This document shows positions 1-51,668 of a stretch of 51,668 bases of DNA, in pieces; within the stretch, counting starts at the first letter, position 1; each line of letters starts with the position of its first letter. The DNA comes from a virus: positions 1-51,668 of the IMG/VR virus record IMGVR_UViG_3300048930_000171; one strand, written 5' to 3'. Both the position numbers and the translations under genes were made by a program. The notes under the pieces were generated by a model. The model saw nothing but the letters and a program-made list of their open reading frames with translations, was not told where the DNA came from and made no database searches.

Positions 1-127
1 ATACTTCCAAGCACCCTGGGCATCCAATTGGTTTGCACCTCTGCCGATAATGCTGTTCTTTCTATGTCAAGCCGCGCCAGCGCAAGAGGTGACATGCGAC
101 CACGATTGAAAGCAAGCAAAGGGACAT
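1..127. repeat. 127-base duplication of the contig ends (circular-assembly overlap)
   Basis: Bases 1-127 are identical to 51542-51668. The duplicated stretch lies wholly inside the gp12-like tail gene, and that gene reads through the joined ends without interruption. A length of 127 is a common maximum k-mer in short-read assemblers, so this is most simply an assembly overlap showing that the molecule is circular or circularly permuted. It is not a coding or terminal-repeat feature. The unique genome is then 51541 bases. Confidence 0.9.
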
Positions 128-140
128 TGGCACGCGCCAT
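1..140 (-). CDS. Tail tubular protein B-like (T7 gp12-type), N-terminal end of a gene split by the window edge
   Basis: These are the first 46 codons of the large tail protein whose remainder lies at 48991-51541. The ATG is at 140-138 with an AGGAGC ribosome-binding site about nine bases upstream. Reading leftward off base 1 into base 51541 continues in frame with no gap, giving a protein of 896 residues. The start lies two bases after the gp11-like gene stops, so the two are translated as a pair, as in T7-like tails. The first residues (MARANVPLLAFNRG) precede the conserved segment with QTNWMPRVLG. Confidence 0.85.
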   Translation of the reverse strand, partial: MARANVPLLAFNRGRMSPLALARLDIERTALSAEVQTNWMPRVLGS

Positions 141-142
141 CT

Positions 143-775
143 TTAATTGCTCCTAGACCTATCATTATTTACAGAGCTATTCATGCGAGCAGTCACCCAT
201 GAGCCAGAAGGAGCAAATTTAACAGGTTGGTTCATAGCGTCCTTGCCAAGCGCATCAATCCTTGCGGTTTTTAACGCCTTTTTAATGCGCTCGTATTTAC
301 CGTCATTGCCAGTCACCAAGTCCTTTACCTCGTCAGCAAGCAATGCCTGAGCGTATTTCTGGACGCTTTGCGGCCATAGCGACAAGTCCCCGCCAAACGC
401 AGAATCATTCGATATGTACTGGATATAAAGCACATCGAGGTCTGCCCACCACAGGTTGTTCTCGTCAGAATATTGGTGCAAAGGGATTTTGAAGAATGGG
501 TCAGAACATACAGCAGCCGTTTTGATATAGTCATCCGGCTTCTCAAAGGCGTAACGATACCCGCCATCAACCCCGCTTGTTATCGACGCTGAGGCGGGTA
601 GCGCTACAGAGCGCGTAGCAAAGTTCCAATACCCCTGCTCAAGCAAGCCATCAATTAATCCGTCGTCCCACGCATCATCAAGATAACGGCGCGCCGCCCT
701 ATCCTCTGTAAGTGTGGTTTTTCTTTCACCGAGGAGGCGAAGTGCGCCGTTATAAATGGATAACTTGCTGGTCAT
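143..775 (-). CDS. Tail tubular protein A-like (T7 gp11-type) head-tail adaptor
   Basis: The 210-residue product resembles the gp11 family of short-tailed phages. It opens with LSIYNGALRLLGERK, followed by an RRYLDDAWDDG segment and LLEQGYWNFATRS, which are hallmarks of the family. In T7-like virions this protein forms the dodecameric ring between the portal and the tail nozzle. The C-terminus is basic and Asn/Ser-rich. It sits directly before the gp12-like gene (two-base gap) and after the 142-residue head gene. The family assignment is firm; the ring role is inferred from relatives. Confidence 0.85.
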   Translation of the reverse strand: MTSKLSIYNGALRLLGERKTTLTEDRAARRYLDDAWDDGLIDGLLEQGYWNFATRSVALPASASITSGVDGGYRYAFEKPDDYIKTAAVCSDPFFKIPLHQYSDENNLWWADLDVLYIQYISNDSAFGGDLSLWPQSVQKYAQALLADEVKDLVTGNDGKYERIKKALKTARIDALGKDAMNQPVKFAPSGSWVTARMNSSVNNDRSRSN

Positions 776-778
776 ATA

Positions 779-1207
779 CTATGCCGCCATTTCCTTGTTA
801 AGTTTCTCGATGTAGATCTCAACTTCCTCGCGTGTCTGGAAGGAGTCGCTTGCCACCAAAGAACCGTCAGATTTATGCACAGCGCGCCATTTTGCAGACG
901 GGCCACCATATTTTGGTTCATATTTATCAACCATAGCAGCGGGCTTCTTGGCTGTAAGCTCTACGCATTCCAGCTTAATCATCTTAGCCCACAGCTTGCC
1001 GGTGCTAGCCACAAACAGCCTTGCATAAAATGCGCCATCTTCAGGCACAACTTCCACAATGTCATATGGCGTGAACTTGCGCGCAACATGCGCCCAATAT
1101 TCAGGCTCAAGCATTTCGTCAATTTTGGTTCCAGCAGGAGGGGTTGCGCGGAAACTTTGACGGGCGAAATCTGCCCCCATTAAATTCTTCTCAAGAAGCT
1201 TTGCCAT
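779..1207 (-). CDS. Conserved podovirus head/tail-region protein, function unknown
   Basis: The product has 142 residues from the ATG at 1207, chosen because a TAGGAG ribosome-binding site lies just upstream; an upstream in-frame start at 1243 would lack one. The sequence has the pattern AKLLEKNLMGADFARQSFRA, then EMLEPEYWAHVA and FTPYDIVEVVPEDGAFYARL. I recall this pattern in conserved proteins between capsid and tail-tube genes of BPP-1-like and related podoviruses. No catalytic motif is visible. The position suggests a structural or assembly role in the head-tail joint, which is inference. Confidence 0.7.
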   Translation of the reverse strand: MAKLLEKNLMGADFARQSFRATPPAGTKIDEMLEPEYWAHVARKFTPYDIVEVVPEDGAFYARLFVASTGKLWAKMIKLECVELTAKKPAAMVDKYEPKYGGPSAKWRAVHKSDGSLVASDSFQTREEVEIYIEKLNKEMAA

Positions 1208-1288
1208 ATATTCTCCTATAGCAGTTAAAAAAAGAGGCGACATACATATAGTACATCGCCCCCTTCCTTTTGTCTACTAATAGAACCG

Positions 1289-1585
1289 TTATGACCCGGA
1301 CGTACCTGTGTTCGCGGTATCGCCTGTAGTAATCGTCAGCGTAGTACCGCTATACGAAACTGCACGATGCAGCGTGGTAATAACAGGGCTTGCATCGGTA
1401 TCTACAACATAGATGTAGTCACCGGCTTTAATGCCAAGCGCAAGAGCGTTGGTGAAATAACCCGGAACGTCAACAGTTGTCGCGTTGTCAACTGAGGAAT
1501 AAATCCAGATACTTGCCTCACCAGAGCCATTCGTAAACGAAGGGCAAATCAAACGAGGAGGAGCCGAAACTGAGTAACCAGCCAT
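1289..1585 (-). CDS. Probable capsid decoration/cement-type protein
   Basis: The 98-residue product lies directly downstream of the major capsid gene (20-base gap), with an AAAGGA ribosome-binding site. The pattern PPRLICPSF, SIWIYSSVDNATTVDVPGYF and GIKAGDYIYVVDTDAS is a small beta-rich domain of the sort that commonly follows capsid genes in phages. The C-terminus is a Thr/Gly/Ser tail. It shares the VDNATTV / AGDYIYVVDTDA style with decoration proteins but not a recognisable BPP-1 Bbp16 sequence. The decoration role is inferred from position and composition. Confidence 0.55.
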   Translation of the reverse strand: MAGYSVSAPPRLICPSFTNGSGEASIWIYSSVDNATTVDVPGYFTNALALGIKAGDYIYVVDTDASPVITTLHRAVSYSGTTLTITTGDTANTGTSGS

Positions 1586-1604
1586 AAAATGTTATCCTTT
1601 CCTA

Positions 1605-2435
1605 TTAAGCTGCTACATAAGCAGAGCCATCGTGCTTCATCTGCACAACGCCACTGTTCTGTAAAAGTTTTGCACCACCGTAGAAAGAAGCGCGTGACCA
1701 GCTATAATCTTGCTCGCCGTCGTAGCCAATTTCCACTTTCATACCAGCAGTGTCCATCGCACAACCGATAGCCGCCTTGTTGAACAGGTAGCATTTCTCA
1801 GTTGAAGTGCCTTTGCCAGTCAGGTTCGGATGAACGATGAAGTCAAAGTTACCCCATTGGAACGTCTGCATCAGGCCACTTTCAAATGGCTTGCGGTTGA
1901 TGTACTCAATGCTGGAAAACGCTTCTGTCTGCAAGAGATAAGCATGGAATGCCGGAGTGATGAGCGCAGTAACAGCGCCATCAAGAGCCACGTTCGAGCC
2001 AAGGATTGCATACGACTTCATGAGAAGCGCAAGCGAACCAGTAGCAGAAGTGCCGGTATCGTTGGTAGCAGTATCCAGCTCAGTGATAATCAGGCTGTCA
2101 ATCTGACGGTTAATAACCGCAGTAGACGCTTCCTGCATCGAACGGCGTTGGTCGCCCTGTGACTGGAAAATGTTAAAGTTGGTCTTACGGTAAGGAGCAT
2201 GGTACTCAGCAAGCGTAGCGCTAACTTGAGTTAAATCTTCCGAACGATAAGGAATAAGACCATTCGTACCGCGAGTCACGGCGCTGTCTGCGCTGGAACC
2301 GGAGATAAGGAATGTTGCGGTGTTACCTTTGATAACAGCTTCATTGGTAACAGCCTGAAGCAGCATCGACTTGCGCTGCTCGAAGCCAAGAATCATCTCT
2401 TGGCGATATTGGATTTGTGGTGCAGTTGTAGCCAT
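1605..2435 (-). CDS. Major capsid protein
   Basis: The 276-residue product has an HK97-type capsid pattern like the BPP-1 group and Phage_capsid_2-type families. It has an N-terminal helix with QIQYRQEMILGFEQRKSMLL, an E-loop-like region with RSEDLTQVSATLAEYHAPYRK, then SQGDQRRSMQEAS, and a C-terminal half ending DYSWSRASFYGGAKLLQNSGVVQMKHDG. There is a GGAGGC ribosome-binding site. It follows the scaffold gene after a 168-base gap that carries a candidate promoter, as expected for the most abundant virion protein. Confidence 0.85.
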   Translation of the reverse strand: MATTAPQIQYRQEMILGFEQRKSMLLQAVTNEAVIKGNTATFLISGSSADSAVTRGTNGLIPYRSEDLTQVSATLAEYHAPYRKTNFNIFQSQGDQRRSMQEASTAVINRQIDSLIITELDTATNDTGTSATGSLALLMKSYAILGSNVALDGAVTALITPAFHAYLLQTEAFSSIEYINRKPFESGLMQTFQWGNFDFIVHPNLTGKGTSTEKCYLFNKAAIGCAMDTAGMKVEIGYDGEQDYSWSRASFYGGAKLLQNSGVVQMKHDGSAYVAA

Positions 2436-2566
2436 ATAGCCTCCGAATTTGCACGTTAATGAAAAAACTTCATCACGCTTCGGGGTGGCCTTCTATGGCT
2501 TTGCGGGGTGTCCTATTGGTGGAGCCGCTACACTATATACGGAGCCTCAGCCGTAAATTAATACCA

Positions 2567-2595
2567 TATATAGCATAGCGAGTATATTATCGCAA
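2567..2595 (-). promoter_or_regulatory. Candidate sigma70 promoter for the capsid gene
   Basis: On the minus strand TTGCGA (2595-2590), a 17-base spacer and TATATA (2572-2567) form a good promoter match in the only sizeable gap of the head gene block. It would give the capsid mRNA a leader of about 125 bases. Between the promoter and the capsid ATG the bases GGCTCC occur twice in a GC-rich stretch. Confidence 0.4.
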
Positions 2596-2603
2596 GTTAA
2601 TTT

Positions 2604-3557
2604 TTACCCGCGCTGTGCAATCTTGTCCCTTGCGGTCAACAATTCAAGGTAGCGAGCCTGATTCTTTGCAGCATTTGGCCCCTTCCAGTAATCGCTCTGC
2701 TTGTCGCCAACCAGTTTTTCCAGTGAGGCAATCTCATCATTGATAGCCTGACCTGGATTATTCAGCGAACTTGGCATAATGGTTGCCGCTGGGTTAATCT
2801 CATACGCCGTTTGCGCCAGCCATTTAATAACTGCTGGGTCATTACCAATGAGCTTGCCATCTGCTGTACGCGCCGTTTCAAAGGCAAGGCGGGTTTCTTC
2901 TGGCAGCGATTGCAGCAAGCCATTCACGGCATTTAGATTGCGCTTATAATCCCCCGCCCATTCCTCACGCAAACCCTCTAATGCCTGCTCCTTAAAGTCG
3001 GAATCAGATTCAGCAAGAGCCTGCTGCTGCTCACCAAGGATTTCATAGTACGAAGCAAGCGCAGCTTTAACCTGCGCAGGCGAGGCATTCTCACCGTGCA
3101 TCTTAGATACAAACTTATCAATAAGCGGCTTGTCATGCTCGCCAATGACAATACCATTATCAAAGGTAAGGTCATACTTATCAGGGCTTTCCGGTATGCC
3201 GTGGTCTTTGCGCCATTCAGCCAACTGCTCAGGCGTTGGATTCTCAGGTAGCGGAGCGCGCAGCTCGCCACTGGATTTCTTCTTCTCAAGCTCGCGGTAT
3301 GCTTTATACACGTCAGCCTCAGTTGCGTATCGCCCCAGTCGCTTTAGCTCCTTCTCGTCTCCCCCGGCCATGCGCACGCGCCAGTCATCTGCTGGCTTGG
3401 TATTTCCTGCGTCCTGCACGGCATCCGGTTTTGCATCGGCTGGCTTTGTGCCGTCAGCGGGGGCCGCATCTGGCGTTGGCTGTGTTACTGCTTTGTCGTC
3501 TTGCGGAGCCTGACTTGCATCAGGGGTAGCCGCAGTGTCATCAATCGGGTCGGTCAT
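2604..3557 (-). CDS. Capsid scaffolding protein
   Basis: The product has 317 residues and is acidic and Ala/Pro/Asp-rich over about residues 1-60, then largely alpha-helical and charged. It includes the segment ENPTPEQLAEWRKDHGIPES and KYDLTF that many podovirus scaffold proteins share. There are no membrane or catalytic motifs. It lies between the Bbp19-like gene and the capsid gene, and an AAAAGGAT ribosome-binding site overlaps the end of the gene before it. Scaffolds guide shell assembly and are removed from the mature head; that role is inferred from family pattern and position. Confidence 0.75.
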   Translation of the reverse strand: MTDPIDDTAATPDASQAPQDDKAVTQPTPDAAPADGTKPADAKPDAVQDAGNTKPADDWRVRMAGGDEKELKRLGRYATEADVYKAYRELEKKKSSGELRAPLPENPTPEQLAEWRKDHGIPESPDKYDLTFDNGIVIGEHDKPLIDKFVSKMHGENASPAQVKAALASYYEILGEQQQALAESDSDFKEQALEGLREEWAGDYKRNLNAVNGLLQSLPEETRLAFETARTADGKLIGNDPAVIKWLAQTAYEINPAATIMPSSLNNPGQAINDEIASLEKLVGDKQSDYWKGPNAAKNQARYLELLTARDKIAQRG

Positions 3558-3560
3558 GTC

Positions 3561-3875
3561 TTATCCTTTTTGTGGTTGATTAAAGCTCTTTAGTAAAATT
3601 TTGGTCATCCTTACAAGCGTCAGGCCAACAAATGCCTTGCCACAAGCAAAGTCAGTGTCGCGCCTGCCCTCATCCCCAGGGCGGTATGGCATGTCATAGG
3701 TGGCAGCCAATACGTTGATGATGTAGGCGAAAGCCTCGCGCTGCATCTCAGGTGTGGCATCCCCACGGTTCAACGCTTGAATAAGCCTGACCTCCGACTC
3801 GGAGAAATCAGGGAACTCCCACGGGTTTTTTTTGAGTGGCGGCTTTGTGCGCTTAGGTTTTTCCACCACTTGCAT
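3561..3875 (-). CDS. Bbp19-family phage protein
   Basis: The product has 104 residues from the ATG at 3875; a TTG two codons earlier is possible. The C-terminal half (ATYDMPYRPGDEGRRDTDFA, then GKAFVGLTLVRMTKIL) matches the signature of the Bbp19 family named after Bordetella phage BPP-1. That family is found between portal and scaffold genes in many podoviruses. The N-terminus is basic and proline-rich. Function is unknown. The start overlaps the end of the small basic gene before it by 23 bases, pointing to coupled translation. Confidence 0.7.
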   Translation of the reverse strand: MQVVEKPKRTKPPLKKNPWEFPDFSESEVRLIQALNRGDATPEMQREAFAYIINVLAATYDMPYRPGDEGRRDTDFACGKAFVGLTLVRMTKILLKSFNQPQKG

Positions 3876-3963
3876 ATCCAAGGATTGTTTTTTTCTTGCC
3901 GGTTTGCACAGCCTTGCGGATTATTTTCTTTTTTGGCTTTGAGATAATGGTTCTTTTTGGCAT
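3853..3963 (-). CDS. Small highly basic protein between portal and Bbp19-like genes
   Basis: This 36-residue ORF begins with an ATG that overlaps the portal stop codon (TAATG). It is very rich in lysine and arginine (SKPKKKIIRK, TGKKKTI) and has no acidic residues. It is supported by the TAATG coupling and by filling an otherwise empty 80-base gap. It could be a nucleic-acid-binding or head-assembly peptide, but there is no family match I recognise. Confidence 0.5.
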   Translation of the reverse strand: MPKRTIISKPKKKIIRKAVQTGKKKTILGYASGGKT

Positions 3964-5597
3964 TACATCCCTGCGCCAGCTTGTGAGAATTGCTTGGCCG
4001 CGCTACCCATTGTATCTGCGACCTGACTTCCCTGCTGCATCAAGGCCATTGTCTGTTGCATCTGCTGCGCCTCCATGTCCTTCTTATCCATTGCCTCCAG
4101 TTCCTCTGCGCTGCGGAACCAATCAATAGGAACGCCAATACCTTCCATCGTGTCACGCAGTGCCTTGCGAATGTCAATCATCCGTGGCGCGGTCTGGTCA
4201 AGCGGGATAGTCTCAGACAACATCTGCTTGGCCTCAGCAAACGACTGCGCTTTCTGACGGTCAAGGTTTTCTGACAGCGGCGAGCGGAACTGGAAGCGTA
4301 TATCCTCACCAAGCAATTCTTCAGGTATCTGGTTCATTGGCCCAAAAGCGCCGCCGCGCATAAGGAGCGTAAACGTATCCTCGCAGATTGAACCATTATA
4401 ATCCGCCTCGATAGGGGAGAATAGCGGCACAATCTTACGCATGTATTCTTTAACGCGCTGTGCGGTTTCAAAGGCCGTCATATCGCCATTCATCTCAGGC
4501 AGGCCAATCTTATCAAGGTAGAAGGCCGACTCAATGGCCTGTTTCACCTCATCACGCATCTGCATACCATACGGAATGCCATTGGTATTAATGCTCATTG
4601 GCCTTAGCGCATCGCCAAGCCTCTCGTCATATTCAGCATCCAGCCATGTAATGCCACCGGCAAATTGATGCACATCGCTGCGCACAGCCTCAAGCGTGCC
4701 AATAAGGGGAGGGTTAGCCGCCTTCTCTCCCGCCTCAAGCAATACCAGCGTCATCTGCTGGATAAGGCGAGCATCGGGAAGTGCCGCTATTGTTGCAGGG
4801 CTGTAAGCGTACTGAGAGCCGGAAACGGTCTGCCAGCGCGGAATACTGTAAACCTTTGTCCACACGCCTTCTTCACGCAGCACATGCTTGGTAGCCAGTT
4901 CGTAGAATATGGATACATACGGCGTGCGCCACTTCTTCTCAACCATGTGCGCAGGCACGATGGCATGGCGAACCTCAACCGGCTCAAACATCTTCTTAGG
5001 GTCTTTCAGGAAGTCCTTAACCGTCTGCGACACATTCCCGCGCATTTCCTGATTTAACTGGTTTGCGTCAGGTTTCCATTTGCGGAATATCGGACAGGTA
5101 TCGCCATTCTCATCTTCATACCACGCCATATCGCGCAAGTGCCAGCAGCGGTAGAACAGGTGGTTATTCTCGGTATTTAACTCTTTTGATATGACACACT
5201 GCCCGAAGGAGGTGTAATCATGGTCGCCTTCTTTAGTCGCACGCTGGAATTTTGCCGCCCTGTCATACATCGCATTCCACTGCGTCTTGCTTGCACGCTC
5301 CAAGAACAGCTTGGATTCCTGCGACAGCATATCCTGCTTATTTGTGACCGTCTTAAACCAGTATACGTCCGTGGGCCTGAGCATCGACGCGAACATATCC
5401 GCCATGTCACGCCTTGCTATAATCGGGAAGCTGGTAACAAGATTGGCGGCAAAGTCCGTGCCTAATGACCTGAATGTGGTGAACTCCGCGCGCTCAGGAT
5501 AAAAGTGGTCGGCTATCTCCTGCCATAAAGACAGGAGCGAGCCGCGCTTTTCAAAGGCGCGCTCACCCATCGCATGTATGTGTTCAATATTAGCCAC
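3963..5597 (-). CDS. Portal (head-tail connector) protein
   Basis: The product has 544 residues from a GTG at 5597 that overlaps the stop of the preceding small gene (GTGGCTAA). An alternative GTG lies five codons upstream. The N-terminus has the portal family pattern SLLSLWQEIADHFYPERAEF and MADMFASMLRPTDVYWF. The centre has MQMRDEVKQAIESAFYLDKI and PEMNGDMTAFETAQRVKEYM, typical of T7 gp8/BPP-1-type podovirus connectors. The C-terminus is Gln/Met-rich (QQMQQTMALMQQG). Twelve copies form the DNA entry ring at one capsid vertex. Confidence 0.9.
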   Translation of the reverse strand: MANIEHIHAMGERAFEKRGSLLSLWQEIADHFYPERAEFTTFRSLGTDFAANLVTSFPIIARRDMADMFASMLRPTDVYWFKTVTNKQDMLSQESKLFLERASKTQWNAMYDRAAKFQRATKEGDHDYTSFGQCVISKELNTENNHLFYRCWHLRDMAWYEDENGDTCPIFRKWKPDANQLNQEMRGNVSQTVKDFLKDPKKMFEPVEVRHAIVPAHMVEKKWRTPYVSIFYELATKHVLREEGVWTKVYSIPRWQTVSGSQYAYSPATIAALPDARLIQQMTLVLLEAGEKAANPPLIGTLEAVRSDVHQFAGGITWLDAEYDERLGDALRPMSINTNGIPYGMQMRDEVKQAIESAFYLDKIGLPEMNGDMTAFETAQRVKEYMRKIVPLFSPIEADYNGSICEDTFTLLMRGGAFGPMNQIPEELLGEDIRFQFRSPLSENLDRQKAQSFAEAKQMLSETIPLDQTAPRMIDIRKALRDTMEGIGVPIDWFRSAEELEAMDKKDMEAQQMQQTMALMQQGSQVADTMGSAAKQFSQAGAGM

Positions 5598-5793
5598 CCA
5601 GCTTATTACCACCAGCTACACCATAATCCGTCAATATTGTAGATTGCCTACCAGTTCTTGTCCGGGCAGCTACATTCGCCTTCTTCTTTGCAGCCATTAC
5701 CGCCGCATCATCAGGCGTTGGCATAACCGCAGGAGGGGGAATAACAGGAGCTTTAGGTGTGCTTAATATACCGCCCATAGAAGGATACTCCAT
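5590..5793 (-). CDS. Small conserved protein preceding the portal gene
   Basis: The product has 67 residues. It has a proline-rich N-terminal half (PKAPVIPPPAVMPTPDDAA) and a basic C-terminal end with the pattern RTRTGRQSTILTDYG. Short proteins with a poly-Pro start, a DDAAV segment and a G(R)xSTILT end are common next to portal genes in short- and long-tailed phages. Function is unknown. It overlaps the portal start by eight bases. The ribosome-binding site at the first ATG is weak; the ATG six codons later is an alternative. Confidence 0.6.
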   Translation of the reverse strand: MEYPSMGGILSTPKAPVIPPPAVMPTPDDAAVMAAKKKANVAARTRTGRQSTILTDYGVAGGNKLGG

Positions 5794-5842
5794 ATAGTTG
5801 CTTTGATGGAATAATAACGCAAGATGTAGACCAATGCAAGGG

Positions 5843-7435
5843 TTAGCGTGGCTTCCTTTGTGACATATGCCCCATTATCGCTTTCGGCAGGCCACGCACG
5901 CCCTTGCCCTGCCACTTCCCATCGCGCTGCTGTGCTATCGTATCGCCCTGACTCCACGCTATAACCACCGCATCGCCCCTATCAGGACTGCGCCCTAACC
6001 GCTTTTTCAGCTCATCCTTAGTCTCAAGCATCACGCCACGGCTGGTTATGCTAAAGTTGATGGAGCATAAATCCGACATCAATTTCTGGTCAGGCGGCAG
6101 GCAGATGGAGGAGCCTCCATCTTGTGAGGGGTCAAGTGCTTCCATAAAGCGCCAGTACACCTCGGCGCGCTTGCTTGCAAAGGCGTAGAGCCGGTCTTTA
6201 GACCGCTTCGTGCTTTTCTCCGCACCCTTATGCGCCTTCGCATCTATCCCATTATCCAGCAGGTGCTTCACCACTCCCCCGCCATACCCCCCGCCACAGT
6301 CCACTATCGGCAGCGCACCATCACGCCTATACCGCATAACCTTCGCCGCCACATCCTGCGGATACGGTGTCTCCGAGCCGGGTATCGCCATAATCTCAGG
6401 ATAATACCCGTCATATCTCGCAGCCAGTACCGTTTCATCCGGCCCCCCCGCCGCTGGGTCAACTCCCATCGCGCACATCGGCACCCCCGGAGGCGGAGCA
6501 GGCGTCCACCTATTCTGCGCCTCCCTAACCCATGCCGTCGGTATCAACTGATTCTCGCCATCCTTGCGCGCCAGCATAAAGTTACCGTCGCGCATCGCTG
6601 ACCTGTACGGCTCCTTCATCGCATCCAGCGTCGCCTTGTAATTCGGGTCGGCATACGGGTTATCATCAATGCTTGACCGTATGAACGTGCGCGACTTCGG
6701 AATAATCAGCCGCTTCGTCCCATCCGGTTTATATCCATCCTCTATCGGGTCAGGACTGGATACCTCCACATCCTTCCCATCCTTATCAGTTACAAACCAG
6801 CGTAGCTCACCATCCTTCGCAGGATTATGATGTGTCGGGTCAAGCCACGGCCTGAACATTCCAATAATCCAGTCCCCCTGCGTACTCACCGGCGGATTGC
6901 TTGCAAAGACGGTGCGCACGCGCTGCCCAGGCGTACTCGTGCGATTCCACGTCATGATAAACCGCACCTGGTCCTCACGAAAGTTCACAACCTCGTCAAA
7001 GCCCTTAAGGTCATGCTCCTGCCCCTGCCAGTTAAGCTCATCCCCAGGGTTCGCACACGCACCATACTGTATAAACCGCCCGTCCTTCGTTTTCATGCTC
7101 GGCGGGCTACTCCCATTAAAGCCATCCCGCGTACCATAAAACTTAATCATCTTGTCAATAAGGTCGGTAAGCTCGGTGTATTGAGGGCGCATAATCAGGC
7201 TCTTAAGGTGCGCCGTCAGCGCCAGCCCTACAAGGAGCGCACTCTTACCACCACTCGCCATCCCCCCATACAACATCAAGTCAGCAGGGCTATAATACGC
7301 TACCGTCTGCGGCCCCGGACTCGGTATAAAGCACTGCTTTACCCCCTTGCTCGCACTCAACATCTCCGCGCGCTTCTTCGGGTCAGCCTTCAATAACTGC
7401 TCATACAACTCATCAACCGAGATTAACTCAGACAT
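5843..7435 (-). CDS. terL: Terminase large subunit
   Basis: The product has 530 residues. The N-terminal packaging ATPase has a Walker A-type loop at about residues 57-65 (GGMASGGKS), a Walker B with following glutamate-type acid in LKGFDEVVNF, and SNPP in the coupling region. The C-terminal RNase H-like nuclease has GVDPAAGGPDETV and VDCGGGYGGGVV, then a late acidic segment near DRGDAVVIAW. It cuts and pumps concatemeric DNA into the capsid through the portal. Its start lies inside the 3' end of the methyltransferase fragment, eight bases of overlap, with GAGG about ten bases upstream of the ATG. Confidence 0.92.
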   Translation of the reverse strand: MSELISVDELYEQLLKADPKKRAEMLSASKGVKQCFIPSPGPQTVAYYSPADLMLYGGMASGGKSALLVGLALTAHLKSLIMRPQYTELTDLIDKMIKFYGTRDGFNGSSPPSMKTKDGRFIQYGACANPGDELNWQGQEHDLKGFDEVVNFREDQVRFIMTWNRTSTPGQRVRTVFASNPPVSTQGDWIIGMFRPWLDPTHHNPAKDGELRWFVTDKDGKDVEVSSPDPIEDGYKPDGTKRLIIPKSRTFIRSSIDDNPYADPNYKATLDAMKEPYRSAMRDGNFMLARKDGENQLIPTAWVREAQNRWTPAPPPGVPMCAMGVDPAAGGPDETVLAARYDGYYPEIMAIPGSETPYPQDVAAKVMRYRRDGALPIVDCGGGYGGGVVKHLLDNGIDAKAHKGAEKSTKRSKDRLYAFASKRAEVYWRFMEALDPSQDGGSSICLPPDQKLMSDLCSINFSITSRGVMLETKDELKKRLGRSPDRGDAVVIAWSQGDTIAQQRDGKWQGKGVRGLPKAIMGHMSQRKPR

Positions 7436-7739
7436 CCGACTGCCTCAAAATCCGCACATACTCGAAAAACAATCTTGAACGCGGGTCATCAAATGCAAGC
7501 TGCTTACCAGCAAAGAAAAAGCCTTGGCACGGTGAACCGCCTATAAGGTAATCAAAGCTACGGTCTGGGTGATAATCGACCACAGAGCCATGCCGGATGA
7601 TTTGCGGGTAGTTCTTTTCACTAACTTGGATAGCATATTTATCAATCTCACACGCATGGTACTCAGTTACAGGAATACCGGCACGTTCAAAAGCCAACAT
7701 CCCGCATGAGATACCGTCAAATAAACTTAATACCTCCAT
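7428..7739 (-). pseudogene. N-terminal fragment of a DNA (cytosine-5) methyltransferase
   Basis: The 103-residue product begins like a Dcm-type enzyme: motif I (LFDGISCGMLAFERAG) with the SAM loop, motif II/III region (ACEIDKYAIQVSEKNYP), and motif IV with the catalytic cysteine (GGSPCQGFFFAGK). It stops just after RSRLFFEYVRIL. The motif VI ENV, the target-recognition domain and the C-terminal motifs IX-X are absent, so it should not methylate DNA on its own. There is a GAGG ribosome-binding site and the frame is clean. It ends inside the terminase start. It is either a decayed gene or a retained SAM-binding fragment with a new role. Confidence 0.75.
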
Positions 7740-7744
7740 AAAAC

Positions 7745-7783
7745 CTCAAAAAAGACCCGCCAGCAGAATAAACCACTGGCGGG
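7745..7783 (-). terminator. Rho-independent terminator (leftward)
   Basis: On the minus strand the arms CCCGCCAG (7783-7776) and CTGGCGGG (7763-7756) form a perfect 8-bp GC-rich stem with a 12-base loop, followed by TCTTTTTT. It sits after the 151-residue gene and before the methyltransferase fragment. It would cut or attenuate transcription entering terL from upstream, so terL and the head genes may need another promoter or antitermination. Confidence 0.8.
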
Positions 7784-7815
7784 CAATATCCCATCGCTGG
7801 GTCACAACAACCAAA

Positions 7816-8271
7816 CTAGACGTTAGTCAATGCCTGAGACCCCATCACCCAGCGCCCAGTCGGGAGCTTAACACCAATATAAGCAACATCGGTGCCGGAA
7901 TCGGTATAGGTCAGGTCAATATCACCATCAGCCTCAGATGTGGCAACGAAATATTTTTTCGCAACAAGAGCAAGTAACGCGCCATCCGTGCCAATCGCAA
8001 GACCAGTAGAACCGCCGGTGGTCGTGAATGCTGTGCGAGCCGCGCTGCTAAACACACCAATCTCAACGCTTTCCACATAATTAATATCGGCACCATTCGC
8101 ATCCTTAAGCTGGATGGTAATGATACGCACACCCGTACCCGTATCCTCATCACCAACAGTTACAGTCGCATCCACGCACGGGCTAGTCACCTGAATGTCA
8201 TTCGATACCAATCCGTTCTGACTCGTAAGCTGCAACAGGCGGTCTTTAATTGCTATTAATCCAGCAGGCAT
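7816..8271 (-). CDS. Probable capsid decoration or head-fibre protein
   Basis: The product has 151 residues from the ATG at 8271, picked for its AAGGAG ribosome-binding site. The sequence is beta-rich with Ser/Thr/Gly/Asp, for example VTSPCVDATVTVGDEDTGTG and VRIITIQLKDANGADINYVE, and ends TGRWVMGSQALTNV. There are no catalytic motifs. It is the last gene before the strong terminator and stands among packaging genes. The composition fits a surface-exposed virion protein. I do not recognise a named family, so the call is an inference. Confidence 0.5.
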   Translation of the reverse strand: MPAGLIAIKDRLLQLTSQNGLVSNDIQVTSPCVDATVTVGDEDTGTGVRIITIQLKDANGADINYVESVEIGVFSSAARTAFTTTGGSTGLAIGTDGALLALVAKKYFVATSEADGDIDLTYTDSGTDVAYIGVKLPTGRWVMGSQALTNV

Positions 8272-8536
8272 ATCGTCACTCCTTGTTATAAGTTTGCATA
8301 ACATTATCATAAAAAAAACGATGGGGCAAATCTAAACTGGGTAGGGGGGGGTAGGCCGGAACGGAGGCTTGACTGGAAATTGCAAAAATAAAAAAGTGTG
8401 GAGATGGGGTGACCTCCACCGCACCCGCAGCCCCCGCCGCAGGGGGGTGGGGTGTAGGCCGCCAGGCTACTGCCGCCTGCTGCTTAGGCGCGCAGGCGAG
8501 GCAGGTAGCGGCGCTCGTTGCTTAAGCGCACTCGCA
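8272..8536. other. GC-rich intergenic region with strong secondary structure
   Basis: No convincing gene lies between the DUF5664-like gene and the decoration-like gene. The region changes from AT-rich (8310-8330) to very GC-rich runs (GTAGGGGGGGGTAGGCCGG near 8341, a CCCCCGCCGC/GGGGGG run near 8430-8450). GTAGGCCG recurs at about 8351 and 8454. It may be a structured 5' leader for the downstream gene or the relic of an insertion. Confidence 0.45.
8466..8509. other. Long imperfect hairpin
   Basis: GCTAC, TGCC and GCCTGC (8466-8480) pair with GCAGGC, GGCA and GTAGC (8492-8509). This gives a 15-bp stem with two short bulges and an 11-base loop. No T-run follows on either strand, so it is not a standard intrinsic terminator. 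It could be an RNA structure, an RNase processing site or a transcription pause. Confidence 0.5.
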
Positions 8537-8812
8537 TTACCCCTCATCATCAAAGTGCATCATGAATAGCAGGCAGCAAGCAGCGTGTGCTAAGTGCGGC
8601 AAGCCTGACTCACTGTCCAGCCTCTCACCTTTGAGCCGTGCGAATAGATGACGCAAGCACGCGGAAGCATACCGCATAAAGTCGCCATGCTTCCAGTTAT
8701 CCCGCGAATACTTCAGAGTCCCATAGTCAAGCACACGCGCAACCTGCTCAAGCTGTGCAAAGGGCAGATGTGCAAGCCCTAGCTTACCACCATCATTCTT
8801 TTGAAATGTCAT
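8537..8812 (-). CDS. DUF5664-like protein (dATP/dGTP pyrophosphohydrolase-type domain)
   Basis: The product has 91 residues from the ATG at 8812. It has the DUF5664 pattern: LEQVARVLDYGTLKYSRDNWKHGDFMRYASACLRHL, then ESGLPHLAHAACCLLFMMHF. The conserved KY/W, R-H-L and H-A-x-x-C-x-L-F positions are those of small all-alpha NTP-pyrophosphatase-like phage enzymes thought to act on nucleotides. The catalytic activity is inferred from the family. It overlaps the end of the small terminase gene by 20 bases. Two cysteines lie in the final helix. Confidence 0.7.
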   Translation of the reverse strand: MTFQKNDGGKLGLAHLPFAQLEQVARVLDYGTLKYSRDNWKHGDFMRYASACLRHLFARLKGERLDSESGLPHLAHAACCLLFMMHFDDEG

Positions 8813-9242
8813 TGCGTGCCGCAATCATTGCCGCCTTGCGCTCTTTCTTCTCAGCCACACCAACGGCCAGCTTGTCGGCCTCCGCTGTTACGTCCACAGC
8901 CTTCACATCTACCACATCCCCGCGCAATATTGCCCCGTTCATGATAAAGGCAAGACGCCTTGCCGCCTCGCGCAGGTCGGTCACTTCCTCCGGTGCATCC
9001 TCAAACGTCAACGGCGCACGGCCATAACCCCTATCAAGTATGGCATTTGCAGCGGCTACGCGGGCACTTGCCTTCTCTTTGGGGTTTGCCATGATGCCCG
9101 CCAGCGTATTGATTGCGTCAACGGTATGCTTGCGCGCCAGTTCTTTAACGTGGTGAACTTCCTTCGGTCGGCCAAGTGGGTTTGCCACTTTCCCCACCTC
9201 AAACGGCTTACCAATGATTCTTTTTGGCTGTTCCTCTAACAT
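8793..9242 (-). CDS. Terminase small subunit-like DNA-binding protein
   Basis: The product has 149 residues from the ATG at 9242; longer in-frame starts to 9341 cross the likely promoter. The N-terminus has GKPFEVGKVANPLGRPKEV, the F-x-x-G-x-x-x-NPxGRPK signature of DUF5681-type phage proteins that serve as small terminases. It is followed by a helical region (RKHTVDAINTLAGIMANPKE) and SARVAAANAILDRGYGRAP. The C-terminus is charged and helical. It is the first gene of the leftward late block. It recognises phage DNA for packaging in relatives. Confidence 0.7.
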   Translation of the reverse strand: MLEEQPKRIIGKPFEVGKVANPLGRPKEVHHVKELARKHTVDAINTLAGIMANPKEKASARVAAANAILDRGYGRAPLTFEDAPEEVTDLREAARRLAFIMNGAILRGDVVDVKAVDVTAEADKLAVGVAEKKERKAAMIAARNDISKE

Positions 9243-9248
9243 GTTGCA

Positions 9249-9278
9249 AATATATCGCATTTTATTGCGATTGGTCAA
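9249..9278 (-). promoter_or_regulatory. Candidate late promoter for the leftward structural block
   Basis: On the minus strand TTGACC (9278-9273), an 18-base spacer and TATATT (9254-9249) form a strong sigma70 match. The predicted start of transcription falls on or beside the ATG at 9242, so the small terminase mRNA would be leaderless or nearly so. No ribosome-binding site is visible before that ATG, which agrees. Confidence 0.5.
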
Positions 9279-9407
9279 CCCCCCACGTGTAAGTTGCAAA
9301 AACCCCCGCAATACTCCCGTTTCAGATAGACAAAGATTCATTCCACATATAATTCAAGGTTTTACACTGCAAAACACCATACAAAAAGATAATTGTTGTT
9401 TTTCATA

Positions 9408-9427
9408 TGCAACTATCTTGCAACTAT
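9408..9427. repeat. Tandem TGCAACTAT repeat, 11-bp period
   Basis: TGCAACTAT occurs at 9408-9416 and 9419-9427, spaced by one helical turn. The related CAACTATT word appears inverted at about 9466 and 9640 (AATAGTTG). This suggests binding sites for a protein, either a repressor or an origin-binding protein. Confidence 0.5.
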
Positions 9428-9642
9428 TATCCCATTGTTTTGCATGTATATTATGCCAAAAAATAAATAGTTGTTTGTTGTTGTATAGAGCACTAAAAAT
9501 ATTAACCATTATATTTTTCTATAAATAGTTAACACCAAATATACTTCATACAATAATTACAATAATTAGGTTAGCTATATATACTTATGCAATACACATT
9601 GTTTTTACTGGTTTTTTTCTCCCATAGATTATTGTTTTAATA

Positions 9643-9689
9643 GTTGTAAAATGCACCGTGCAATAATACAAAGATTCCCATTTTACAAC
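9643..9689. repeat. 11-bp perfect inverted repeat
   Basis: GTTGTAAAATG (9643-9653) and CATTTTACAAC (9679-9689) are perfect inverted copies separated by 25 bases in the AT-rich region. No T-run follows, so a terminator is unlikely. It fits a pair of operator half-sites or an origin stem. Confidence 0.55.
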
Positions 9690-9727
9690 CACAACAGCTT
9701 AACACTATTTAACAACCATTACAAACT

Positions 9728-9760
9728 TGTAATGTTCCTGTAATGTTCCTGTAATGTTCC
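9728..9760. repeat. Three perfect 11-bp tandem units (TGTAATGTTCC)
   Basis: TGTAATGTTCC is repeated without gaps at 9728-9738, 9739-9749 and 9750-9760. The 11-bp period places each unit on nearly the same face of the helix. It resembles iterons or a tandem operator and lies about 80 bases before the first early gene. Confidence 0.7.
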
Positions 9761-9807
9761 CTATGTTACTGTAGCGTCATAGGGTTAATTAATACCTTAT
9801 GTTAATA

Positions 9808-9835
9808 ACTTGAACATAACTTGAAAGGACTTGAA
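9808..9835 (+). promoter_or_regulatory. Triple ACTTGAA array over the first early gene's ribosome-binding site
   Basis: ACTTGAA occurs at 9808, 9819 and 9829 (spacing 11 and 10). The ribosome-binding AAAGGAC overlaps the third copy, which ends three bases before the ATG at 9839. An almost identical array with the same phasing lies at 15856-15883 before another rightward operon, so the two blocks are probably co-regulated, at DNA or mRNA level. Confidence 0.6.
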
Positions 9836-9838
9836 CAC

Positions 9839-9985
9839 ATGAGAACACTTAGCGAAATAATGCGCGAGCAGATAAACCTGGCTTATCCAGTTGATTGCTT
9901 GGATTCTGGCTTCGATGATATGCAGCCGGAAGAATCCTTCTTCTATGAAACCCCGATGACGTACGAAGAAATGGAGTCGTTTTAA
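9839..9985 (+). CDS. Small acidic early protein
   Basis: A 48-residue ORF begins 3 bases after the triple ACTTGAA array, with AAAGGAC as ribosome-binding site. It is strongly acidic in its second half (SGFDDMQPEESFFYE, then TYEEMESF) and has no recognisable family. As the first gene of the first early block, beside the likely origin, it is a candidate host-takeover or regulatory peptide; small acidic early phage proteins often mimic DNA or bind host enzymes. That role is speculation. Confidence 0.65.
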   Translation: MRTLSEIMREQINLAYPVDCLDSGFDDMQPEESFFYETPMTYEEMESF

Positions 9986-10013
9986 CATGACAAACACAAG
10001 AGGACAACAAACA

Positions 10014-10214
10014 ATGCTAAAATACGTTTCAAACGAATCTTACAACAAACTGGTTGCAGCACTGGAAGCAAGGCAAAAATTACTTGCTAGTCACCGCGCA
10101 GAAAAAGAAACCAGCACCTACAAGTCACTTAACCTTGCTGGCAAGCTGGCAGTAGGTGACAGGCATAAGGCTGAATGGGAAGCGGCTTGTGCTGTAGTTG
10201 AATCTGCAAAATAA
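10014..10214 (+). CDS. Small early protein of unknown function
   Basis: The product has 66 residues from the ATG at 10014, preceded by AGAGGACAAC. An in-frame ATG at 9987 lacks a ribosome-binding site and may be a relic of the duplicated ATGACAAACACAA stretch that also starts the next gene. The protein is helical and charged (ALEARQKLLASHRAEKE, then DRHKAEWEAACAVVESAK). No family is recognised. Confidence 0.6.
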   Translation: MLKYVSNESYNKLVAALEARQKLLASHRAEKETSTYKSLNLAGKLAVGDRHKAEWEAACAVVESAK

Positions 10215-10249
10215 CTAAACTTCAACCACTAATTTTAAGGACAAACAAC

Positions 10250-10582
10250 ATGACAAACACAAAACACACGCCACTACCTTGGAAAATTCACAGCGTAACG
10301 GATAAGCATCATATCCAGATTCGTGCCAAAAAAGCTGGAACTGAATTTGAATGCTCGCCAGCGGTTCTGGGTGGTTGGGATACAAGCGCAGAAGAAAACG
10401 AAGCAAACGCACAATTCATCACCCGCGCATGTAACAGCCATTATGAATTGCTGGAGGCTTTGAGGTTGCTACTGGAAGATTCTTATAATGCAATCGACAA
10501 CAATAACCCTATGCAAATTAGGGAGGCAACGCTTATTCAATCCCGCGCCGCCATAGCCAAAGCAAAGGGGGAAGTATGCTAG
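10250..10582 (+). CDS. HTPxPW-type small phage protein (paralogue 1)
   Basis: The 110-residue product follows the widespread phage pattern: start with KHTPLPWKIH, a beta region, then NEANAQFITRACNSHYELLEAL and a final helix ending AIAKAKGE. A paralogue with the same layout is at 25033-25332. These proteins are common in early accessory regions of phages and have no established function. There is an AAGGAC ribosome-binding site. The last seven bases overlap the next gene. Confidence 0.7.
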   Translation: MTNTKHTPLPWKIHSVTDKHHIQIRAKKAGTEFECSPAVLGGWDTSAEENEANAQFITRACNSHYELLEALRLLLEDSYNAIDNNNPMQIREATLIQSRAAIAKAKGEVC

Positions 10583-10770
10583 AACGCCTCAACACCCCTT
10601 GGCTGGCATTGGTAACACTGGGAGGGTTTATAGCCCTTGGCTGGGCTTCCTATCCTACCCCACGCCTCAACTGCCAGGACTTAGGCCGCTGTAACCTGCA
10701 AACCGGTGAGGTTTACGATATGGAAGCCTTAGAGCAGTCTAAGGCGTTTGCTGAACTTTTTAACCAATAG
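10576..10770 (+). CDS. Small single-span membrane protein
   Basis: The product has 64 residues. A hydrophobic segment at about residues 7-26 (TPWLALVTLGGFIALGWASY) is followed by a polar tail with two cysteines (LNCQDLGRCNLQTG) and an acidic end. It could be a membrane-anchored protein with the C-terminus in the periplasm, where the cysteines could pair. It starts inside the end of the preceding gene (ATGCTAG). No family is recognised. Confidence 0.6.
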   Translation: MLERLNTPWLALVTLGGFIALGWASYPTPRLNCQDLGRCNLQTGEVYDMEALEQSKAFAELFNQ

Positions 10771-10783
10771 AAGGAATAGGAAT

Positions 10784-11014
10784 ATGAAAATACGCTTTGC
10801 AATAAACCAAGTAGGATTAAACGTTGAATACTTCGCGCATGGTGACTGGCGTAGTGCTGGTATGTTTAACCACGATTCTATCAAAAAACATGGTGGAATT
10901 GCCAATCTAAAAACTAAGGCTCTTTATTCGCTGTATCCATCTTGCAACATGCAACAAGAGGTAATGCCAGCGGGCGATTATAGCGAAAACGGCATGACTA
11001 TTACTTGCGTATAA
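10784..11014 (+). CDS. Small early protein of unknown function
   Basis: The product has 76 residues from the ATG at 10784, chosen for the AGGAATAGGAAT site upstream; an in-frame start at 10748 would overlap the previous gene. The sequence is mixed alpha/beta with KIRFAINQVGLNVEYFAHGD and ends GDYSENGMTITCV. No recognised family. Confidence 0.6.
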   Translation: MKIRFAINQVGLNVEYFAHGDWRSAGMFNHDSIKKHGGIANLKTKALYSLYPSCNMQQEVMPAGDYSENGMTITCV

Positions 11015-11048
11015 CAACAACACAAACAACAAAGAAGGAATGAGATTT

Positions 11049-11291
11049 ATGAAAAAACTATATGTAACGATGACCGATAAATTTATGTCTGGCTGGGGTA
11101 AGGCTGAAGGCAAAATAAACAAGTTTGTTGTTGAGTGTGACAACTGGCAGCAAGCTGAAATAATCGAACGCAACGCAAAAAAGCGTAGCGAAATGAAGCA
11201 TATAAACATCAACACGCGCAAGCCTTCAGGGAGCAAATATCTAGTTTCTTTACGCTCTTTTGATGAACTCGGCGCAATTTGGAAGGCATAA
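11049..11291 (+). CDS. Conserved small phage protein (MTDKFMSGWG family)
   Basis: The product has 80 residues from the ATG at 11049 with GAAGGA upstream. The pattern LYVTMTDKFMSGWGKAEGK, NKFVVECDN, AEIIERNAKKRSEMKHI belongs to a small family that occurs in many phages of Gram-negative bacteria. It has no known function. The C-terminus is basic. Confidence 0.7.
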   Translation: MKKLYVTMTDKFMSGWGKAEGKINKFVVECDNWQQAEIIERNAKKRSEMKHININTRKPSGSKYLVSLRSFDELGAIWKA

Positions 11292-11295
11292 GCAT

Positions 11296-11667
11296 ATGAC
11301 AAAATCATTCACACAAGAAAATGCCTTTATCTTAGAGGCAATAGACGCAAGTGGATATAACCAGAATCCTTTAACTGATAGGGAAAAACTGCAATTCTTG
11401 CTTGATACATTCATGGCTGAATATGGCTGGCATGTAAAACAGGTTGGACAATTCAAAGCCTTGCAAAATTGGCTCATGGGGTTACCAAGTGCAATCAATA
11501 TCCCATTTCAAAACTACGATATTTTGCAGATTGCAAAAACGTGGGGATCATTGCCAGAAAACGCCACAGAAAAACAAGAGGATAAACTTTTAGCTAATTA
11601 CTGGGCATTTATGGCAATGCGGATAATCAGCTTGTGGAAGAAACACAATATTAAGGAGGCGGCTTAG
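11296..11667 (+). CDS. Conserved phage protein of unknown function
   Basis: The product has 123 residues from the ATG at 11296. It is rich in helices and aromatic residues (AEYGWHVKQVGQFKALQNWLMGLPSA, then LLANYWAFMAMRIISLW). The pattern of a GWH...F..LQNWL.GLPS segment is familiar from early phage proteins near HTPxPW genes. No catalytic motif. It ends one base before the next gene. Confidence 0.6.
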   Translation: MTKSFTQENAFILEAIDASGYNQNPLTDREKLQFLLDTFMAEYGWHVKQVGQFKALQNWLMGLPSAINIPFQNYDILQIAKTWGSLPENATEKQEDKLLANYWAFMAMRIISLWKKHNIKEAA

Positions 11668-11668
11668 T

Positions 11669-12025
11669 ATGAACGAACCCATAGAAATAAAATCAGGAGA
11701 GCGGTTTATAATCGGCACTAAATCTTATTCAGATACAAATCTGGACACAGTAACCGCGTTAAAAGACATCTTAACCGCTGATTTTGAGCGTATGCACAAA
11801 GAGATAGAAAGCTACGTTGAAAGTAACGAGAACCGCTACAAATCCGGCTATGAATTAATAACCGCTTGGCTTGTGCATAACGGTTATGTAACCCTGCCAG
11901 ACTATCCAAAAGAGTTACACTTTCATTATGAATCGGACATTAAAGAGGCGTTTATTCACAATAATGAATATCAAAAGAAAGACTTTGACGAGGCGTCAGA
12001 GATTATTAGGAGCATAAACCCATGA
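11669..12025 (+). CDS. Hypothetical early protein
   Basis: The product has 118 residues and is charged, with a central helix (LTADFERMHKEIESYVESNENRYK) and a short hydrophobic patch (ELITAWLVHNGYVTLPDYP). No family is recognised. Its ribosome-binding site AAGGAGG lies inside the previous gene. It ends in an ATGA overlap with the next membrane peptide. Confidence 0.6.
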   Translation: MNEPIEIKSGERFIIGTKSYSDTNLDTVTALKDILTADFERMHKEIESYVESNENRYKSGYELITAWLVHNGYVTLPDYPKELHFHYESDIKEAFIHNNEYQKKDFDEASEIIRSINP

Positions 12026-12162
12026 ACCACCACACACGCCGCCACAAACTAGCCACGCGCAACGACACAAGGGATATAATTCTGTATGCCCTGTTCCTTC
12101 TTGCCGTGGTAACTGCAACTTTATTAATCAACAACTGGGTTACTGAAAGGGTAATGTTATGA
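12022..12162 (+). CDS. Small basic single-span membrane peptide
   Basis: A 46-residue ORF begins in an ATGA overlap with the previous gene and ends in another with the next. The basic N-terminus (NHHTRRHKLATRNDTR) is followed by one membrane span (IILYALFLLAVVTATLLI). This suggests insertion with the N-terminus in the cytoplasm. Function unknown. Confidence 0.55.
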   Translation: MNHHTRRHKLATRNDTRDIILYALFLLAVVTATLLINNWVTERVML

Positions 12163-12254
12163 ACGCCATAGACAAACACGCAATTAGCCTACTCGCCTGG
12201 GCTGGCTTGCTCCTTGCCGTGGGGTATTGGTATATCAGAAGGGAATATTTATGA
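12159..12254 (+). CDS. 31-residue membrane peptide
   Basis: This ORF is tied by ATGA overlaps to both neighbours. It consists almost only of one span (AISLLAWAGLLLAVGYWYI) with a basic end (RREYL). It may act with the preceding and following membrane peptides. The unbroken chain of overlapping start and stop codons is the main support. Confidence 0.5.
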   Translation: MNAIDKHAISLLAWAGLLLAVGYWYIRREYL

Positions 12255-12403
12255 TAATTGAACCCACAATATCGGTTTCCCATTGGGGGCTATTCCCTGA
12301 GCCACCCAAGCGGCGCATTACTGACCGTAAGGAGTTGCCGTCTATAATCCATAGGTACAGAAAACCGCAGGACGCCCCTTGTTTTGTGGAGGCAACAGCA
12401 TGA
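12251..12403 (+). CDS. 50-residue early peptide
   Basis: This ORF is coupled by ATGA overlaps on both sides. It is rich in proline and basic residues (FPEPPKRRITDRKELPS, HRYRKPQDAP). No family is recognised. It is likely soluble. Confidence 0.5.
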   Translation: MIIEPTISVSHWGLFPEPPKRRITDRKELPSIIHRYRKPQDAPCFVEATA

Positions 12404-12555
12404 GAAAGCCAACAATCTATGAAGCCTTAGCCGCTAGACTGGAACGGACGCCAACGCACCGCGAGCAGTGCGAGGAAGTGAAACGCATACTGGAAGAAGG
12501 CGCGCGCGAGCGTGCAGAGCAAGGCAAACTTAACCAACAAAGGGGAAGAATATGA
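12400..12555 (+). CDS. 51-residue charged helical peptide
   Basis: This ORF is coupled by ATGA overlaps on both sides. It is helical, with alternating acids and bases (AARLERTPTHREQCEEVKRI, EEGARERAEQGK). No family is recognised. A GGAGG site lies shortly before the ATG. Confidence 0.55.
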   Translation: MRKPTIYEALAARLERTPTHREQCEEVKRILEEGARERAEQGKLNQQRGRI

Positions 12556-12734
12556 GTATTATAAAAGACTTATACCAGGCTGAACTTGAGGCCATAGAAG
12601 CCGAGGCGGAGGAATCCGGCCAGCCGTTAAGTGGAACAGAGGCGGGAAAACTTGCATACAATCGCGCCGTTGACCGCTTTGCGGATATGTGCGATGCAGC
12701 GAAGGATAGGGCAAAAGAAAGGCGGGGGTTATGA
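12552..12734 (+). CDS. 60-residue acidic helical protein
   Basis: This ORF starts in an ATGA overlap with the previous gene and has GGGGAAG before the ATG. It is an acidic helix (YQAELEAIEAEAEESGQ), followed by NRAVDRFADMCDAAKDRAK. No family is recognised. It ends in an ATGA overlap with the next gene. Confidence 0.6.
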   Translation: MSIIKDLYQAELEAIEAEAEESGQPLSGTEAGKLAYNRAVDRFADMCDAAKDRAKERRGL

Positions 12735-12883
12735 AATTCATAGCACGCTACATGCACCGGCGTCACGAACAGCCTGAATATTTCCGCACCATATACGCGG
12801 ATAGCATAAACGAGGCAATCAACACAGCCACACGATACACCCGCAAGGGGTATATTATGACCGGATGCAAGGGGGAATATTAA
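12731..12883 (+). CDS. 50-residue basic early peptide
   Basis: This ORF is coupled by ATGA overlap to the previous gene, with a GGCGGGGG run before the ATG. It is basic and aromatic (FIARYMHRRHEQPEYFRTIY) and ends GYIMTGCKGEY. The ASINEAINTATRY-type segment resembles small phage proteins with an amphipathic helix. Function unknown. Confidence 0.5.
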   Translation: MKFIARYMHRRHEQPEYFRTIYADSINEAINTATRYTRKGYIMTGCKGEY

Positions 12884-12884
12884 T

Positions 12885-13016
12885 ATGATAAAGGCTATTC
12901 AATGGCACGCGCTCGCCTTCTTTGTAATGGTATCTGTGGCAATACCGCTGATATTGACCGGCATTGCCTATGCGCTCGCGGTTCTGGCAACATGGCTATT
13001 TGGTGGAGGGTATTAA
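12885..13016 (+). CDS. 43-residue two-span membrane peptide
   Basis: The ORF starts one base after the previous stop, with GGGGG upstream. Nearly all of it is hydrophobic (ALAFFVMVSVAIPLILTGIA, then ALAVLATWLFGGGY). One long or two short spans are possible. It is a candidate holin-like or superinfection-related peptide, but there is no direct evidence for either role. Confidence 0.5.
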   Translation: MIKAIQWHALAFFVMVSVAIPLILTGIAYALAVLATWLFGGGY

Positions 13017-13017
13017 T

Positions 13018-13236
13018 ATGAACGTAGGCGACCAATGGCTTCCGCCTTTTGAACTAAGCGCAAAGAACTTATATGGAACGGTGCGATACTTCCCGATGTG
13101 CGACCTGTCACGGGCAATTTGCATGGTAAGGGGCAGGAACAACAAGACACTTCTGCTTGAGCATATCAACGCGCTAAGTGCGGCTGGCTTCAAATTCCGC
13201 ATTACCGACTGGAACGGGGCAGTAGAAATCCTGTAA
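13018..13236 (+). CDS. Small protein closing the first early block
   Basis: The product has 72 residues from the ATG at 13018 with GGAGG upstream. Sequence includes DQWLPPFELSAKNLYGTVRY and a C-terminal LEHINALSAAGFKFRITDWNG. No family is recognised. It faces the primase gene end-to-end with only 16 bases between the stops. Confidence 0.6.
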   Translation: MNVGDQWLPPFELSAKNLYGTVRYFPMCDLSRAICMVRGRNNKTLLLEHINALSAAGFKFRITDWNGAVEIL

Positions 13237-13252
13237 GTTGGAACGTGGGCAT

Positions 13253-15493
13253 TTATGTTGGTGCATACCTGTAAACAGCCGATGCCCGCGTTTTACTTTC
13301 TGAACGCTCCGCTATAATCATGTCCTGATTAAGTAGTGAGGTAATAATATCATCCATTTCGCGTGACTTATACTTGCGGAAGCGGGTGCATAGCTTGGTG
13401 CGCGTTACACCGGCATCGCCAGCCTTGCGGATAAAGTCCTGTACCTCAATGATTGCGCCTTCGTAGTCGGTTTCTGGCAATCTGTCGCCTATCAGGCTGG
13501 TCATGTAGTGGATGGACTTATCCACCAGATGCACGGCTACATCAAAGTCAGACTCGCGCATCTCTGGCACTTCTTTGTTGCGGGCAATAGCAAATATCAT
13601 GGCTATCTTAATGATGTTCTCATGCCGTCTGCCCCATAATGGTGCGGATATATCGCCGCTGTGCATCATGGCATCCTGCTCAAGTGCAAGATTCCACTGC
13701 AATTCATCGCAATCACCCCATCCGACAATCTTTGGTGTAACAGGAACGGAACCATTAGTTGCAGTGCTAAGGCTGTACTCGCCTTGAGAGAATCGCGCCC
13801 ATCCGTCAATTAAATCCTCCGGCGGCTCGGCAAAGTGATGCACGCGCCTGCGTGGAACGGGGTCAGCCTTGATTGCCATCACGCGATTTAGCTCGCCGCT
13901 TTCCACTGCATCTTTGCTCAAAGCCTTGACGTACTCCTTCTCGGTGGTCGTGCCATATACGCACAGGTTGGGATTCTCGATGGTAATGGACTCATTCAGC
14001 TTCTTGTTGGCGTAATCACCGTGGCTGTAGCTGCTACCGGATTGGCTGTAGAGTGCCATGAGCAATGTCTTTATCTTCTTGTTATGCGATGGTGCTTTTT
14101 TATCGCTGATGGATTGCAGTACCAGCCCCCACTCATCCAGCATAAGCACCTGACTTGGCCGGTCATATAGACTACGGGCAACGCCAGTATCAGATATAAC
14201 GCCATGCGCACCGCCAAACTCCACAAGTCCTGCCTCCCTTGCCAGCAGGGGAAGCTTAACGCGGCTGTGGTTCTTACCAGTTGCCGTGTTTGCCACACCC
14301 ACCAGATACAGGTTGGTGCGGGTATTGATAGGACTGGCATACCGCCTGCCAAATACGGCACCAGCCCATGCCAGAACGTGGAGCAGGGCGAGCGTAGGCA
14401 TAGGGAACATGGCATCGGAGCATATCCAACGCACGGTATCGCCAATCAGCCCTTCCAGCTTGAGCGGGTCAAACTCCTTGTCTTTAGCCTTGCGCGCCGG
14501 TGCAGGCTTAGGCTCCGCCTTTTCCTCGGCGTGAATTACCCGTGATTTATCCGTGAACTTTTCTGCAAACGCATCGGCAAGGGATGTGTCGGCTTCAGGG
14601 CGGATGATAGGCTCAGGCCGCCAGCCATTTAAGCGTGCCTGGTCAAAGAGCGTGGCAATGGTAATGCCTTCATTGCGGAATGACTGCCACTTTCGCCACA
14701 TCTCCTTACCATTATACTTAGGGCTACCGGAACTCCATGAATCCCATATCTCAAATCCTTCTGAGCCAAATTCATCTGACAAAGCCATAGCCATCTCAAC
14801 CCATAGCCAATAGTCGTCATTCGGGACATAGCTCAACGCCTCAGCCGCCTCACCCTTTGGATTGTCAGCTTGAAATACCGGCCTCGCCTTTGGCTTGGGC
14901 ATCGGCTTCTCAGATAATGGCACAGGCTCAGATAGCCTCCATTCCGGCTCAGCCAACGGCTCTCCTTTGGGGGAATATGGCAGGATGAACTGGTTGCCGC
15001 AGCCTCCCATCGGCACATGGTCTTGCTTTGGGAACACCTCCACTTCCTTCTTGGCAACCCCGCCGGTGCCGTTCTTGTAGCCAATCTCCGCCATTGCATC
15101 GGTAAGCAGCTTGCGCACGCTGTACGCATCTTGCGGCTCATCCCATATCGCTACAAGGTGTATGCCCTTGCCGCCACTGGATACAAAGCCATCGAAGTAA
15201 ACGCCATGCGGCTTGAGCGTGTCATATAGAAGCTGGGCGGCTTCCAGCATATCATCCCACGCCGTTTCGCCCTTGTGTGAGTCAAGGTCAAGCAGGGCAA
15301 GGCGCGTAGTGGATTCCCCTTCCTTGATAGGGCATACGCCGCGCAGTTGCTTGCCATCTAAATGCGCCTGTATGCGCTCGCTGGTAAGCGGCTGGTCACG
15401 CTTCCAGATGGATGCCCCGTCAGGGGCTTTGATAGCTGTGATGTCGGTTCTTACGCGGTCAAGTATAGGACGCAGATGGTCTATGGTGTGCAT
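13253..15493 (-). CDS. Primase-helicase (AEP primase + PriCT + DUF3987-type ATPase)
   Basis: The product has 746 residues. Residues 60-160 hold an archaeo-eukaryotic-type primase core: DLD at 69-71 (ALLDLDSHKG), SSGGKGIHL at 105-113 and EVFPKQ at 152-157. Residues about 210-290 match a PriCT-2 domain (EALSYVPNDDYWLWVEMAMA, WDSWSSGSPKYNG). The C-terminal half has the ATPase pattern GVANTATGKNHS near residue 400, QVLMLDEWG as Walker B, and a winged-helix-like end. It should make primers and unwind DNA for replication. It follows the regulator gene after four bases, so it is controlled with it. Confidence 0.85.
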   Translation of the reverse strand: MHTIDHLRPILDRVRTDITAIKAPDGASIWKRDQPLTSERIQAHLDGKQLRGVCPIKEGESTTRLALLDLDSHKGETAWDDMLEAAQLLYDTLKPHGVYFDGFVSSGGKGIHLVAIWDEPQDAYSVRKLLTDAMAEIGYKNGTGGVAKKEVEVFPKQDHVPMGGCGNQFILPYSPKGEPLAEPEWRLSEPVPLSEKPMPKPKARPVFQADNPKGEAAEALSYVPNDDYWLWVEMAMALSDEFGSEGFEIWDSWSSGSPKYNGKEMWRKWQSFRNEGITIATLFDQARLNGWRPEPIIRPEADTSLADAFAEKFTDKSRVIHAEEKAEPKPAPARKAKDKEFDPLKLEGLIGDTVRWICSDAMFPMPTLALLHVLAWAGAVFGRRYASPINTRTNLYLVGVANTATGKNHSRVKLPLLAREAGLVEFGGAHGVISDTGVARSLYDRPSQVLMLDEWGLVLQSISDKKAPSHNKKIKTLLMALYSQSGSSYSHGDYANKKLNESITIENPNLCVYGTTTEKEYVKALSKDAVESGELNRVMAIKADPVPRRRVHHFAEPPEDLIDGWARFSQGEYSLSTATNGSVPVTPKIVGWGDCDELQWNLALEQDAMMHSGDISAPLWGRRHENIIKIAMIFAIARNKEVPEMRESDFDVAVHLVDKSIHYMTSLIGDRLPETDYEGAIIEVQDFIRKAGDAGVTRTKLCTRFRKYKSREMDDIITSLLNQDMIIAERSESKTRASAVYRYAPT

Positions 15494-15497
15494 AAGC

Positions 15498-15776
15498 CTA
15501 CACCTCGTGACTGCGGATTACCTCAACTAATCGGGGATTGTTTACTATCTTCCAGTAAACATCCTCCGGGATTTTTCGCGCTTCATTTATCAGCACATCA
15601 CTTTGAATATCGTAATAAATAGCCAGCTTATAAAGAAGCTCTAGCTTTGGCCTGAACGCCTTGTCTGTTTCTAGTTGTGCAAGATAAGCCACGCTCACAC
15701 CGCACCTGCGGGACACGTCTTTTAGGGTTAACTTCTTGTTTTTTCTTGATTCTCTTAGTCTTTGTGATAATTTCAT
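15498..15776 (-). CDS. XRE-family helix-turn-helix regulator
   Basis: The product has 92 residues. An N-terminal HTH (SQRLRESRKNKKLTLKDVSRRC, then GVSVAYLAQLE) runs to about residue 60 and matches the Cro/C1 type, with a short C-terminal part (EDVYWKIVNNPRLVEV). It is transcribed leftward with the primase-helicase and faces the rightward recombination operon across about 108 bases of control DNA. It probably represses one or both divergent promoters. No cleavage domain of the LexA/CI type is present. Confidence 0.85.
   Translation of the reverse strand: MKLSQRLRESRKNKKLTLKDVSRRCGVSVAYLAQLETDKAFRPKLELLYKLAIYYDIQSDVLINEARKIPEDVYWKIVNNPRLVEVIRSHEV
15539..15561. repeat. Palindrome inside the regulator gene
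   Basis: TGTTTACT (15539-15546) and AGTAAACA (15554-15561) are perfect 8-bp inverted arms with a 7-base spacer within the 3' part of the XRE gene. The spacing is operator-like. It could be an internal binding site, or chance in coding sequence. Confidence 0.35.
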
Positions 15777-15795
15777 AAAATCTCCCGATTTTCTA

Positions 15796-15838
15796 CTTTA
15801 CATAGAATTGATACCATGCTAGTGTGTTTCTTGTAAAG
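15796..15838. promoter_or_regulatory. Divergent promoter/operator between regulator and recombination operon
   Basis: CTTTACA (15796-15802) and TGTAAAG (15832-15838) form a 7-bp inverted repeat. TTGATA (15808-15813) and TGTAAA (15832-15837), 18 bases apart, can be read as -35 and -10 rightward. Their complements TTTACA and TATCAA can be read as -35 and -10 leftward. Two face-to-face promoters over one operator would give a simple switch. The -10 matches are only moderate. Confidence 0.4.
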
Positions 15839-15855
15839 AGGAATTTTTTACACAA

Positions 15856-15883
15856 ACTTGAACCAACTTGAGAAGGACTTGAA
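15856..15883 (+). promoter_or_regulatory. Triple ACTTGA(A/G) array over the recombination operon's ribosome-binding site
   Basis: ACTTGAA, ACTTGAG and ACTTGAA begin at 15856, 15866 and 15877 (spacing 10 and 11). The ribosome-binding GAAGGAC overlaps the third copy, which ends one base before the ATG at 15885. It is the sister of the array at 9808-9835. Confidence 0.6.
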
Positions 15884-15884
15884 A

Positions 15885-16310
15885 ATGACTGAACCAACCG
15901 ACGATGAAATCCTGCGCCTTATAGAGAAGGCGGAAGCCACCAAAGCGGTGTGTGACCGTAACATCAAGAAGCATAAAGCTACGCTCCTTGACCGCCGCGA
16001 GAAAGAAATCCAAGCATTACTAAAGGCCAAAGACGAACCATTTGGCGATGTCACCCTTATTGTGGGCAACCACAAGGTAAAGGTGAATGTGCCGAAGAAG
16101 GTAACGTGGGAGCAGTCAAAGCTGGCTGAGAAGCGCAAGACTATTGTGGATGCCGGTGACAACCCTGATGTGTATATTGATACGGAGTACAGTATCAGTG
16201 AAACGGCATATAAGAAATGGCCGGACGAAGTGCGTGAGTTCTTTCAAGATGCGCGTACTGTTATGCCAGGTAACCCGAGTTTGAAAATCATTGAAGAAAA
16301 AGGAGAGTAA
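15885..16310 (+). CDS. Conserved protein partner of the recombination ATPase, function unknown
   Basis: The product has 141 residues from the ATG at 15885, set by the GAAGGAC site; a start at 15858 would lie inside the repeat array. The N-terminus is a charged coiled coil (EILRLIEKAEATKAVCDRN, KKHKATLLDRREKEI). The C-terminal part (FGDVTLIVGNHKVKVNVPKK, VTWEQSKLAE, then YISETAYKKWPDEVREFF-like) is a beta/alpha domain seen next to AAA ATPase and DUF669 genes in many phages. It is often labelled Gp157-like or hypothetical. Confidence 0.65.
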   Translation: MTEPTDDEILRLIEKAEATKAVCDRNIKKHKATLLDRREKEIQALLKAKDEPFGDVTLIVGNHKVKVNVPKKVTWEQSKLAEKRKTIVDAGDNPDVYIDTEYSISETAYKKWPDEVREFFQDARTVMPGNPSLKIIEEKGE

Positions 16311-16314
16311 AAAC

Positions 16315-17232
16315 ATGGCTATATCACTATCAACGCTAAAACGCGGGGTATCATCACTCCCGCCAATCATTACAATTTACGGCGATGCTGCCATTGGCAA
16401 GGATACGTTTGCATCGTATGCGCCAAACCCCGTATTTCTGTTCACGGAAAATGGCCTTGGCAATCTTGATGTTGCACGCTGGCAAGCAGAAACATACGAG
16501 GATGCGATGAATGCGCTTGTCACGCTGCTTGAGGAGGAGCATGACTTCAAGACTCTGGTTTTCTCAACGCTCGACTGGTTTGAGCCTATGGTATGGAATT
16601 ACCTGATTCGCAACCAGCCCACTGATGAAAAGGGCAGGCCAGTTACAAACGTGGAGGGCTACGGGTTCGGCAAGGGCTTCAAGTACGCACTGGATTACTG
16701 GAATGACTTTCTGGTGATGGTAAACCGTTTGCGCTCAGAGAAGGACATGATGATAATCTTTGTTGCCCATCCTGTTGTTCGCAAGGTAACTCCGCCTGAT
16801 TCAGATTCCTATGATTGCTATATGCTGAAATTGCAGGATTCTGAGAAGGTATCGGCTAAGGACAAAATCGTTGAATCAAGCGATGTGGTGCTGTTTGCCA
16901 ACTGGCGAGTTGCGCTTACCGATGAGAAGATGAGTTTCGGTCAATCCCGCCAGCGCGCGGTTGGCTCAGGCGAGCGCGTCCTATATACGGAGCAACGTCC
17001 AGCCTATGAGGCCAAGAACAGGTATAGCTTGCCAGGGCAAATCCACGTCAAGACAAAAGACTGGTCAGATGTGTGGGGTGTTCTTGCCTCCCATATCCCT
17101 TGGTTCTCTACCCTTGCCGCACCTGAGCCAGCGAAGTCTGAGCCAGCTAAGAAGGCTGCGAAGGAAGCAAAACCGGAGGAAGGCAAGCCGGACGCTAACT
17201 TGCCAAAATTTCTTAAAACAAAAGGAGAATAG
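16315..17232 (+). CDS. AAA_24-type phage nucleotide-binding protein (recombination ATPase)
   Basis: The product has 305 residues from the ATG at 16315 with AAAGGAG upstream. Walker A lies at about residues 22-31 (YGDAAIGKDTFAS), with a Walker B-like strand FKTLVFSTLDWFEP. Further family features are VEGYGFGKGFKYALDYWNDF and MMIIFVAHPVVRK. The C-terminal 40 residues are a Lys/Ala/Glu/Pro linker (EPAKSEPAKKAAKEAKPEE). Proteins of this class are RecA-like ATPases thought to assist single-strand annealing or replication, and here it stands between the Gp157-like gene and DUF669. Confidence 0.8.
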   Translation: MAISLSTLKRGVSSLPPIITIYGDAAIGKDTFASYAPNPVFLFTENGLGNLDVARWQAETYEDAMNALVTLLEEEHDFKTLVFSTLDWFEPMVWNYLIRNQPTDEKGRPVTNVEGYGFGKGFKYALDYWNDFLVMVNRLRSEKDMMIIFVAHPVVRKVTPPDSDSYDCYMLKLQDSEKVSAKDKIVESSDVVLFANWRVALTDEKMSFGQSRQRAVGSGERVLYTEQRPAYEAKNRYSLPGQIHVKTKDWSDVWGVLASHIPWFSTLAAPEPAKSEPAKKAAKEAKPEEGKPDANLPKFLKTKGE

Positions 17233-17234
17233 TT

Positions 17235-17792
17235 ATGGGTTTCGGATTTGATACAGACGAGTATGAGCGCACAGTTGGGGGCGGCGGTTCTAATCCGCTT
17301 CCAGTAGGATTCTACGGCATGGTTATTACCCGCTCGGTAATTAAGCCAACTAAGGCAGGCGATGGCAAGTACCTTGAGGTGGAGTTTGATATTGCAGAGC
17401 CTTCGGAGTATGGCAACCGTAAGTTCTGGGATAAGTTCAATATCTTCAACAAGAATCCTACCGCGCAGAAGATTGGCCGTGAGCAGCTTTCTGACTTGCT
17501 TAAAGCCATTGGCTTGAGTGGCGATGCAGAGCCGGATGACATGGTTGGCGCATCGGTCAATGCGTACCTGCTGATTGAGCCAGCCAAGGGGGATTGGGAG
17601 GCCAAGAACAAGTGCGGCAAGTACCTGCCTACCGGCACGACTGAGGCTGACTACCAAGCGTGGCTTGCTAAGGCCAAGGGTGCTGCGAAATCTGCTGTGC
17701 CTGAGAAGAAGTCGTGGGGTGCTGCTACACCTGCGGCTGCTGCTGCTGAACCTGCTGCGAAAGCTGTGCCTAGCTGGAAGAAGAAAGCATAG
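17235..17792 (+). CDS. DUF669 protein, probable single-stranded-DNA-binding protein
   Basis: The product has 185 residues. The core (NPLPVGFYGMVITRSVIKPT, GKYLEVEFDIAEPSEYGNR, WDKFNIFNKNPTAQKIGREQ) is the DUF669 fold. DUF669 proteins are OB-like, and in several phages they serve as or with the SSB beside AAA ATPases. The C-terminus is an Ala-rich linker ending in a basic SWKKKA tip, unlike the acidic tip of cellular SSB. It follows the ATPase gene with a two-base gap and an AAAGGAG site. Confidence 0.8.
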   Translation: MGFGFDTDEYERTVGGGGSNPLPVGFYGMVITRSVIKPTKAGDGKYLEVEFDIAEPSEYGNRKFWDKFNIFNKNPTAQKIGREQLSDLLKAIGLSGDAEPDDMVGASVNAYLLIEPAKGDWEAKNKCGKYLPTGTTEADYQAWLAKAKGAAKSAVPEKKSWGAATPAAAAAEPAAKAVPSWKKKA

Positions 17793-17821
17793 TTGAGCAT
17801 AGTTGCCCCGCAGGGGATTTT

Positions 17822-17956
17822 GTGTTGCGCGGGGATGAAGTCACACTCTATGAGCTTGGGCTTTATCCCCTGCGTTGCCATATTTGCGGGTTGCAGAAAC
17901 CAAATATAATGAAGGAGGTACAGGATGAGCAGGGAAATAAACATAGCACTAGCTGA
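17822..17956 (+). CDS. Possible small CxxC protein (GTG start)
   Basis: A 44-codon frame starts at GTG with AGGGG five bases upstream and fills the otherwise empty gap after DUF669. It reads VTLYELGLYPLRCHICGLQK, with a CHIC pair, then runs 32 bases into the next gene. The protein-like sequence and the ribosome-binding site support it; the start codon and the overlap are against it. It is listed as tentative. Confidence 0.35.
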   Translation: MLRGDEVTLYELGLYPLRCHICGLQKPNIMKEVQDEQGNKHSTS

Positions 17957-18164
17957 TTCGCTCATGGCAATCCTTGGCTATAAGCGGATTGCACGGCAAG
18001 AAGGTAATATCATTGCACCGGCGGAGTTTGAGCGATGCGGTGATGCTAATTGCGCCTGTCATTACATTATCCCGCGCCGTGAAGATTTTAAGCAATGCGA
18101 CATTTGCGGCGATTACCATGATGGTGATGTGCCGAGAGAATGCGAGACGGGGGATGGTTTTTAG
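17925..18164 (+). CDS. Small cysteine-rich protein, probable zinc binding
   Basis: The product has 79 residues with a strong GAAGGAGG ribosome-binding site. After a helical N-terminus (NIALADSLMAILGYKRIAR) it has ERCGDANCACHYI and then FKQCDICGDYHDGDVPRECE. That gives two CxxC-type clusters plus histidines, enough for one or two zinc sites. No known family. It is in the recombination operon. Confidence 0.65.
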   Translation: MSREINIALADSLMAILGYKRIARQEGNIIAPAEFERCGDANCACHYIIPRREDFKQCDICGDYHDGDVPRECETGDGF

Positions 18165-18165
18165 T

Positions 18166-18405
18166 ATGGAAATAGGCAAGGTGTACGAAGTGATACCCAT
18201 GTTTCAGATTACCATAGAGGCGCTCGGTATTATCAGCGGCGGGTTCTATGGCCGGTTCATTGGGTATGATTCATCCGGCAAATGCGTGTTTGAGCAGGGC
18301 GGAAAATACCGAGGGTATTGGGAGGCTGGCACGCGCGATAGCATCTTTGATACGGCGAAGATATTGCCGCTGAAGGAAAGAATAGATGGAGAGTTCAATA
18401 TATGA
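18166..18405 (+). CDS. Hypothetical protein in the recombination operon
   Basis: The product has 79 residues from the ATG at 18166. It is a small beta-rich sequence (KVYEVIPMFQITIEALGI, GGFYGRFIGYDSSGKCVF, then GYWEAGTRDSIFD). No recognised family. It ends in an ATGA overlap with the nuclease gene, so it is translated with it. Confidence 0.55.
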   Translation: MEIGKVYEVIPMFQITIEALGIISGGFYGRFIGYDSSGKCVFEQGGKYRGYWEAGTRDSIFDTAKILPLKERIDGEFNI

Positions 18406-19355
18406 AACTCAACGACATTATGGGGTGCGACTCCACACTTGATGCGGCTGACCGTGCGCTGGAAGCCAAGGCATTAGAGGAGCAACCGCGAGGCTATCTT
18501 GGCATGTCATCCATAGGCGATTCATGCTCGCGCAAGCTGTGGTATCAATTCCGTCATGCTGGGCGTGAGAAGTTTGACGCGCTCACGCTCAAGCGGTTTG
18601 CTGACGGGCATCGCACGGAAGATTTAATCATTGACCGCTTGCGGCTGGTAGAAGGGCTTGACCTGTTCTCGACCAATGAGGCTGGAGGCCAGCTTCGTGT
18701 CACCGACCACGGAGGCCACTTCTCAGGGCATCTGGATGGCACGGTAGATGGCTTGCTGCAAGCTCCAAAGACGCGCCATGTGCTTGAGGTGAAGTGCGTG
18801 GGGGATAAGAAGTTCGCCGAGTTCAGAAAGGCCGTTGCTGACTTAGGAGAGAAGGCCGCGCTCAAGAAGTGGAATCCTGTCTATTACGCACAGGCACAGG
18901 CTTACATGCACTATACCGGCTTGCCACGCCATTACCTTGTAGTGGCTACCGCAGGTGGGCGTGACTGGGCATCGGCACGCACAGAGTATAATGCGGCAGA
19001 CGCATTGCAGCTAGTGACTAAGGCCAAGCGCATTATCGACGCGCAAGAGCCGCCAGAGCGTGTGAGTAATAAGTCTGACTGGTATGAGTGCAAGTGGTGT
19101 ACCTTCAGTGGTATCTGCCATGAGCAGGATATACCGGCGCGCGCGTGCCGCACTTGCCTGCATTCAACGGCGATGCCGGAAGGCCAATGGCACTGCGAGA
19201 GGCACGGCAAAACGCTCACGCTGGACGAGCAGATTGAAGGCTGTCCAGCGCATAAGTTCCTGCCGCCACTTGTGCCAGGTGAGGTGGCTGAGGTGACGGA
19301 TAAGGGCATAACATACAAGATGCAGGATGGGAGTTCTTGGTATGATGGGGAATAG
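18402..19355 (+). CDS. PD-(D/E)XK exonuclease, Cas4/RecB-like with Fe-S-type cysteines
   Basis: The product has 317 residues. The nuclease core has GHLDG at 109-113, EVK at 129-131 (VLEVKCVG) and QAQAYMHYTG in the QxxxY position. C42 (GDSCSRKLWYQ) together with C230, C233 and C239 (ECKWCTFSGIC) gives the four-cysteine layout of Cas4/AddB-type 4Fe-4S nucleases. A C-terminal CRTC...WHC...GC domain is seen in phage relatives. It likely resects DNA ends for recombination with the downstream helicase, whose start overlaps its end. Confidence 0.85.
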   Translation: MKLNDIMGCDSTLDAADRALEAKALEEQPRGYLGMSSIGDSCSRKLWYQFRHAGREKFDALTLKRFADGHRTEDLIIDRLRLVEGLDLFSTNEAGGQLRVTDHGGHFSGHLDGTVDGLLQAPKTRHVLEVKCVGDKKFAEFRKAVADLGEKAALKKWNPVYYAQAQAYMHYTGLPRHYLVVATAGGRDWASARTEYNAADALQLVTKAKRIIDAQEPPERVSNKSDWYECKWCTFSGICHEQDIPARACRTCLHSTAMPEGQWHCERHGKTLTLDEQIEGCPAHKFLPPLVPGEVAEVTDKGITYKMQDGSSWYDGE

Positions 19356-20970
19356 CTTGCTCTTATCCCCCGCCAAGCCCCTAAAAACTCCGCGTGATTA
19401 TCAGGAATCGGCATTCCCTGCCGTTATGGACTGGTTTGAGGGCAAAGAAGGGTGGCCGCTTGTCGTCATCCCCACCGGCGGGGGTAAAAGCCTAATCATG
19501 GCTGAGTTTATCCGGCGCGCGCTTGAGATAGAGCCTTCCACGCGCTTCATGATTGTGAGCCATGTGAGCGAATTACTTAAGCAGAATGCAGAAGCGGTCA
19601 TCGGGCAATGTCCGGGCATTAGCTTGTCCTTCTACAGTGACAAGTTGGGGCAGAAAGACCTGAGCGGGCAGGTAATTGTGGCTGGAATCCAGAGCGTATA
19701 TAAGAAGGCGCATCAGATACAGAATCCGCCGGCGGATTTGATTCTTATCGACGAGGTGCATACCTTGCCACACACGGGCGAGGGCATGTACCGCAAGTTC
19801 CTTAAAGATATTCTACAAATAAACCCATACATGAAGGTATGCGGATACACCGCCACGCCTTTTCGTGCTAAGACTGGCCTGCTGCATAAAGGCGAGGGCG
19901 CAATGTTTGGTGGCATTGCCTATGAGATTGGCATTCTTGACCTGATTGAGCAAGGCTATCTCTGCCAGATTTCTACCCCGTCTATGTCCACGCGCATGTC
20001 AACCGAAGGCGTAAAGGTACAGGGCGGCGACTATGTGCAGAAGCACCTTGAAGCCGCTGTTGATAAAGACGAAATAACCACTGCCTGCGTGAATGAGATT
20101 ATGCAATACGCGGAAGGGCGCAATAAGTGGCTGGTGTTCACCGCTGGCGTAGGCCACTGCGAGCATGTGCGCGATGAGATACGCTCGCGTGGCATAGCTT
20201 GTGAAATGGTAACTGGTAATACCGAAACAGGCGAGCGCAACCGTATCATTGCATGGCATAAGGAGAAGTCGCACGAGCCGCGCTGCCTTGTCAATGTGAG
20301 CGTGCTTACTACCGGCTACGACAACCCCGCTATCGACCTGATTGCCTTTATGCGTCCGACGCGCTCGCCGGTGCTGTATATTCAAATGATAGGGCGCGGG
20401 ATGCGTATCTCACCAGGCAAAGATGATTGCGTTATCCTTGACTTTGGTGGCGTGATTGAAACCCTTGGGCCGATTGACCAAATCCGCTTGCCAACAAAGA
20501 AGAAAGGCGAGGGTGAAGCGCCAAGCAAGGCGTGTCCTGAATGTGGAGAGATAAACCATGCGGCGGCTCGCCTGTGCATAAAGTGCGGCTTTGAGTTCCC
20601 CGCGCCTGAAATCAAGATAGGGCATACCGCAAGCGAAGCAGCGGTGCTTTCCACCCAGCTCCGCACTGAAACGTATCCCGTGTCCAGCGTGAATTACCGC
20701 AGGCACAAGAAGGAGGGCAAGCCAGATACGCTGTGCATTGAGTATAGCAGCGGCATGACCAAAAGTTTTCGGAAATGGCTTTGCCTAGAGCATTCGGGAA
20801 CAGCGCGAGAGCTTGCTGCTTTCTGGTGGCGCAAGGCGGCACGGACAAAAGAGCCAAACACCATCACCGAAGCGTTGACGCGCACGCATGAGCTACGCAA
20901 GCCGGTGTCGGTGACTGTTAAGAAGGTTGGTAAATATCATGAAATTGTAGGAGTTGAGTATGCGAATTGA
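19342..20970 (+). CDS. Superfamily 2 DNA helicase with zinc ribbon
   Basis: The product has 542 residues from the ATG at 19342, inside the end of the nuclease gene. Motif I is PTGGGKSLI, motif II is IDEVH, motif III is TATPFR and motif VI is QMIGRGMRIS. This is the type III restriction/RecQ-like DEAD/H layout. After the helicase core a zinc ribbon follows (CPECGEINHAAARLCIKCGF) and then about 120 residues of unknown C-terminal domain. It should drive unwinding or branch remodelling in replication and recombination. Confidence 0.9.
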   Translation: MMGNSLLLSPAKPLKTPRDYQESAFPAVMDWFEGKEGWPLVVIPTGGGKSLIMAEFIRRALEIEPSTRFMIVSHVSELLKQNAEAVIGQCPGISLSFYSDKLGQKDLSGQVIVAGIQSVYKKAHQIQNPPADLILIDEVHTLPHTGEGMYRKFLKDILQINPYMKVCGYTATPFRAKTGLLHKGEGAMFGGIAYEIGILDLIEQGYLCQISTPSMSTRMSTEGVKVQGGDYVQKHLEAAVDKDEITTACVNEIMQYAEGRNKWLVFTAGVGHCEHVRDEIRSRGIACEMVTGNTETGERNRIIAWHKEKSHEPRCLVNVSVLTTGYDNPAIDLIAFMRPTRSPVLYIQMIGRGMRISPGKDDCVILDFGGVIETLGPIDQIRLPTKKKGEGEAPSKACPECGEINHAAARLCIKCGFEFPAPEIKIGHTASEAAVLSTQLRTETYPVSSVNYRRHKKEGKPDTLCIEYSSGMTKSFRKWLCLEHSGTARELAAFWWRKAARTKEPNTITEALTRTHELRKPVSVTVKKVGKYHEIVGVEYAN

Positions 20971-21331
20971 TAGACATGAAATTGAATCTGTTGGGCTAGT
21001 CAATGATACAGATGATTTTTCAGGGGTATTGTTATTGGGCGGGTTATTCAGAGAATATGGCGTGTCATGCCATGATACATTTCACGGGGGGCCAAAGAGT
21101 CAACGGAATTATATGCGAAGAATGGGCGTTACAAATATATGCTATGTGAAAGAGGACGTATTTGTCTTTAAGGATGAATATGAATATCTCCCTCATATAG
21201 TAAAGTGGAGGGCTGATTATGATGCTACTCATGGGGGTGCGGGGAATTGCACATACGACATAAGCAGGGCTGGCGTTAGGCTGTGTATCGAGGAGCAGTG
21301 CCTTATTTATAATATAAGCAGGGTGATATAA
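20960..21331 (+). CDS. Hypothetical protein
   Basis: The product has 123 residues from the ATG at 20960, overlapping the helicase end by 11 bases. It is a mixed alpha/beta sequence with VGLVNDTDDFSGVLLLGGLF, HGGPKSQRNYMRRMGV and CTYDISRAGVRLCIEEQ. Local base use is more AT-rich than in the helicase. No recognised family. Confidence 0.55.
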   Translation: MRIDRHEIESVGLVNDTDDFSGVLLLGGLFREYGVSCHDTFHGGPKSQRNYMRRMGVTNICYVKEDVFVFKDEYEYLPHIVKWRADYDATHGGAGNCTYDISRAGVRLCIEEQCLIYNISRVI

Positions 21332-21332
21332 G

Positions 21333-21530
21333 ATGGCAAATATGTTTAGCCCGCACGAAAAAGCGCAGCTAATGCGGCTTATTGAAAAGCTGCCAACTAC
21401 TACCAAATGCACGGACTGCCGTAACTATGATTGTGGCATGTGCCAGCTTGCAGGCGAGATGATACCGCAAGATGTGTTGCCAGTGGGATGCGAGCAGTGG
21501 GAGTTCTCGCCTGAGAGCATTCCGTTTTAG
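21333..21530 (+). CDS. Small cysteine-cluster protein, probable zinc binding
   Basis: The product has 65 residues. A helical start (FSPHEKAQLMRLIEKLP) is followed by KCTDCRNYDCGMCQLA and a later VGCEQWEF. Five cysteines in a CxxCx4CxxC layout plus one indicate a zinc site. Such proteins recur at the ends of phage replication modules. Its stop codon overlaps the RusA stop on the other strand by two bases. Confidence 0.65.
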   Translation: MANMFSPHEKAQLMRLIEKLPTTTKCTDCRNYDCGMCQLAGEMIPQDVLPVGCEQWEFSPESIPF

Positions 21531-21883
21531 AGCGTGACTATTTCAACTTCAACACCGCTACCTACGCTCTTGCCTACCATATCAGCCCACTCGGTAATAG
21601 TGCGGCCAATGTACCTGTCATCCAGAATCACGCCCCTGGCGACTAAGAAATCAGTTGTTGCTTTTGCATAATTCTGCTCATCCCTGATTCGTTTGTCTGG
21701 GCGAGCCAATGTAAAAGTTATCTGTATAGGCTTCTTTGATGTTATTGGCACATAATACTGCTCAGAAAGGGCTAGCGATGCCTGGACAATCCACTCTTTG
21801 TATCTCTCGCTTTTGAAGCGCCTTGCCTTGCCAGAGTAAAGGCCGTTAGTTGACGGCGGAAATGGCAACCACAAGGAAATCAT
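21527..21883 (-). CDS. rusA: RusA-like Holliday junction resolvase
   Basis: The product has 118 residues from the ATG at 21883, in an ATGA overlap with the previous gene; this start gives the typical ISLWLPFPPSTNGLY opening. The active-site stretch reads RIRDEQNYAKATTDFLVARG and VILDDRYI. Aligned by eye with E. coli RusA (RDLDNxxK...DD), the first Asp, the Lys and the later DD are present, but the second catalytic Asp is Gln here. It would cut four-way junctions made by the recombination genes if active. It is the last gene of the leftward block. Confidence 0.8.
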   Translation of the reverse strand: MISLWLPFPPSTNGLYSGKARRFKSERYKEWIVQASLALSEQYYVPITSKKPIQITFTLARPDKRIRDEQNYAKATTDFLVARGVILDDRYIGRTITEWADMVGKSVGSGVEVEIVTL

Positions 21884-22230
21884 ATCACCCATGCCGGACT
21901 GTCCTTAATCTGTTCCATGCCTATGTTTACGCGGATTCTATTAGCCGCCTGCATGACCTGAGAAAGTCCTGTGGGTTTACCGTCTAGCTCCCATGAGATT
22001 CCGTCACACATGATTATCTCTTGAAGTCTGTCACCTAAAAGGTTCTTTGCTATCACGATAGGGTTAGGCTTTGATTTAGGGGTGTGTTGAAGGGCGTTGT
22101 CCGACCTAGCGGCCTCAGCATATTTCTTGTCCTTATTTTTAAGCGCGGCTTTCTGGCCTGACTTCTTGCGGATTTCCTTCATCTGCGCGTCACTGAATAG
22201 CATACGCCGTTTCTTGAACTGTATAATCAC
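21880..22230 (-). CDS. Hypothetical basic protein upstream of rusA
   Basis: The product has 116 residues from a GTG at 22230 that overlaps the previous stop (GTGA) and has GGAGG before it. The N-terminus is strongly basic (IIQFKKRRMLF, IRKKSGQKAALKNKDKKYAE). The C-terminal half (LLGDRLQEIIMCDGISWELD, LSQVMQAANRIRVN) is a compact domain. DNA binding is plausible from charge and from the place next to RusA. No family is recognised. Confidence 0.6.
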   Translation of the reverse strand: MIIQFKKRRMLFSDAQMKEIRKKSGQKAALKNKDKKYAEAARSDNALQHTPKSKPNPIVIAKNLLGDRLQEIIMCDGISWELDGKPTGLSQVMQAANRIRVNIGMEQIKDSPAWVI

Positions 22231-22628
22231 TCCACCTCCGGCCACATAAAAGCCAGCCCGTTGCGCTGAATGCTCTTATATCGTTTCCATGAGTGAACCC
22301 CTGCTATATGCTCTTTAGCTTGCTCCTCTGTGTAGCGTTGATGTGTTGAAACAACTCCTCTTTGCGTATCAAACGATAGCTCGACTAAGTCGCCCACCTT
22401 TGGCTCAAGCAGGTGCAGACTGTCGGGGTGGATGTATGCGAGTTTTTTGTATTCATAGGGAGATGAGCGTTCTGACCTAAGCCATCTATCCCATTCTTCA
22501 CCCTCACATGTACCACGGAAACCATCCTGCTTGATTTCGATATGTTCGCCATCATGAGCGCAAAACCGCATCCCAAAATGCTTTGCCATCCAAGCTGCCG
22601 CTAATGGGTCTGTGTAATAATATTTCAT
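22227..22628 (-). CDS. Conserved phage protein of unknown function
   Basis: The product has 133 residues. It starts KYYYTDPLAAAWMAKHFGMR and has the segments GEEWDRWLRSERSSPYEYKK and HPDSLHLLEPKVGDLVELS. The YTDPLAAAWMAKHFGM opening is one I recall in phage accessory genes, without a function. No metal or nucleotide motif is clear. It overlaps both neighbours by four bases. Confidence 0.6.
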   Translation of the reverse strand: MKYYYTDPLAAAWMAKHFGMRFCAHDGEHIEIKQDGFRGTCEGEEWDRWLRSERSSPYEYKKLAYIHPDSLHLLEPKVGDLVELSFDTQRGVVSTHQRYTEEQAKEHIAGVHSWKRYKSIQRNGLAFMWPEVE

Positions 22629-22798
22629 CCGTCATCCACCATAGAAGCTCTGGCCTTCATGTTTTGAACACCAACCTTAACATCATCAACCATCTTATCA
22701 GCTCTCATCAGGCCGTTCTGTGCATTGCCGGTAGTTACACCAATGGCATCGTGAATCTTTAGCTTTATAAAGGCTAATTTTCCTTCCAAAGTCTCCAC
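22625..22798 (-). CDS. 57-residue helical protein (GTG start)
   Basis: An open frame begins at GTG 22798, two bases after the previous gene ends, with AAGGG upstream. It ends in an ATGA overlap with the next gene. The product is helical (METLEGKLAFIKLKIHD, then NGLMRADKMVDDVKVGVQNM). The coupled ends and filled gap make it a likely gene. No family is recognised. Confidence 0.6.
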   Translation of the reverse strand: METLEGKLAFIKLKIHDAIGVTTGNAQNGLMRADKMVDDVKVGVQNMKARASMVDDG

Positions 22799-22800
22799 GC

Positions 22801-23154
22801 TCAACCCTTCACCAGTTCAAGATAAGGCGCATCGTCTATGGCAATAAATGCGTATGTGCCTAGCTGGTCGTTCCATTGTAGGGCGGGGGATGAAAGACTA
22901 CCGCTATCAAGAGTCCCATCGGGTACGGAGTTTACTCGTTTACTCCCATCCCCCAAAATAACCGGCGGGTCAAACGCCAGCTTATCAACGGTCTGGTATT
23001 GTATCGAATCCTTCAGGCTAAACTTACCCTCTGGCATCAGGTGATATGAGTAAAACGGCTTGCTTCCCCTGTACTCAGGGTGGCTATACGTCACCCCGAT
23101 AATCCGGCATATGATTCCGTTGTGCATTACTGTGCGGTTTAGGTCTGTGTGCAT
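22801..23154 (-). CDS. Hypothetical protein
   Basis: The product has 117 residues with a GGGGGAGAG ribosome-binding site. It begins HTDLNRTVMHNGIICRIIGV, a small beta-barrel-like opening, and has YHLMPEGKFSLKDSIQYQTV and WNDQLGTYAFIAIDD. No catalytic motif or known family. It lies directly downstream of the hexanucleotide repeat. Confidence 0.6.
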   Translation of the reverse strand: MHTDLNRTVMHNGIICRIIGVTYSHPEYRGSKPFYSYHLMPEGKFSLKDSIQYQTVDKLAFDPPVILGDGSKRVNSVPDGTLDSGSLSSPALQWNDQLGTYAFIAIDDAPYLELVKG

Positions 23155-23180
23155 ACTCTCCCCCTGTTAGTTGCTGGTTA

Positions 23181-23483
23181 TTAAGAGCCATAGCCATAGC
23201 CATCGCCAGAGCCAGAGCCATAGCCATAGCCATCGCCAGAGCCATCGCCATCGCCATAGCCATCGCCAGAGCCATAGCCAGAGCCATAGCCAGAGCCATC
23301 GCCATAGCCATAGCCATCGCCAGAGCCATCGCCATAGCCATAGCCATCGCCAGAGCCATCGCCAGAGCCAGAGCCAGAGCCATCGCCAGAGCCAGAGCCA
23401 GAGCCAGAGCCATAGCCATAGCCATAGCCATCGCTAATTGAATGGCCGTGATGGCTATTTTTTGTCTTCAACAAATTTGGCAT
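23181..23483 (-). CDS. [DYS]G dipeptide-repeat protein
   Basis: From the ATG at 23483 a 100-residue frame gives a short basic start (MPNLLKTKNSHHGHSIS), then exactly 41 dipeptides DG, YG or SG, and a stop right after the repeat. It overlaps the preceding gene by 29 bases. GCGGA lies about nine bases before the ATG. The other two minus-strand frames give (MA/LA)n running on into the next gene, or a stop-interrupted frame. Gly-Tyr-Ser low-complexity tails occur in phage proteins next to DUF6948-like genes. Expression from this frame is probable, not proven. Confidence 0.5.
   Translation of the reverse strand: MPNLLKTKNSHHGHSISDGYGYGYGSGSGSGSGDGSGSGSGDGSGDGYGYGDGSGDGYGYGDGSGYGSGYGSGDGYGDGDGSGDGYGYGSGSGDGYGYGS
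23187..23432. repeat. 41 tandem hexamers GCCA(TA/TC/GA)
   Basis: On the plus strand the hexamers GCCATA, GCCATC and GCCAGA follow each other without a break for 246 bases. Only the last two bases vary and they do so in a codon-wise manner, since the minus strand reads [D/Y/S]-Gly. Repeat-length change by slippage is likely. Confidence 0.9.
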
Positions 23484-23838
23484 AAGTTTTTTCCGCTTCT
23501 TTCGTTGTGGGGATGTATTCGATTGCATTAGTGAGTGCGATTTCACCTGTTTCATTGAGCCTGCCGCCTTTAATTCCGCTAACAGCAACCGCAGATAGCG
23601 ACAAACCGCCGCCTTCCCATTTCCATAAACGCAAAGCGTTTTCTAATTTGCACTCCATGCTATTTTCAGGATTAATCCATGTCACATCCCCGATATGAAC
23701 GCCTGCGCTATAGGTGCGAACTAAGCACCGCTTGCCAAGCATTGGGTGGCTACTTGTCTCTTGTCTTTGTGGCTTAAGGCCGCAGGCAAGTTTTGCGATT
23801 TCCTTTATTTGGCCGTAAGTTAAATCATCTATATCCAT
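23455..23838 (-). CDS. DUF6948-like protein
   Basis: The product has 127 residues from the ATG at 23838 with AAAGGAAA upstream. The core reads LGKRCLVRTYSAGVHIGDVT, LENALRLWKWEGGGLSLSAV and AVSGIKGGRL...ALTNAIEYIPTT. This is the RTYSAGVxxG...NARRLWxWxGAxSLSxxAxxG...ExIxxxP pattern of DUF6948, a small phage and bacterial family of unknown role. It ends at a run of six A (GAC AAA AAA TAG) just before the hexamer repeat, so slippage could add a repeat tail. Confidence 0.7.
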   Translation of the reverse strand: MDIDDLTYGQIKEIAKLACGLKPQRQETSSHPMLGKRCLVRTYSAGVHIGDVTWINPENSMECKLENALRLWKWEGGGLSLSAVAVSGIKGGRLNETGEIALTNAIEYIPTTKEAEKTYAKFVEDKK

Positions 23839-23892
23839 TTTGTTTCCTTTCAAAAGTTGCTGGTTTTGAGCAGAGCCAGTGTGCTTTAGTGG

Positions 23893-24201
23893 TTAGGCGG
23901 CTTCGGATGGCGATTGCGAATCTCCGCTGGTGTGGTTCGATACCATGCCAGTGCCAGTTAGCTCTTTTACAATCCACATTACGGATTCTTCTAACGATGT
24001 GAGGGCAAGTGAATTGTAACGCCCACCGCATACCTTTGCGTAAAGCTGTTCCATTTCCACGGCTTTGTTTTTGATTTCATCATGCAATGCTTTCTCATCT
24101 TCACTCAATGCACGATAACGAGGCCGAAAGCGGCTATGTTTAATTTCACCCGCTTGTCTTGCGTCTAGGTTGCCTTGAAATACGTTTTCTTTATTTTCCA
24201 T
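23893..24201 (-). CDS. Candidate Acb2/Tad1-hook-like protein (cyclic-nucleotide sponge)
   Basis: The product has 102 residues from the ATG at 24201 with AGGAGAG upstream. Residues about 25-85 read FRPRYRALSEDEKALHDEIK, KAVEMEQLYAKV and RYNSLALTSLEESVMWIVKE. The order is R-x-L-(S/T)-x-x-E-x-x-L-x-x-x-I-K, a second helix, R-x-x-S-x-x-x-T-x-L-x-x-x-x-M. It matches the helical hook of Acb2 and Tad1 proteins, which bind CBASS or Thoeris signal nucleotides. The C-terminal 20 residues are a polar tail. Assignment is by eye, so moderate. Confidence 0.55.
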   Translation of the reverse strand: MENKENVFQGNLDARQAGEIKHSRFRPRYRALSEDEKALHDEIKNKAVEMEQLYAKVCGGRYNSLALTSLEESVMWIVKELTGTGMVSNHTSGDSQSPSEAA

Positions 24202-24203
24202 TC

Positions 24204-24386
24204 TCACTCTCCTTTGTTAAATTTACTGTCTCTCCAGATTGTCAAGCCTAGCACATAGCGGCTTTCCAGTTCCCCACATATCCGAGCCTTACTTGGGGCG
24301 ATACTTATACCTGTAAAGGCCAAGCTCGGAGTATTTGCACTGATTTCGTATCGCAGGTGAAACCAGTAAAGCCCTATAACAAGCAA
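24204..24386 (-). CDS. Possible 60-residue protein (TTG start)
   Basis: An open frame from TTG 24386 to a stop seven bases before the hook-like gene's ATG fills the gap. It begins with a hydrophobic stretch (LLVIGLYWFHLRYEISA-like) and continues SLAFTGISIAPSKARICGEL. No clear ribosome-binding site precedes it. The protein-like sequence and the tight fit between neighbours are the support. A different frame across the same bases (24289-24552) cannot be excluded. Confidence 0.35.
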   Translation of the reverse strand: MLVIGLYWFHLRYEISANTPSLAFTGISIAPSKARICGELESRYVLGLTIWRDSKFNKGE

Positions 24387-24475
24387 CTAGGGTTGCAGCG
24401 ATTCTTTTGCGGCGCGGCTCGAACTTCTCTGGCCGCCTTACCCCGCACATTCCTAACGTCGTGTGCAGACCGCAT
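24374..24475 (-). CDS. Possible 33-residue basic peptide
   Basis: This short frame begins at an ATG three bases after the preceding gene's stop and ends overlapping the TTG of the next. It is basic (HDVRNVRGKAAREVRAAPQK). It is supported only by its place in a chain of end-to-end frames. The alternative is that 24208-24478 is mostly non-coding. Confidence 0.25.
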   Translation of the reverse strand: MRSAHDVRNVRGKAAREVRAAPQKNRCNPSCLL

Positions 24476-24478
24476 GTA

Positions 24479-24760
24479 TCACTGCTTCTCCCTCTGTGCC
24501 AGTGTACTCGCCGCCACAGATTCAGCGTTTCTTTTAGCATCATTAAGCTCATGACCAGCCAGTGATTGCGCTTCCATCAGCTTTGAAATGGCCGCGCTTA
24601 CAATATGCTGGTTGGCATGTATGTAGCCCTGCATGAGTTCTAGCTGCGCGTTCCAATCGCTGAACGTCCGGTTCATGGTGCGGAGTTTGTCTATTACTTC
24701 ATCAGCACCGCCGAGCAACCCACCCGCTTTGCTGGCAACGGCTTTACTGGTTTTCTTCAT
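24479..24760 (-). CDS. Small helical protein
   Basis: The product has 93 residues with AAAGGA before the ATG at 24760, which lies inside the end of the HTH gene. It has a basic start (MKKTSKAVASKAGGLLGG), then long helices (EVIDKLRTMNRTFSDWNAQ, QSLAGHELNDAKRNAESVAA). No family is recognised. It is co-transcribed with the regulator. Confidence 0.55.
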   Translation of the reverse strand: MKKTSKAVASKAGGLLGGADEVIDKLRTMNRTFSDWNAQLELMQGYIHANQHIVSAAISKLMEAQSLAGHELNDAKRNAESVAASTLAQREKQ

Positions 24761-24938
24761 AGGTAAAATCCTTTGCTGTTACTTTGCCATTAGAGGCTGT
24801 TTCTATTTTCCGTATTGTCTTTAGTGTAATGGATTTATTAGTTAGTGCATGGTAAATTGTTTGCCTAGAAACACCGCACATATCAGCGAATTGCTCCCAT
24901 GTAAGGCGGTTTTTCTTGATGTAATCATTTAATTTCAT
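24744..24938 (-). CDS. Cro-like helix-turn-helix regulator
   Basis: The product has 64 residues from the ATG at 24938; a start three codons earlier is possible. The HTH reads TWEQFADMCGVSRQTIYHAL with the recognition helix in SRQTIYHAL. The protein is little more than the DNA-binding domain, as in Cro or YdaS types. It leads the leftward block that ends with rusA and lies opposite a strong rightward promoter. It probably controls both promoters. Confidence 0.8.
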   Translation of the reverse strand: MKLNDYIKKNRLTWEQFADMCGVSRQTIYHALTNKSITLKTIRKIETASNGKVTAKDFTYEENQ

Positions 24939-24965
24939 AAAGTACATTTTTCTGTATTTTGTGTG

Positions 24966-24994
24966 TTGACAAGCTAAAAATCATAGTATATAAA
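24966..24994 (+). promoter_or_regulatory. Strong rightward promoter for the third early block
   Basis: TTGACA (24966-24971), a 17-base spacer and TATAAA (24989-24994) are close to the sigma70 consensus and lie upstream of the gene at 25033. GTTGAC (24965-24970) and GTCAAC (25007-25012) form an inverted pair around it, a likely operator for the adjacent HTH protein. Confidence 0.75.
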
Positions 24995-25011
24995 TCTATA
25001 CAGTAAGTCAA
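24985..25011 (-). promoter_or_regulatory. Candidate leftward promoter for the HTH-led block
   Basis: On the minus strand TTGACT (25011-25006) and TATACT (24990-24985) are separated by 15 bases, shorter than ideal. Its -10 overlaps the -10 of the rightward promoter by two bases, so the two promoters should exclude each other. Confidence 0.4.
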
Positions 25012-25032
25012 CCACTAAATAAAGGATTTAAC

Positions 25033-25332
25033 ATGACACAGAAACACACACCAGCACCTTGGCACGAAGCCGAAGACCAAGCGCACGGCACACGGCGCAT
25101 CTACGCGCCTGACGGTTACATGGTTGCGGATGCAGGCCGGATATTTCGCCGAAGCTCAAGCGAAATGGGTGCCAATGCCCGATTAATCGCCGCCGCGCCG
25201 GAATTGCTTGAGGCGTTAATTTCTGCTCGTCATGAAATCTGGGAATTGACCCATCACTGCACCAGTGATGAAAAATTCAAAGAACAATATGGGTTTATTG
25301 ATTTGGCAATCGCCAAAGCAAAGGGGGAATAA
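25033..25332 (+). CDS. HTPxPW-type small phage protein (paralogue 2)
   Basis: The product has 99 residues. It has QKHTPAPWHEAEDQ at the start, RIYAPDGYMVADAG, then ANARLIAAAPELLEALISAR and a final AIAKAKGE. It shares layout with the gene at 10250-10582 and is closer to the family consensus. It is the first gene of the third early block, after the strong promoter; an AAGGA site precedes the ATG. Confidence 0.75.
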   Translation: MTQKHTPAPWHEAEDQAHGTRRIYAPDGYMVADAGRIFRRSSSEMGANARLIAAAPELLEALISARHEIWELTHHCTSDEKFKEQYGFIDLAIAKAKGE

Positions 25333-25333
25333 C

Positions 25334-25591
25334 ATGGAATTCAAATTCACCATAAACAACGAAACATTCTACATCGAGGAATACGAAGGCGGCTTTGCAT
25401 GGGTAAACGATGAAACGCAGGGCGATGGCTTCCCAACGATTGCCGAGGCGCAACAGAACGCCATGGATTACGTCCGTATCCGTGATGAGAACATAGCAGC
25501 GGCAAAGGCTCAGGCTGAGGATGATGCGAAGTATGGCACTGATGAAGAACAATGGGCGCGTGATTATCGTGAAGCTGTGAGGGTGTCATGA
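25334..25591 (+). CDS. Hypothetical early protein
   Basis: The product has 85 residues from the ATG at 25334. It has a beta-rich start (EFKFTINNETFYIEEYEGGF) and an acidic helical end (IRDENIAAAKAQAEDDAK). No family is recognised. The preceding gene's end supplies the GGGGG ribosome-binding site. It ends in an ATGA overlap. Confidence 0.6.
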   Translation: MEFKFTINNETFYIEEYEGGFAWVNDETQGDGFPTIAEAQQNAMDYVRIRDENIAAAKAQAEDDAKYGTDEEQWARDYREAVRVS

Positions 25592-25746
25592 ACAAGGATA
25601 TTGTGAGCATATACAGAAATAACAAAGATGTGTGCCTAGATTTTTATGACTACCTGATGGCTAGCGTTTCAACCGGTGTGAAGCTAGAACTGTCACAGGC
25701 TATGGTAAAATTAATGGATAGCGAAAGGAAAAACGATGACCAATGA
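25588..25746 (+). CDS. 52-residue early protein
   Basis: This ORF is coupled to its neighbours, with an ATGA overlap at the start and an 11-base overlap at the end. The sequence (NKDIVSIYRNNKDVCLDFY, then GVKLELSQAMVKLMDSERK) is helical. No family is recognised. Confidence 0.55.
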   Translation: MNKDIVSIYRNNKDVCLDFYDYLMASVSTGVKLELSQAMVKLMDSERKNDDQ

Positions 25747-26056
25747 AACCGAACTGCGGGAGTGCCCGTTTTGTGGTCGTGAACCAGACATCCGCGATTG
25801 CCCTGACAGGGATGAACGTTATTGGCGTGTGTCGTGCTTGAATACTGCCTGTTCCATAGCCGTTGCGGTCAACAAAAGGACTCAAGCCGAAGCCATTGCC
25901 GCATGGAATAACCGCCCCAAGCCCCCTGCTGCGGTGGGGGATGTGAATAAAAATAAACCAACACTGGCCGATAGAGGAATATCTCAAGCTATAGTGGTGA
26001 TAATTGGGGTTGTGGCAACGCTATGCGCTGCTATTTATTATGGGAGAGGATTATGA
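25736..26056 (+). CDS. Lar-like zinc ribbon fused to a C-terminal membrane span
   Basis: The product has 106 residues. Residues 1-60 have the Lar-type pattern RECPFCGREPDIRDC, WRVSCLNTAC and TQAEAIAAWNNRP, with two CxxC-like pairs for zinc. Lar proteins ease type I restriction in lambdoid phages, while many phage homologues have untested roles. A linker leads to a hydrophobic segment at about residues 83-102 (AIVVIIGVVATLCAAIYYG), which tethers it to the membrane, unusual for Lar. Confidence 0.7.
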   Translation: MTNETELRECPFCGREPDIRDCPDRDERYWRVSCLNTACSIAVAVNKRTQAEAIAAWNNRPKPPAAVGDVNKNKPTLADRGISQAIVVIIGVVATLCAAIYYGRGL

Positions 26057-26820
26057 CCGACATACAGGCGTTGATTGATAAGCTGGAAGGTATGCGAAAC
26101 ACTTTTGAGCCGCGTTGCACTGCGCCATATACGCAAGGTGAAGTTAGGTCAAAAGTTAACGGTGTAGTGGATATGGCTCAGCAGATAATCCGCCAGCACT
26201 TCGCAGAGCAGCCCTTGAATGCGCTTGGTTTTCCTATACCTCAAACACTTGATGACCTTATGACGAATAAGCAGCCCGATAGGTATAGTGAAGGGTATAA
26301 TAAAGGTTCTGATTATACCTGTCAGCCCCACACTACCCCAGCGCATGGGGATGTGGAGCGTATAAGAGACATCTTGCATTTTCATTTACGCACTGGAGTT
26401 TTTCATAACGAAGTATCCGTGTGTGGAATTGATGAAGCAGCGGAAGCCCTAGCCGCCATGCAGCCTGCTCCGGTTGCCCCCCAGCCTGTTTATGCGGTGG
26501 ATGAGCGTGCGCTGTTTACTCTGGTAAATAATATCCTCTGTGAGTTTGACCATAAAGGTGATATGCGCTCTCGGATTGCTGACGTAATCCGCCCCTACCT
26601 CCGCCCCGCCGAGCCTGTGGATTTACTGGAAGCCATTAAAGCCCTTGCGCCGTTTGAAGTTGTACAAGGTGATGCGATTCATAGAACCAATCCATCAAGC
26701 CAGCAGGTTGTCAATTCAAATGCAGCATGGGCGGTATCAAATGCCGAGCGTTCTGCACACAAAATTAGAAAGCATGTGGATGTGCTTAATACGGCAGCCA
26801 ACATAAAGTGGAAGGAGTAG
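26053..26820 (+). CDS. Hypothetical early protein
   Basis: The product has 255 residues from the ATG at 26053, in an ATGA overlap. It looks like a mosaic: an N-terminal helical part (IQALIDKLEGMRNTFEPR, VDMAQQIIRQHF), a Pro/Thr linker, a middle ERIRDILHFHLRTGVFHNE region, an AAMQPAPVAPQPVYA linker, and a C-terminal helical part (VNSNAAWAVSNAERSAHKIR). No enzyme motif. Such modular proteins are common in phage early regions. Confidence 0.55.
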   Translation: MTDIQALIDKLEGMRNTFEPRCTAPYTQGEVRSKVNGVVDMAQQIIRQHFAEQPLNALGFPIPQTLDDLMTNKQPDRYSEGYNKGSDYTCQPHTTPAHGDVERIRDILHFHLRTGVFHNEVSVCGIDEAAEALAAMQPAPVAPQPVYAVDERALFTLVNNILCEFDHKGDMRSRIADVIRPYLRPAEPVDLLEAIKALAPFEVVQGDAIHRTNPSSQQVVNSNAAWAVSNAERSAHKIRKHVDVLNTAANIKWKE

Positions 26821-26824
26821 GTGT

Positions 26825-27001
26825 ATGGAGAAATCATACTGGATGTTAATAAACAAAAGAACTGGCAATCCACTGAAAGAAAAATATAGCAAACACATCA
26901 AACTATTCAGCAGCAAATCACTGGCAATCGTAACCACAATGGACTTCCCTGCTTATCATGTTGTTAAGGTGGCCATAAAATACAAAGGAGCAAAACCATG
27001 A
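26825..27001 (+). CDS. 58-residue basic protein
   Basis: The ORF runs from an ATG at 26825 (GGAG lies about nine bases upstream at the end of the previous gene) to an ATGA overlap with the next gene. It is basic (LINKRTGNPLKEKYSKHIK, then VAIKYKGAKP). It is small, probably soluble, with no recognised family. Confidence 0.55.
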   Translation: MEKSYWMLINKRTGNPLKEKYSKHIKLFSSKSLAIVTTMDFPAYHVVKVAIKYKGAKP

Positions 27002-27693
27002 CGCATATTGAAGCACTGAAACTGGCTTTTACCTCATTAGAAGGCTATCTGGAAGCATTAGAAGGGAAAATGCCGGTTGATTATGTAGAGCGTTTACGCA
27101 GCCATTATATAGCAGATGTAAACACAGCCATATCCGCCGCCCTCAAATCAGGTGAGCAGGTCACTGGCGCACTGCTACGAACAATTATTGCCAATGATGT
27201 GCTTATCAGGAACATGCGCCACAGGGATGCACGTTGGCATGATGACCCTGATGTTGCAAAGGTGCTTGAGGCAAATAGAGCCATCATCAAGGCATCGAGT
27301 GAACCCAACCAACAATCAGGTGAGCAGGTGGGGGATGAGGTGGAGAGGGTTGCGAAAGCCATCTATGAGGCGGATGATAAAATTTCTTGCGGTGAATTGA
27401 AGGGCATAATCCCATGGGAAAATGCTGGAACATACAATCATGGCTTCTATATAAAACGCGCCAAAGCCGCCATATCAGCCATGCAAGAGCGTGGGGGTGT
27501 GGAGGAAGCGGGCGCATGGGAAGTTCTGCGCTTATTGTGGTTCTTTCTGCCTGAGCATGAGCCGTGCAATCCCCATAGCAAAAAAGCCACTGATATAGAG
27601 CGCAATAAGCGGTGGTCTAGGGCTTGCGAGATTTATCAAAAATATGCTGGCAGGATACCCACCCCACCCGCATCCAACGAGCAGAAGGGGTGA
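26998..27693 (+). CDS. Hypothetical early protein
   Basis: The product has 231 residues with AAAGGAG before the ATG. It is mostly helical: an N-terminal THIEALKLAFTSLEGYLEAL, a middle NRAIIKASSEPNQQSGEQV linker, RVAKAIYEADD and a C-terminal WEVLRLLWFFLPEHEPCN. Internal segments resemble other mosaic early proteins of this block. No catalytic motif or known family. Confidence 0.55.
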   Translation: MTHIEALKLAFTSLEGYLEALEGKMPVDYVERLRSHYIADVNTAISAALKSGEQVTGALLRTIIANDVLIRNMRHRDARWHDDPDVAKVLEANRAIIKASSEPNQQSGEQVGDEVERVAKAIYEADDKISCGELKGIIPWENAGTYNHGFYIKRAKAAISAMQERGGVEEAGAWEVLRLLWFFLPEHEPCNPHSKKATDIERNKRWSRACEIYQKYAGRIPTPPASNEQKG

Positions 27694-27695
27694 GT

Positions 27696-27839
27696 ATGGC
27701 TACAATAGAAGCAGCACAGGCACTAATAGATAGAGGTTTTAATCTTGGCGGCAGTCGTTATATGGCCGCAAAGTACCCCGATAAAATCAGCGTCACAGAA
27801 GAAACGGATTGGGACTTCTACTGCGATGATACCGCCTGA
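27696..27839 (+). CDS. 47-residue early protein
   Basis: The product has 47 residues from the ATG at 27696, two bases after the previous stop, with AGAAGGGG upstream. The sequence (TIEAAQALIDRGFNLGGSRY, then ISVTEETDWDFYCDD) has an acidic end. The ETDWDFYCDD pattern looks nucleotidyltransferase-like but the protein is far too short to be one. No family is recognised. Confidence 0.5.
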   Translation: MATIEAAQALIDRGFNLGGSRYMAAKYPDKISVTEETDWDFYCDDTA

Positions 27840-27886
27840 GGTTATTTATGATGATCCGCACTGGTCAACGCAGAGTTGGAGGTAGC

Positions 27887-28009
27887 ATGCAGCCATACAC
27901 ACAATACCGCATATACAGGCGCGTAAAAGAGGTTCGGCGGCTGGTTTATGACTGCTTGCCGTATGCGATGACCTTGGCACTATTGATGGTGCTGGCGAGT
28001 AATTTTTGA
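27887..28009 (+). CDS. 40-residue membrane peptide
   Basis: This ORF starts at the ATG at 27887, chosen for the strong TTGGAGGT site; an in-frame ATG at 27848 lacks one. A basic region (YRIYRRVKEVRRLVYD) precedes a single span (CLPYAMTLALLMVLASNF). Its stop lies one base before the first copy of a 19-bp direct repeat. Confidence 0.5.
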   Translation: MQPYTQYRIYRRVKEVRRLVYDCLPYAMTLALLMVLASNF

Positions 28010-28028
28010 AACAACCGATAAGGAGTAA
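28010..28028. repeat. 19-bp direct repeat, left copy
   Basis: AACAACCGATAAGGAGTAA at 28010-28028 is identical to 28766-28784. It carries the ribosome-binding site of the Ala-rich gene. Recombination between the copies would remove that gene exactly. Confidence 0.85.
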
Positions 28029-28031
28029 CAA

Positions 28032-28784
28032 ATGCTATCATTTCACAACGAGCAATCAACTAAAGATAAATACCTGAGTCGTGTACGCGCGCATCAGAAA
28101 GCAGATAACCTCATTCGAGGTACTGGATGGGAGGGTGGCAAGGGGTGTGCTGTTGGATGCACATTGGAAAATTACGATCATTCACAATACCCTGTAGAGC
28201 TTGGGATACCAGAATGGCTTGCCAGAGTTGAAGATACATTATTTGAAGGCATGAGCGAGAAAAAATCACACACATGGCCTGAGAAGTTCCTTGAAGCTAT
28301 ACCGCTTGGAATAACTGATGAGCAATTTGAACGCAAGGTAAAAGCACCATTCCTTATTATCGTTCTTGAAAGTGCGCTTACGTCTTTTGACCATGATAAA
28401 TTTCCTGATGTTAAGAAATGCCTTGATGCATCAATCTCGCTTTGGAGGCGCGAAGATATAGGAAGCGATGATTGGAATAAGGCAGCAGCATGGGCAGCAG
28501 AGGCAGCAGAGGCAGCAGCATGGGCAGCACGGGCAGCAGAGGCAGCAGCACGGGCAGCAGAGGCAGCAGCACGGGCAGCACTGGCAGCAGAGGCAGCAGC
28601 ACTGGCAGCAGCACGGGCAGCACTGGCAGCAGAGGCAGCAGCACTGGCAGCAGCACGGGCAGCAGCACTGGCAGCAGCATGGGCAGCAGAGGCAGCAGCA
28701 TGGGCAGCAGAGGCAGCAAAATACGATTATTTCGCTGATGAGCTTCTGAGGATGCTTAGTAATCTAACAACCGATAAGGAGTAA
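28032..28784 (+). CDS. Phage protein with a long Ala-rich helical repeat
   Basis: The product has 250 residues. Residues 1-150 are a globular domain (SFHNEQSTKDKYLSRVRAH, GWEGGKGCAVGCTLENYDHS, PEWLARVEDTLFEGM). Residues about 151-229 consist of AA(A)X units with X = W, E, R or L (AAAWAAEAAEAAAWAARAAE, and so on), predicting a long amphipathic helix with charged and aromatic edges. A short tail follows (YDYFADELLRMLSN). Similar GWEGGKGCAVGC...WAAxAAxAA proteins exist in other phages without known function. It is a cassette flanked by 19-bp direct repeats. Confidence 0.75.
   Translation: MLSFHNEQSTKDKYLSRVRAHQKADNLIRGTGWEGGKGCAVGCTLENYDHSQYPVELGIPEWLARVEDTLFEGMSEKKSHTWPEKFLEAIPLGITDEQFERKVKAPFLIIVLESALTSFDHDKFPDVKKCLDASISLWRREDIGSDDWNKAAAWAAEAAEAAAWAARAAEAAARAAEAAARAALAAEAAALAAARAALAAEAAALAAARAAALAAAWAAEAAAWAAEAAKYDYFADELLRMLSNLTTDKE
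28482..28718 (+). repeat. Trinucleotide-type repeat (GCAGCAx) coding for poly-Ala units
   Basis: About 237 bases consist of GCAGCA or GCAGCAGCA followed by TGG, GAG, CGG or CTG. Nearly all Ala codons are GCA, so the array is recent or kept uniform by slippage. The spacer codons differ only at the first two bases, as in the hexamer array at 23187-23432. Confidence 0.85.
28766..28784. repeat. 19-bp direct repeat, right copy
   Basis: This copy encodes the last codons and stop of the Ala-rich gene (TTDKE) and supplies the ribosome-binding site of the next gene. It is identical to 28010-28028. Confidence 0.85.
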
Positions 28785-28789
28785 GGCGT

Positions 28790-28999
28790 ATGACATTAGA
28801 TAACCTGCTGGCAGGTGATGTAATAACACACGAATCAGGAAATAAATATATTTATCGCGGGTGGGTTCATGGAAGCGATTGCTATGTAATTTCCACGCTA
28901 AATGGACAGGACGCCTTCGTTGTAACTAAAGAAAAACTTAACAGTGAATTTCTAGTTAAACAAAGCAAGTGCAAAGAGTGCGGGAGTATTAAGCCATGA
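28790..28999 (+). CDS. Small hypothetical protein with C-terminal CxxC
   Basis: The product has 69 residues with AAGGAG upstream. It is beta-rich (LDNLLAGDVITHESGNKYIY, RGWVHGSDCYVISTL, DAFVVTKEKL) and ends SKCKECGSIKP. The GDVIxxxSGNxYxxRG pattern suggests a small SH3-like barrel. No named family. Confidence 0.55.
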   Translation: MTLDNLLAGDVITHESGNKYIYRGWVHGSDCYVISTLNGQDAFVVTKEKLNSEFLVKQSKCKECGSIKP

Positions 29000-29268
29000 C
29001 CACTGAGCAGTCGCGCAGCTTTGAGGAATGGTGTCAAGCGCACGAATTTCCAGCAGATGAAAGCTGGGTAAGGGATGTTTATAATACTGCCCGCGCACAG
29101 ATGATGGAGGATATGGAGGTGATGGCTGAGGCTTTGGGAACATGCAGTGAGAGTTATAATTCTGAGCTAGGAAGTTATCAAAGCTTTTGTGAGATATCAG
29201 TAAATGAAGCCTTAGCCCTCTACCAACAGCGTTACGGAGATAAACAGGAGGATAAGATATGCAAATAG
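28996..29268 (+). CDS. Hypothetical early protein
   Basis: The product has 90 residues in an ATGA overlap with the previous gene. It begins TTEQSRSFEEWCQAHEFPAD and has an acidic helix (AQMMEDMEVMAEALGTCSES). No family is recognised. It overlaps the next gene by ten bases. Confidence 0.55.
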   Translation: MTTEQSRSFEEWCQAHEFPADESWVRDVYNTARAQMMEDMEVMAEALGTCSESYNSELGSYQSFCEISVNEALALYQQRYGDKQEDKICK

Positions 29269-29573
29269 ATATTAAACCAGAGGATATTGATAAAATTGTA
29301 AAAGACGCAATCCTTAAATCAATGTGCGGGGATACAATCAATAAGGCAATAACCAAAATTTTGACAGCTGGCTATAATAGCCCGATTGAAGAAGTTTTGC
29401 GAATTGTCATTAAGCAAATTACACAAGAAGTTATTAATGAAAAATACAACGAACAAATCCGCACAAGTATCGTTAATCACCTTGAGAAAACTATAGGGCA
29501 AGGAGCAATTGATAAAATAACCAGCACAGCAATCGAAAAGCTGCGCCGTGAAGTCGAGGATTCTTACACATGA
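29259..29573 (+). CDS. Helical hypothetical protein
   Basis: The product has 104 residues with ACAGGAGG upstream. It is Ile/Lys/Glu-rich throughout (DIDKIVKDAILKSMCGDT, KAITKILTAGYNS, VIKQITQEVINEKYNEQIR), suggesting a coiled coil. Base use is more AT-rich than its neighbours. No family is recognised. Confidence 0.55.
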   Translation: MQIDIKPEDIDKIVKDAILKSMCGDTINKAITKILTAGYNSPIEEVLRIVIKQITQEVINEKYNEQIRTSIVNHLEKTIGQGAIDKITSTAIEKLRREVEDSYT

Positions 29574-29824
29574 CCACCGACATGGATAAGCTGATTGAAG
29601 AACTGAAAGCCATAAAAGATACACCAGCGGGGGGATTGCCAGCTATCTCACGTAACTGCGCTATTGATGAGTGCATAGCCCTAATCCGCAAGCACCAAGC
29701 CCTCATCAGGGTGAGGGAGGCTATAGAGATGTCATGGGCACATTACATGAATGAAAGAACGTCACGTGCAGCATTAAGCATTCGTGACGCACTCGCAGAA
29801 CTCGACAAGCTGATTAAGGGGTAG
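29570..29824 (+). CDS. Hypothetical early protein
   Basis: The product has 84 residues in an ATGA overlap. It has TDMDKLIEELKAIKDTPAGG, an AIDECIALIRKHQALIRV helix and a C-terminal RAALSIRDALAELDKLI. The LPAISRNCAIDECIALIRKH segment recurs in small mosaic phage proteins. No function known. Confidence 0.55.
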   Translation: MTTDMDKLIEELKAIKDTPAGGLPAISRNCAIDECIALIRKHQALIRVREAIEMSWAHYMNERTSRAALSIRDALAELDKLIKG

Positions 29825-29828
29825 GGGT

Positions 29829-30077
29829 ATGGATAGTAAATACGTTGAAGCATTGAAGATTGCCCAAGATGCAATAGCAGAAGTTTTGGCAGAGAACGCC
29901 AAGCTAAAGCGCACACTAGTGGAACTGGATACGGGTGGCGGAAATTATCTGACCGTGCGAAAAGTGATAGCTGAATTAAGTGGCGTACCCTCTATGGCAA
30001 TTTCATTTGATGAGCACATAAAAATTATCAAAGAAAAGCTAGCCAACACCCCCTCGCCAACAGAAAGGATGGAGTGA
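29829..30077 (+). CDS. Hypothetical early protein
   Basis: The product has 82 residues. It has an N-terminal coiled-coil-like helix (YVEALKIAQDAIAEVLAENA, KLKRTLVELD) and then NYLTVRKVIAELSGVPSMA. An AAGGGG site precedes the ATG. No family is recognised. Confidence 0.55.
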   Translation: MDSKYVEALKIAQDAIAEVLAENAKLKRTLVELDTGGGNYLTVRKVIAELSGVPSMAISFDEHIKIIKEKLANTPSPTERME

Positions 30078-30355
30078 TGGAATGTAACGGTCAAGAAGGG
30101 TGTTGCCAAAGCAGGATAGCCTACACCCCTTATAGAATTACCATTGAAATTCCAACAAGCATTTCCGACCTGCGCCATCAGTTGTGGAAATTGAAATTTA
30201 GGGCAAAAAATCCGTATTGGCTTGGACGTCTGCGCTGGAACAGATGGAATTATAAGCACAATATACGCGGCTTATATCGCTGGAAATGGTATGAAATAAT
30301 CAATCCTTGGAGCAAGATGCCAAATCCATTAACGCACCGCACACAAAAGTTATAA
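30077..30355 (+). CDS. Hypothetical basic aromatic-rich protein
   Basis: The product has 92 residues from the ATG at 30077 (TGATG overlap with the previous stop), with GGATGGAG upstream. It has a cysteine cluster (ECNGQEGCCQS) and a Trp/Arg/Lys-rich second half (LWKLKFRAKNPYWLGRLRW, NRWNYKHNIRGLYRWKW). The charge and aromatics suggest nucleic-acid or membrane contact. No family is recognised. Confidence 0.55.
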   Translation: MECNGQEGCCQSRIAYTPYRITIEIPTSISDLRHQLWKLKFRAKNPYWLGRLRWNRWNYKHNIRGLYRWKWYEIINPWSKMPNPLTHRTQKL

Positions 30356-30359
30356 ATTT

Positions 30360-30662
30360 ATGACGCACTTTGAATGTTTATGCATGGAATGGTTTAGATG
30401 CGTTTTTACCATATCAAACAAAGATTATATTAAACCGCGCACTGCAAAACCTGAGCCTATATGGAATGGTTGGGGTTGGGATAATGGCACATCAGATTTT
30501 GGGTATGAGTTCCGGCAGTTCTTGGGGAATTGTTATTCTCACATGAAAGAAAGCGAAATCGTTGATGGGATGCAGCAGTTAATTCACCAATATTACATGC
30601 AGAATGGTACTATAAATGCCAAAGACACGGTAGCAAGGATAAGGAGGTTGTGCGATGGATAG
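30360..30662 (+). CDS. Hypothetical early protein
   Basis: The product has 100 residues. It begins THFECLCMEWFRCVFTISNK and has PIWNGWGWDNGTSDFGYEFR and a helical end (INAKDTVARIRRLCDG). There is no clear ribosome-binding site before the ATG. It is Trp- and Cys-rich. No family is recognised. Confidence 0.5.
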   Translation: MTHFECLCMEWFRCVFTISNKDYIKPRTAKPEPIWNGWGWDNGTSDFGYEFRQFLGNCYSHMKESEIVDGMQQLIHQYYMQNGTINAKDTVARIRRLCDG

Positions 30663-30930
30663 ATTGACGATTAAACAGGTCGAGGAATTTCTCGTTCAGT
30701 ATGATTCATACGAAGGGATTAGTGGCAATTTCCCAGAAGAATTGGCTCGGCAACTCGCCGATACCATGCGCGAGAATGAGCGGCTGCGTGAAGGAGTAAA
30801 GTCTGGGGTAGATTGGATGTGTCATATGCTATATGCAGCGCATGAATCAGACAGAGAAAATCTTGATAACGAAATACAGAATCTTCAAGAAATGCTTGAA
30901 TCAAACAAGCATTCAATTCGGGCTTCCTGA
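30655..30930 (+). CDS. Hypothetical protein closing the third early block
   Basis: The product has 91 residues with AAGGAGG upstream. It is helical (FPEELARQLADTMRENERLR, then REGVKSGVDWMCHMLYAA) with an acidic coiled-coil end. No family is recognised. Its last 18 bases overlap, tail to tail, the end of the leftward lipoprotein gene. Confidence 0.55.
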   Translation: MDRLTIKQVEEFLVQYDSYEGISGNFPEELARQLADTMRENERLREGVKSGVDWMCHMLYAAHESDRENLDNEIQNLQEMLESNKHSIRAS

Positions 30931-31068
30931 CAACACACTCTTAACCCTGCTCACCTCACCACTGGCATAGGCAGGCTTTTCATACTCCCCTGCACTAAGC
31001 TTGACAGGTTCTAGGCCAAGGTCGTAGGCAGAGCATGAGGTGAGGAGTAGCAACAGAATCAGCCGCAT
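30913..31068 (-). CDS. Small lipoprotein at the end of the lysis cassette
   Basis: A 51-residue ORF starts within the end of the o-spanin gene. It has a basic-hydrophobic signal (MRLILLLLLTSC) whose last four residues LTSC fit a lipobox, so the mature protein would begin at Cys12 with a lipid anchor. The remaining 39 residues are polar (LEPVKLSAGEYEKPAYAS). It may be a second outer-membrane spanin-like subunit or a superinfection-exclusion lipoprotein. Neither role is shown. Confidence 0.6.
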   Translation of the reverse strand: MRLILLLLLTSCSAYDLGLEPVKLSAGEYEKPAYASGEVSRVKSVLSGSPN

Positions 31069-31304
31069 ACTTCTTCTATGGCCTGCTGCTGCCTGCCAAT
31101 GCGGTCTAAATAGTCAATCACATGATCCGGCGTATCCACAGCCAAAAACCACGCTTTAGTTTCTTCACTCGCTCTAATGATAGGGAAACAGTGATTTTGA
31201 ACGGACGCACTACAGCCTGCCAACGACATCATGCTTATCACCGCGAGGCAGTGAAAATATCTCAGCGGTTTTCTTGTGCCGGTTAACCTGTTTTTCGAGA
31301 TCAT
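31059..31304 (-). CDS. Outer-membrane spanin subunit (Rz1-like lipoprotein), nested start
   Basis: The product has 81 residues from an ATG at 31304, inside and out of frame with the i-spanin gene, then runs 150 bases beyond it. The n-region (MISKNRLTGTRKPLRY) and h-region (FHCLAVISMMSLAGC) end in the lipobox LAGC at Cys31. The mature part (HCFPIIRASEETKAWFLAVD, then IDYLDRIGRQQQAIEEVC) resembles the Rz1-like group with a C(F)PII...W....IDYLxR...I.xxC layout. It would pair with the i-spanin to fuse the membranes at lysis. Confidence 0.65.
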   Translation of the reverse strand: MISKNRLTGTRKPLRYFHCLAVISMMSLAGCSASVQNHCFPIIRASEETKAWFLAVDTPDHVIDYLDRIGRQQQAIEEVCG

Positions 31305-31425
31305 TCTTGGCCTCTTCCAGTTCCCATATTTCCTTGTCATGGCGAAACCTGCCCCACAGATAAGCACCGCCAATGACAGTGCCAAACCCTGCAAGGCAGG
31401 CAATGGTCAGGCTAATCCAGCTCAC
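31210..31425 (-). CDS. Inner-membrane spanin subunit (Rz-like)
   Basis: The product has 71 residues from a GTG that overlaps the holin stop (GTGA). An N-terminal span (ISLTIACLAGFGTVIGGAYLWG) is followed by a charged coiled coil (HDKEIWELEEAKNDLEKQVN). This is the i-spanin topology. It lies after the holin-like gene and encloses the start of the lipoprotein gene, the usual spanin arrangement. It is short for the family (Rz of lambda has 153 residues). Confidence 0.65.
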   Translation of the reverse strand: MSWISLTIACLAGFGTVIGGAYLWGRFRHDKEIWELEEAKNDLEKQVNRHKKTAEIFSLPRGDKHDVVGRL

Positions 31426-31616
31426 TTTTTAGGCTCTAACACGGAAAACCGCGCCATGAACGCTTTAGCCTTGCCCACAAATTCATCATCCTTGGGTGTT
31501 TTGGTAAACGGCACGATGGCAGAAGCCACGGAAACAAGGCCTCCAAGCACGGCAAAACCTGCTGTAACGTACAGGCCGTATTGCGTTGAAAGCAGCCAAA
31601 TCAAAATATCTTCCAT
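31422..31616 (-). CDS. Holin-like membrane protein
   Basis: The product has 64 residues. One clear span (YGLYVTAGFAVLGGLVSVAS) is followed by PFTKTPKDDEFVGKAKAF and a basic end. The TPKDDxxVGK segment after a single span is shared by small phage membrane proteins encoded in lysis cassettes and annotated as holins. It sits between the DUF5675 gene and the spanins. Its pore function is inferred. Confidence 0.6.
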   Translation of the reverse strand: MEDILIWLLSTQYGLYVTAGFAVLGGLVSVASAIVPFTKTPKDDEFVGKAKAFMARFSVLEPKK

Positions 31617-31624
31617 AATAACTC

Positions 31625-32008
31625 CTAATCTATAATCTCAATCACGCCCTCATCGGGGAGCGTTTCCCGCAATAGCTGCATGGCTTCCTGCGATTGCATG
31701 ACGCTAGGCAGTTTTCCTAACTGGCTGAAGCTGCGGCCTACTAAAATGCAGCCGCTTGTATCGTTTATGGTATTTCCTGCATGGATGAGTATCAGGTCAC
31801 GCCCCGGCACATTATCCAGTATCCAGTGATTTTTGTATTTGACCGAGAATCGCTTTTTGAAGGTATATGTCCCTGCCGGAATACAGGAAACATTGCGTTT
31901 GTTTTTATTCCATGGGTCTTCACAGGTCAGGCATAAGGGTATATCGTTATTAAGCAAAACTCCGAATGTGCCTTTATCAGTAGAGGATACTCGCCGTAGT
32001 TTAATCAT
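31625..32008 (-). CDS. DUF5675-family protein, candidate endolysin-type enzyme
   Basis: The product has 127 residues. The DUF5675 pattern is clear: KGTFGVLLNNDIPLCLTCED, WNKNKRNVSCIPAGTY, VPGRDLILIHAGNTINDTSG and CILVGRSF. The H-A-G-N...S/T-x-G-C-I arrangement resembles the His/Cys active site of L,D-transpeptidase-like folds. The gene is in the lysis cassette where no other lysozyme is found, so it may cut or remodel peptidoglycan. Its activity has not been established for the family as far as I know. Confidence 0.7.
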   Translation of the reverse strand: MIKLRRVSSTDKGTFGVLLNNDIPLCLTCEDPWNKNKRNVSCIPAGTYTFKKRFSVKYKNHWILDNVPGRDLILIHAGNTINDTSGCILVGRSFSQLGKLPSVMQSQEAMQLLRETLPDEGVIEIID

Positions 32009-32169
32009 ACACCTACCCTATATTCAGCCAACTGGTATAAGCTTAGGTCAAGCAATTTGTTTATTGTAGCGCGTTCCAGCATGTTTTCTCTGGTTTGGTT
32101 TACAGCCCCAGTGAAGAAAATAATGAGCATCATGAGCGTAATAATTGCTCTATCTATTACCAATTTCAT
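32005..32169 (-). CDS. Small membrane protein of the lysis region
   Basis: The product has 54 residues from an ATG overlapping the previous stop (ATGA). A span near the N-terminus (AIITLMMLIIFFTGAV) is followed by a polar part (NQTRENMLERATINKLLDLS). It could be a signal-anchor protein, holin partner or antiholin. No family is recognised. Confidence 0.5.
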   Translation of the reverse strand: MKLVIDRAIITLMMLIIFFTGAVNQTRENMLERATINKLLDLSLYQLAEYRVGV

Positions 32170-32387
32170 TTTTTCATAGCCTCTATAAAGGCAGCCACTC
32201 CTGCGCCTAGGGCTTCCCAATTCTCCGCTGCGAACTCCCCCAGCCAATAAACTATGGCCGCTACCATGCTTATGAACGATGCACATCTTGAAAGCTTCCA
32301 TTTTGCAATCCCCCTTTCCACGTCTAAGTCATATTCTCGTTTTCTAAGCCGCTTCTCCAGCTCCTCAAGTTTATCATGGTCTTTCAT
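32166..32387 (-). CDS. Membrane protein of the lysis region, holin-like
   Basis: The product has 73 residues from the ATG at 32387. A charged helix (KLEELEKRLRKREYDLDVER) is followed by one or two hydrophobic stretches (ASFISMVAAIVYWLGEF, ALGAGVAAFIEAM) and a KK end. The topology is like small phage holins or antiholins with cytosolic coiled coils. Together with the holin-like gene at 31422 it could form a holin/antiholin set. Confidence 0.5.
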   Translation of the reverse strand: MKDHDKLEELEKRLRKREYDLDVERGIAKWKLSRCASFISMVAAIVYWLGEFAAENWEALGAGVAAFIEAMKK

Positions 32388-32405
32388 AAACAAGCCATAC
32401 GGTAA

Positions 32406-32522
32406 TTAAGTTGTTATAATATCAGTATCTTCCATAGCTTTCAACACGGCTTTCAGTTGTAAAATCCTGAAGTTTAGTAGGGCAATCTCGGCTTCAATTT
32501 GTTCTTTTGTTGGCTCGGTCAT
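32406..32522 (-). CDS. 38-residue helical peptide
   Basis: The ORF starts in an ATGA overlap with the end of the large fibre gene. It is a single amphipathic helix (TKEQIEAEIALLNFRILQLK) with a short tail. The overlap and the resemblance to short coiled-coil peptides after tail-fibre genes support it. Possible fibre chaperone; unproven. Confidence 0.5.
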   Translation of the reverse strand: MTEPTKEQIEAEIALLNFRILQLKAVLKAMEDTDIITT

Positions 32523-34945
32523 TTTGATAATACCAATGCTTGGGTGTTAACAATAGCGGTTTTGCTATTGGCAATATCGGTTGCAATGTCGGTATCTGCC
32601 GGAGTGCCAAGCGTGGCTTCCTTGGCTATGGGGGTCAGTGCCGTTGCCAATTCAGCGTTCGTAGGAAGGTCATCAACACTTGTCTGGGAAGCCCTTGCAT
32701 CGAGGATAAGGTCAAGCCTTCCGCCGTTCACCCAATCACTTTGTAACTCATTAGTATCTGCCACTATAGCAGCAAGCTGCGTAGAGTTAGAATCTATTTC
32801 TGCCCTAATATCAGCAGCACTAGGCGCAGAGCCTCCGGTGGGCGCTTGTTCAAGGGCATTAGCTGTAAACCTTGATACACCAGCATCACTTTCTACCAGT
32901 TCATTCAGCAGGGCATCCGCCGCACCCGGCTTACTGGCAGGGTCATAGGCAACAGCAAGCAAATGGTCGAGATGGTAGGTTTCAATCGCCGCATCCACTT
33001 CTGCATTCACCTGTGCCGCCGATAGGTCATTAAGCCCTGCAATAGCTGCAAGCACTGCATCATCGGCTGTTCCAAGGGCAGTGGCAAGTTCTGCACTGGT
33101 TGGCAAGTCATCTATCTTTGTTTCAATTCCCGGCAAGTTATCCGTTTGCGCTTCGATGTCTGCTAGGTTCGCAGCTACAGTAGCACCTGAGCCTAAGTTC
33201 GAAGGCGTACCCAACCGAGTTTCAAGGTCATCTACTTTGCCCTCAATATCAGCAATCTGTGTATCAAGGTTTGCACTTGCTAGGCCTACTGCGCCCCTGA
33301 TTGTAGCATCAAGGTCAAGCGTAGTGGAATCTTCATCCAATGCTGTAAGTGTCCTAGTGCCAGCAGCCCAAACATCAGCCGCAGAATGCGTACTGAATCC
33401 GGTAGCAGTAGGCCATGCAGCATCCCCACGGTCACGAATAGCTTGTAAGCTGTCCGTAGAACGGTCAAAGGTAGCTGTACCATTATCAGCCATATCCTGA
33501 AGGTTCGCTGCGATAGTGGATGTGCCAGAGCCAAAGTCTGAAGGTGTACCGAGTTTGGCCTGTAAATCCTCGGTATCGGCCTGAATGCCATCTAGTTCGG
33601 CTTGTAGCGTTGTACTGGTATCCACCAGAATATCCGCTATTTCAGAAGCTATAATGCCAAATGTTCCAGCACTTGCATGGTCAGCTTGCGCTTCTTCCCA
33701 TACGGCATCAGCAATATCCGCAGCAGTTAATGATGAACCACCAGCATTGTCAGCAATTTGCTTAACAACAGAGTTGGCATCTGCACCAGCATAATTAAGG
33801 CTTGTATCATAGCTGAACATATATTCAGCTACCGTTTCCGCTATACCCGCTTCTGTAAGGCTTGAGCCTCCAGCATTATCGGCTATTTCTTTAACTACCG
33901 AGCCAGCTACAGCACTTGCAAAAGTAGTACCGGAATCTGTATTAAACAGGTCAGCCAAAGCCGTAGCCTGAATTTCATCAACGCTTACGTTAGCTGCCGC
34001 ATTGGTAACGTCTGTACCAGTAGCCGCATCATAAGCGGCAAGGCCATCCTCAACTTCGCTCTGAACCTGAGCATCCCATGAAGCATTCCAAGGTATAGCT
34101 GTAAGGTGGTCGCCTGTTCCTCCGGCCTCAGTTAAGCCAGCACCAGCAGCACCAATCTCTGCTGTATCAGTTAAAATAGAAGCTGTTTCTGCTTTAATCG
34201 CTATAATATCAGCAGCAATATTTGTTCCTGCTGGGTCTGTTACAATAGCTTTATACAATGTTTCTGTGTTTGCACCGGGGTCGCCTATCGCTTGTCCAAA
34301 TGTCCCCCCTGTTTGATGCCCTGTGGCATCTTCATCCCATACTGCATCTGCTATTGCGGCTGCTGTAGGGTCATTTAAATTGGTATTGGCAGTTAATACC
34401 CTTGTACCAGTTGCCCAGACTGCTGTGCCTATCTCCGTGCCAAAGTCTGCTGCTGTGCCTGCTGCTGTCAGCCAGTTAGCCGGAATAGTAGGTAAGTTAG
34501 TTAGATTAGTTGCAGTTGTAGCTGTTGTGGTGGTTGTTACTAAATTAACCGTAGTTGCAGACAGACTGACTGTACTGCCGGGTGTTTCTACGTTAGCCCA
34601 ATCAATACCCGCATTACCACCAGCAGTTACGTCAAGTGTCCTGCCTGCCGTTGTAGGAGCAAGCACACCAGTTGTAGGCAGGGTATAAATCTGAATTGTA
34701 GCAGGGATTGCACCAGTTCCAGTGAAAGTGAATGCTGCTAAATCCCCATTCGTTTCTGCTTGAGCAGGGGCATAGGTATGATAGCCATTGCCTTCGTGAG
34801 TACATGCACCAGAGCCAACCGAGCCAGTGGCCTGCGTTCCAGCATCAAGAGTTACGCTAACTGTGACAGAACCAGTGAAAGCACTGCCATCTGTGGCAGA
34901 AACCATCTGACAGCCAATTCTTTGTGACGCTACGTTTTTGAGCAT
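32519..34945 (-). CDS. Long repetitive tail-fibre-like protein
   Basis: The product has 808 residues. The first 130 form a beta-rich domain (GCQMVSATDGSAFTGSVTVS). The rest is an Ala/Asp/Thr-rich series of imperfect repeats with recurring ADIADAVWEEAQADHASAGT, WAAGTRTLTA, LQAxLGTPSDFGSGT-type and DLPTSAELATAL units. Such repeats (VWxxxxRxLT, IAxxVxxExxAdIA) are common in phage fibre shafts. It starts in a TAATG overlap with the glycine-rich gene. A receptor-binding shaft is inferred. Confidence 0.65.
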   Translation of the reverse strand: MLKNVASQRIGCQMVSATDGSAFTGSVTVSVTLDAGTQATGSVGSGACTHEGNGYHTYAPAQAETNGDLAAFTFTGTGAIPATIQIYTLPTTGVLAPTTAGRTLDVTAGGNAGIDWANVETPGSTVSLSATTVNLVTTTTTATTATNLTNLPTIPANWLTAAGTAADFGTEIGTAVWATGTRVLTANTNLNDPTAAAIADAVWDEDATGHQTGGTFGQAIGDPGANTETLYKAIVTDPAGTNIAADIIAIKAETASILTDTAEIGAAGAGLTEAGGTGDHLTAIPWNASWDAQVQSEVEDGLAAYDAATGTDVTNAAANVSVDEIQATALADLFNTDSGTTFASAVAGSVVKEIADNAGGSSLTEAGIAETVAEYMFSYDTSLNYAGADANSVVKQIADNAGGSSLTAADIADAVWEEAQADHASAGTFGIIASEIADILVDTSTTLQAELDGIQADTEDLQAKLGTPSDFGSGTSTIAANLQDMADNGTATFDRSTDSLQAIRDRGDAAWPTATGFSTHSAADVWAAGTRTLTALDEDSTTLDLDATIRGAVGLASANLDTQIADIEGKVDDLETRLGTPSNLGSGATVAANLADIEAQTDNLPGIETKIDDLPTSAELATALGTADDAVLAAIAGLNDLSAAQVNAEVDAAIETYHLDHLLAVAYDPASKPGAADALLNELVESDAGVSRFTANALEQAPTGGSAPSAADIRAEIDSNSTQLAAIVADTNELQSDWVNGGRLDLILDARASQTSVDDLPTNAELATALTPIAKEATLGTPADTDIATDIANSKTAIVNTQALVLSK

Positions 34946-35928
34946 TAGTTGTTACCTATGTGTAAAAGTGTATTTGCACCACGCGCCCAAGCTGATTGGA
35001 AGCCACCAGCAGAAGGTGTGTAGGTAATGATGATAAGGCCATCTGCGCCGGAACCAGATACACCGGCCTGAGAGCCGCCTTTGTTACCACCACCACCACC
35101 GCCACCGCCATATCCACCGCCATCGCCGCCCGTGCAGCCTGAGCCGGTATTGTTACCCTGACCACCTGCGCCACCGCCACCGCCACCGCAGCCATGTGAG
35201 CCATCAAATGCGGTATCGCTCCCGCCATTACCGCCGAAGCCGGACGGAGCAGTACCAGTGCCACCTGAGCCACCGCCGCCGCCTCCGACTGTACCATCCG
35301 TACCATTTGCAGTCGCACCTGAACCAGCATTTGCCGACCCTGCGCCTGAACCAGCACCGCTTGTACCCTGACCGCCTGCTCCACCGTTACTGTTTGTTCC
35401 TACGCTTGCCGTGCCTGCGGTAGATGAGCCGCCGTTAGAACCGCCACCACCACCACCGCCTGACCTTGCGCTGTTGGCACTCGCACCGCCGTTTTTACCA
35501 TCTCCACTTGGTCCTGCTGCTCCACCCCCGCCCGCACCGCCTCGTGTTGTGTTATTTCCCGCCGTGCCACCTGCGCCGCCTGCTTGCCGAACTGTACCTA
35601 CCGAATTAGCAACCAAACCGCCCGCGCCACCTGTAACACCTGAGCCAGTGCGTCCGTAGTCGGCAACCAATGTCGAACCATCGCGGAACTGCGTTACAGT
35701 CGTGCCGCCGCCCGCACCAATTTGAACGGCTATGTTTGCGCCCGGTGTGAGCGAAAGGTTTGTTATGGCAGCATATGCACCACCACCGCCCCCGCCTGCT
35801 GGGCGGCTGCTGGACGGAGTACCGCCGTCGCCGCCTGAGCCAACTGCCTCGATGGTGTTCGCGGCGTTATTCCAGTCAGAAGGAACTGTCCATGTCGTAG
35901 TACCAGCAGTAAGAAATATCTGTGTCAT
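34945..35928 (-). CDS. Glycine-rich tail adhesin-like protein
   Basis: The product has 327 residues. It opens with the TQIFLTAGTTTWTVPSDW module typical of phage Gly-rich proteins. It continues with about 230 residues in which Gly runs of four to eight alternate with short polar stretches (GSGGTGTAPSGFGGNG, CGGGGGGAGGQGNN). It ends QSAWARGANTLLHIGNN. Polyglycine-II sandwich folds are known for the T4-like S16 gp38 adhesin, and this composition is compatible. Host-surface contact is the likely role. Confidence 0.65.
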   Translation of the reverse strand: MTQIFLTAGTTTWTVPSDWNNAANTIEAVGSGGDGGTPSSSRPAGGGGGGAYAAITNLSLTPGANIAVQIGAGGGTTVTQFRDGSTLVADYGRTGSGVTGGAGGLVANSVGTVRQAGGAGGTAGNNTTRGGAGGGGAAGPSGDGKNGGASANSARSGGGGGGGSNGGSSTAGTASVGTNSNGGAGGQGTSGAGSGAGSANAGSGATANGTDGTVGGGGGGSGGTGTAPSGFGGNGGSDTAFDGSHGCGGGGGGAGGQGNNTGSGCTGGDGGGYGGGGGGGGNKGGSQAGVSGSGADGLIIITYTPSAGGFQSAWARGANTLLHIGNN

Positions 35929-35929
35929 A

Positions 35930-36799
35930 TTACGTCACCGCCCCTGAGGTAAGCTTGTCCCCAGTGTAACTCATTGTGGTGGTGTATGTCCCATCGTTCA
36001 CGGTGTTGATAGTGCCATCCATGTTATAGGTTATTGTATAGGTATTCCCCCCAGTTTCAGCCACTTCAGTTATCTGGTCGCCTGTATAGGTTATGGCGAA
36101 GGGGAGGGGGGTATCGCTTCCGCCTCCCGGTATAGTAACCACCGTAGCATTATCCCCGGCATCATCAGTTACCGTAACACCAGCGCCTACGAAGTTCAGT
36201 TTCCCGCGGGCTGCTAAGGGTGTTCCTTCATCTTCAATTGTGTGGCCGGAACCAGAGAAGCCAGCGAGCGCATCGTCAATTGCCTTCTGGATAGTGGCTG
36301 AGGTTCTGCCGCCACCCCCTCCTCTTATAGTCTTGTTCTTTGGGATTTCAAACAGGTCAGTCCAATCAGCGGTGCCGCGCCGCCATTGCACATGAGAATC
36401 AGTTGTGCGCATCTCCGTCTGGAGTGCATCAATGCCATTCTTTGCAAGCGGGAAGGAGAAGGATTCCTCCTTGCCATCGGAATAGGATATGATGATTTTT
36501 TCTTTCCGGTGCGACACACTGACAATAGACACACCATCCTTGCCATCGTCTCCTTTGTCGCCCTTATCTCCTTTATCTCCCTTTTCGCCTTTCTGCCCAA
36601 TTCCATCCTTGCCGTCCCTGCCGTCTGCCCCCTTGTCGCCCTTATCGCCTTTAATGCTTTCCCCATCCTTGCCGTCATCACCCTTGTCGCCTTTAATCAG
36701 TGTAGCCGCCGCCCTTGACATCTCAACCATGAGACTGTCATCCAGTTGCTCGTCTATCTTGACAAACTTTCCTTTATGTGCGTCAAACCGTAATGGCAT
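35930..36799 (-). CDS. Tail protein with collagen-like Gly-X-Y repeat
   Basis: The product has 289 residues. An N-terminal anchor-like part (LRFDAHKGKFVKIDEQLDD) leads to about 55 residues of Gly-X-Y triplets rich in Lys and Asp (GDKGDDGKDGESIKGDKGD and so on). A globular part follows (VSIVSVSHRKEKIIISYSDG), then a beta-rich C-terminus (FVGAGVTVTDDAGDNATVVT, ITYNMDGTINTVNDGTYT). Collagen-like triplets trimerise fibres in many phages. It ends two bases before the glycine-rich gene. Confidence 0.75.
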   Translation of the reverse strand: MPLRFDAHKGKFVKIDEQLDDSLMVEMSRAAATLIKGDKGDDGKDGESIKGDKGDKGADGRDGKDGIGQKGEKGDKGDKGDKGDDGKDGVSIVSVSHRKEKIIISYSDGKEESFSFPLAKNGIDALQTEMRTTDSHVQWRRGTADWTDLFEIPKNKTIRGGGGGRTSATIQKAIDDALAGFSGSGHTIEDEGTPLAARGKLNFVGAGVTVTDDAGDNATVVTIPGGGSDTPLPFAITYTGDQITEVAETGGNTYTITYNMDGTINTVNDGTYTTTMSYTGDKLTSGAVT

Positions 36800-36801
36800 C
36801 T

Positions 36802-37542
36802 TTATCTATCCAAAAGTTGCGTTCTTGCTATAGGGTTTCCGCCCATAGCAGTTTCAAACCCGTCATTGCCTGAATAAACCTTTATGTTGCGGTAAAACGC
36901 CGTTGCTGTGCCAAATTGAGCGTTGTGCGTCGCATCGTAAACTCCGCATTTTAGATAATTCCCGGTCACATCATCATAGCATGTGGGAATATTGGTTTCC
37001 TTAAACACTGGCTGACGGTCAACATAGAAATGCCTGAAGCCCGTGGCTGTAATTGACCATAAGGCATGGAGGGTAAATACATATTCACGCCCCCTTACAG
37101 CCTTCATAATAGGGATGATTCTTGCGGTTGCGCCCTCGGCTGGCAATGTCTGTGATGGCACTCTGATTGAGAAGTCGCCGGACTGCTCATAGCATAATGC
37201 AAACGGCACAGTCTTTGCGCCATCACCCCCATCAGGAGTGTCATGGATCTGCATCAACATGATGTAATCAACCAAAGGATTGAAATCATCAGCAAGAGTT
37301 AAGCTAAAATTATAGAAATATGCGCCATTAGCCCTAGCTGCATCTTTAACTTCCGACCTTATCCCCGTGGCTGTTTCAGTGTCATCTTCCGTGATAGTCG
37401 ACACCATTCTTCCGCCTGAAATATATAAGCTCGTGCCTATACCATTTGGCAAGTTATCGCCAGTATCAATCGTGCCATTGGCCTGTAGCTGGCTAACACC
37501 CGCGAATGTTGATGTGAGGGGGTAATCAGCTACAAGCGTCAT
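36802..37542 (-). CDS. Polysaccharide-lyase-like tail protein (candidate depolymerase)
   Basis: The product has 246 residues with a jelly-roll (concanavalin-like) pattern. GIRSEVKDAARANGAYFYNF, LTLADDFNPLVDYIMLMQIH, PFALCYEQSGDFSIRVPSQ and EYVFTLHALWS follow the order RSE(V/L)...Y.FS..L..DF......M(Q)xH...P...L of heparin-lyase-like (Polysacc_lyase) proteins. Residues R, E, Q and H in RSEVK and MQIHD could be the sugar site. It lies between the LamG and collagen-like fibre genes, in ATGA overlap with the former. Confidence 0.6.
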   Translation of the reverse strand: MTLVADYPLTSTFAGVSQLQANGTIDTGDNLPNGIGTSLYISGGRMVSTITEDDTETATGIRSEVKDAARANGAYFYNFSLTLADDFNPLVDYIMLMQIHDTPDGGDGAKTVPFALCYEQSGDFSIRVPSQTLPAEGATARIIPIMKAVRGREYVFTLHALWSITATGFRHFYVDRQPVFKETNIPTCYDDVTGNYLKCGVYDATHNAQFGTATAFYRNIKVYSGNDGFETAMGGNPIARTQLLDR

Positions 37543-38315
37543 GAGAAAGCCGTTTTCAGGAGCGGGCGGGAAGGATTGCGGCGCAATGCCTGAAAAGCAG
37601 TGGTTATTTGCCCAGATGTAGGCAGCGGCTGCCCGACCCCAAACTTAAGAATTGCGCAAGCGCGGGTCTGCGTAACAATCCCCACAGTAGATGCAGCGGA
37701 AGCCGGAACTGACGTTCCTATATTTACTGTATTGGTTGTTCTTGTGTCTATGGAAGCCCCTGAATTGAGCGATGACGCGCTGACATCAAGTGCATCCTCT
37801 ACCCATATCGAGGCTGTTTTCGCCGTTCCGTTAATTAGCAGTCCTACGCTTTTAAGCGTTCCGTCAAATGCAGTTGCGGTGGACGCGCCACTAAAATACT
37901 GCGCTGATGCGTTGCCGATTTTTAACTGCGCCTTGCCCGTAGTGGACACTCGTATTGACCATCCGGGATAGCTATTGGAGAACCCACCATCCCCCATAAA
38001 TTCTACGTTTGAGCCTTCGGGCGTAATCTTTCCTAACCACCACACTAAAAGGCTTTCGCCGCCATCATAATGAAGGTTAACGGCAGGGATGCGAATTGAC
38101 TCATCTGTATCGCCACCTGCCGGTTCTTCCGTTGAGACATATCCGGCGTTCGCCCAGGGCGCGACTAGGTCTGCCCCAAAAGCCCCATCATTCCCATTGC
38201 CAGAAATGTCCCTAAACATTGTGTCATCGGCTTGGTTGGGCGCAAAGCCATGAAATAGATAACTGGTGTTTATCCACGGATTCTCGCCAGAAAGTGCGTC
38301 AATAAGCCTGCTCAT
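37539..38315 (-). CDS. LamG-like (concanavalin-fold) tail protein
   Basis: The product has 258 residues. It has MFRDISGNGNDGAFG, SLLVWWLGKITPEGSNVEFM, GWSIRVSTTGKAQLKIGNA and KSVGLLINGTAKTASIWVED, the strand order of LamG or laminin-G-like sugar-binding folds. It is placed between two fibre genes, each in ATGA overlap. It probably binds a host polysaccharide or decorates the fibre. Confidence 0.65.
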   Translation of the reverse strand: MSRLIDALSGENPWINTSYLFHGFAPNQADDTMFRDISGNGNDGAFGADLVAPWANAGYVSTEEPAGGDTDESIRIPAVNLHYDGGESLLVWWLGKITPEGSNVEFMGDGGFSNSYPGWSIRVSTTGKAQLKIGNASAQYFSGASTATAFDGTLKSVGLLINGTAKTASIWVEDALDVSASSLNSGASIDTRTTNTVNIGTSVPASAASTVGIVTQTRACAILKFGVGQPLPTSGQITTAFQALRRNPSRPLLKTAFS

Positions 38316-38647
38316 GATACTGTCCTTGATACTGCGATTATTGACCTGTCGGCACCTTCCGCAGACCCGCCAACCAGCTTGATATTATTCAGGCCAGTTG
38401 TGAGTGCTAAGTTCGGCACCGGAATATACTTGCTTGCCGCAATAGCAAAGCTGAGGTCTGCACCGTCACCATCCTGGACCGTGACGTAAGTTCCGGTGAA
38501 AGACTGCGACATGGTCATTGTCATCGACGTACTTGTGATTGCTGCTGGCATAATAAACCCACACAGTGTATGCCCCTGCAAATCAATAGCCCCTGATGTT
38601 TGTTGCCCAGAGGCGATGGTAATTGTTTGATAGTTATAAAAAGCCAT
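38312..38647 (-). CDS. Small beta-rich virion accessory protein
   Basis: The product has 111 residues with AACAGGAGAG upstream. It is composed of strands with Thr/Ser/Met (QTITIASGQQTSGAIDLQG, HTLCGFIMPAAITSTSMTMT). The opening (ITIASGQQTSGAIDLQGHTLxGFIMPAA) is a familiar small phage structural family found among tail fibres. No known enzyme motif. Confidence 0.6.
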   Translation of the reverse strand: MAFYNYQTITIASGQQTSGAIDLQGHTLCGFIMPAAITSTSMTMTMSQSFTGTYVTVQDGDGADLSFAIAASKYIPVPNLALTTGLNNIKLVGGSAEGADRSIIAVSRTVS

Positions 38648-38659
38648 AGTTCTCTCCTG

Positions 38660-40480
38660 TTATCCTTTAACCTCTACCGTTGTAACATACGCCACCCAGT
38701 TAATAGTCTTGGAGTTCTCGCCTGTAACTGTGATGATAAGCGCGTCATTAGTATCATCGGCAGTAACCGCACATGCCCAAGCGGCCGTATCCTCTATAGG
38801 GGTAGCCGCTACTACCGAGCCAACGAGAGCCGTCGTTCCGGCGTTGTTGTCAATACAGCCTTCAAACCGATAAAAGGCGCTCTCGTTATCAGCATCCGTC
38901 CGGCGGGCGACAACCATGATGTCGAAGCCCCATGTGGTGTCTTGCGCAATAGTAAGCCGCAAACTAGAGCCGTTTAAGAACATTTCAGCAGGTGTAGATG
39001 TAGTGGTTTGCCTGCGTAACACAAACCTACTGGATTGAGCGTCGCCAACCACCGAAAACGCCCCAGCAGAATGTGATGCTTGGCCGTGTTTATCAACATT
39101 GCACTGCCAGCCTTGCGCCGTCGCCCCAACAGCCCCGGTAGTAATGGTGTTGCTATTGCCAGCAAGTATTATTGACTGCGCCGCATTGCCAGATATTGTG
39201 TTGGTTGTGCCAGCGACTATAGCGTTTCTCTCGCCTGTTGAAGTAATGGTGTTGGTGTCACCAGCAATAATCGCGCTATAATCAGAGCCGCCAGTTTTGA
39301 TGGAGTTTGCACTGCCGCCTACAATTGCCGACGATGTGGCGACGCCAATCTCATTGGATTCCCCTCCAATCACTGTGGAATACACGGCTGAGTTACCTAT
39401 AAGCCCAGTATCCGTCCCTACAATAACGTTGTGACCGGAGCCGCCACCTGAAATTGTTGAGCCTTCCGCGCCTATAATAGCGCAGCTACTACCTGATGAT
39501 ATTGCGTTAGTGCTTCCACCCACTATTACGTTATATAGAGATCCTGCAATTTCGTTGTTAGCGCCACCAACAATTGTGTTATCAATGCCGCCTCCGATTG
39601 TATTGGCCCCCGCCAAGGCCCCGCCAGCCGTAAGGTTCGACGGCATTAATAATGTAGGCGCACCAGCAACCCCATCGCCGTTAGTTACCGTAATCTGCCC
39701 TGCCGTTCCCGTAATCGTCCTTTGGGCATAAGTATTACTCGCCGTCCTCACCACTAACCCTGTACCGGACATACCCTCCAGTCCCGCAAGGTCATCAGCC
39801 AGAGCCAGCGTTGGATTGCCGGAAGCGCCCGTCCCGTTCGATACCGTAATACCAGCCGCCGGGGCAGTAAGCGTCCTTCGGGCAAAGGCATCCGAACCGG
39901 TTTGTACTATCAGCCCTGCCGTGTTATCCAGTGCAGCCAGCGCCACAAGGGTGGCGTCCAGTGATAATGTGGGATTCCCGCTAACGCCGTTACCGTTGGT
40001 AACGGTAATCTGGTTTGCTGTGCCGGTGATAGTACGCTTGGCAAAGGTGTCATCACCTGTCTGCGTTACCAAACCCGTGCCAGTTCCCATTGCCCCAAGG
40101 GCGCTTAATATGGCGTTGGCAGTAGAGACGGCTATGATTTCAAAATCTATATCTGATGTGTCTATCGTGATGGGGTTCTCTGTCGTAACCCTGTAAAGAT
40201 TGCCATCCTCAAGCACAACGAGCGTGCCTTTGCGTACATCGCGTGCGCCATCAAAATCCAGCGTGCGCGTCCATCCACTTGTGGACACCTCATAAATGCC
40301 ATTTTCGCTTGCCGTGTCTTGGTCTTTAACCAGCACCCTGTCACCGGCCACTACTGCTACGCTGTTGACCGTCTGCTCGCCGGAAAGGGTAAGGTTCGCG
40401 TTGGTGACGACCTTGCACGGGGCTTTGATAGCTATCCCGCCATTTATGCCGTAGAATCTATCTATTGTCTCAGAAGTCAT
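38660..40480 (-). CDS. Tail fibre protein with YadA-head-like beta-roll repeats
   Basis: The product has 606 residues from the ATG at 40480 with AGGGG upstream. Residues 15-120 are a virion-attachment domain ([40 protein letters not shown]) seen at the head of many fibres. Repeats around [19 protein letters not shown] occur three times. About 190 residues of NxIxGGxxNxI-type repeats follow ([28 protein letters not shown]), like the YadA head beta-roll. The C-terminal domain is globular. It is the first fibre gene after the internal virion proteins. Confidence 0.75.
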
Positions 40481-40522
40481 CACGCACCCCTAGATGTTGT
40501 GTGGATTGTAGCATTCTTAAAT

Positions 40523-43500
40523 CTATCTCGCAACAGAAGATGGGCGCAATAGCCATTCCTGTCCTGTATTCCTTACCGAATTGGCCTCCATGCGTCTTAA
40601 ATAACCTGGATTCATGTTTTCCATAAGCGAATACATGAACAGATAATCCAGGGCTGGCTTAACATAGAACAGGTTTGCACCAGGCAGATTACTCTGCACT
40701 ATCTTCAAGGCACGAACCGCTGATTTATCACCATTCTCAACGGCTGTTTTCAGTGCTATTATGTCATTCAGCGTACCGCCCAATGTTGGCCCAAGAATGC
40801 TGGCAGCAAATGACCTGCCACTGTAATTATCATACTCGTTAAGCACATAATCGCCATAAAGCCCAAAGAAGCCACCTTGAGCCATCGCCTCAGTCCATGT
40901 GCGTGCGCGGTCAAGCGGCCTTGGTGACTTGCCCTTAATGGCATCTTTGATGGTTAGCGACACATAGCCAGTGAGCGTCATTGCCACCAAAAGATTGGCA
41001 AGCCCAAGCATGTCACCCTTCCCCCGGCGCATGTAATCACCCATACTATCATACCCACGGCCATATATCTCGCGTTTGAGAACGCGCTCAATCATCATGG
41101 CGGGAAAGCTCTTGAACTGCCCCACAAAGCGGATTGCTTCACCCCATACCGTCCCGCGCTGCGTGCCTCCGGTCATAGCGGCTTCTACGCGCTTATCGCC
41201 AGAAAGCGCAGCCGATTCAGCGCGGTCAATAACCATTGCCCTGAAATCATTGCTTATACGCTCGCGTGCGTTGCGTATGGACTCTGCTGTTACCTGCCTG
41301 CCTTTTGCAGTTATATACTTTGAGATTACATCATCCCCTACCTCGTCAAGCGCGTCGGTAACGAGATATTTCTTGCCTTCGATGTTGCGCACTGCATTAC
41401 GCAGCACATCCCATTTTGCGCTATCAATGCTATGAATCTTGAATATGCGTTTCATCTCAGGCGACAAAGAGTCAAACGCCTTCGAGGCATTATCGCCAAG
41501 GTAATTTGAAAAGCCGTATGCTGCTGCCTTCTGAAGCCTGCCTGTCCACCCCTGCTGCAAGTTGAACTTGGTGTATATGCGCGCAATAGCTGACATATTC
41601 TGACTAAACCCAGCCCCTCTGGTCAGCCGGTGCATGGTTTCTGCTACAAAATGGTCAAACGTCACATCAAGATGCTTTAACACTTCTGCACGCACGCCAG
41701 AATTGCCGCCAACAGCTATGCCTTTAACGGCATCGGCCATACCAGCGAACATATTGCCGCGCCCTTCATAGCGCATATTGGCAGCATATAGCGGAACGTC
41801 GGTCATACTGCTCCACAAGGCTCCGCCAAGCTTTGCCACCATTTGCCCAAGCCTAAGATTGGATGCTATCTGTGCGCCCTTAATATTGCCCGGAATATTC
41901 GCAGAGCCATCAACCACAGCGAGGTTATTCAAAATCTTTTGACGCTTATTGGCGAGATTATTTGCGCCATCAACGTCTCCCGCATTCCGCAACTCCTCAA
42001 CCATGTCATCTACGGCGCGGCCAACATTATATTCAGGGTTGCTGCCCCACATTTTCATCAGGCCAGCAACGCGCGCAGAATTTTCAATGCCGCGAATGTA
42101 TGCAGCAGCTACGTCCCGCGTGCCATATTTAGCATTGTAATCAAACCATGTGTTTTTCTTAAAGATAATTGAGCGCGATTGACTGACTTTCTTTGCGAGA
42201 TTCAATCCGCTGCGGAAGTCGCTGTCTTTCATCTCCGCTGGCATTTCAATCTGGTATGTACCTGACGATAGCTCCTGCCATATGTTTCTAAGCGCTTTAT
42301 TGATGCCATTAGGCTTGACGCCCATTCGGTCAAAATCAAACCAGCCGCGAGCATCTTTCTGCCATGCCTCGAACCCCGCGTTGCGAATCTTTAACTGGTC
42401 ATGGGATTGGCGGGTAATGTACCCAGGCTGGTATTTAATAGCTGCGCCCAGCTTATTAAGGGTAATGCGCGTTACTTCCTGATATTTGTGCATCACCTTG
42501 GCAATTTTCACTGCATCAGCATTAATGCCCTTAAAATCAGGCGTTCTCATGTCTAGCTCTTCAAGCGCCTTCGACACATCACGCTCTAACGTGCGCCCCG
42601 TAAATTGCTCAAGCACGCCTTCTTTTTTGAGTGCTGCCTCAATGCCGTTTGCCCATTCTCTGAGGTACGCAGATTGGTAAGCTGCCACATGCGCACGCGC
42701 ACCTTCGCGCAGCATCGACGAGCCGGTAAGCGTAGCCAAGAACCCCTCATCGGCAAACGAGCCATAGTCACGCACAATCAGCTTGGCGCGTTCACGCGCA
42801 ACAAAGTTAAATGCAGCTTCGCGCTTGGCAGCAAGTATGCGCTGCTGGATTTCCTCAGCGGTGCGCTCCGCCACTATCTCATCAAATGATTTATCGCTAT
42901 CAATGGCATTTTCGGTTTTGATTAACTTGCGCTGGCGACGTAGCTCATTCTGCACACGCACATGCTGCTTCTTCAATTCCTGCATTACAGCCGTCACCAT
43001 ACTTGCGGTAACACCAGAATCCTCAAGCGCAAACCTTAGCCCAGCATCATCATTGCCATTAGCAAACTTCACGGCATCACGCAAGATGGCCGGGTACTTC
43101 TCAGAATCTTTCAGCGCACGGTCAAATACGCGCTTCTCAAGCTGCAAGTCAAGCTGTGGCTGGTATTTGTCAGGCTTGCTGGAGCGGCTGAATAGCACCG
43201 TCTGCTTGGCATCATCACCAAACATGCCAACATCCATTTCCTTCTGCGGCTTCTTGGCCTTTAGTGACTGCCCCATCTTGCGCTCGGCAAGCTCTTTATC
43301 GGTAATTCGTTCCGCACCCGGAATGACAGTTTGCCTGCCATCTTCTTTTGCTCGACTAAAGAACGGCTCGGCACTCTTGCCTTCACCCAACTTGCTCACG
43401 CGCTTCAATGCACCCTTGGCCATCTCGCGTGCGGTGTACTCATCTATGTCGAACTTCAAGCCAAAGGTATCGCGCGCCCATATCTTTATTGCCGCTACTA

Positions 43501-45649
43501 TTTTCCTGACAATGCCCGCTTCTGGCGCATTTTCCACAAGGTATGCAAGCGTTTCTTCTGCAACCTGATGTGAAGGCGTATCTTTCGGCACGCTCTTTCT
43601 TGCTTCAAGCACGCTGCGGTCAGTCGATGCCATTACGTCATCAAGCAGCGCATTGAACTTTGCATCACCCATGATAGAGCGCATACCCAAATGCACGCCA
43701 GCTTCATGCAGAACCAAACCCTTAACCTGCGCTGCCTCAATATTGTCAGCCACAAGGTATATCGTACCATCAGGGAATTTTACCCCCTTAGTATCCAGAG
43801 GGTAATCAATGCCTTTTGGAAGCCTGTCTATGCTTTGCACCACCCGTAACTGCGCGGCATCAAGCAGCGCCTCAGTTGCCTTGCCAAATGAACTACGCAC
43901 GGCAGAAACCACATCAGAAGCAGTGGACTTGCCAAAAGGTATCTCGGCATATTCCTCGGCTTGGTCAAAACCCCTATCTTCCTGCTTCTCTTTAAGCAAT
44001 GAGTCAGCAGCCTCGTCAATAGCCACGCCTTCTTCGTCGGTATATGGACGTGCCATATCCGCAAGATCGTCAGGCGAAGGCGGCTCCTCGCCATAGCGCG
44101 GGTCTGTACGCAGGACAGGCTCAACATTAATCGGCCTTCCATCTATCATCTGAGCAACAGCGGCATTCAAGGCAGTTTGGCGAGTTTGGCCGGAAGCTGC
44201 AAATATCTTGCTGTCAACGCCCTGCTCATCAGTGCGCGCAAGAACATCAAGCGCATCCTTTATCTCGGCATTCGACATAGTATTTATGTCAAGGCCAGCC
44301 CTGTCAAGCTGCTCAAGCATATCCTGTTCAGGAAACTCTGGCGGCACATAATCATCAGGACGCACAGGCTTGCCTGCGAGTTCATCGCTTATGCCGCCAT
44401 ATATATATCTTGGGTCAACATAAGTTCCCGTGCCATCATCAACGGCTGAGCTAACTTTCCATTCCGCTATTGGAATGTTATCAATATCATCTAAGCCGCC
44501 ATCCTTCTTAAAAAGTCCGGGGGCAGTCCTCTGCGTAACCCCCATAGCCTTTAGCTCAGAATCAAGAACAGAACCTATGCGCACGCCGCCTAGCTTCTTC
44601 AGGCTATTAAGAAATGGGTATTTTGGAGCGTTATCTTTTGGCGCAGATATTTCCCCGCGCGTGAACTTCCTTGCCCGGTCAAGCAACTCATCCAGCGGGT
44701 CTGTTTCCACTTTCTTAGCTTGCTCCTGCACGGACGCCCTAACTTCAGGGTCAGCAATAGCCTGAGATGCCGATTGAAGCTCGCTTGCCCTTTGCTCAGG
44801 CGCGACATCCCTTGCCACTTTTATGCCCAGCGATTCAAGCTCGTCTGCCGCGTCATTCCATGCCTGCTCTGCCACATCAGCAGAACGACTTGCGGCAACT
44901 ACAGGAACATCAAGCGCCTCGCCCATATCAGGCAAATCATAGTCTGCTAAATCTTCAGGTTTCAATTCTGTGGCCTTGGCCTTGCCAAACGCCCCCCGCA
45001 CATCGCGCAATGCCTCTGGCAGCGTATGCAACACAGCGCCAAATGGCGCGCCCATAGCAATACTCATGAGCGAATCCGCCATTGTATAATCAGCGCCTAT
45101 ATATTGCTGCGACGGATAAACAATGGCCTCCGTGAGCGCATTACCTACAGTACCCTCAATAGCACCCTTAGCTGCCCTACCGCCATACCGCCCCATGTTC
45201 GCTATCATGGCAGCACTGCGCGCCTCGCCAACAACAGGCACGAAGCCTGAGAGTACGTTTACAGGGTCAATGAATTGCATGGCAAACGACGTAAGTACGG
45301 TTCCGGTTTTTAGCAGCGCACTATCAGGAGCCATTGCCATAACCGTATTGCGGCGGTTCTCCTCTGACTTCATCCTTATGCGATAATCAACCGCCTGCTC
45401 AGTGGTGTTATGGTAAAGCTCATTATCAAGCGCAACACCGGCCTGCTCTGCTCTCGACTTGGCTGAATTATAGTCAATAGGCTTGCCAAGATATTCAAGG
45501 CCAGCCACCTGTCCAGCAGAAAGAAGTGAAGGCACAGGAAGCTCTGATACAGTCCTACCAATGGACGCAGACAGAACATCTCCGCTAGTCGCCTCAAACA
45601 CTGGCTGCGTAGTTGGCAAAAAGTCAGGGCGTGGAACGTAATATGCCAT
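40523..45649 (-). CDS. Giant internal virion (ejection) protein with HExxxH motif
   Basis: The product has 1708 residues, the place and size of T7 gp16 or podovirus polyvalent ejection proteins. Near residue 645 GLVLHEAGVHLGMRS gives an HExxxH zincin-like motif of polyvalent phage proteins. The C-terminal part has QFKSFPAMMIERVLKREIYG and hydrophobic stretches (LANLLVAMTLTGYVSLTI, GFFGLYGDYVL), as in ejection proteins that form a channel. It starts in a TAATG overlap with the muralytic protein gene. Confidence 0.75.
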   Translation of the reverse strand: MAYYVPRPDFLPTTQPVFEATSGDVLSASIGRTVSELPVPSLLSAGQVAGLEYLGKPIDYNSAKSRAEQAGVALDNELYHNTTEQAVDYRIRMKSEENRRNTVMAMAPDSALLKTGTVLTSFAMQFIDPVNVLSGFVPVVGEARSAAMIANMGRYGGRAAKGAIEGTVGNALTEAIVYPSQQYIGADYTMADSLMSIAMGAPFGAVLHTLPEALRDVRGAFGKAKATELKPEDLADYDLPDMGEALDVPVVAASRSADVAEQAWNDAADELESLGIKVARDVAPEQRASELQSASQAIADPEVRASVQEQAKKVETDPLDELLDRARKFTRGEISAPKDNAPKYPFLNSLKKLGGVRIGSVLDSELKAMGVTQRTAPGLFKKDGGLDDIDNIPIAEWKVSSAVDDGTGTYVDPRYIYGGISDELAGKPVRPDDYVPPEFPEQDMLEQLDRAGLDINTMSNAEIKDALDVLARTDEQGVDSKIFAASGQTRQTALNAAVAQMIDGRPINVEPVLRTDPRYGEEPPSPDDLADMARPYTDEEGVAIDEAADSLLKEKQEDRGFDQAEEYAEIPFGKSTASDVVSAVRSSFGKATEALLDAAQLRVVQSIDRLPKGIDYPLDTKGVKFPDGTIYLVADNIEAAQVKGLVLHEAGVHLGMRSIMGDAKFNALLDDVMASTDRSVLEARKSVPKDTPSHQVAEETLAYLVENAPEAGIVRKIVAAIKIWARDTFGLKFDIDEYTAREMAKGALKRVSKLGEGKSAEPFFSRAKEDGRQTVIPGAERITDKELAERKMGQSLKAKKPQKEMDVGMFGDDAKQTVLFSRSSKPDKYQPQLDLQLEKRVFDRALKDSEKYPAILRDAVKFANGNDDAGLRFALEDSGVTASMVTAVMQELKKQHVRVQNELRRQRKLIKTENAIDSDKSFDEIVAERTAEEIQQRILAAKREAAFNFVARERAKLIVRDYGSFADEGFLATLTGSSMLREGARAHVAAYQSAYLREWANGIEAALKKEGVLEQFTGRTLERDVSKALEELDMRTPDFKGINADAVKIAKVMHKYQEVTRITLNKLGAAIKYQPGYITRQSHDQLKIRNAGFEAWQKDARGWFDFDRMGVKPNGINKALRNIWQELSSGTYQIEMPAEMKDSDFRSGLNLAKKVSQSRSIIFKKNTWFDYNAKYGTRDVAAAYIRGIENSARVAGLMKMWGSNPEYNVGRAVDDMVEELRNAGDVDGANNLANKRQKILNNLAVVDGSANIPGNIKGAQIASNLRLGQMVAKLGGALWSSMTDVPLYAANMRYEGRGNMFAGMADAVKGIAVGGNSGVRAEVLKHLDVTFDHFVAETMHRLTRGAGFSQNMSAIARIYTKFNLQQGWTGRLQKAAAYGFSNYLGDNASKAFDSLSPEMKRIFKIHSIDSAKWDVLRNAVRNIEGKKYLVTDALDEVGDDVISKYITAKGRQVTAESIRNARERISNDFRAMVIDRAESAALSGDKRVEAAMTGGTQRGTVWGEAIRFVGQFKSFPAMMIERVLKREIYGRGYDSMGDYMRRGKGDMLGLANLLVAMTLTGYVSLTIKDAIKGKSPRPLDRARTWTEAMAQGGFFGLYGDYVLNEYDNYSGRSFAASILGPTLGGTLNDIIALKTAVENGDKSAVRALKIVQSNLPGANLFYVKPALDYLFMYSLMENMNPGYLRRMEANSVRNTGQEWLLRPSSVAR

Positions 45650-48012
45650 TATTCTGCCAATTCCTTGCTCAGTTCTTTTGCCTGCCTCGCTACGTTCAAC
45701 CCCTGTAATTCCAAAAACTCAAAAGGCTTCTGAATGGCTACGCCATTTTTTCCAAATACTGGCGTGCCGTAATCATCAACGAGAATTAAACCTGTCTCAT
45801 CAGAGTTATTTATCCACCGTGAGCTATTCTTTATGGCACTCACATATTCATCTGCTGCATTTTTATAACCGGCAGGGATACGCACGTTATTAGGAGAAAG
45901 AGTATTTACAACATAACGCGCCCCTGTTTCTATGCTACCGCTTCTCTCGCCGTATTGGGTCGGGATACGGTAATCAGCGGTAAACGTGTACCTATCAAGA
46001 GCAACAGCCTTTGCCGCCATCTCCGCCGCTTCGGATGCACCTTTGCCTTGTGCTGCATATGAATAAGCAAGGCGCACCGCCTGCTCGCGGATGTCAGAGA
46101 ATGTCTGAGCGCCACTGCCGGGGTTAGTATTGAGAAGCGTCTGCTGCATTGGCAGCAAACTTGCCGTAATACTATCGCGTATCGCCTTTGCATCGGTTGG
46201 CAATAACTGTGTTGATAAGTCGTCAGTTTTAACAGCAGCAAGCCCCAGAATATCACGCGACGCTTGCGGGTTGGCATTGTCATATATGCTGGCGGCTACG
46301 CGCGCGGGGCCGCTTAATGCCGGAGCAATATCACCCATGATAGCGCCAAACTTCTCGCCGCCCCATATGTCATAATATGATTTCATCTTAGCAGCAGCCT
46401 CATCACCGCCCTTTGTCATCGCACCTTCAATGTCCGATGCAATAGCGTCAGATTGCGTCTTGCTCATATAGCGATATTTTGGGGTAACCCCCCATGCCCT
46501 ATACCTCTCATCAAGCGCAGAGAAATACGCTGGGTACATTTTAGGGTCAGCAGCAGCTTTCTCAGCCAGTCCTTGAATGGCAGGGTCAACTTTCATGGCC
46601 GTTTCAATTGGATTTTCAATCTGCGCTTTTACAGCCTTTGCAGCCGCCTGTTGCAATACTTCATATTGCTTTGCCTGAACCGCATAGTTAGGCGCGGCAG
46701 CATCAACTGGCTTGGAAGCATTCAACGTCTTTGCTATCTCAGCCTGCGGCATGTCTAAGAATGAGTAAGACTTTTCGGCCACATCAAGGGCATTATTGTA
46801 ATTTGCTATCGCATTTGGGTCATCAAGTATCATTAGGTCATCATTAGGCAGGCGGGCAACGGGGATGCCATTCTCTGCTGCCGCCACATGGTTCTCCATC
46901 TTTTGCTTTACATCCGACTGGATGATAGGCTTAAGCTGCCTGAGAGTAGTATCGCGGATGTCAGGGTCAATCTGCGTGTAATAGCTCATGCTATTTGAGC
47001 CGCCCTCAACTTTAATCATGGCCGGGCCAATTTTATCAATATCAGATTCAGTAAGCGGCTTATCGGGGTCTATTCCGCTATCTTTTGCAACAGACGCAAT
47101 ATAAGCATTCGTATCATTCTCGGACTTTGGCGCCCAAGTAGTAATGATATTGCGAATACTAGGAACATAATTATCACCGAAGTTGCGCTTCATCGCATCG
47201 CTGCGCCCCGTGATTTTTACCGTAAGGTCGCGCCTTCCCTCAGCAAGACCGGCCTCCGGCGTGTCAAACTTCCTGAATTGCCCATCTGCTCCACGAATGT
47301 TATACGGATTATTATTGCGCACATTTAACGGAGCTTCAGTAAGGTCTTTCCATAGCCCGCGATAATCTCCCGTAGCCATGCGTCCATTAATAACAGTGGA
47401 TTGCGCCTCTTTACGCTCCGCTTGGAACATGCGAGCAGCATCATCGGCAGGGATAACCCCCTTAGCCACATACCCGTCATATTGCGCCTTACGCACAGTC
47501 ACAAGCCTGCCGACATCTTCTAGGTCATGCACGCCCTGCCTTGCATTGGCAAAGCTATCCGTGAGGTAAGCTTTTGTGGCATCCGTTTCATATCCTCGCG
47601 CCAATCCAGCGATGCGCTCACGACTTCTAATCTGCTGCTCTTTTAAGGCAACCTGCGTAAGCTTACGCTGCTCAGGGTCAGCTACCTGTTCAAGCAGCTT
47701 TGGGGCGAAATTCTCATATAATTTATTATGGTTATCTACTGCCTGCGCATAAGTATTGGGATTTTTCCTTAACTCATCTTCAAACGCATTGTCATTTTGC
47801 ATGGCCTGCAACATGACATTTGCTGAATCTAACTTGCTTTGCTTTGCCTGCGCGGCTTCAACTGCAACGGTTGTTTTATCACCAAATTGCTGCATCTCCC
47901 TACCCGCAGCAATCATGCCCTTTGCGCCGGCACTCCCGTCATAACTCGCTATCTGCCTTGTGGGGTTTGGCGTTCTAACGCCTAGAGATTGTGCATCAGG
48001 TATTTTAGCCAT
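45649..48012 (-). CDS. Internal virion protein with muralytic (P5/lysozyme-like) domain
   Basis: The product has 787 residues from the ATG at 48012 (TAATG overlap). The N-terminal part is helical. At about residues 225-345 the pattern RNNNPYNIRGADGQFRKFD, IRNIITTWAPKSENDTNAYI and ASVAKDSGIDPDKPLTESD matches the virion-associated transglycosylase-like family typified by PRD1 P5 and its relatives. The rest is helical and Ala/Gln-rich as in T7 gp15. It probably opens the cell wall during DNA entry. Confidence 0.75.
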   Translation of the reverse strand: MAKIPDAQSLGVRTPNPTRQIASYDGSAGAKGMIAAGREMQQFGDKTTVAVEAAQAKQSKLDSANVMLQAMQNDNAFEDELRKNPNTYAQAVDNHNKLYENFAPKLLEQVADPEQRKLTQVALKEQQIRSRERIAGLARGYETDATKAYLTDSFANARQGVHDLEDVGRLVTVRKAQYDGYVAKGVIPADDAARMFQAERKEAQSTVINGRMATGDYRGLWKDLTEAPLNVRNNNPYNIRGADGQFRKFDTPEAGLAEGRRDLTVKITGRSDAMKRNFGDNYVPSIRNIITTWAPKSENDTNAYIASVAKDSGIDPDKPLTESDIDKIGPAMIKVEGGSNSMSYYTQIDPDIRDTTLRQLKPIIQSDVKQKMENHVAAAENGIPVARLPNDDLMILDDPNAIANYNNALDVAEKSYSFLDMPQAEIAKTLNASKPVDAAAPNYAVQAKQYEVLQQAAAKAVKAQIENPIETAMKVDPAIQGLAEKAAADPKMYPAYFSALDERYRAWGVTPKYRYMSKTQSDAIASDIEGAMTKGGDEAAAKMKSYYDIWGGEKFGAIMGDIAPALSGPARVAASIYDNANPQASRDILGLAAVKTDDLSTQLLPTDAKAIRDSITASLLPMQQTLLNTNPGSGAQTFSDIREQAVRLAYSYAAQGKGASEAAEMAAKAVALDRYTFTADYRIPTQYGERSGSIETGARYVVNTLSPNNVRIPAGYKNAADEYVSAIKNSSRWINNSDETGLILVDDYGTPVFGKNGVAIQKPFEFLELQGLNVARQAKELSKELAE

Positions 48013-48641
48013 TAGTAATAACCCCCGCCAGCCCATGAAGGCTTAACATTGCCTGGGCGCATCCACGGGGTGTTGTCATAGCCATCTGATGCAGAAGCCG
48101 CAGAAGTTGGCGCATATTTAGCCATAAGTGCATTGCCAGCGCCTCCGATGATTGTGGACATGCCCCCTATCATTCCGGCACGCTTGGCCTGCTTGCCCTC
48201 CATGCGCGTGCTTGTGGCCTGCAATTCTAACCCGCGCCCCTTTTCCTCGCCCTCAAACAAAGCTGATAGCGCATTGTACTCACCCTGCTGGGCGATACCG
48301 CCTTGGATATTAAGCACCGTGGGGTCAGTTGCCCCGCCGCCGGATGCCGCTGCCGCCGCCTGCGCATTAGAGCCAGCTATTGCAGCCCTGCGCCTTTCCT
48401 CAATAGCCACACGTTGCGAGGAGGCGCGCTCCTGACCGGCGCGCTGCTCCATTTGCTTTGCTTGGAAATCCGCGCTGACCTTTGCTGCTTTACCGGCCTG
48501 TATCTGCCCAAGTCCAGAAAGCACGGAGCCGCCGACGGAGGCAACGGTTGCGATTGTTGTCATTGTTACAGGGTCATGATTAACCTGCTCAAAGAAAGAG
48601 CGTAAATGCTGATGCCCTGGCATTTTTGCTAGAAAAGACAT
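48012..48641 (-). CDS. Internal virion protein (T7 gp14-like)
   Basis: The product has 209 residues. A hydrophobic glycine-rich stretch (IATVASVGGSVLSGLGQIQA) leads to a Gln/Ala coiled coil (AKQMEQRAGQERASSQRVA, EERRRAAIAGSNAQAAAAAS). A second glycine-rich hydrophobic stretch follows (AGMIGGMSTIIGGAGNALM). This is the gp14 pattern, which forms the outer-membrane part of the ejection channel. The start could also be the ATG at 48563, which fits the usual family length better; GGGGTAGGG supports the longer form. Confidence 0.7.
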   Translation of the reverse strand: MSFLAKMPGHQHLRSFFEQVNHDPVTMTTIATVASVGGSVLSGLGQIQAGKAAKVSADFQAKQMEQRAGQERASSQRVAIEERRRAAIAGSNAQAAAAASGGGATDPTVLNIQGGIAQQGEYNALSALFEGEEKGRGLELQATSTRMEGKQAKRAGMIGGMSTIIGGAGNALMAKYAPTSAASASDGYDNTPWMRPGNVKPSWAGGGYY

Positions 48642-48644
48642 ACC

Positions 48645-49004
48645 CTACCCCAAATATTCATATAACTTACCATATTTAGTATCACCGCGAAAGACAAACC
48701 CTAGGGTTAGTAGGAATCTCTCAGAATTTTTACTTGTTGCATAAAGCGGTTGTCGCATATCATTAATCAATTCCAATGCTCGTTTTGCCCAGCGCCATAC
48801 AATAACTGGATGCACGCTCAAGCCTTCTTTCACATCCGAAAACAGCATTGTTGCATTTTTATCAAGCAAAGCTCCAAACACCGCAACCTGCTCCCCATTC
48901 AAAAAAAAGGAATAGCCACGTATTGTTCGTGCAGGCTGTTCCTTAAAGAAATTAACATAATCAACAATAGTTATCGGCCTTATCTCGACATCACACTTTT
49001 TCAT
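48645..49004 (-). CDS. GNAT-like/T7 gp13-type protein
   Basis: The product has 119 residues from the ATG at 49004, inside the end of the tail tube gene. It begins KKCDVEIRPITIVDYVNFFK, has SFFLNGEQVAVFGALLD, then VWRWAKRALELINDMRQPLY and RFLLTLGFVFRG, a GNAT-like arrangement. Proteins of this type stand before internal virion genes in T7-like phages, where gp13 is needed for assembly. No acetyl-CoA loop is evident. It may be a degenerate acetyltransferase fold with a structural role. Confidence 0.6.
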   Translation of the reverse strand: MKKCDVEIRPITIVDYVNFFKEQPARTIRGYSFFLNGEQVAVFGALLDKNATMLFSDVKEGLSVHPVIVWRWAKRALELINDMRQPLYATSKNSERFLLTLGFVFRGDTKYGKLYEYLG

Positions 49005-51668
49005 TTGTAGCAATTTTCATTACAGTAGCAAGCAATGTGCATGGCATCGGAGCCATTGCTTCCAAGCATAATCTTGAATCCGTATCAAACTCTTGCTCAA
49101 ATTCAAAAGGACGCTCATCATATTCTTCCCATACGATGTCAGCAGTCACTTCCTCGCCATTCTCAAACAGCGGCATCTCATCCATATTGTCAAAGTCACG
49201 GCCATACCTTAAGCCTCGATTATGCGTATTACGCAGAATCACCCCAAGCTGCTCGATTCTCTTGCTTTGCAATAGTGCCGTGCCGCCCTGCGCGGCATAA
49301 GCCAGTTTCACGCTTTTATATCTTGCTTTATATGGCAACCCGACAACATAATCTGTCACGGCTTCCGGCAGGGTTATTTGCCCGCCAGTCACGGTAAATG
49401 TAGTCTGCACCCCATTCACGCGCGGCGAGTAACACTTTCCGTTCGCCCACACAATGACAGCCTCACCCTCAAGATGTGACAAGCCCGTAATAGTGGCACT
49501 TGAGCTTTGCGTGCCATCAAGGAAGCAATCAGCCTGCTTATTCTGTGTGCCTCCCACGCAATCTGCTTCCAGAGCGAAACGCTCCCTGTATCTAACTGTG
49601 CTACCGTTTATTATCCGCTTTATTATATAATAAACATAGTCCTCTGATAGCGCGGAGACTGCGGGCTGCACAATAACATCCTCAACAATTCCGTCTGTTT
49701 CAAAATCAATCCAGCACCGCATATCCTCGTTACGGTCAAACACCAACACCCCCGCCGTACCATTGCTCCTTATGCAATGAATGCGCGTATCTGGGTATCT
49801 TTGCACGGCAATCCTAGAAAACCCGCTGACGCCAATTTCAGGCACATATGATGTAAGGTCAACTGTCTTGTATTCCAGTTCCCCTGCATCATAACGCAGC
49901 TCAAACAAGCGGTCTCCCCTGACAAACAAGCCAGATGTGTCAACTTTTACAGGCGCGACATTCGTGCTTCCTCGCGTTGACGGGCTTTTTATATTGAAAA
50001 CTGTGGGAGTAATAGGCTCGTCAAGGGAGTTCGACCTTATAACTCTTTCAGACATCTCGGCGCCAATGACAAGACGCTGCAACGGCAGAAGCCAGTTTAT
50101 CCTGTCGATTGGCCCAGAGCCTATGCTACGAATAATAGGGCCAGAATCACCTTCTATGGTATCATCAAAACTCTCAAAAGCATCAGAAACAGAGCCGTAT
50201 ATATTATCTTTCCCGGCCCACCATAGCCTTCCTTCATCAAAAGCAACCGCTGATGGATACCCACGGCGTGGAGACCATGAACTCTCAGACCAGGATGTGC
50301 TGCCACCAGTGCTACCAAGCGCGGTTAGGACAATGGCATTCACAGAGGTAGAGCTGTTAAAAGCTGTAACCCTGGCAATCCCGGTTATGCCGCCGCTTGC
50401 ATATGACATCCCAACATTGACAGTCCCAGATGTATAGCCGCTAGATAATATACCAAGTCGGTAATAAACAATCTGGTTATCCAGCCCATCATTGTAGGTG
50501 CTTGAAACACCAGATGTGTAGCTCTCAACAGTCACCCATGAGCCAGGCTCAGATACAGACCGCTGGAGAACAACCGTGGCAGAGAATACACCGGACACAG
50601 AGCGTGTGAATGCACGCTGTGCGCCAACTCCAATAACGCGAATCTCGCCACTAAATTGACTGCTACCCGTTAGAGTGGCGTTCACAGACTGACCGATAGA
50701 CGTGGTACGATACAGAGAGCCGACACTACCAGAAGAAAAAACAGCCTTTGAAGCCGTTAATGTTATATCTCCAGTTAGCCCCGATGGGGCAATGGATATT
50801 TGTGATATATTCTCAGCCCTGAAAGGACCATCTTCGCTTAAATACTCAGCCACGCCCCATGAGCGGGCTGCTCGCCTCTCAATCTTGTATTGCCTAATCC
50901 CATTGCAAGCCACATAGATTATATCTGCGGATTGGTCGTATCTGATAAATGGCAAATCATCCTCGCCCCACGCAGTTGGGATAGCAACATCACCGGCGGC
51001 CTCTAATGTTATAGAATCAACAAGCGACTGATATTGCGTCGATGCCGATACCGTAATGTGGAAGTTACCTGTAGGCGTAAAAGCAAAAGAATATTCACCC
51101 TCGCGCAGCGTTGCTTCTGGCACATATTGCTCGCCATCCGCAGATGAGCCGACCTTGAACTTAACTACGCCCCTATTGATTTTGACCCTTATTCCATGCT
51201 CTACATTTATATTGCCGCCTGATACAGTAACCTGCTGCGTTCTTATGGCTGAATTTATACCTGTGCCAACAAGCCCCATATACCCGCCCGCCACCCATTG
51301 CGACGTACACCCAGCTTCGTCAGCGTCCGTCCATGATGTTAAAGTTGTATCAAAGCCTCCGTTTGCGATGGCTGAAGATACAGATGGCCTGGATATAGCC
51401 ACGTCATCTATCAGCACTCGCATTGCATTATCAGTAAGCTCTATTTGAGCCTGGTCAGACAGGGCGTAAATGAAATTTAGATGATACGCCTTGCGATTCA
51501 AGTATGTTGACCCACGATATTCCGTACCAGCGCGCAACATCATACTTCCAAGCACCCTGGGCATCCAATTGGTTTGCACCTCTGCCGATAATGCTGTTCT
51601 TTCTATGTCAAGCCGCGCCAGCGCAAGAGGTGACATGCGACCACGATTGAAAGCAAGCAAAGGGACAT
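48991..51668 (-). CDS. Tail tubular protein B-like (T7 gp12-type), main part of gene split by the window edge
   Basis: This is the gp12-like nozzle protein, 896 residues with the N-terminal segment at 1-140. The conserved opening is EVQTNWMPRVLGSMMLRAG, with RGRMSPLALARLD before it. The middle has WGEDDLPFIRYDQSADIIYV and WSPRRGYPSAVAFDEGRLWW, typical of podovirus nozzle proteins. The C-terminal half has GVSGFSRIAVQRYPDTRIH, with GLRYGRDFDNMDEMPLF near the end. Bases 51542-51668 duplicate 1-127. It forms the tail nozzle below the gp11-like ring. Confidence 0.8.
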   Translation of the reverse strand, partial: VPLLAFNRGRMSPLALARLDIERTALSAEVQTNWMPRVLGSMMLRAGTEYRGSTYLNRKAYHLNFIYALSDQAQIELTDNAMRVLIDDVAISRPSVSSAIANGGFDTTLTSWTDADEAGCTSQWVAGGYMGLVGTGINSAIRTQQVTVSGGNINVEHGIRVKINRGVVKFKVGSSADGEQYVPEATLREGEYSFAFTPTGNFHITVSASTQYQSLVDSITLEAAGDVAIPTAWGEDDLPFIRYDQSADIIYVACNGIRQYKIERRAARSWGVAEYLSEDGPFRAENISQISIAPSGLTGDITLTASKAVFSSGSVGSLYRTTSIGQSVNATLTGSSQFSGEIRVIGVGAQRAFTRSVSGVFSATVVLQRSVSEPGSWVTVESYTSGVSSTYNDGLDNQIVYYRLGILSSGYTSGTVNVGMSYASGGITGIARVTAFNSSTSVNAIVLTALGSTGGSTSWSESSWSPRRGYPSAVAFDEGRLWWAGKDNIYGSVSDAFESFDDTIEGDSGPIIRSIGSGPIDRINWLLPLQRLVIGAEMSERVIRSNSLDEPITPTVFNIKSPSTRGSTNVAPVKVDTSGLFVRGDRLFELRYDAGELEYKTVDLTSYVPEIGVSGFSRIAVQRYPDTRIHCIRSNGTAGVLVFDRNEDMRCWIDFETDGIVEDVIVQPAVSALSEDYVYYIIKRIINGSTVRYRERFALEADCVGGTQNKQADCFLDGTQSSSATITGLSHLEGEAVIVWANGKCYSPRVNGVQTTFTVTGGQITLPEAVTDYVVGLPYKARYKSVKLAYAAQGGTALLQSKRIEQLGVILRNTHNRGLRYGRDFDNMDEMPLFENGEEVTADIVWEEYDERPFEFEQEFDTDSRLCLEAMAPMPCTLLATVMKIATNEKV
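51542..51668. repeat. Second copy of the 127-base contig-end duplication
   Basis: This stretch is identical to bases 1-127. See the entry for the first copy: the tail gene joins in frame across the ends, so only one copy belongs to the genome. Confidence 0.9.

Follow-up and report, generated by a model that had tools for sequence, protein, structure and literature searches.

Tandem ACTTGA hexamers at the ribosome-binding sites of two operons in a viral genome

Two rightward operons of a viral genome, lying 6 kb apart, each begin with a short leader in which the hexamer ACTTGA is repeated three times, directly before the first ATG. The genes that follow are different in kind, and the question raised by the locus is what a repeat so placed would be for, and whether it would be read as DNA or as RNA.

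Two arrays and their genomic setting

The window, that is, the whole 51,668-nucleotide stretch of DNA that was analysed, carries a 127-bp direct repeat at both termini (1-127 and 51542-51668; the copies are identical), and for this reason it is probably a complete genome of approximately 51.5 kb. Genes for a terminase, a head-tail adaptor, the major head protein, internal virion proteins and tail proteins are all present, which suggests a podophage; the group concerned is poorly sampled. Other features of the genome are a tRNA-Arg gene (anticodon gcg) at 23883-23955 and long 6-bp and 9/12-bp repeat arrays at 23186-23431 and 28480-28718, the last of which falls within an ORF at 28032-28784.

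The left array (9808-9834, plus strand) is composed of units at 9808-9813, 9819-9824 and 9829-9834, with spacings of 11 and 10, and the right array (15856-15882, plus strand) of units at 15856-15861, 15866-15871 and 15877-15882, with spacings of 10 and 11; the two match at 25 of 27 positions. In both, the last spacer is occupied by a plus-strand Shine-Dalgarno sequence, AAGGA (9825-9829 on the left, 15873-15877 on the right), and the end of the last hexamer is separated from the ATG by 4 nt on the left (ATG at 9839) and 2 nt on the right (ATG at 15885). An initial annotation, made from the letters of the sequence, had described three ACTTGA copies at 10-11 spacing before two operons, overlapping an AAGGAC ribosome-binding site and ending one to three bases before an ATG. 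Each part of this description is exact, the distances to the ATG being 3 (left) and 1 (right) when the trailing A is counted. The array stretches are predicted to be mostly unpaired.

Preceded by an AT-rich intergenic stretch of approximately 0.5 kb, the left array stands before a 48-aa ORF (9839-9985, plus strand) for which neither a family nor a relative was found, and which is followed by a series of small genes, mostly without known family. The right array heads a recombination/replication operon in which the phrog_2480 gene (15885-16310, plus strand; DUF7173-like, below the Pfam cut-off) is followed by genes for a Sak4-like annealing protein, an SSB-like protein (17235-17792), a Cas4-type exonuclease and a helicase; upstream of this array lie a divergent XRE (HTH_3) repressor gene (15498-15776, minus strand) and then a primase gene. 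The genes behind the two arrays are unrelated, as had been stated.

Single copies of ACTTGA occur in the window at chance level (22 observed, 20.4 expected); pairs of the form ACTTGA-N2..6-ACTTGA were found four times against an expectation of 0.01. Among 150 order-3 Markov genomes, triples of any 6-mer at 10/11 spacing arose at 0.07 per simulated genome, and in none did one 6-mer form two such triples. Chance is ruled out by these simulations together with the excess of pairs. A relaxed scan of the window, tolerating up to 3 mismatches over the 18 unit positions, returned the two arrays as its sole matches. A coding repeat was likewise ruled out, TGA or TAA stops interrupting the left array and the arrays of the three relatives described below.

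Conservation among relatives

Orthologues of the right operon were located on four viral contigs (L123, L124, L125 and L144), and the scan for triple ACTTGA that the initial annotation had proposed, giving only two places in the window, found arrays, in degenerate form, in three of the four. In L144, the first gene of which has 61% protein identity, three perfect units are spaced 10 and 10; L124 (79%) has ACTTGA, GCCTGA and ACTTGA at spacings of 11 and 10; and L125 (66%) has ACTTGA, ACCTGA, ACTCGA and ACTTAA at spacings of 10, 10 and 10, its fourth unit having been added on the upstream side while the 3' end of the array stayed fixed. In these three the last hexamer comes directly after AAGG and ends 2 nt 5' of the ATG. 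L123, which stands nearest to the window in protein identity (first gene 81%), has kept the gene and its AAGGAC Shine-Dalgarno sequence without the array: its leader holds only AAGGACAACAGAATG, and a different simple repeat (ACAA) occupies the array's place. Relatives that keep the genes and lack the arrays had been named in advance as evidence against a functional element; such a case was thus encountered in L123, and the opposite in L124, L125 and L144.

All five arrays (two in the window and one each in L124, L125 and L144) have the 3' unit fused to the Shine-Dalgarno sequence, a 3' end of the form (A)AGGACTTRA, spacings of 10 or 11 only and three to four units; the distance from hexamer to ATG is 2 nt in four of them and 4 nt in the left array. 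Between genomes, arrays are identical at 22-26 positions, compared with shuffle maxima of 18-21 (for L125 and L144, 23 positions compared with a maximum of 20), while over the 40 nt farther upstream most pairs agree no better than shuffled sequence, the window's right locus and L124 being the exception, and fourfold sites of the most distant pair, the window's right operon and L144, are identical at 15 of 37 (approximately 40%). As the arrays match above shuffle while most upstream flanks and the fourfold sites have diverged, the hexamers, judged from these alignments, are under selection, spacers of either 4 or 5 nt being tolerated. Because relatives have kept the element while the surrounding DNA changed, a candidate regulator that controls both gene groups probably docks there. 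The proposal of a shared regulon is supported in that a non-coding element common to two operons is selected in relatives.

Other searches returned no further example. Left-operon relatives (L244-L247) have no array. When viral and genome contigs were scanned with the pattern, L124 and L144 were recovered, and all other hits were tandem repeats of coding or unrelated nature or single matches of the kind expected by chance. In blastn of the leaders against named phages, no match covered more than 64% of the query, nor did any reach an E value below 0.1; no array was present in the loci fetched for DUF7173 homologues from 754 proteobacterial genomes, and the genome contig scan gave no sign of a host regulon. 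Tandem CTTGATAGGA arrays with a 10-bp period, matching part of the pattern, were observed in three unrelated contigs (L189, L146 and L200), where they lack the Shine-Dalgarno/ATG context of the window arrays. A described element of the same layout was found neither in Rfam, named phages or the viral and genome contig patterns nor in a limited literature search, and the arrays are best filed as a tandem-site operator, a known kind in a variant layout.

Control regions and candidate binders

A functional Shine-Dalgarno sequence needs a transcript start upstream of it. On the right, a promoter is predicted at 15797-15825 (TTTACA-17-TAGTGT, plus strand), the -35 element of which aligns with TTGACA of L125 and L144; this TTKACA element is aligned across the three control regions and reads TTGACT in L123. 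In the window, L125 and L144, 47-65 nt separate the end of the predicted -10 element from the ATG, and the arrays begin 28-38 nt before the ATG. On the left, the best-scoring promoter-like pair, TTGTAA-17-TGTAAT (9727-9755, plus strand), is a weak prediction. Given these predicted promoters upstream, both arrays are probably transcribed and lie within mRNA leaders, the prediction being weak for the left operon.

Inverted repeats that differ in sequence are found 5' of the two arrays, just upstream of the left one (9778-9801, possibly a hairpin) and between promoter and array on the right (15832-15852). The latter is probably an operator of the XRE repressor, or else an RNA hairpin; it has half-sites in common with the -35 region (TTTACA/TGTAAA in the window, TTGACA/TGTCAA in L144), a pattern suggestive of a repressor operator altered in step with the XRE protein. 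In the left control region, an exact triple of TGTAATGTTCC with an 11-bp period (9728-9760) overlaps the best promoter prediction and constitutes a second helically phased array there, without a Shine-Dalgarno sequence. A perfect 11-bp inverted repeat, GTTGTAAAATG/CATTTTACAAC, was also noted at 9643-9689, and its TTGTAAA core recurs at 15831. With this core at both control regions, both may be targets of the XRE repressor, although the window shows no enrichment of TTGTAAA.

The XRE repressor itself, 28-41% identical to its counterparts in the relatives, is probably not the protein that binds the arrays, since its identity falls to 28% in L144, where the array is intact, and the closest XRE protein (41%) is that of L123, which has no array. 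The presence of the array does not co-vary with the repressor across relatives, and the array as XRE operator was rejected on this ground. The only other HTH protein recognised in the genome is a small one encoded at 24744-24947 on the minus strand (HTH_3, weakly YdaS-like), an HTH_17 match being sub-threshold; its gene points away from a rightward gene cluster whose families are mostly undefined. Pfam and PHROGs scans of the genome named no RNA-binding repressor or RegA-like protein, and most of the small genes are family-less. No match to a tyrosine or serine recombinase (PF00589, PF00239) was found in the genome, and an attP site served by an Apl/Cox excisionase was ruled out for lack of an integrase or resolvase; the genome likewise has no match to CII (PF05269), which removes a lambda CII-activated promoter, and the window none to Rfam, which removes an Rfam element as the identity of the arrays. 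An antisense element, allowed for in the initial annotation, has become less likely: the changes in variant units are T to C three times, G to A once and A to G once, and four of the five would break pairs rather than give G-U, the T to C and G to A changes losing G-U pairing.

RNA or DNA as the target

The lock of the arrays to the Shine-Dalgarno sequence and ATG is the reason for favouring a reading of them as cooperative multi-site translational operators in the mRNA leaders of both rightward operons, a view held with slightly less than even confidence. A candidate regulator, probably phage-encoded, would bind at least three adjacent ACUUGA units of an unstructured mRNA; with the last unit interlocked with the Shine-Dalgarno sequence and abutting the AUG, binding would exclude the 30S subunit, and both operons would be turned down together, perhaps once early product is sufficient. 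The model starts from what is directly at hand, namely that the arrays exist, are conserved and keep a fixed position relative to Shine-Dalgarno and ATG, with promoters predicted upstream; from this we infer transcription of the whole array, binding by a protein, repression, and RNA rather than DNA as the target. RNA as target fits the fixed relation to Shine-Dalgarno and ATG, the upstream growth in L125 and the largely unpaired leaders, and the lock holds both in two unrelated genes and in orthologues 61-79% identical in protein. A precedent is T4 RegA, which represses many mRNAs through unstructured sites at or just 5' of the AUG (PMC3014915). As with RegA, the sites here are unstructured and abut the initiation codons of unrelated early mRNAs (two genes, at 2 and 4 nt); unlike the arrays, RegA sites are single, without clear sequence conservation and not described as tandem, and a RegA-like protein is not recognised in this genome. 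Against the model stand the exclusive 10/11 spacing, which is expected for one face of B-DNA, the lack of any recognised RNA-binding protein, and the retention in L123 of the gene and AAGGAC but not the array. Flexible RNA linkers need not be so regularly spaced. The ATG lock in the window genes would, moreover, also be expected if one leader had been copied onto the other. The narrower proposal of a tandem, single-stranded ACUUGA repressor that acts cooperatively, with a built-in ribosome-binding site, to co-ordinate two early operons is put forward more tentatively still.

That regular spacing is what a tandem DNA operator would explain, and this reading is a real possibility, if a doubtful one. 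A small phage DNA-binding protein would bind the hexamers head to tail on one helix face, just downstream of the start sites, and repress both operons either as a roadblock or by extending along the DNA as far as the promoter, as phage 186 Apl or P2 Cox does. Apl has 6-bp operators at 10-11 bp spacing, three adjacent ones being needed for efficient binding (PMC7498355), and three hexamers at 10-11, totalling 20-21, are the usage of tandem DNA-binding proteins (PMC7498355; PMC3335776). The arrays share this grammar, in that 6-bp units recur in the same direction every 10-11 bp, number three or more and are present at two loci, the helical-turn spacing and unit number of RDF/Apl-type sites being present in all five arrays; one Apl locus is the lysis-lysogeny control region (PMC7498355), and the right array lies within a divergent repressor/early control region. 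The TGTAATGTTCC triple and the second small HTH protein also speak for it. Unlike Apl operators, however, the arrays sit downstream of predicted promoters in a fixed relation to Shine-Dalgarno and ATG. The Shine-Dalgarno sequence in the last spacer and the ATG 2-4 nt beyond the arrays are left unexplained by this reading; unlike Apl/RDF systems, the genome has no integrase or recognised RDF (AlpA/Cox/Xis). With recombinases and CII not found, an excision role falls away, and the XRE repressor is a poor candidate on the identities given above. The PhoP box of the OmpR family is likewise a hexanucleotide direct repeat, its units 5 nt apart (11-bp spacing; PMC3335776), and the arrays resemble it in this; OmpR-family boxes act at promoters, mostly upstream of -10, whereas the arrays place three to four units on the ribosome-binding site, and the scan of genome contigs gave no hint of a host regulon. 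The initial preference for translational control stands only in part: the Shine-Dalgarno lock (5 of 5) and the predicted upstream promoters support it, and the use of the same hexamer spacing by tandem DNA-binding proteins tells against it.

It is improbable that the AACUUGAA repeats are a translation enhancer, raising initiation as an unstructured leader for ribosome standby or for the binding of S1. The arrays are mostly predicted to be unpaired and lie directly 5' of Shine-Dalgarno, as does the T7 gene 10 enhancer, an A/U-rich element which works at shifted positions (PMC8748333), and L123 has another simple repeat (ACAA) at the array's place; yet the T7 element is single and 9 nt long, with no spaced hexamer repeat, an enhancer has no need of an exact hexamer three times at 10/11 spacing before two unrelated genes and in distant relatives, and no further window gene carries an array. 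Lambda nutL and nutR stand as one copy at the head of each early operon, and the arrays, too, head two early operons in single copy. A nut-like, transcript-borne processing or antitermination site is nevertheless very unlikely, as neither a boxB-type hairpin with a conserved loop nor an Rfam match was found, the Shine-Dalgarno overlap is atypical and the inverted repeats that precede the arrays are not alike in sequence. Least credible is that the arrays have no function and arose when slippage duplicated the Shine-Dalgarno region, with one copying event inside the genome. Slippage gives rise to tandem repeats, and the two arrays of the window agree at 25 of 27 positions, but orthologues with approximately 40% identity at fourfold sites (15 of 37, L144) retain the hexamers, the spacers show compensating 10/11 changes, and array conservation in L144 and L125 largely refutes this origin.

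The arrays mark a two-operon regulon and offer a compact, 27-nt operator with natural three- and four-unit variants and a natural loss (L123). Were they to act on DNA, helix-phased tandem operators would be found on the ribosome-binding site, which is not their usual place, and in a phage in which no integrase is recognised. Action on RNA would make them a translational operator of modular build that incorporates its own Shine-Dalgarno sequence, and the tandem ACUUGA repressor, if true, would make of them a modular, countable RNA operator unlike those of RegA, gp32 or hairpin operators.

Follow-up and report, generated by a model that had tools for sequence, protein, structure and literature searches.

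A compact Acb2/Tad1-type hairpin protein and likely immune-signal sponge encoded by a podovirus-like phage

The window analysed here is a viral record of 51,668 bases whose head-tail adaptor, terminase, major head and virion protein genes are podovirus-like. It encodes a 102-residue protein that is a well-supported compact addition to the already known Acb2/Tad1 hairpin sponge family. The protein likely acts as a signal sponge, and we put the probability that it is a compact Acb2-type sponge sequestering cyclic nucleotide immune signals at about 80%. The directly observed basis for this reading is the family assignment, the ranking of its fold, the conservation of its pocket-equivalent residues and the spread of its relatives over unrelated phage gene contexts.

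Reading frame and family assignment

The gene and the parts of its product are as follows.

23893..24201, minus strand: candidate sponge gene, compact Acb2/Tad1-hairpin protein of 102 amino acids (PF24729, PDB profile and Foldseek matches, ribosome-binding site)
23965..24117, minus strand: predicted hairpin domain, residues 29-79, with Y29, K44, R61, T68 and W76
24124..24165, minus strand: N-terminal arm, residues 13-26, with a conserved D13-x-R15-Q16 and an RFRP motif, outside the Pfam domain (conservation counts)
23893..23955, minus strand: C-terminal tail after T82, 20 residues and the stop codon, lacking in almost every relative

The frame opens with an ATG at 24201, which is preceded by a good Shine-Dalgarno sequence (AAAGGAGAGTGAGA), and its stop codon ends at 23893, giving the product MENKENVFQGNLDARQAGEIKHSRFRPRYRALSEDEKALHDEIKNKAVEMEQLYAKVCGGRYNSLALTSLEESVMWIVKELTGTGMVSNHTSGDSQSPSEAA. 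An alternative in-frame GTG start two codons upstream of this ATG would give a protein of 104 amino acids. Both stretches quoted in the original prediction, which named no strand, RYRALSEDEKALHDEIK and SLALTSLEESVMWIVK, are found in this reading frame, which is real far beyond chance.

The Pfam family PF24729, "Acb2/Tad1, hairpin domain", matches residues 29-79 over profile positions 2-54 of 58 with E=7e-13 and 49 bits, the Pfam cut-off for the family being 27 bits, and it is the sole family matched in the Pfam scan. The same is true of the wider clade, as all 41 representative members of its alignment match PF24729 and no other family. A profile made from these 41 relatives, with no characterised Acb2 (neither T4 nor Pseudomonas) among them, was compared with PDB sequences and reached Pseudomonas phage Acb2 (8ixz/8h2j) at E=6e-6, Acb2 homolog 43 (9ptq) at E=0.0015 and Tad1 at E=0.004. 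A profile to which T4 Acb2 had been added finds T4 Vs.4 at 1e-11, a result that is circular and hence of no evidential use. NCBIfam gave no match for the protein, as it also gives none for T4 Acb2 itself; the PHROGs search returned weak matches to families of unknown function only, and a protein search of plasmids returned no match. Membership in the Acb2/Tad1 family, proposed originally from a helical pattern, is thus borne out by the Pfam score, by the path from the clade profile to Acb2 in the PDB and by the Foldseek ranking described below.

Predicted structure

The AlphaFold2 model has a mean pLDDT of 82.5 and places two helices at residues 34-54 and 61-82, in a block with pLDDT of 91-98. 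The model shows the Acb2 architecture of two antiparallel helices after a short N-terminal part, with helices shorter than those of T4 and Pseudomonas (Pa) Acb2. Nothing like the antiparallel N-terminal β-sheet of Tad1 is seen, as the 33 residues before helix 1 are modelled without any strand of 3 or more residues, at an N-terminal pLDDT of 57-80.

Comparison of an AlphaFold model with Acb2 and Tad1 had been proposed together with the original prediction. In a Foldseek search against 350,542 PDB chains, the best 12 matches are all Acb2 or Tad1, and the 8 of them that are Acb2 have probabilities of 0.94-0.99. Because the fold is small, these matches have E-values of 0.2-1.2, which by themselves are not significant. 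Superposition with VIA-align gives Z scores of 6.8 for Acb2 homolog 43, 6.7 for T4 Vs.4 and 6.5 for Pa-Acb2, within an Acb2 range of 6.4-6.8, but unrelated helical hairpins score up to 7.5, equal to or above Acb2, so the fold alone has no power to discriminate the family.

Pocket-equivalent residues

Residues Y29, K44, R61 and T68 align with Pa-Acb2 Y11, K26, R67 and T74, and T4 Acb2 carries Tyr, Lys, Thr and Trp in the columns of Y29, K44, T68 and W76. The cyclic-dinucleotide pocket of Acb2 has a tyrosine (Y8 in T4, Y11 in Pa) and a lysine (K26 in Pa), and R67 presumably has a pocket role as well. The independent 41-sequence alignment shows K44, R61, T68 and W76 to be invariant and Y29 to be present in at least 90% of members. 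All four pocket positions fall among the 14 conserved core positions of 56, for which the random expectation is p ~0.003, a rough figure that treats positions as independent. The presence of nucleotide-pocket residues, on which the original prediction hinged, is upheld by alignment for Y29, K44 and T68.

Mutational data from T4 Acb2 show which of these positions matter there: activity or binding is lost with Y8A and F82C, and T68M has a lowered affinity (PMC12657218, PMC12657230). These positions correspond to Y29, T82 and T68 of the protein described here, so that two of the three residues are kept. The base-stacking Phe of T4 position 82 is absent, replaced by a Thr that is nearly invariant in the clade, and at least part of the pocket therefore differs from that of T4 Acb2. 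Pa-Acb2 also has no Phe in this column, so F82 is characteristic of T4 Acb2 and not of the family as a whole.

Distribution of the clade

Relatives are found in other viral contigs and in alphaproteobacterial genomes, some of them with 60-72% identity, and in a few other places, which suggests that the host of the phage is an alphaproteobacterium. A megablast of the first 25 kb of the window against phages found no annotated relative. A pattern search for the clade found at least 353 places in viral contigs, and in genomes it is present at 57 loci, mostly in Alphaproteobacteria. One paper describes Acb2 as relatively rare and confined to particular groups of phages (PMC11722364); these counts suggest that the family of hairpin sponges is wider.

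The D13-x-R15 arm is kept in 51-52 of the 53 RFRPRYR-branch sequences and in 41/41 of another branch (STSDxRTVNN...YRVLS), but neither T4 nor Pa Acb2 has it. The C-terminal tail is far less common, as an extension of more than 5 residues past T82 occurs in 3 of 141 other homologs and in none from the two main branches. More tentatively, the compact clade with the conserved D-x-R-[QT] arm, which is frequent among phages of alphaproteobacteria, may form a sponge subfamily of its own that binds a separate set of ligands; the arm would then complete a pocket unseen in Acb2 or Tad1. With so clean a residue pattern (Y29, K44, R61, T68, T82 and the D-x-R arm), the choice of ligand can be tested directly.

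Genomic context

The surrounding genes are listed here.

24744..24947, minus strand: Cro/C1-type HTH regulator, first gene of the same-strand run (PF01381, E=9e-8; phrog_35 transcriptional repressor, E=5.5e-11)
24479..24760, minus strand: 93-amino-acid protein overlapping the HTH gene (no Pfam match)
23455..23853, minus strand: DUF6948 protein, next downstream of the candidate sponge gene (PF22253, E=4e-18)
21527..21892, minus strand: RusA Holliday-junction resolvase, last gene of the run (PF05866, E=9e-7)
25736-26056, plus strand: zinc-ribbon-like protein with a Lar restriction alleviation match (PF14354, 30.6 bits, cut-off 28.6)

The original prediction placed the gene in an accessory block led by an HTH regulator. 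A same-strand run from the HTH gene to RusA does exist and would be the basis for such a block; the candidate sponge gene is separated from the preceding gene by ~277 bases, so that it need not share the regulator's transcript. The further suggestion that neighbouring genes could be counter-defences has one weak positive, the Lar-like protein, which is a possible second counter-defence gene judging from its sequence and lies on the opposite strand, in the divergent run; the other genes scanned in the candidate's own strand run are the HTH regulator, DUF6948, RusA and proteins that match no Pfam family. The neighbours of relatives vary, including integrase, portal, terminase, tail collar and recombinase or recombination genes, and the lack of a common neighbour gene fits an accessory gene.

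Elsewhere in the window, 41 tandem 6-base AGCCAT units lie between two minus-strand genes (23186-23431) and leave several reading frames open on each strand. A 21/30-base repeat at 28480-28718, in the ORF 28032-28784, encodes an Ala-rich stretch of AAWAAEAA type, and 13253-15493 on the minus strand encodes a primase with PriCT-2 and archaeo-eukaryotic primase domains (AEP-TOTE profile, E=3e-12).

Proposed function and ligand

By analogy with Acb2, which forms a hexamer, the two-helix hairpin and short N-terminal arm would most likely form a homo-oligomer. The protein would be made during infection, and Y29 and K44 would bind the signal, a cyclic dinucleotide or cyclic ADP-ribose, between protomers, while the region of R61 and T68 may be a second site, for cyclic trinucleotides. 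The signal would be sequestered and not degraded, so that a CBASS or Thoeris-type effector would stay inactive.

Either a CBASS cyclic oligonucleotide or a Thoeris-type cADPR may be the ligand, as the spacing between the hairpin Lys and Thr, which is 24 in 96 of the aligned sequences, is close to the 25 of 9ptq, a structure titled as the complex of Acb2 homolog 43 with 3'cADPR. The same spacing is 45 in T4 Acb2 and 48 in Pa-Acb2. This difference, together with the missing base-stacking F82 of T4, would fit a sponge whose main targets are cADPR-type Thoeris signals (e.g., 3'cADPR or gcADPR) rather than the oligonucleotides of CBASS. However, ligand choice need not follow loop length and a crystal ligand need not be the sole ligand, and the binding sites of Acb2 and Tad1 are broad (PMC12043709), which counts against so specific an assignment. 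We consider it a possible but not the probable case.

Genome co-occurrence bears on the same question and gives CBASS no clear backing. Across the class, CBASS synthases (SMODS, PF18144) accompany the family in 12/41 genomes vs 7/288, a contrast drawn against a background rich in small genomes. A draw matched by order shows no enrichment, with SMODS in 2/15 family carriers vs 25/281 (p=0.64), and 8 of the 19 named Hyphomicrobiales genomes carry SMODS. Of the original prediction, the family assignment is thus supported, while CBASS would be only one possible target, given the 3'cADPR in 9ptq, a compact member of the same family, and the order-matched draw, which shows no link to CBASS synthases.

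It is also conceivable, but improbable, that the clade has reused the hairpin fold for another job, such as that of a small virion-assembly or regulatory protein. In Sinorhizobium phage Aussie, a hypothetical protein (5986-6222) that is a distant relative at ~43% identity is encoded between the genes for the head-to-tail adaptor and stopper, and a close relative (7995-8240 of its locus) lies between virion protein genes in a podovirus distantly related to the window phage. Such placement is not constant, however: the gene lies with HTH and RusA genes here and with integrase, portal, terminase or tail-collar genes elsewhere. The clade as a whole keeps the pocket-equivalent residues, and the family is above cut-off in only 16/297 genomes of one order (4/289 genomes for the class). 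That the ORF is a chance or non-functional reading frame, as its shortness might suggest, is already refuted by the match to the curated PF24729 profile, and the ribosome-binding site upstream of the ATG and the close relatives (60-72% identity) with the same domain and start region leave that idea practically no room.

Comparison with known sponges

A compact Acb2-type sponge would share different features with each of the characterised proteins. Tad1 (7uav, 8kbb, 8kbe) has the second-helix motif R...ALT..EEA.MW and the hairpin in common through PF24729, but has an N-terminal β-sheet, and the protein described here has only 33 residues before helix 1. Pseudomonas phage Acb2 (8h2j, 8ixz; p26/gp24) is alike in its helical hairpin and the aligned Y11, K26, R67 and T74, whereas its helix-helix part is ~24 residues longer, the D-x-R arm is missing and Ala takes the place of W76. 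T4 Vs.4/Acb2 (7uq2) matches at Y8, K23, T68, M75 and W76, which correspond to Y29, K44, T68, M75 and W76, but differs in a longer loop (45 vs 24), an Asp at the R61 position, F82 instead of T82 and a shorter N-terminus. Although its sequence similarity is weak (17% in the structural alignment) and it has Phe in place of W76, Acb2 homolog 43 (9ptq) shares the compact hairpin, the GR...T.LEEA motif and a spacing of 25, and superposes with an rmsd of 2.5 over 60 residues at the VIA Z of 6.8.
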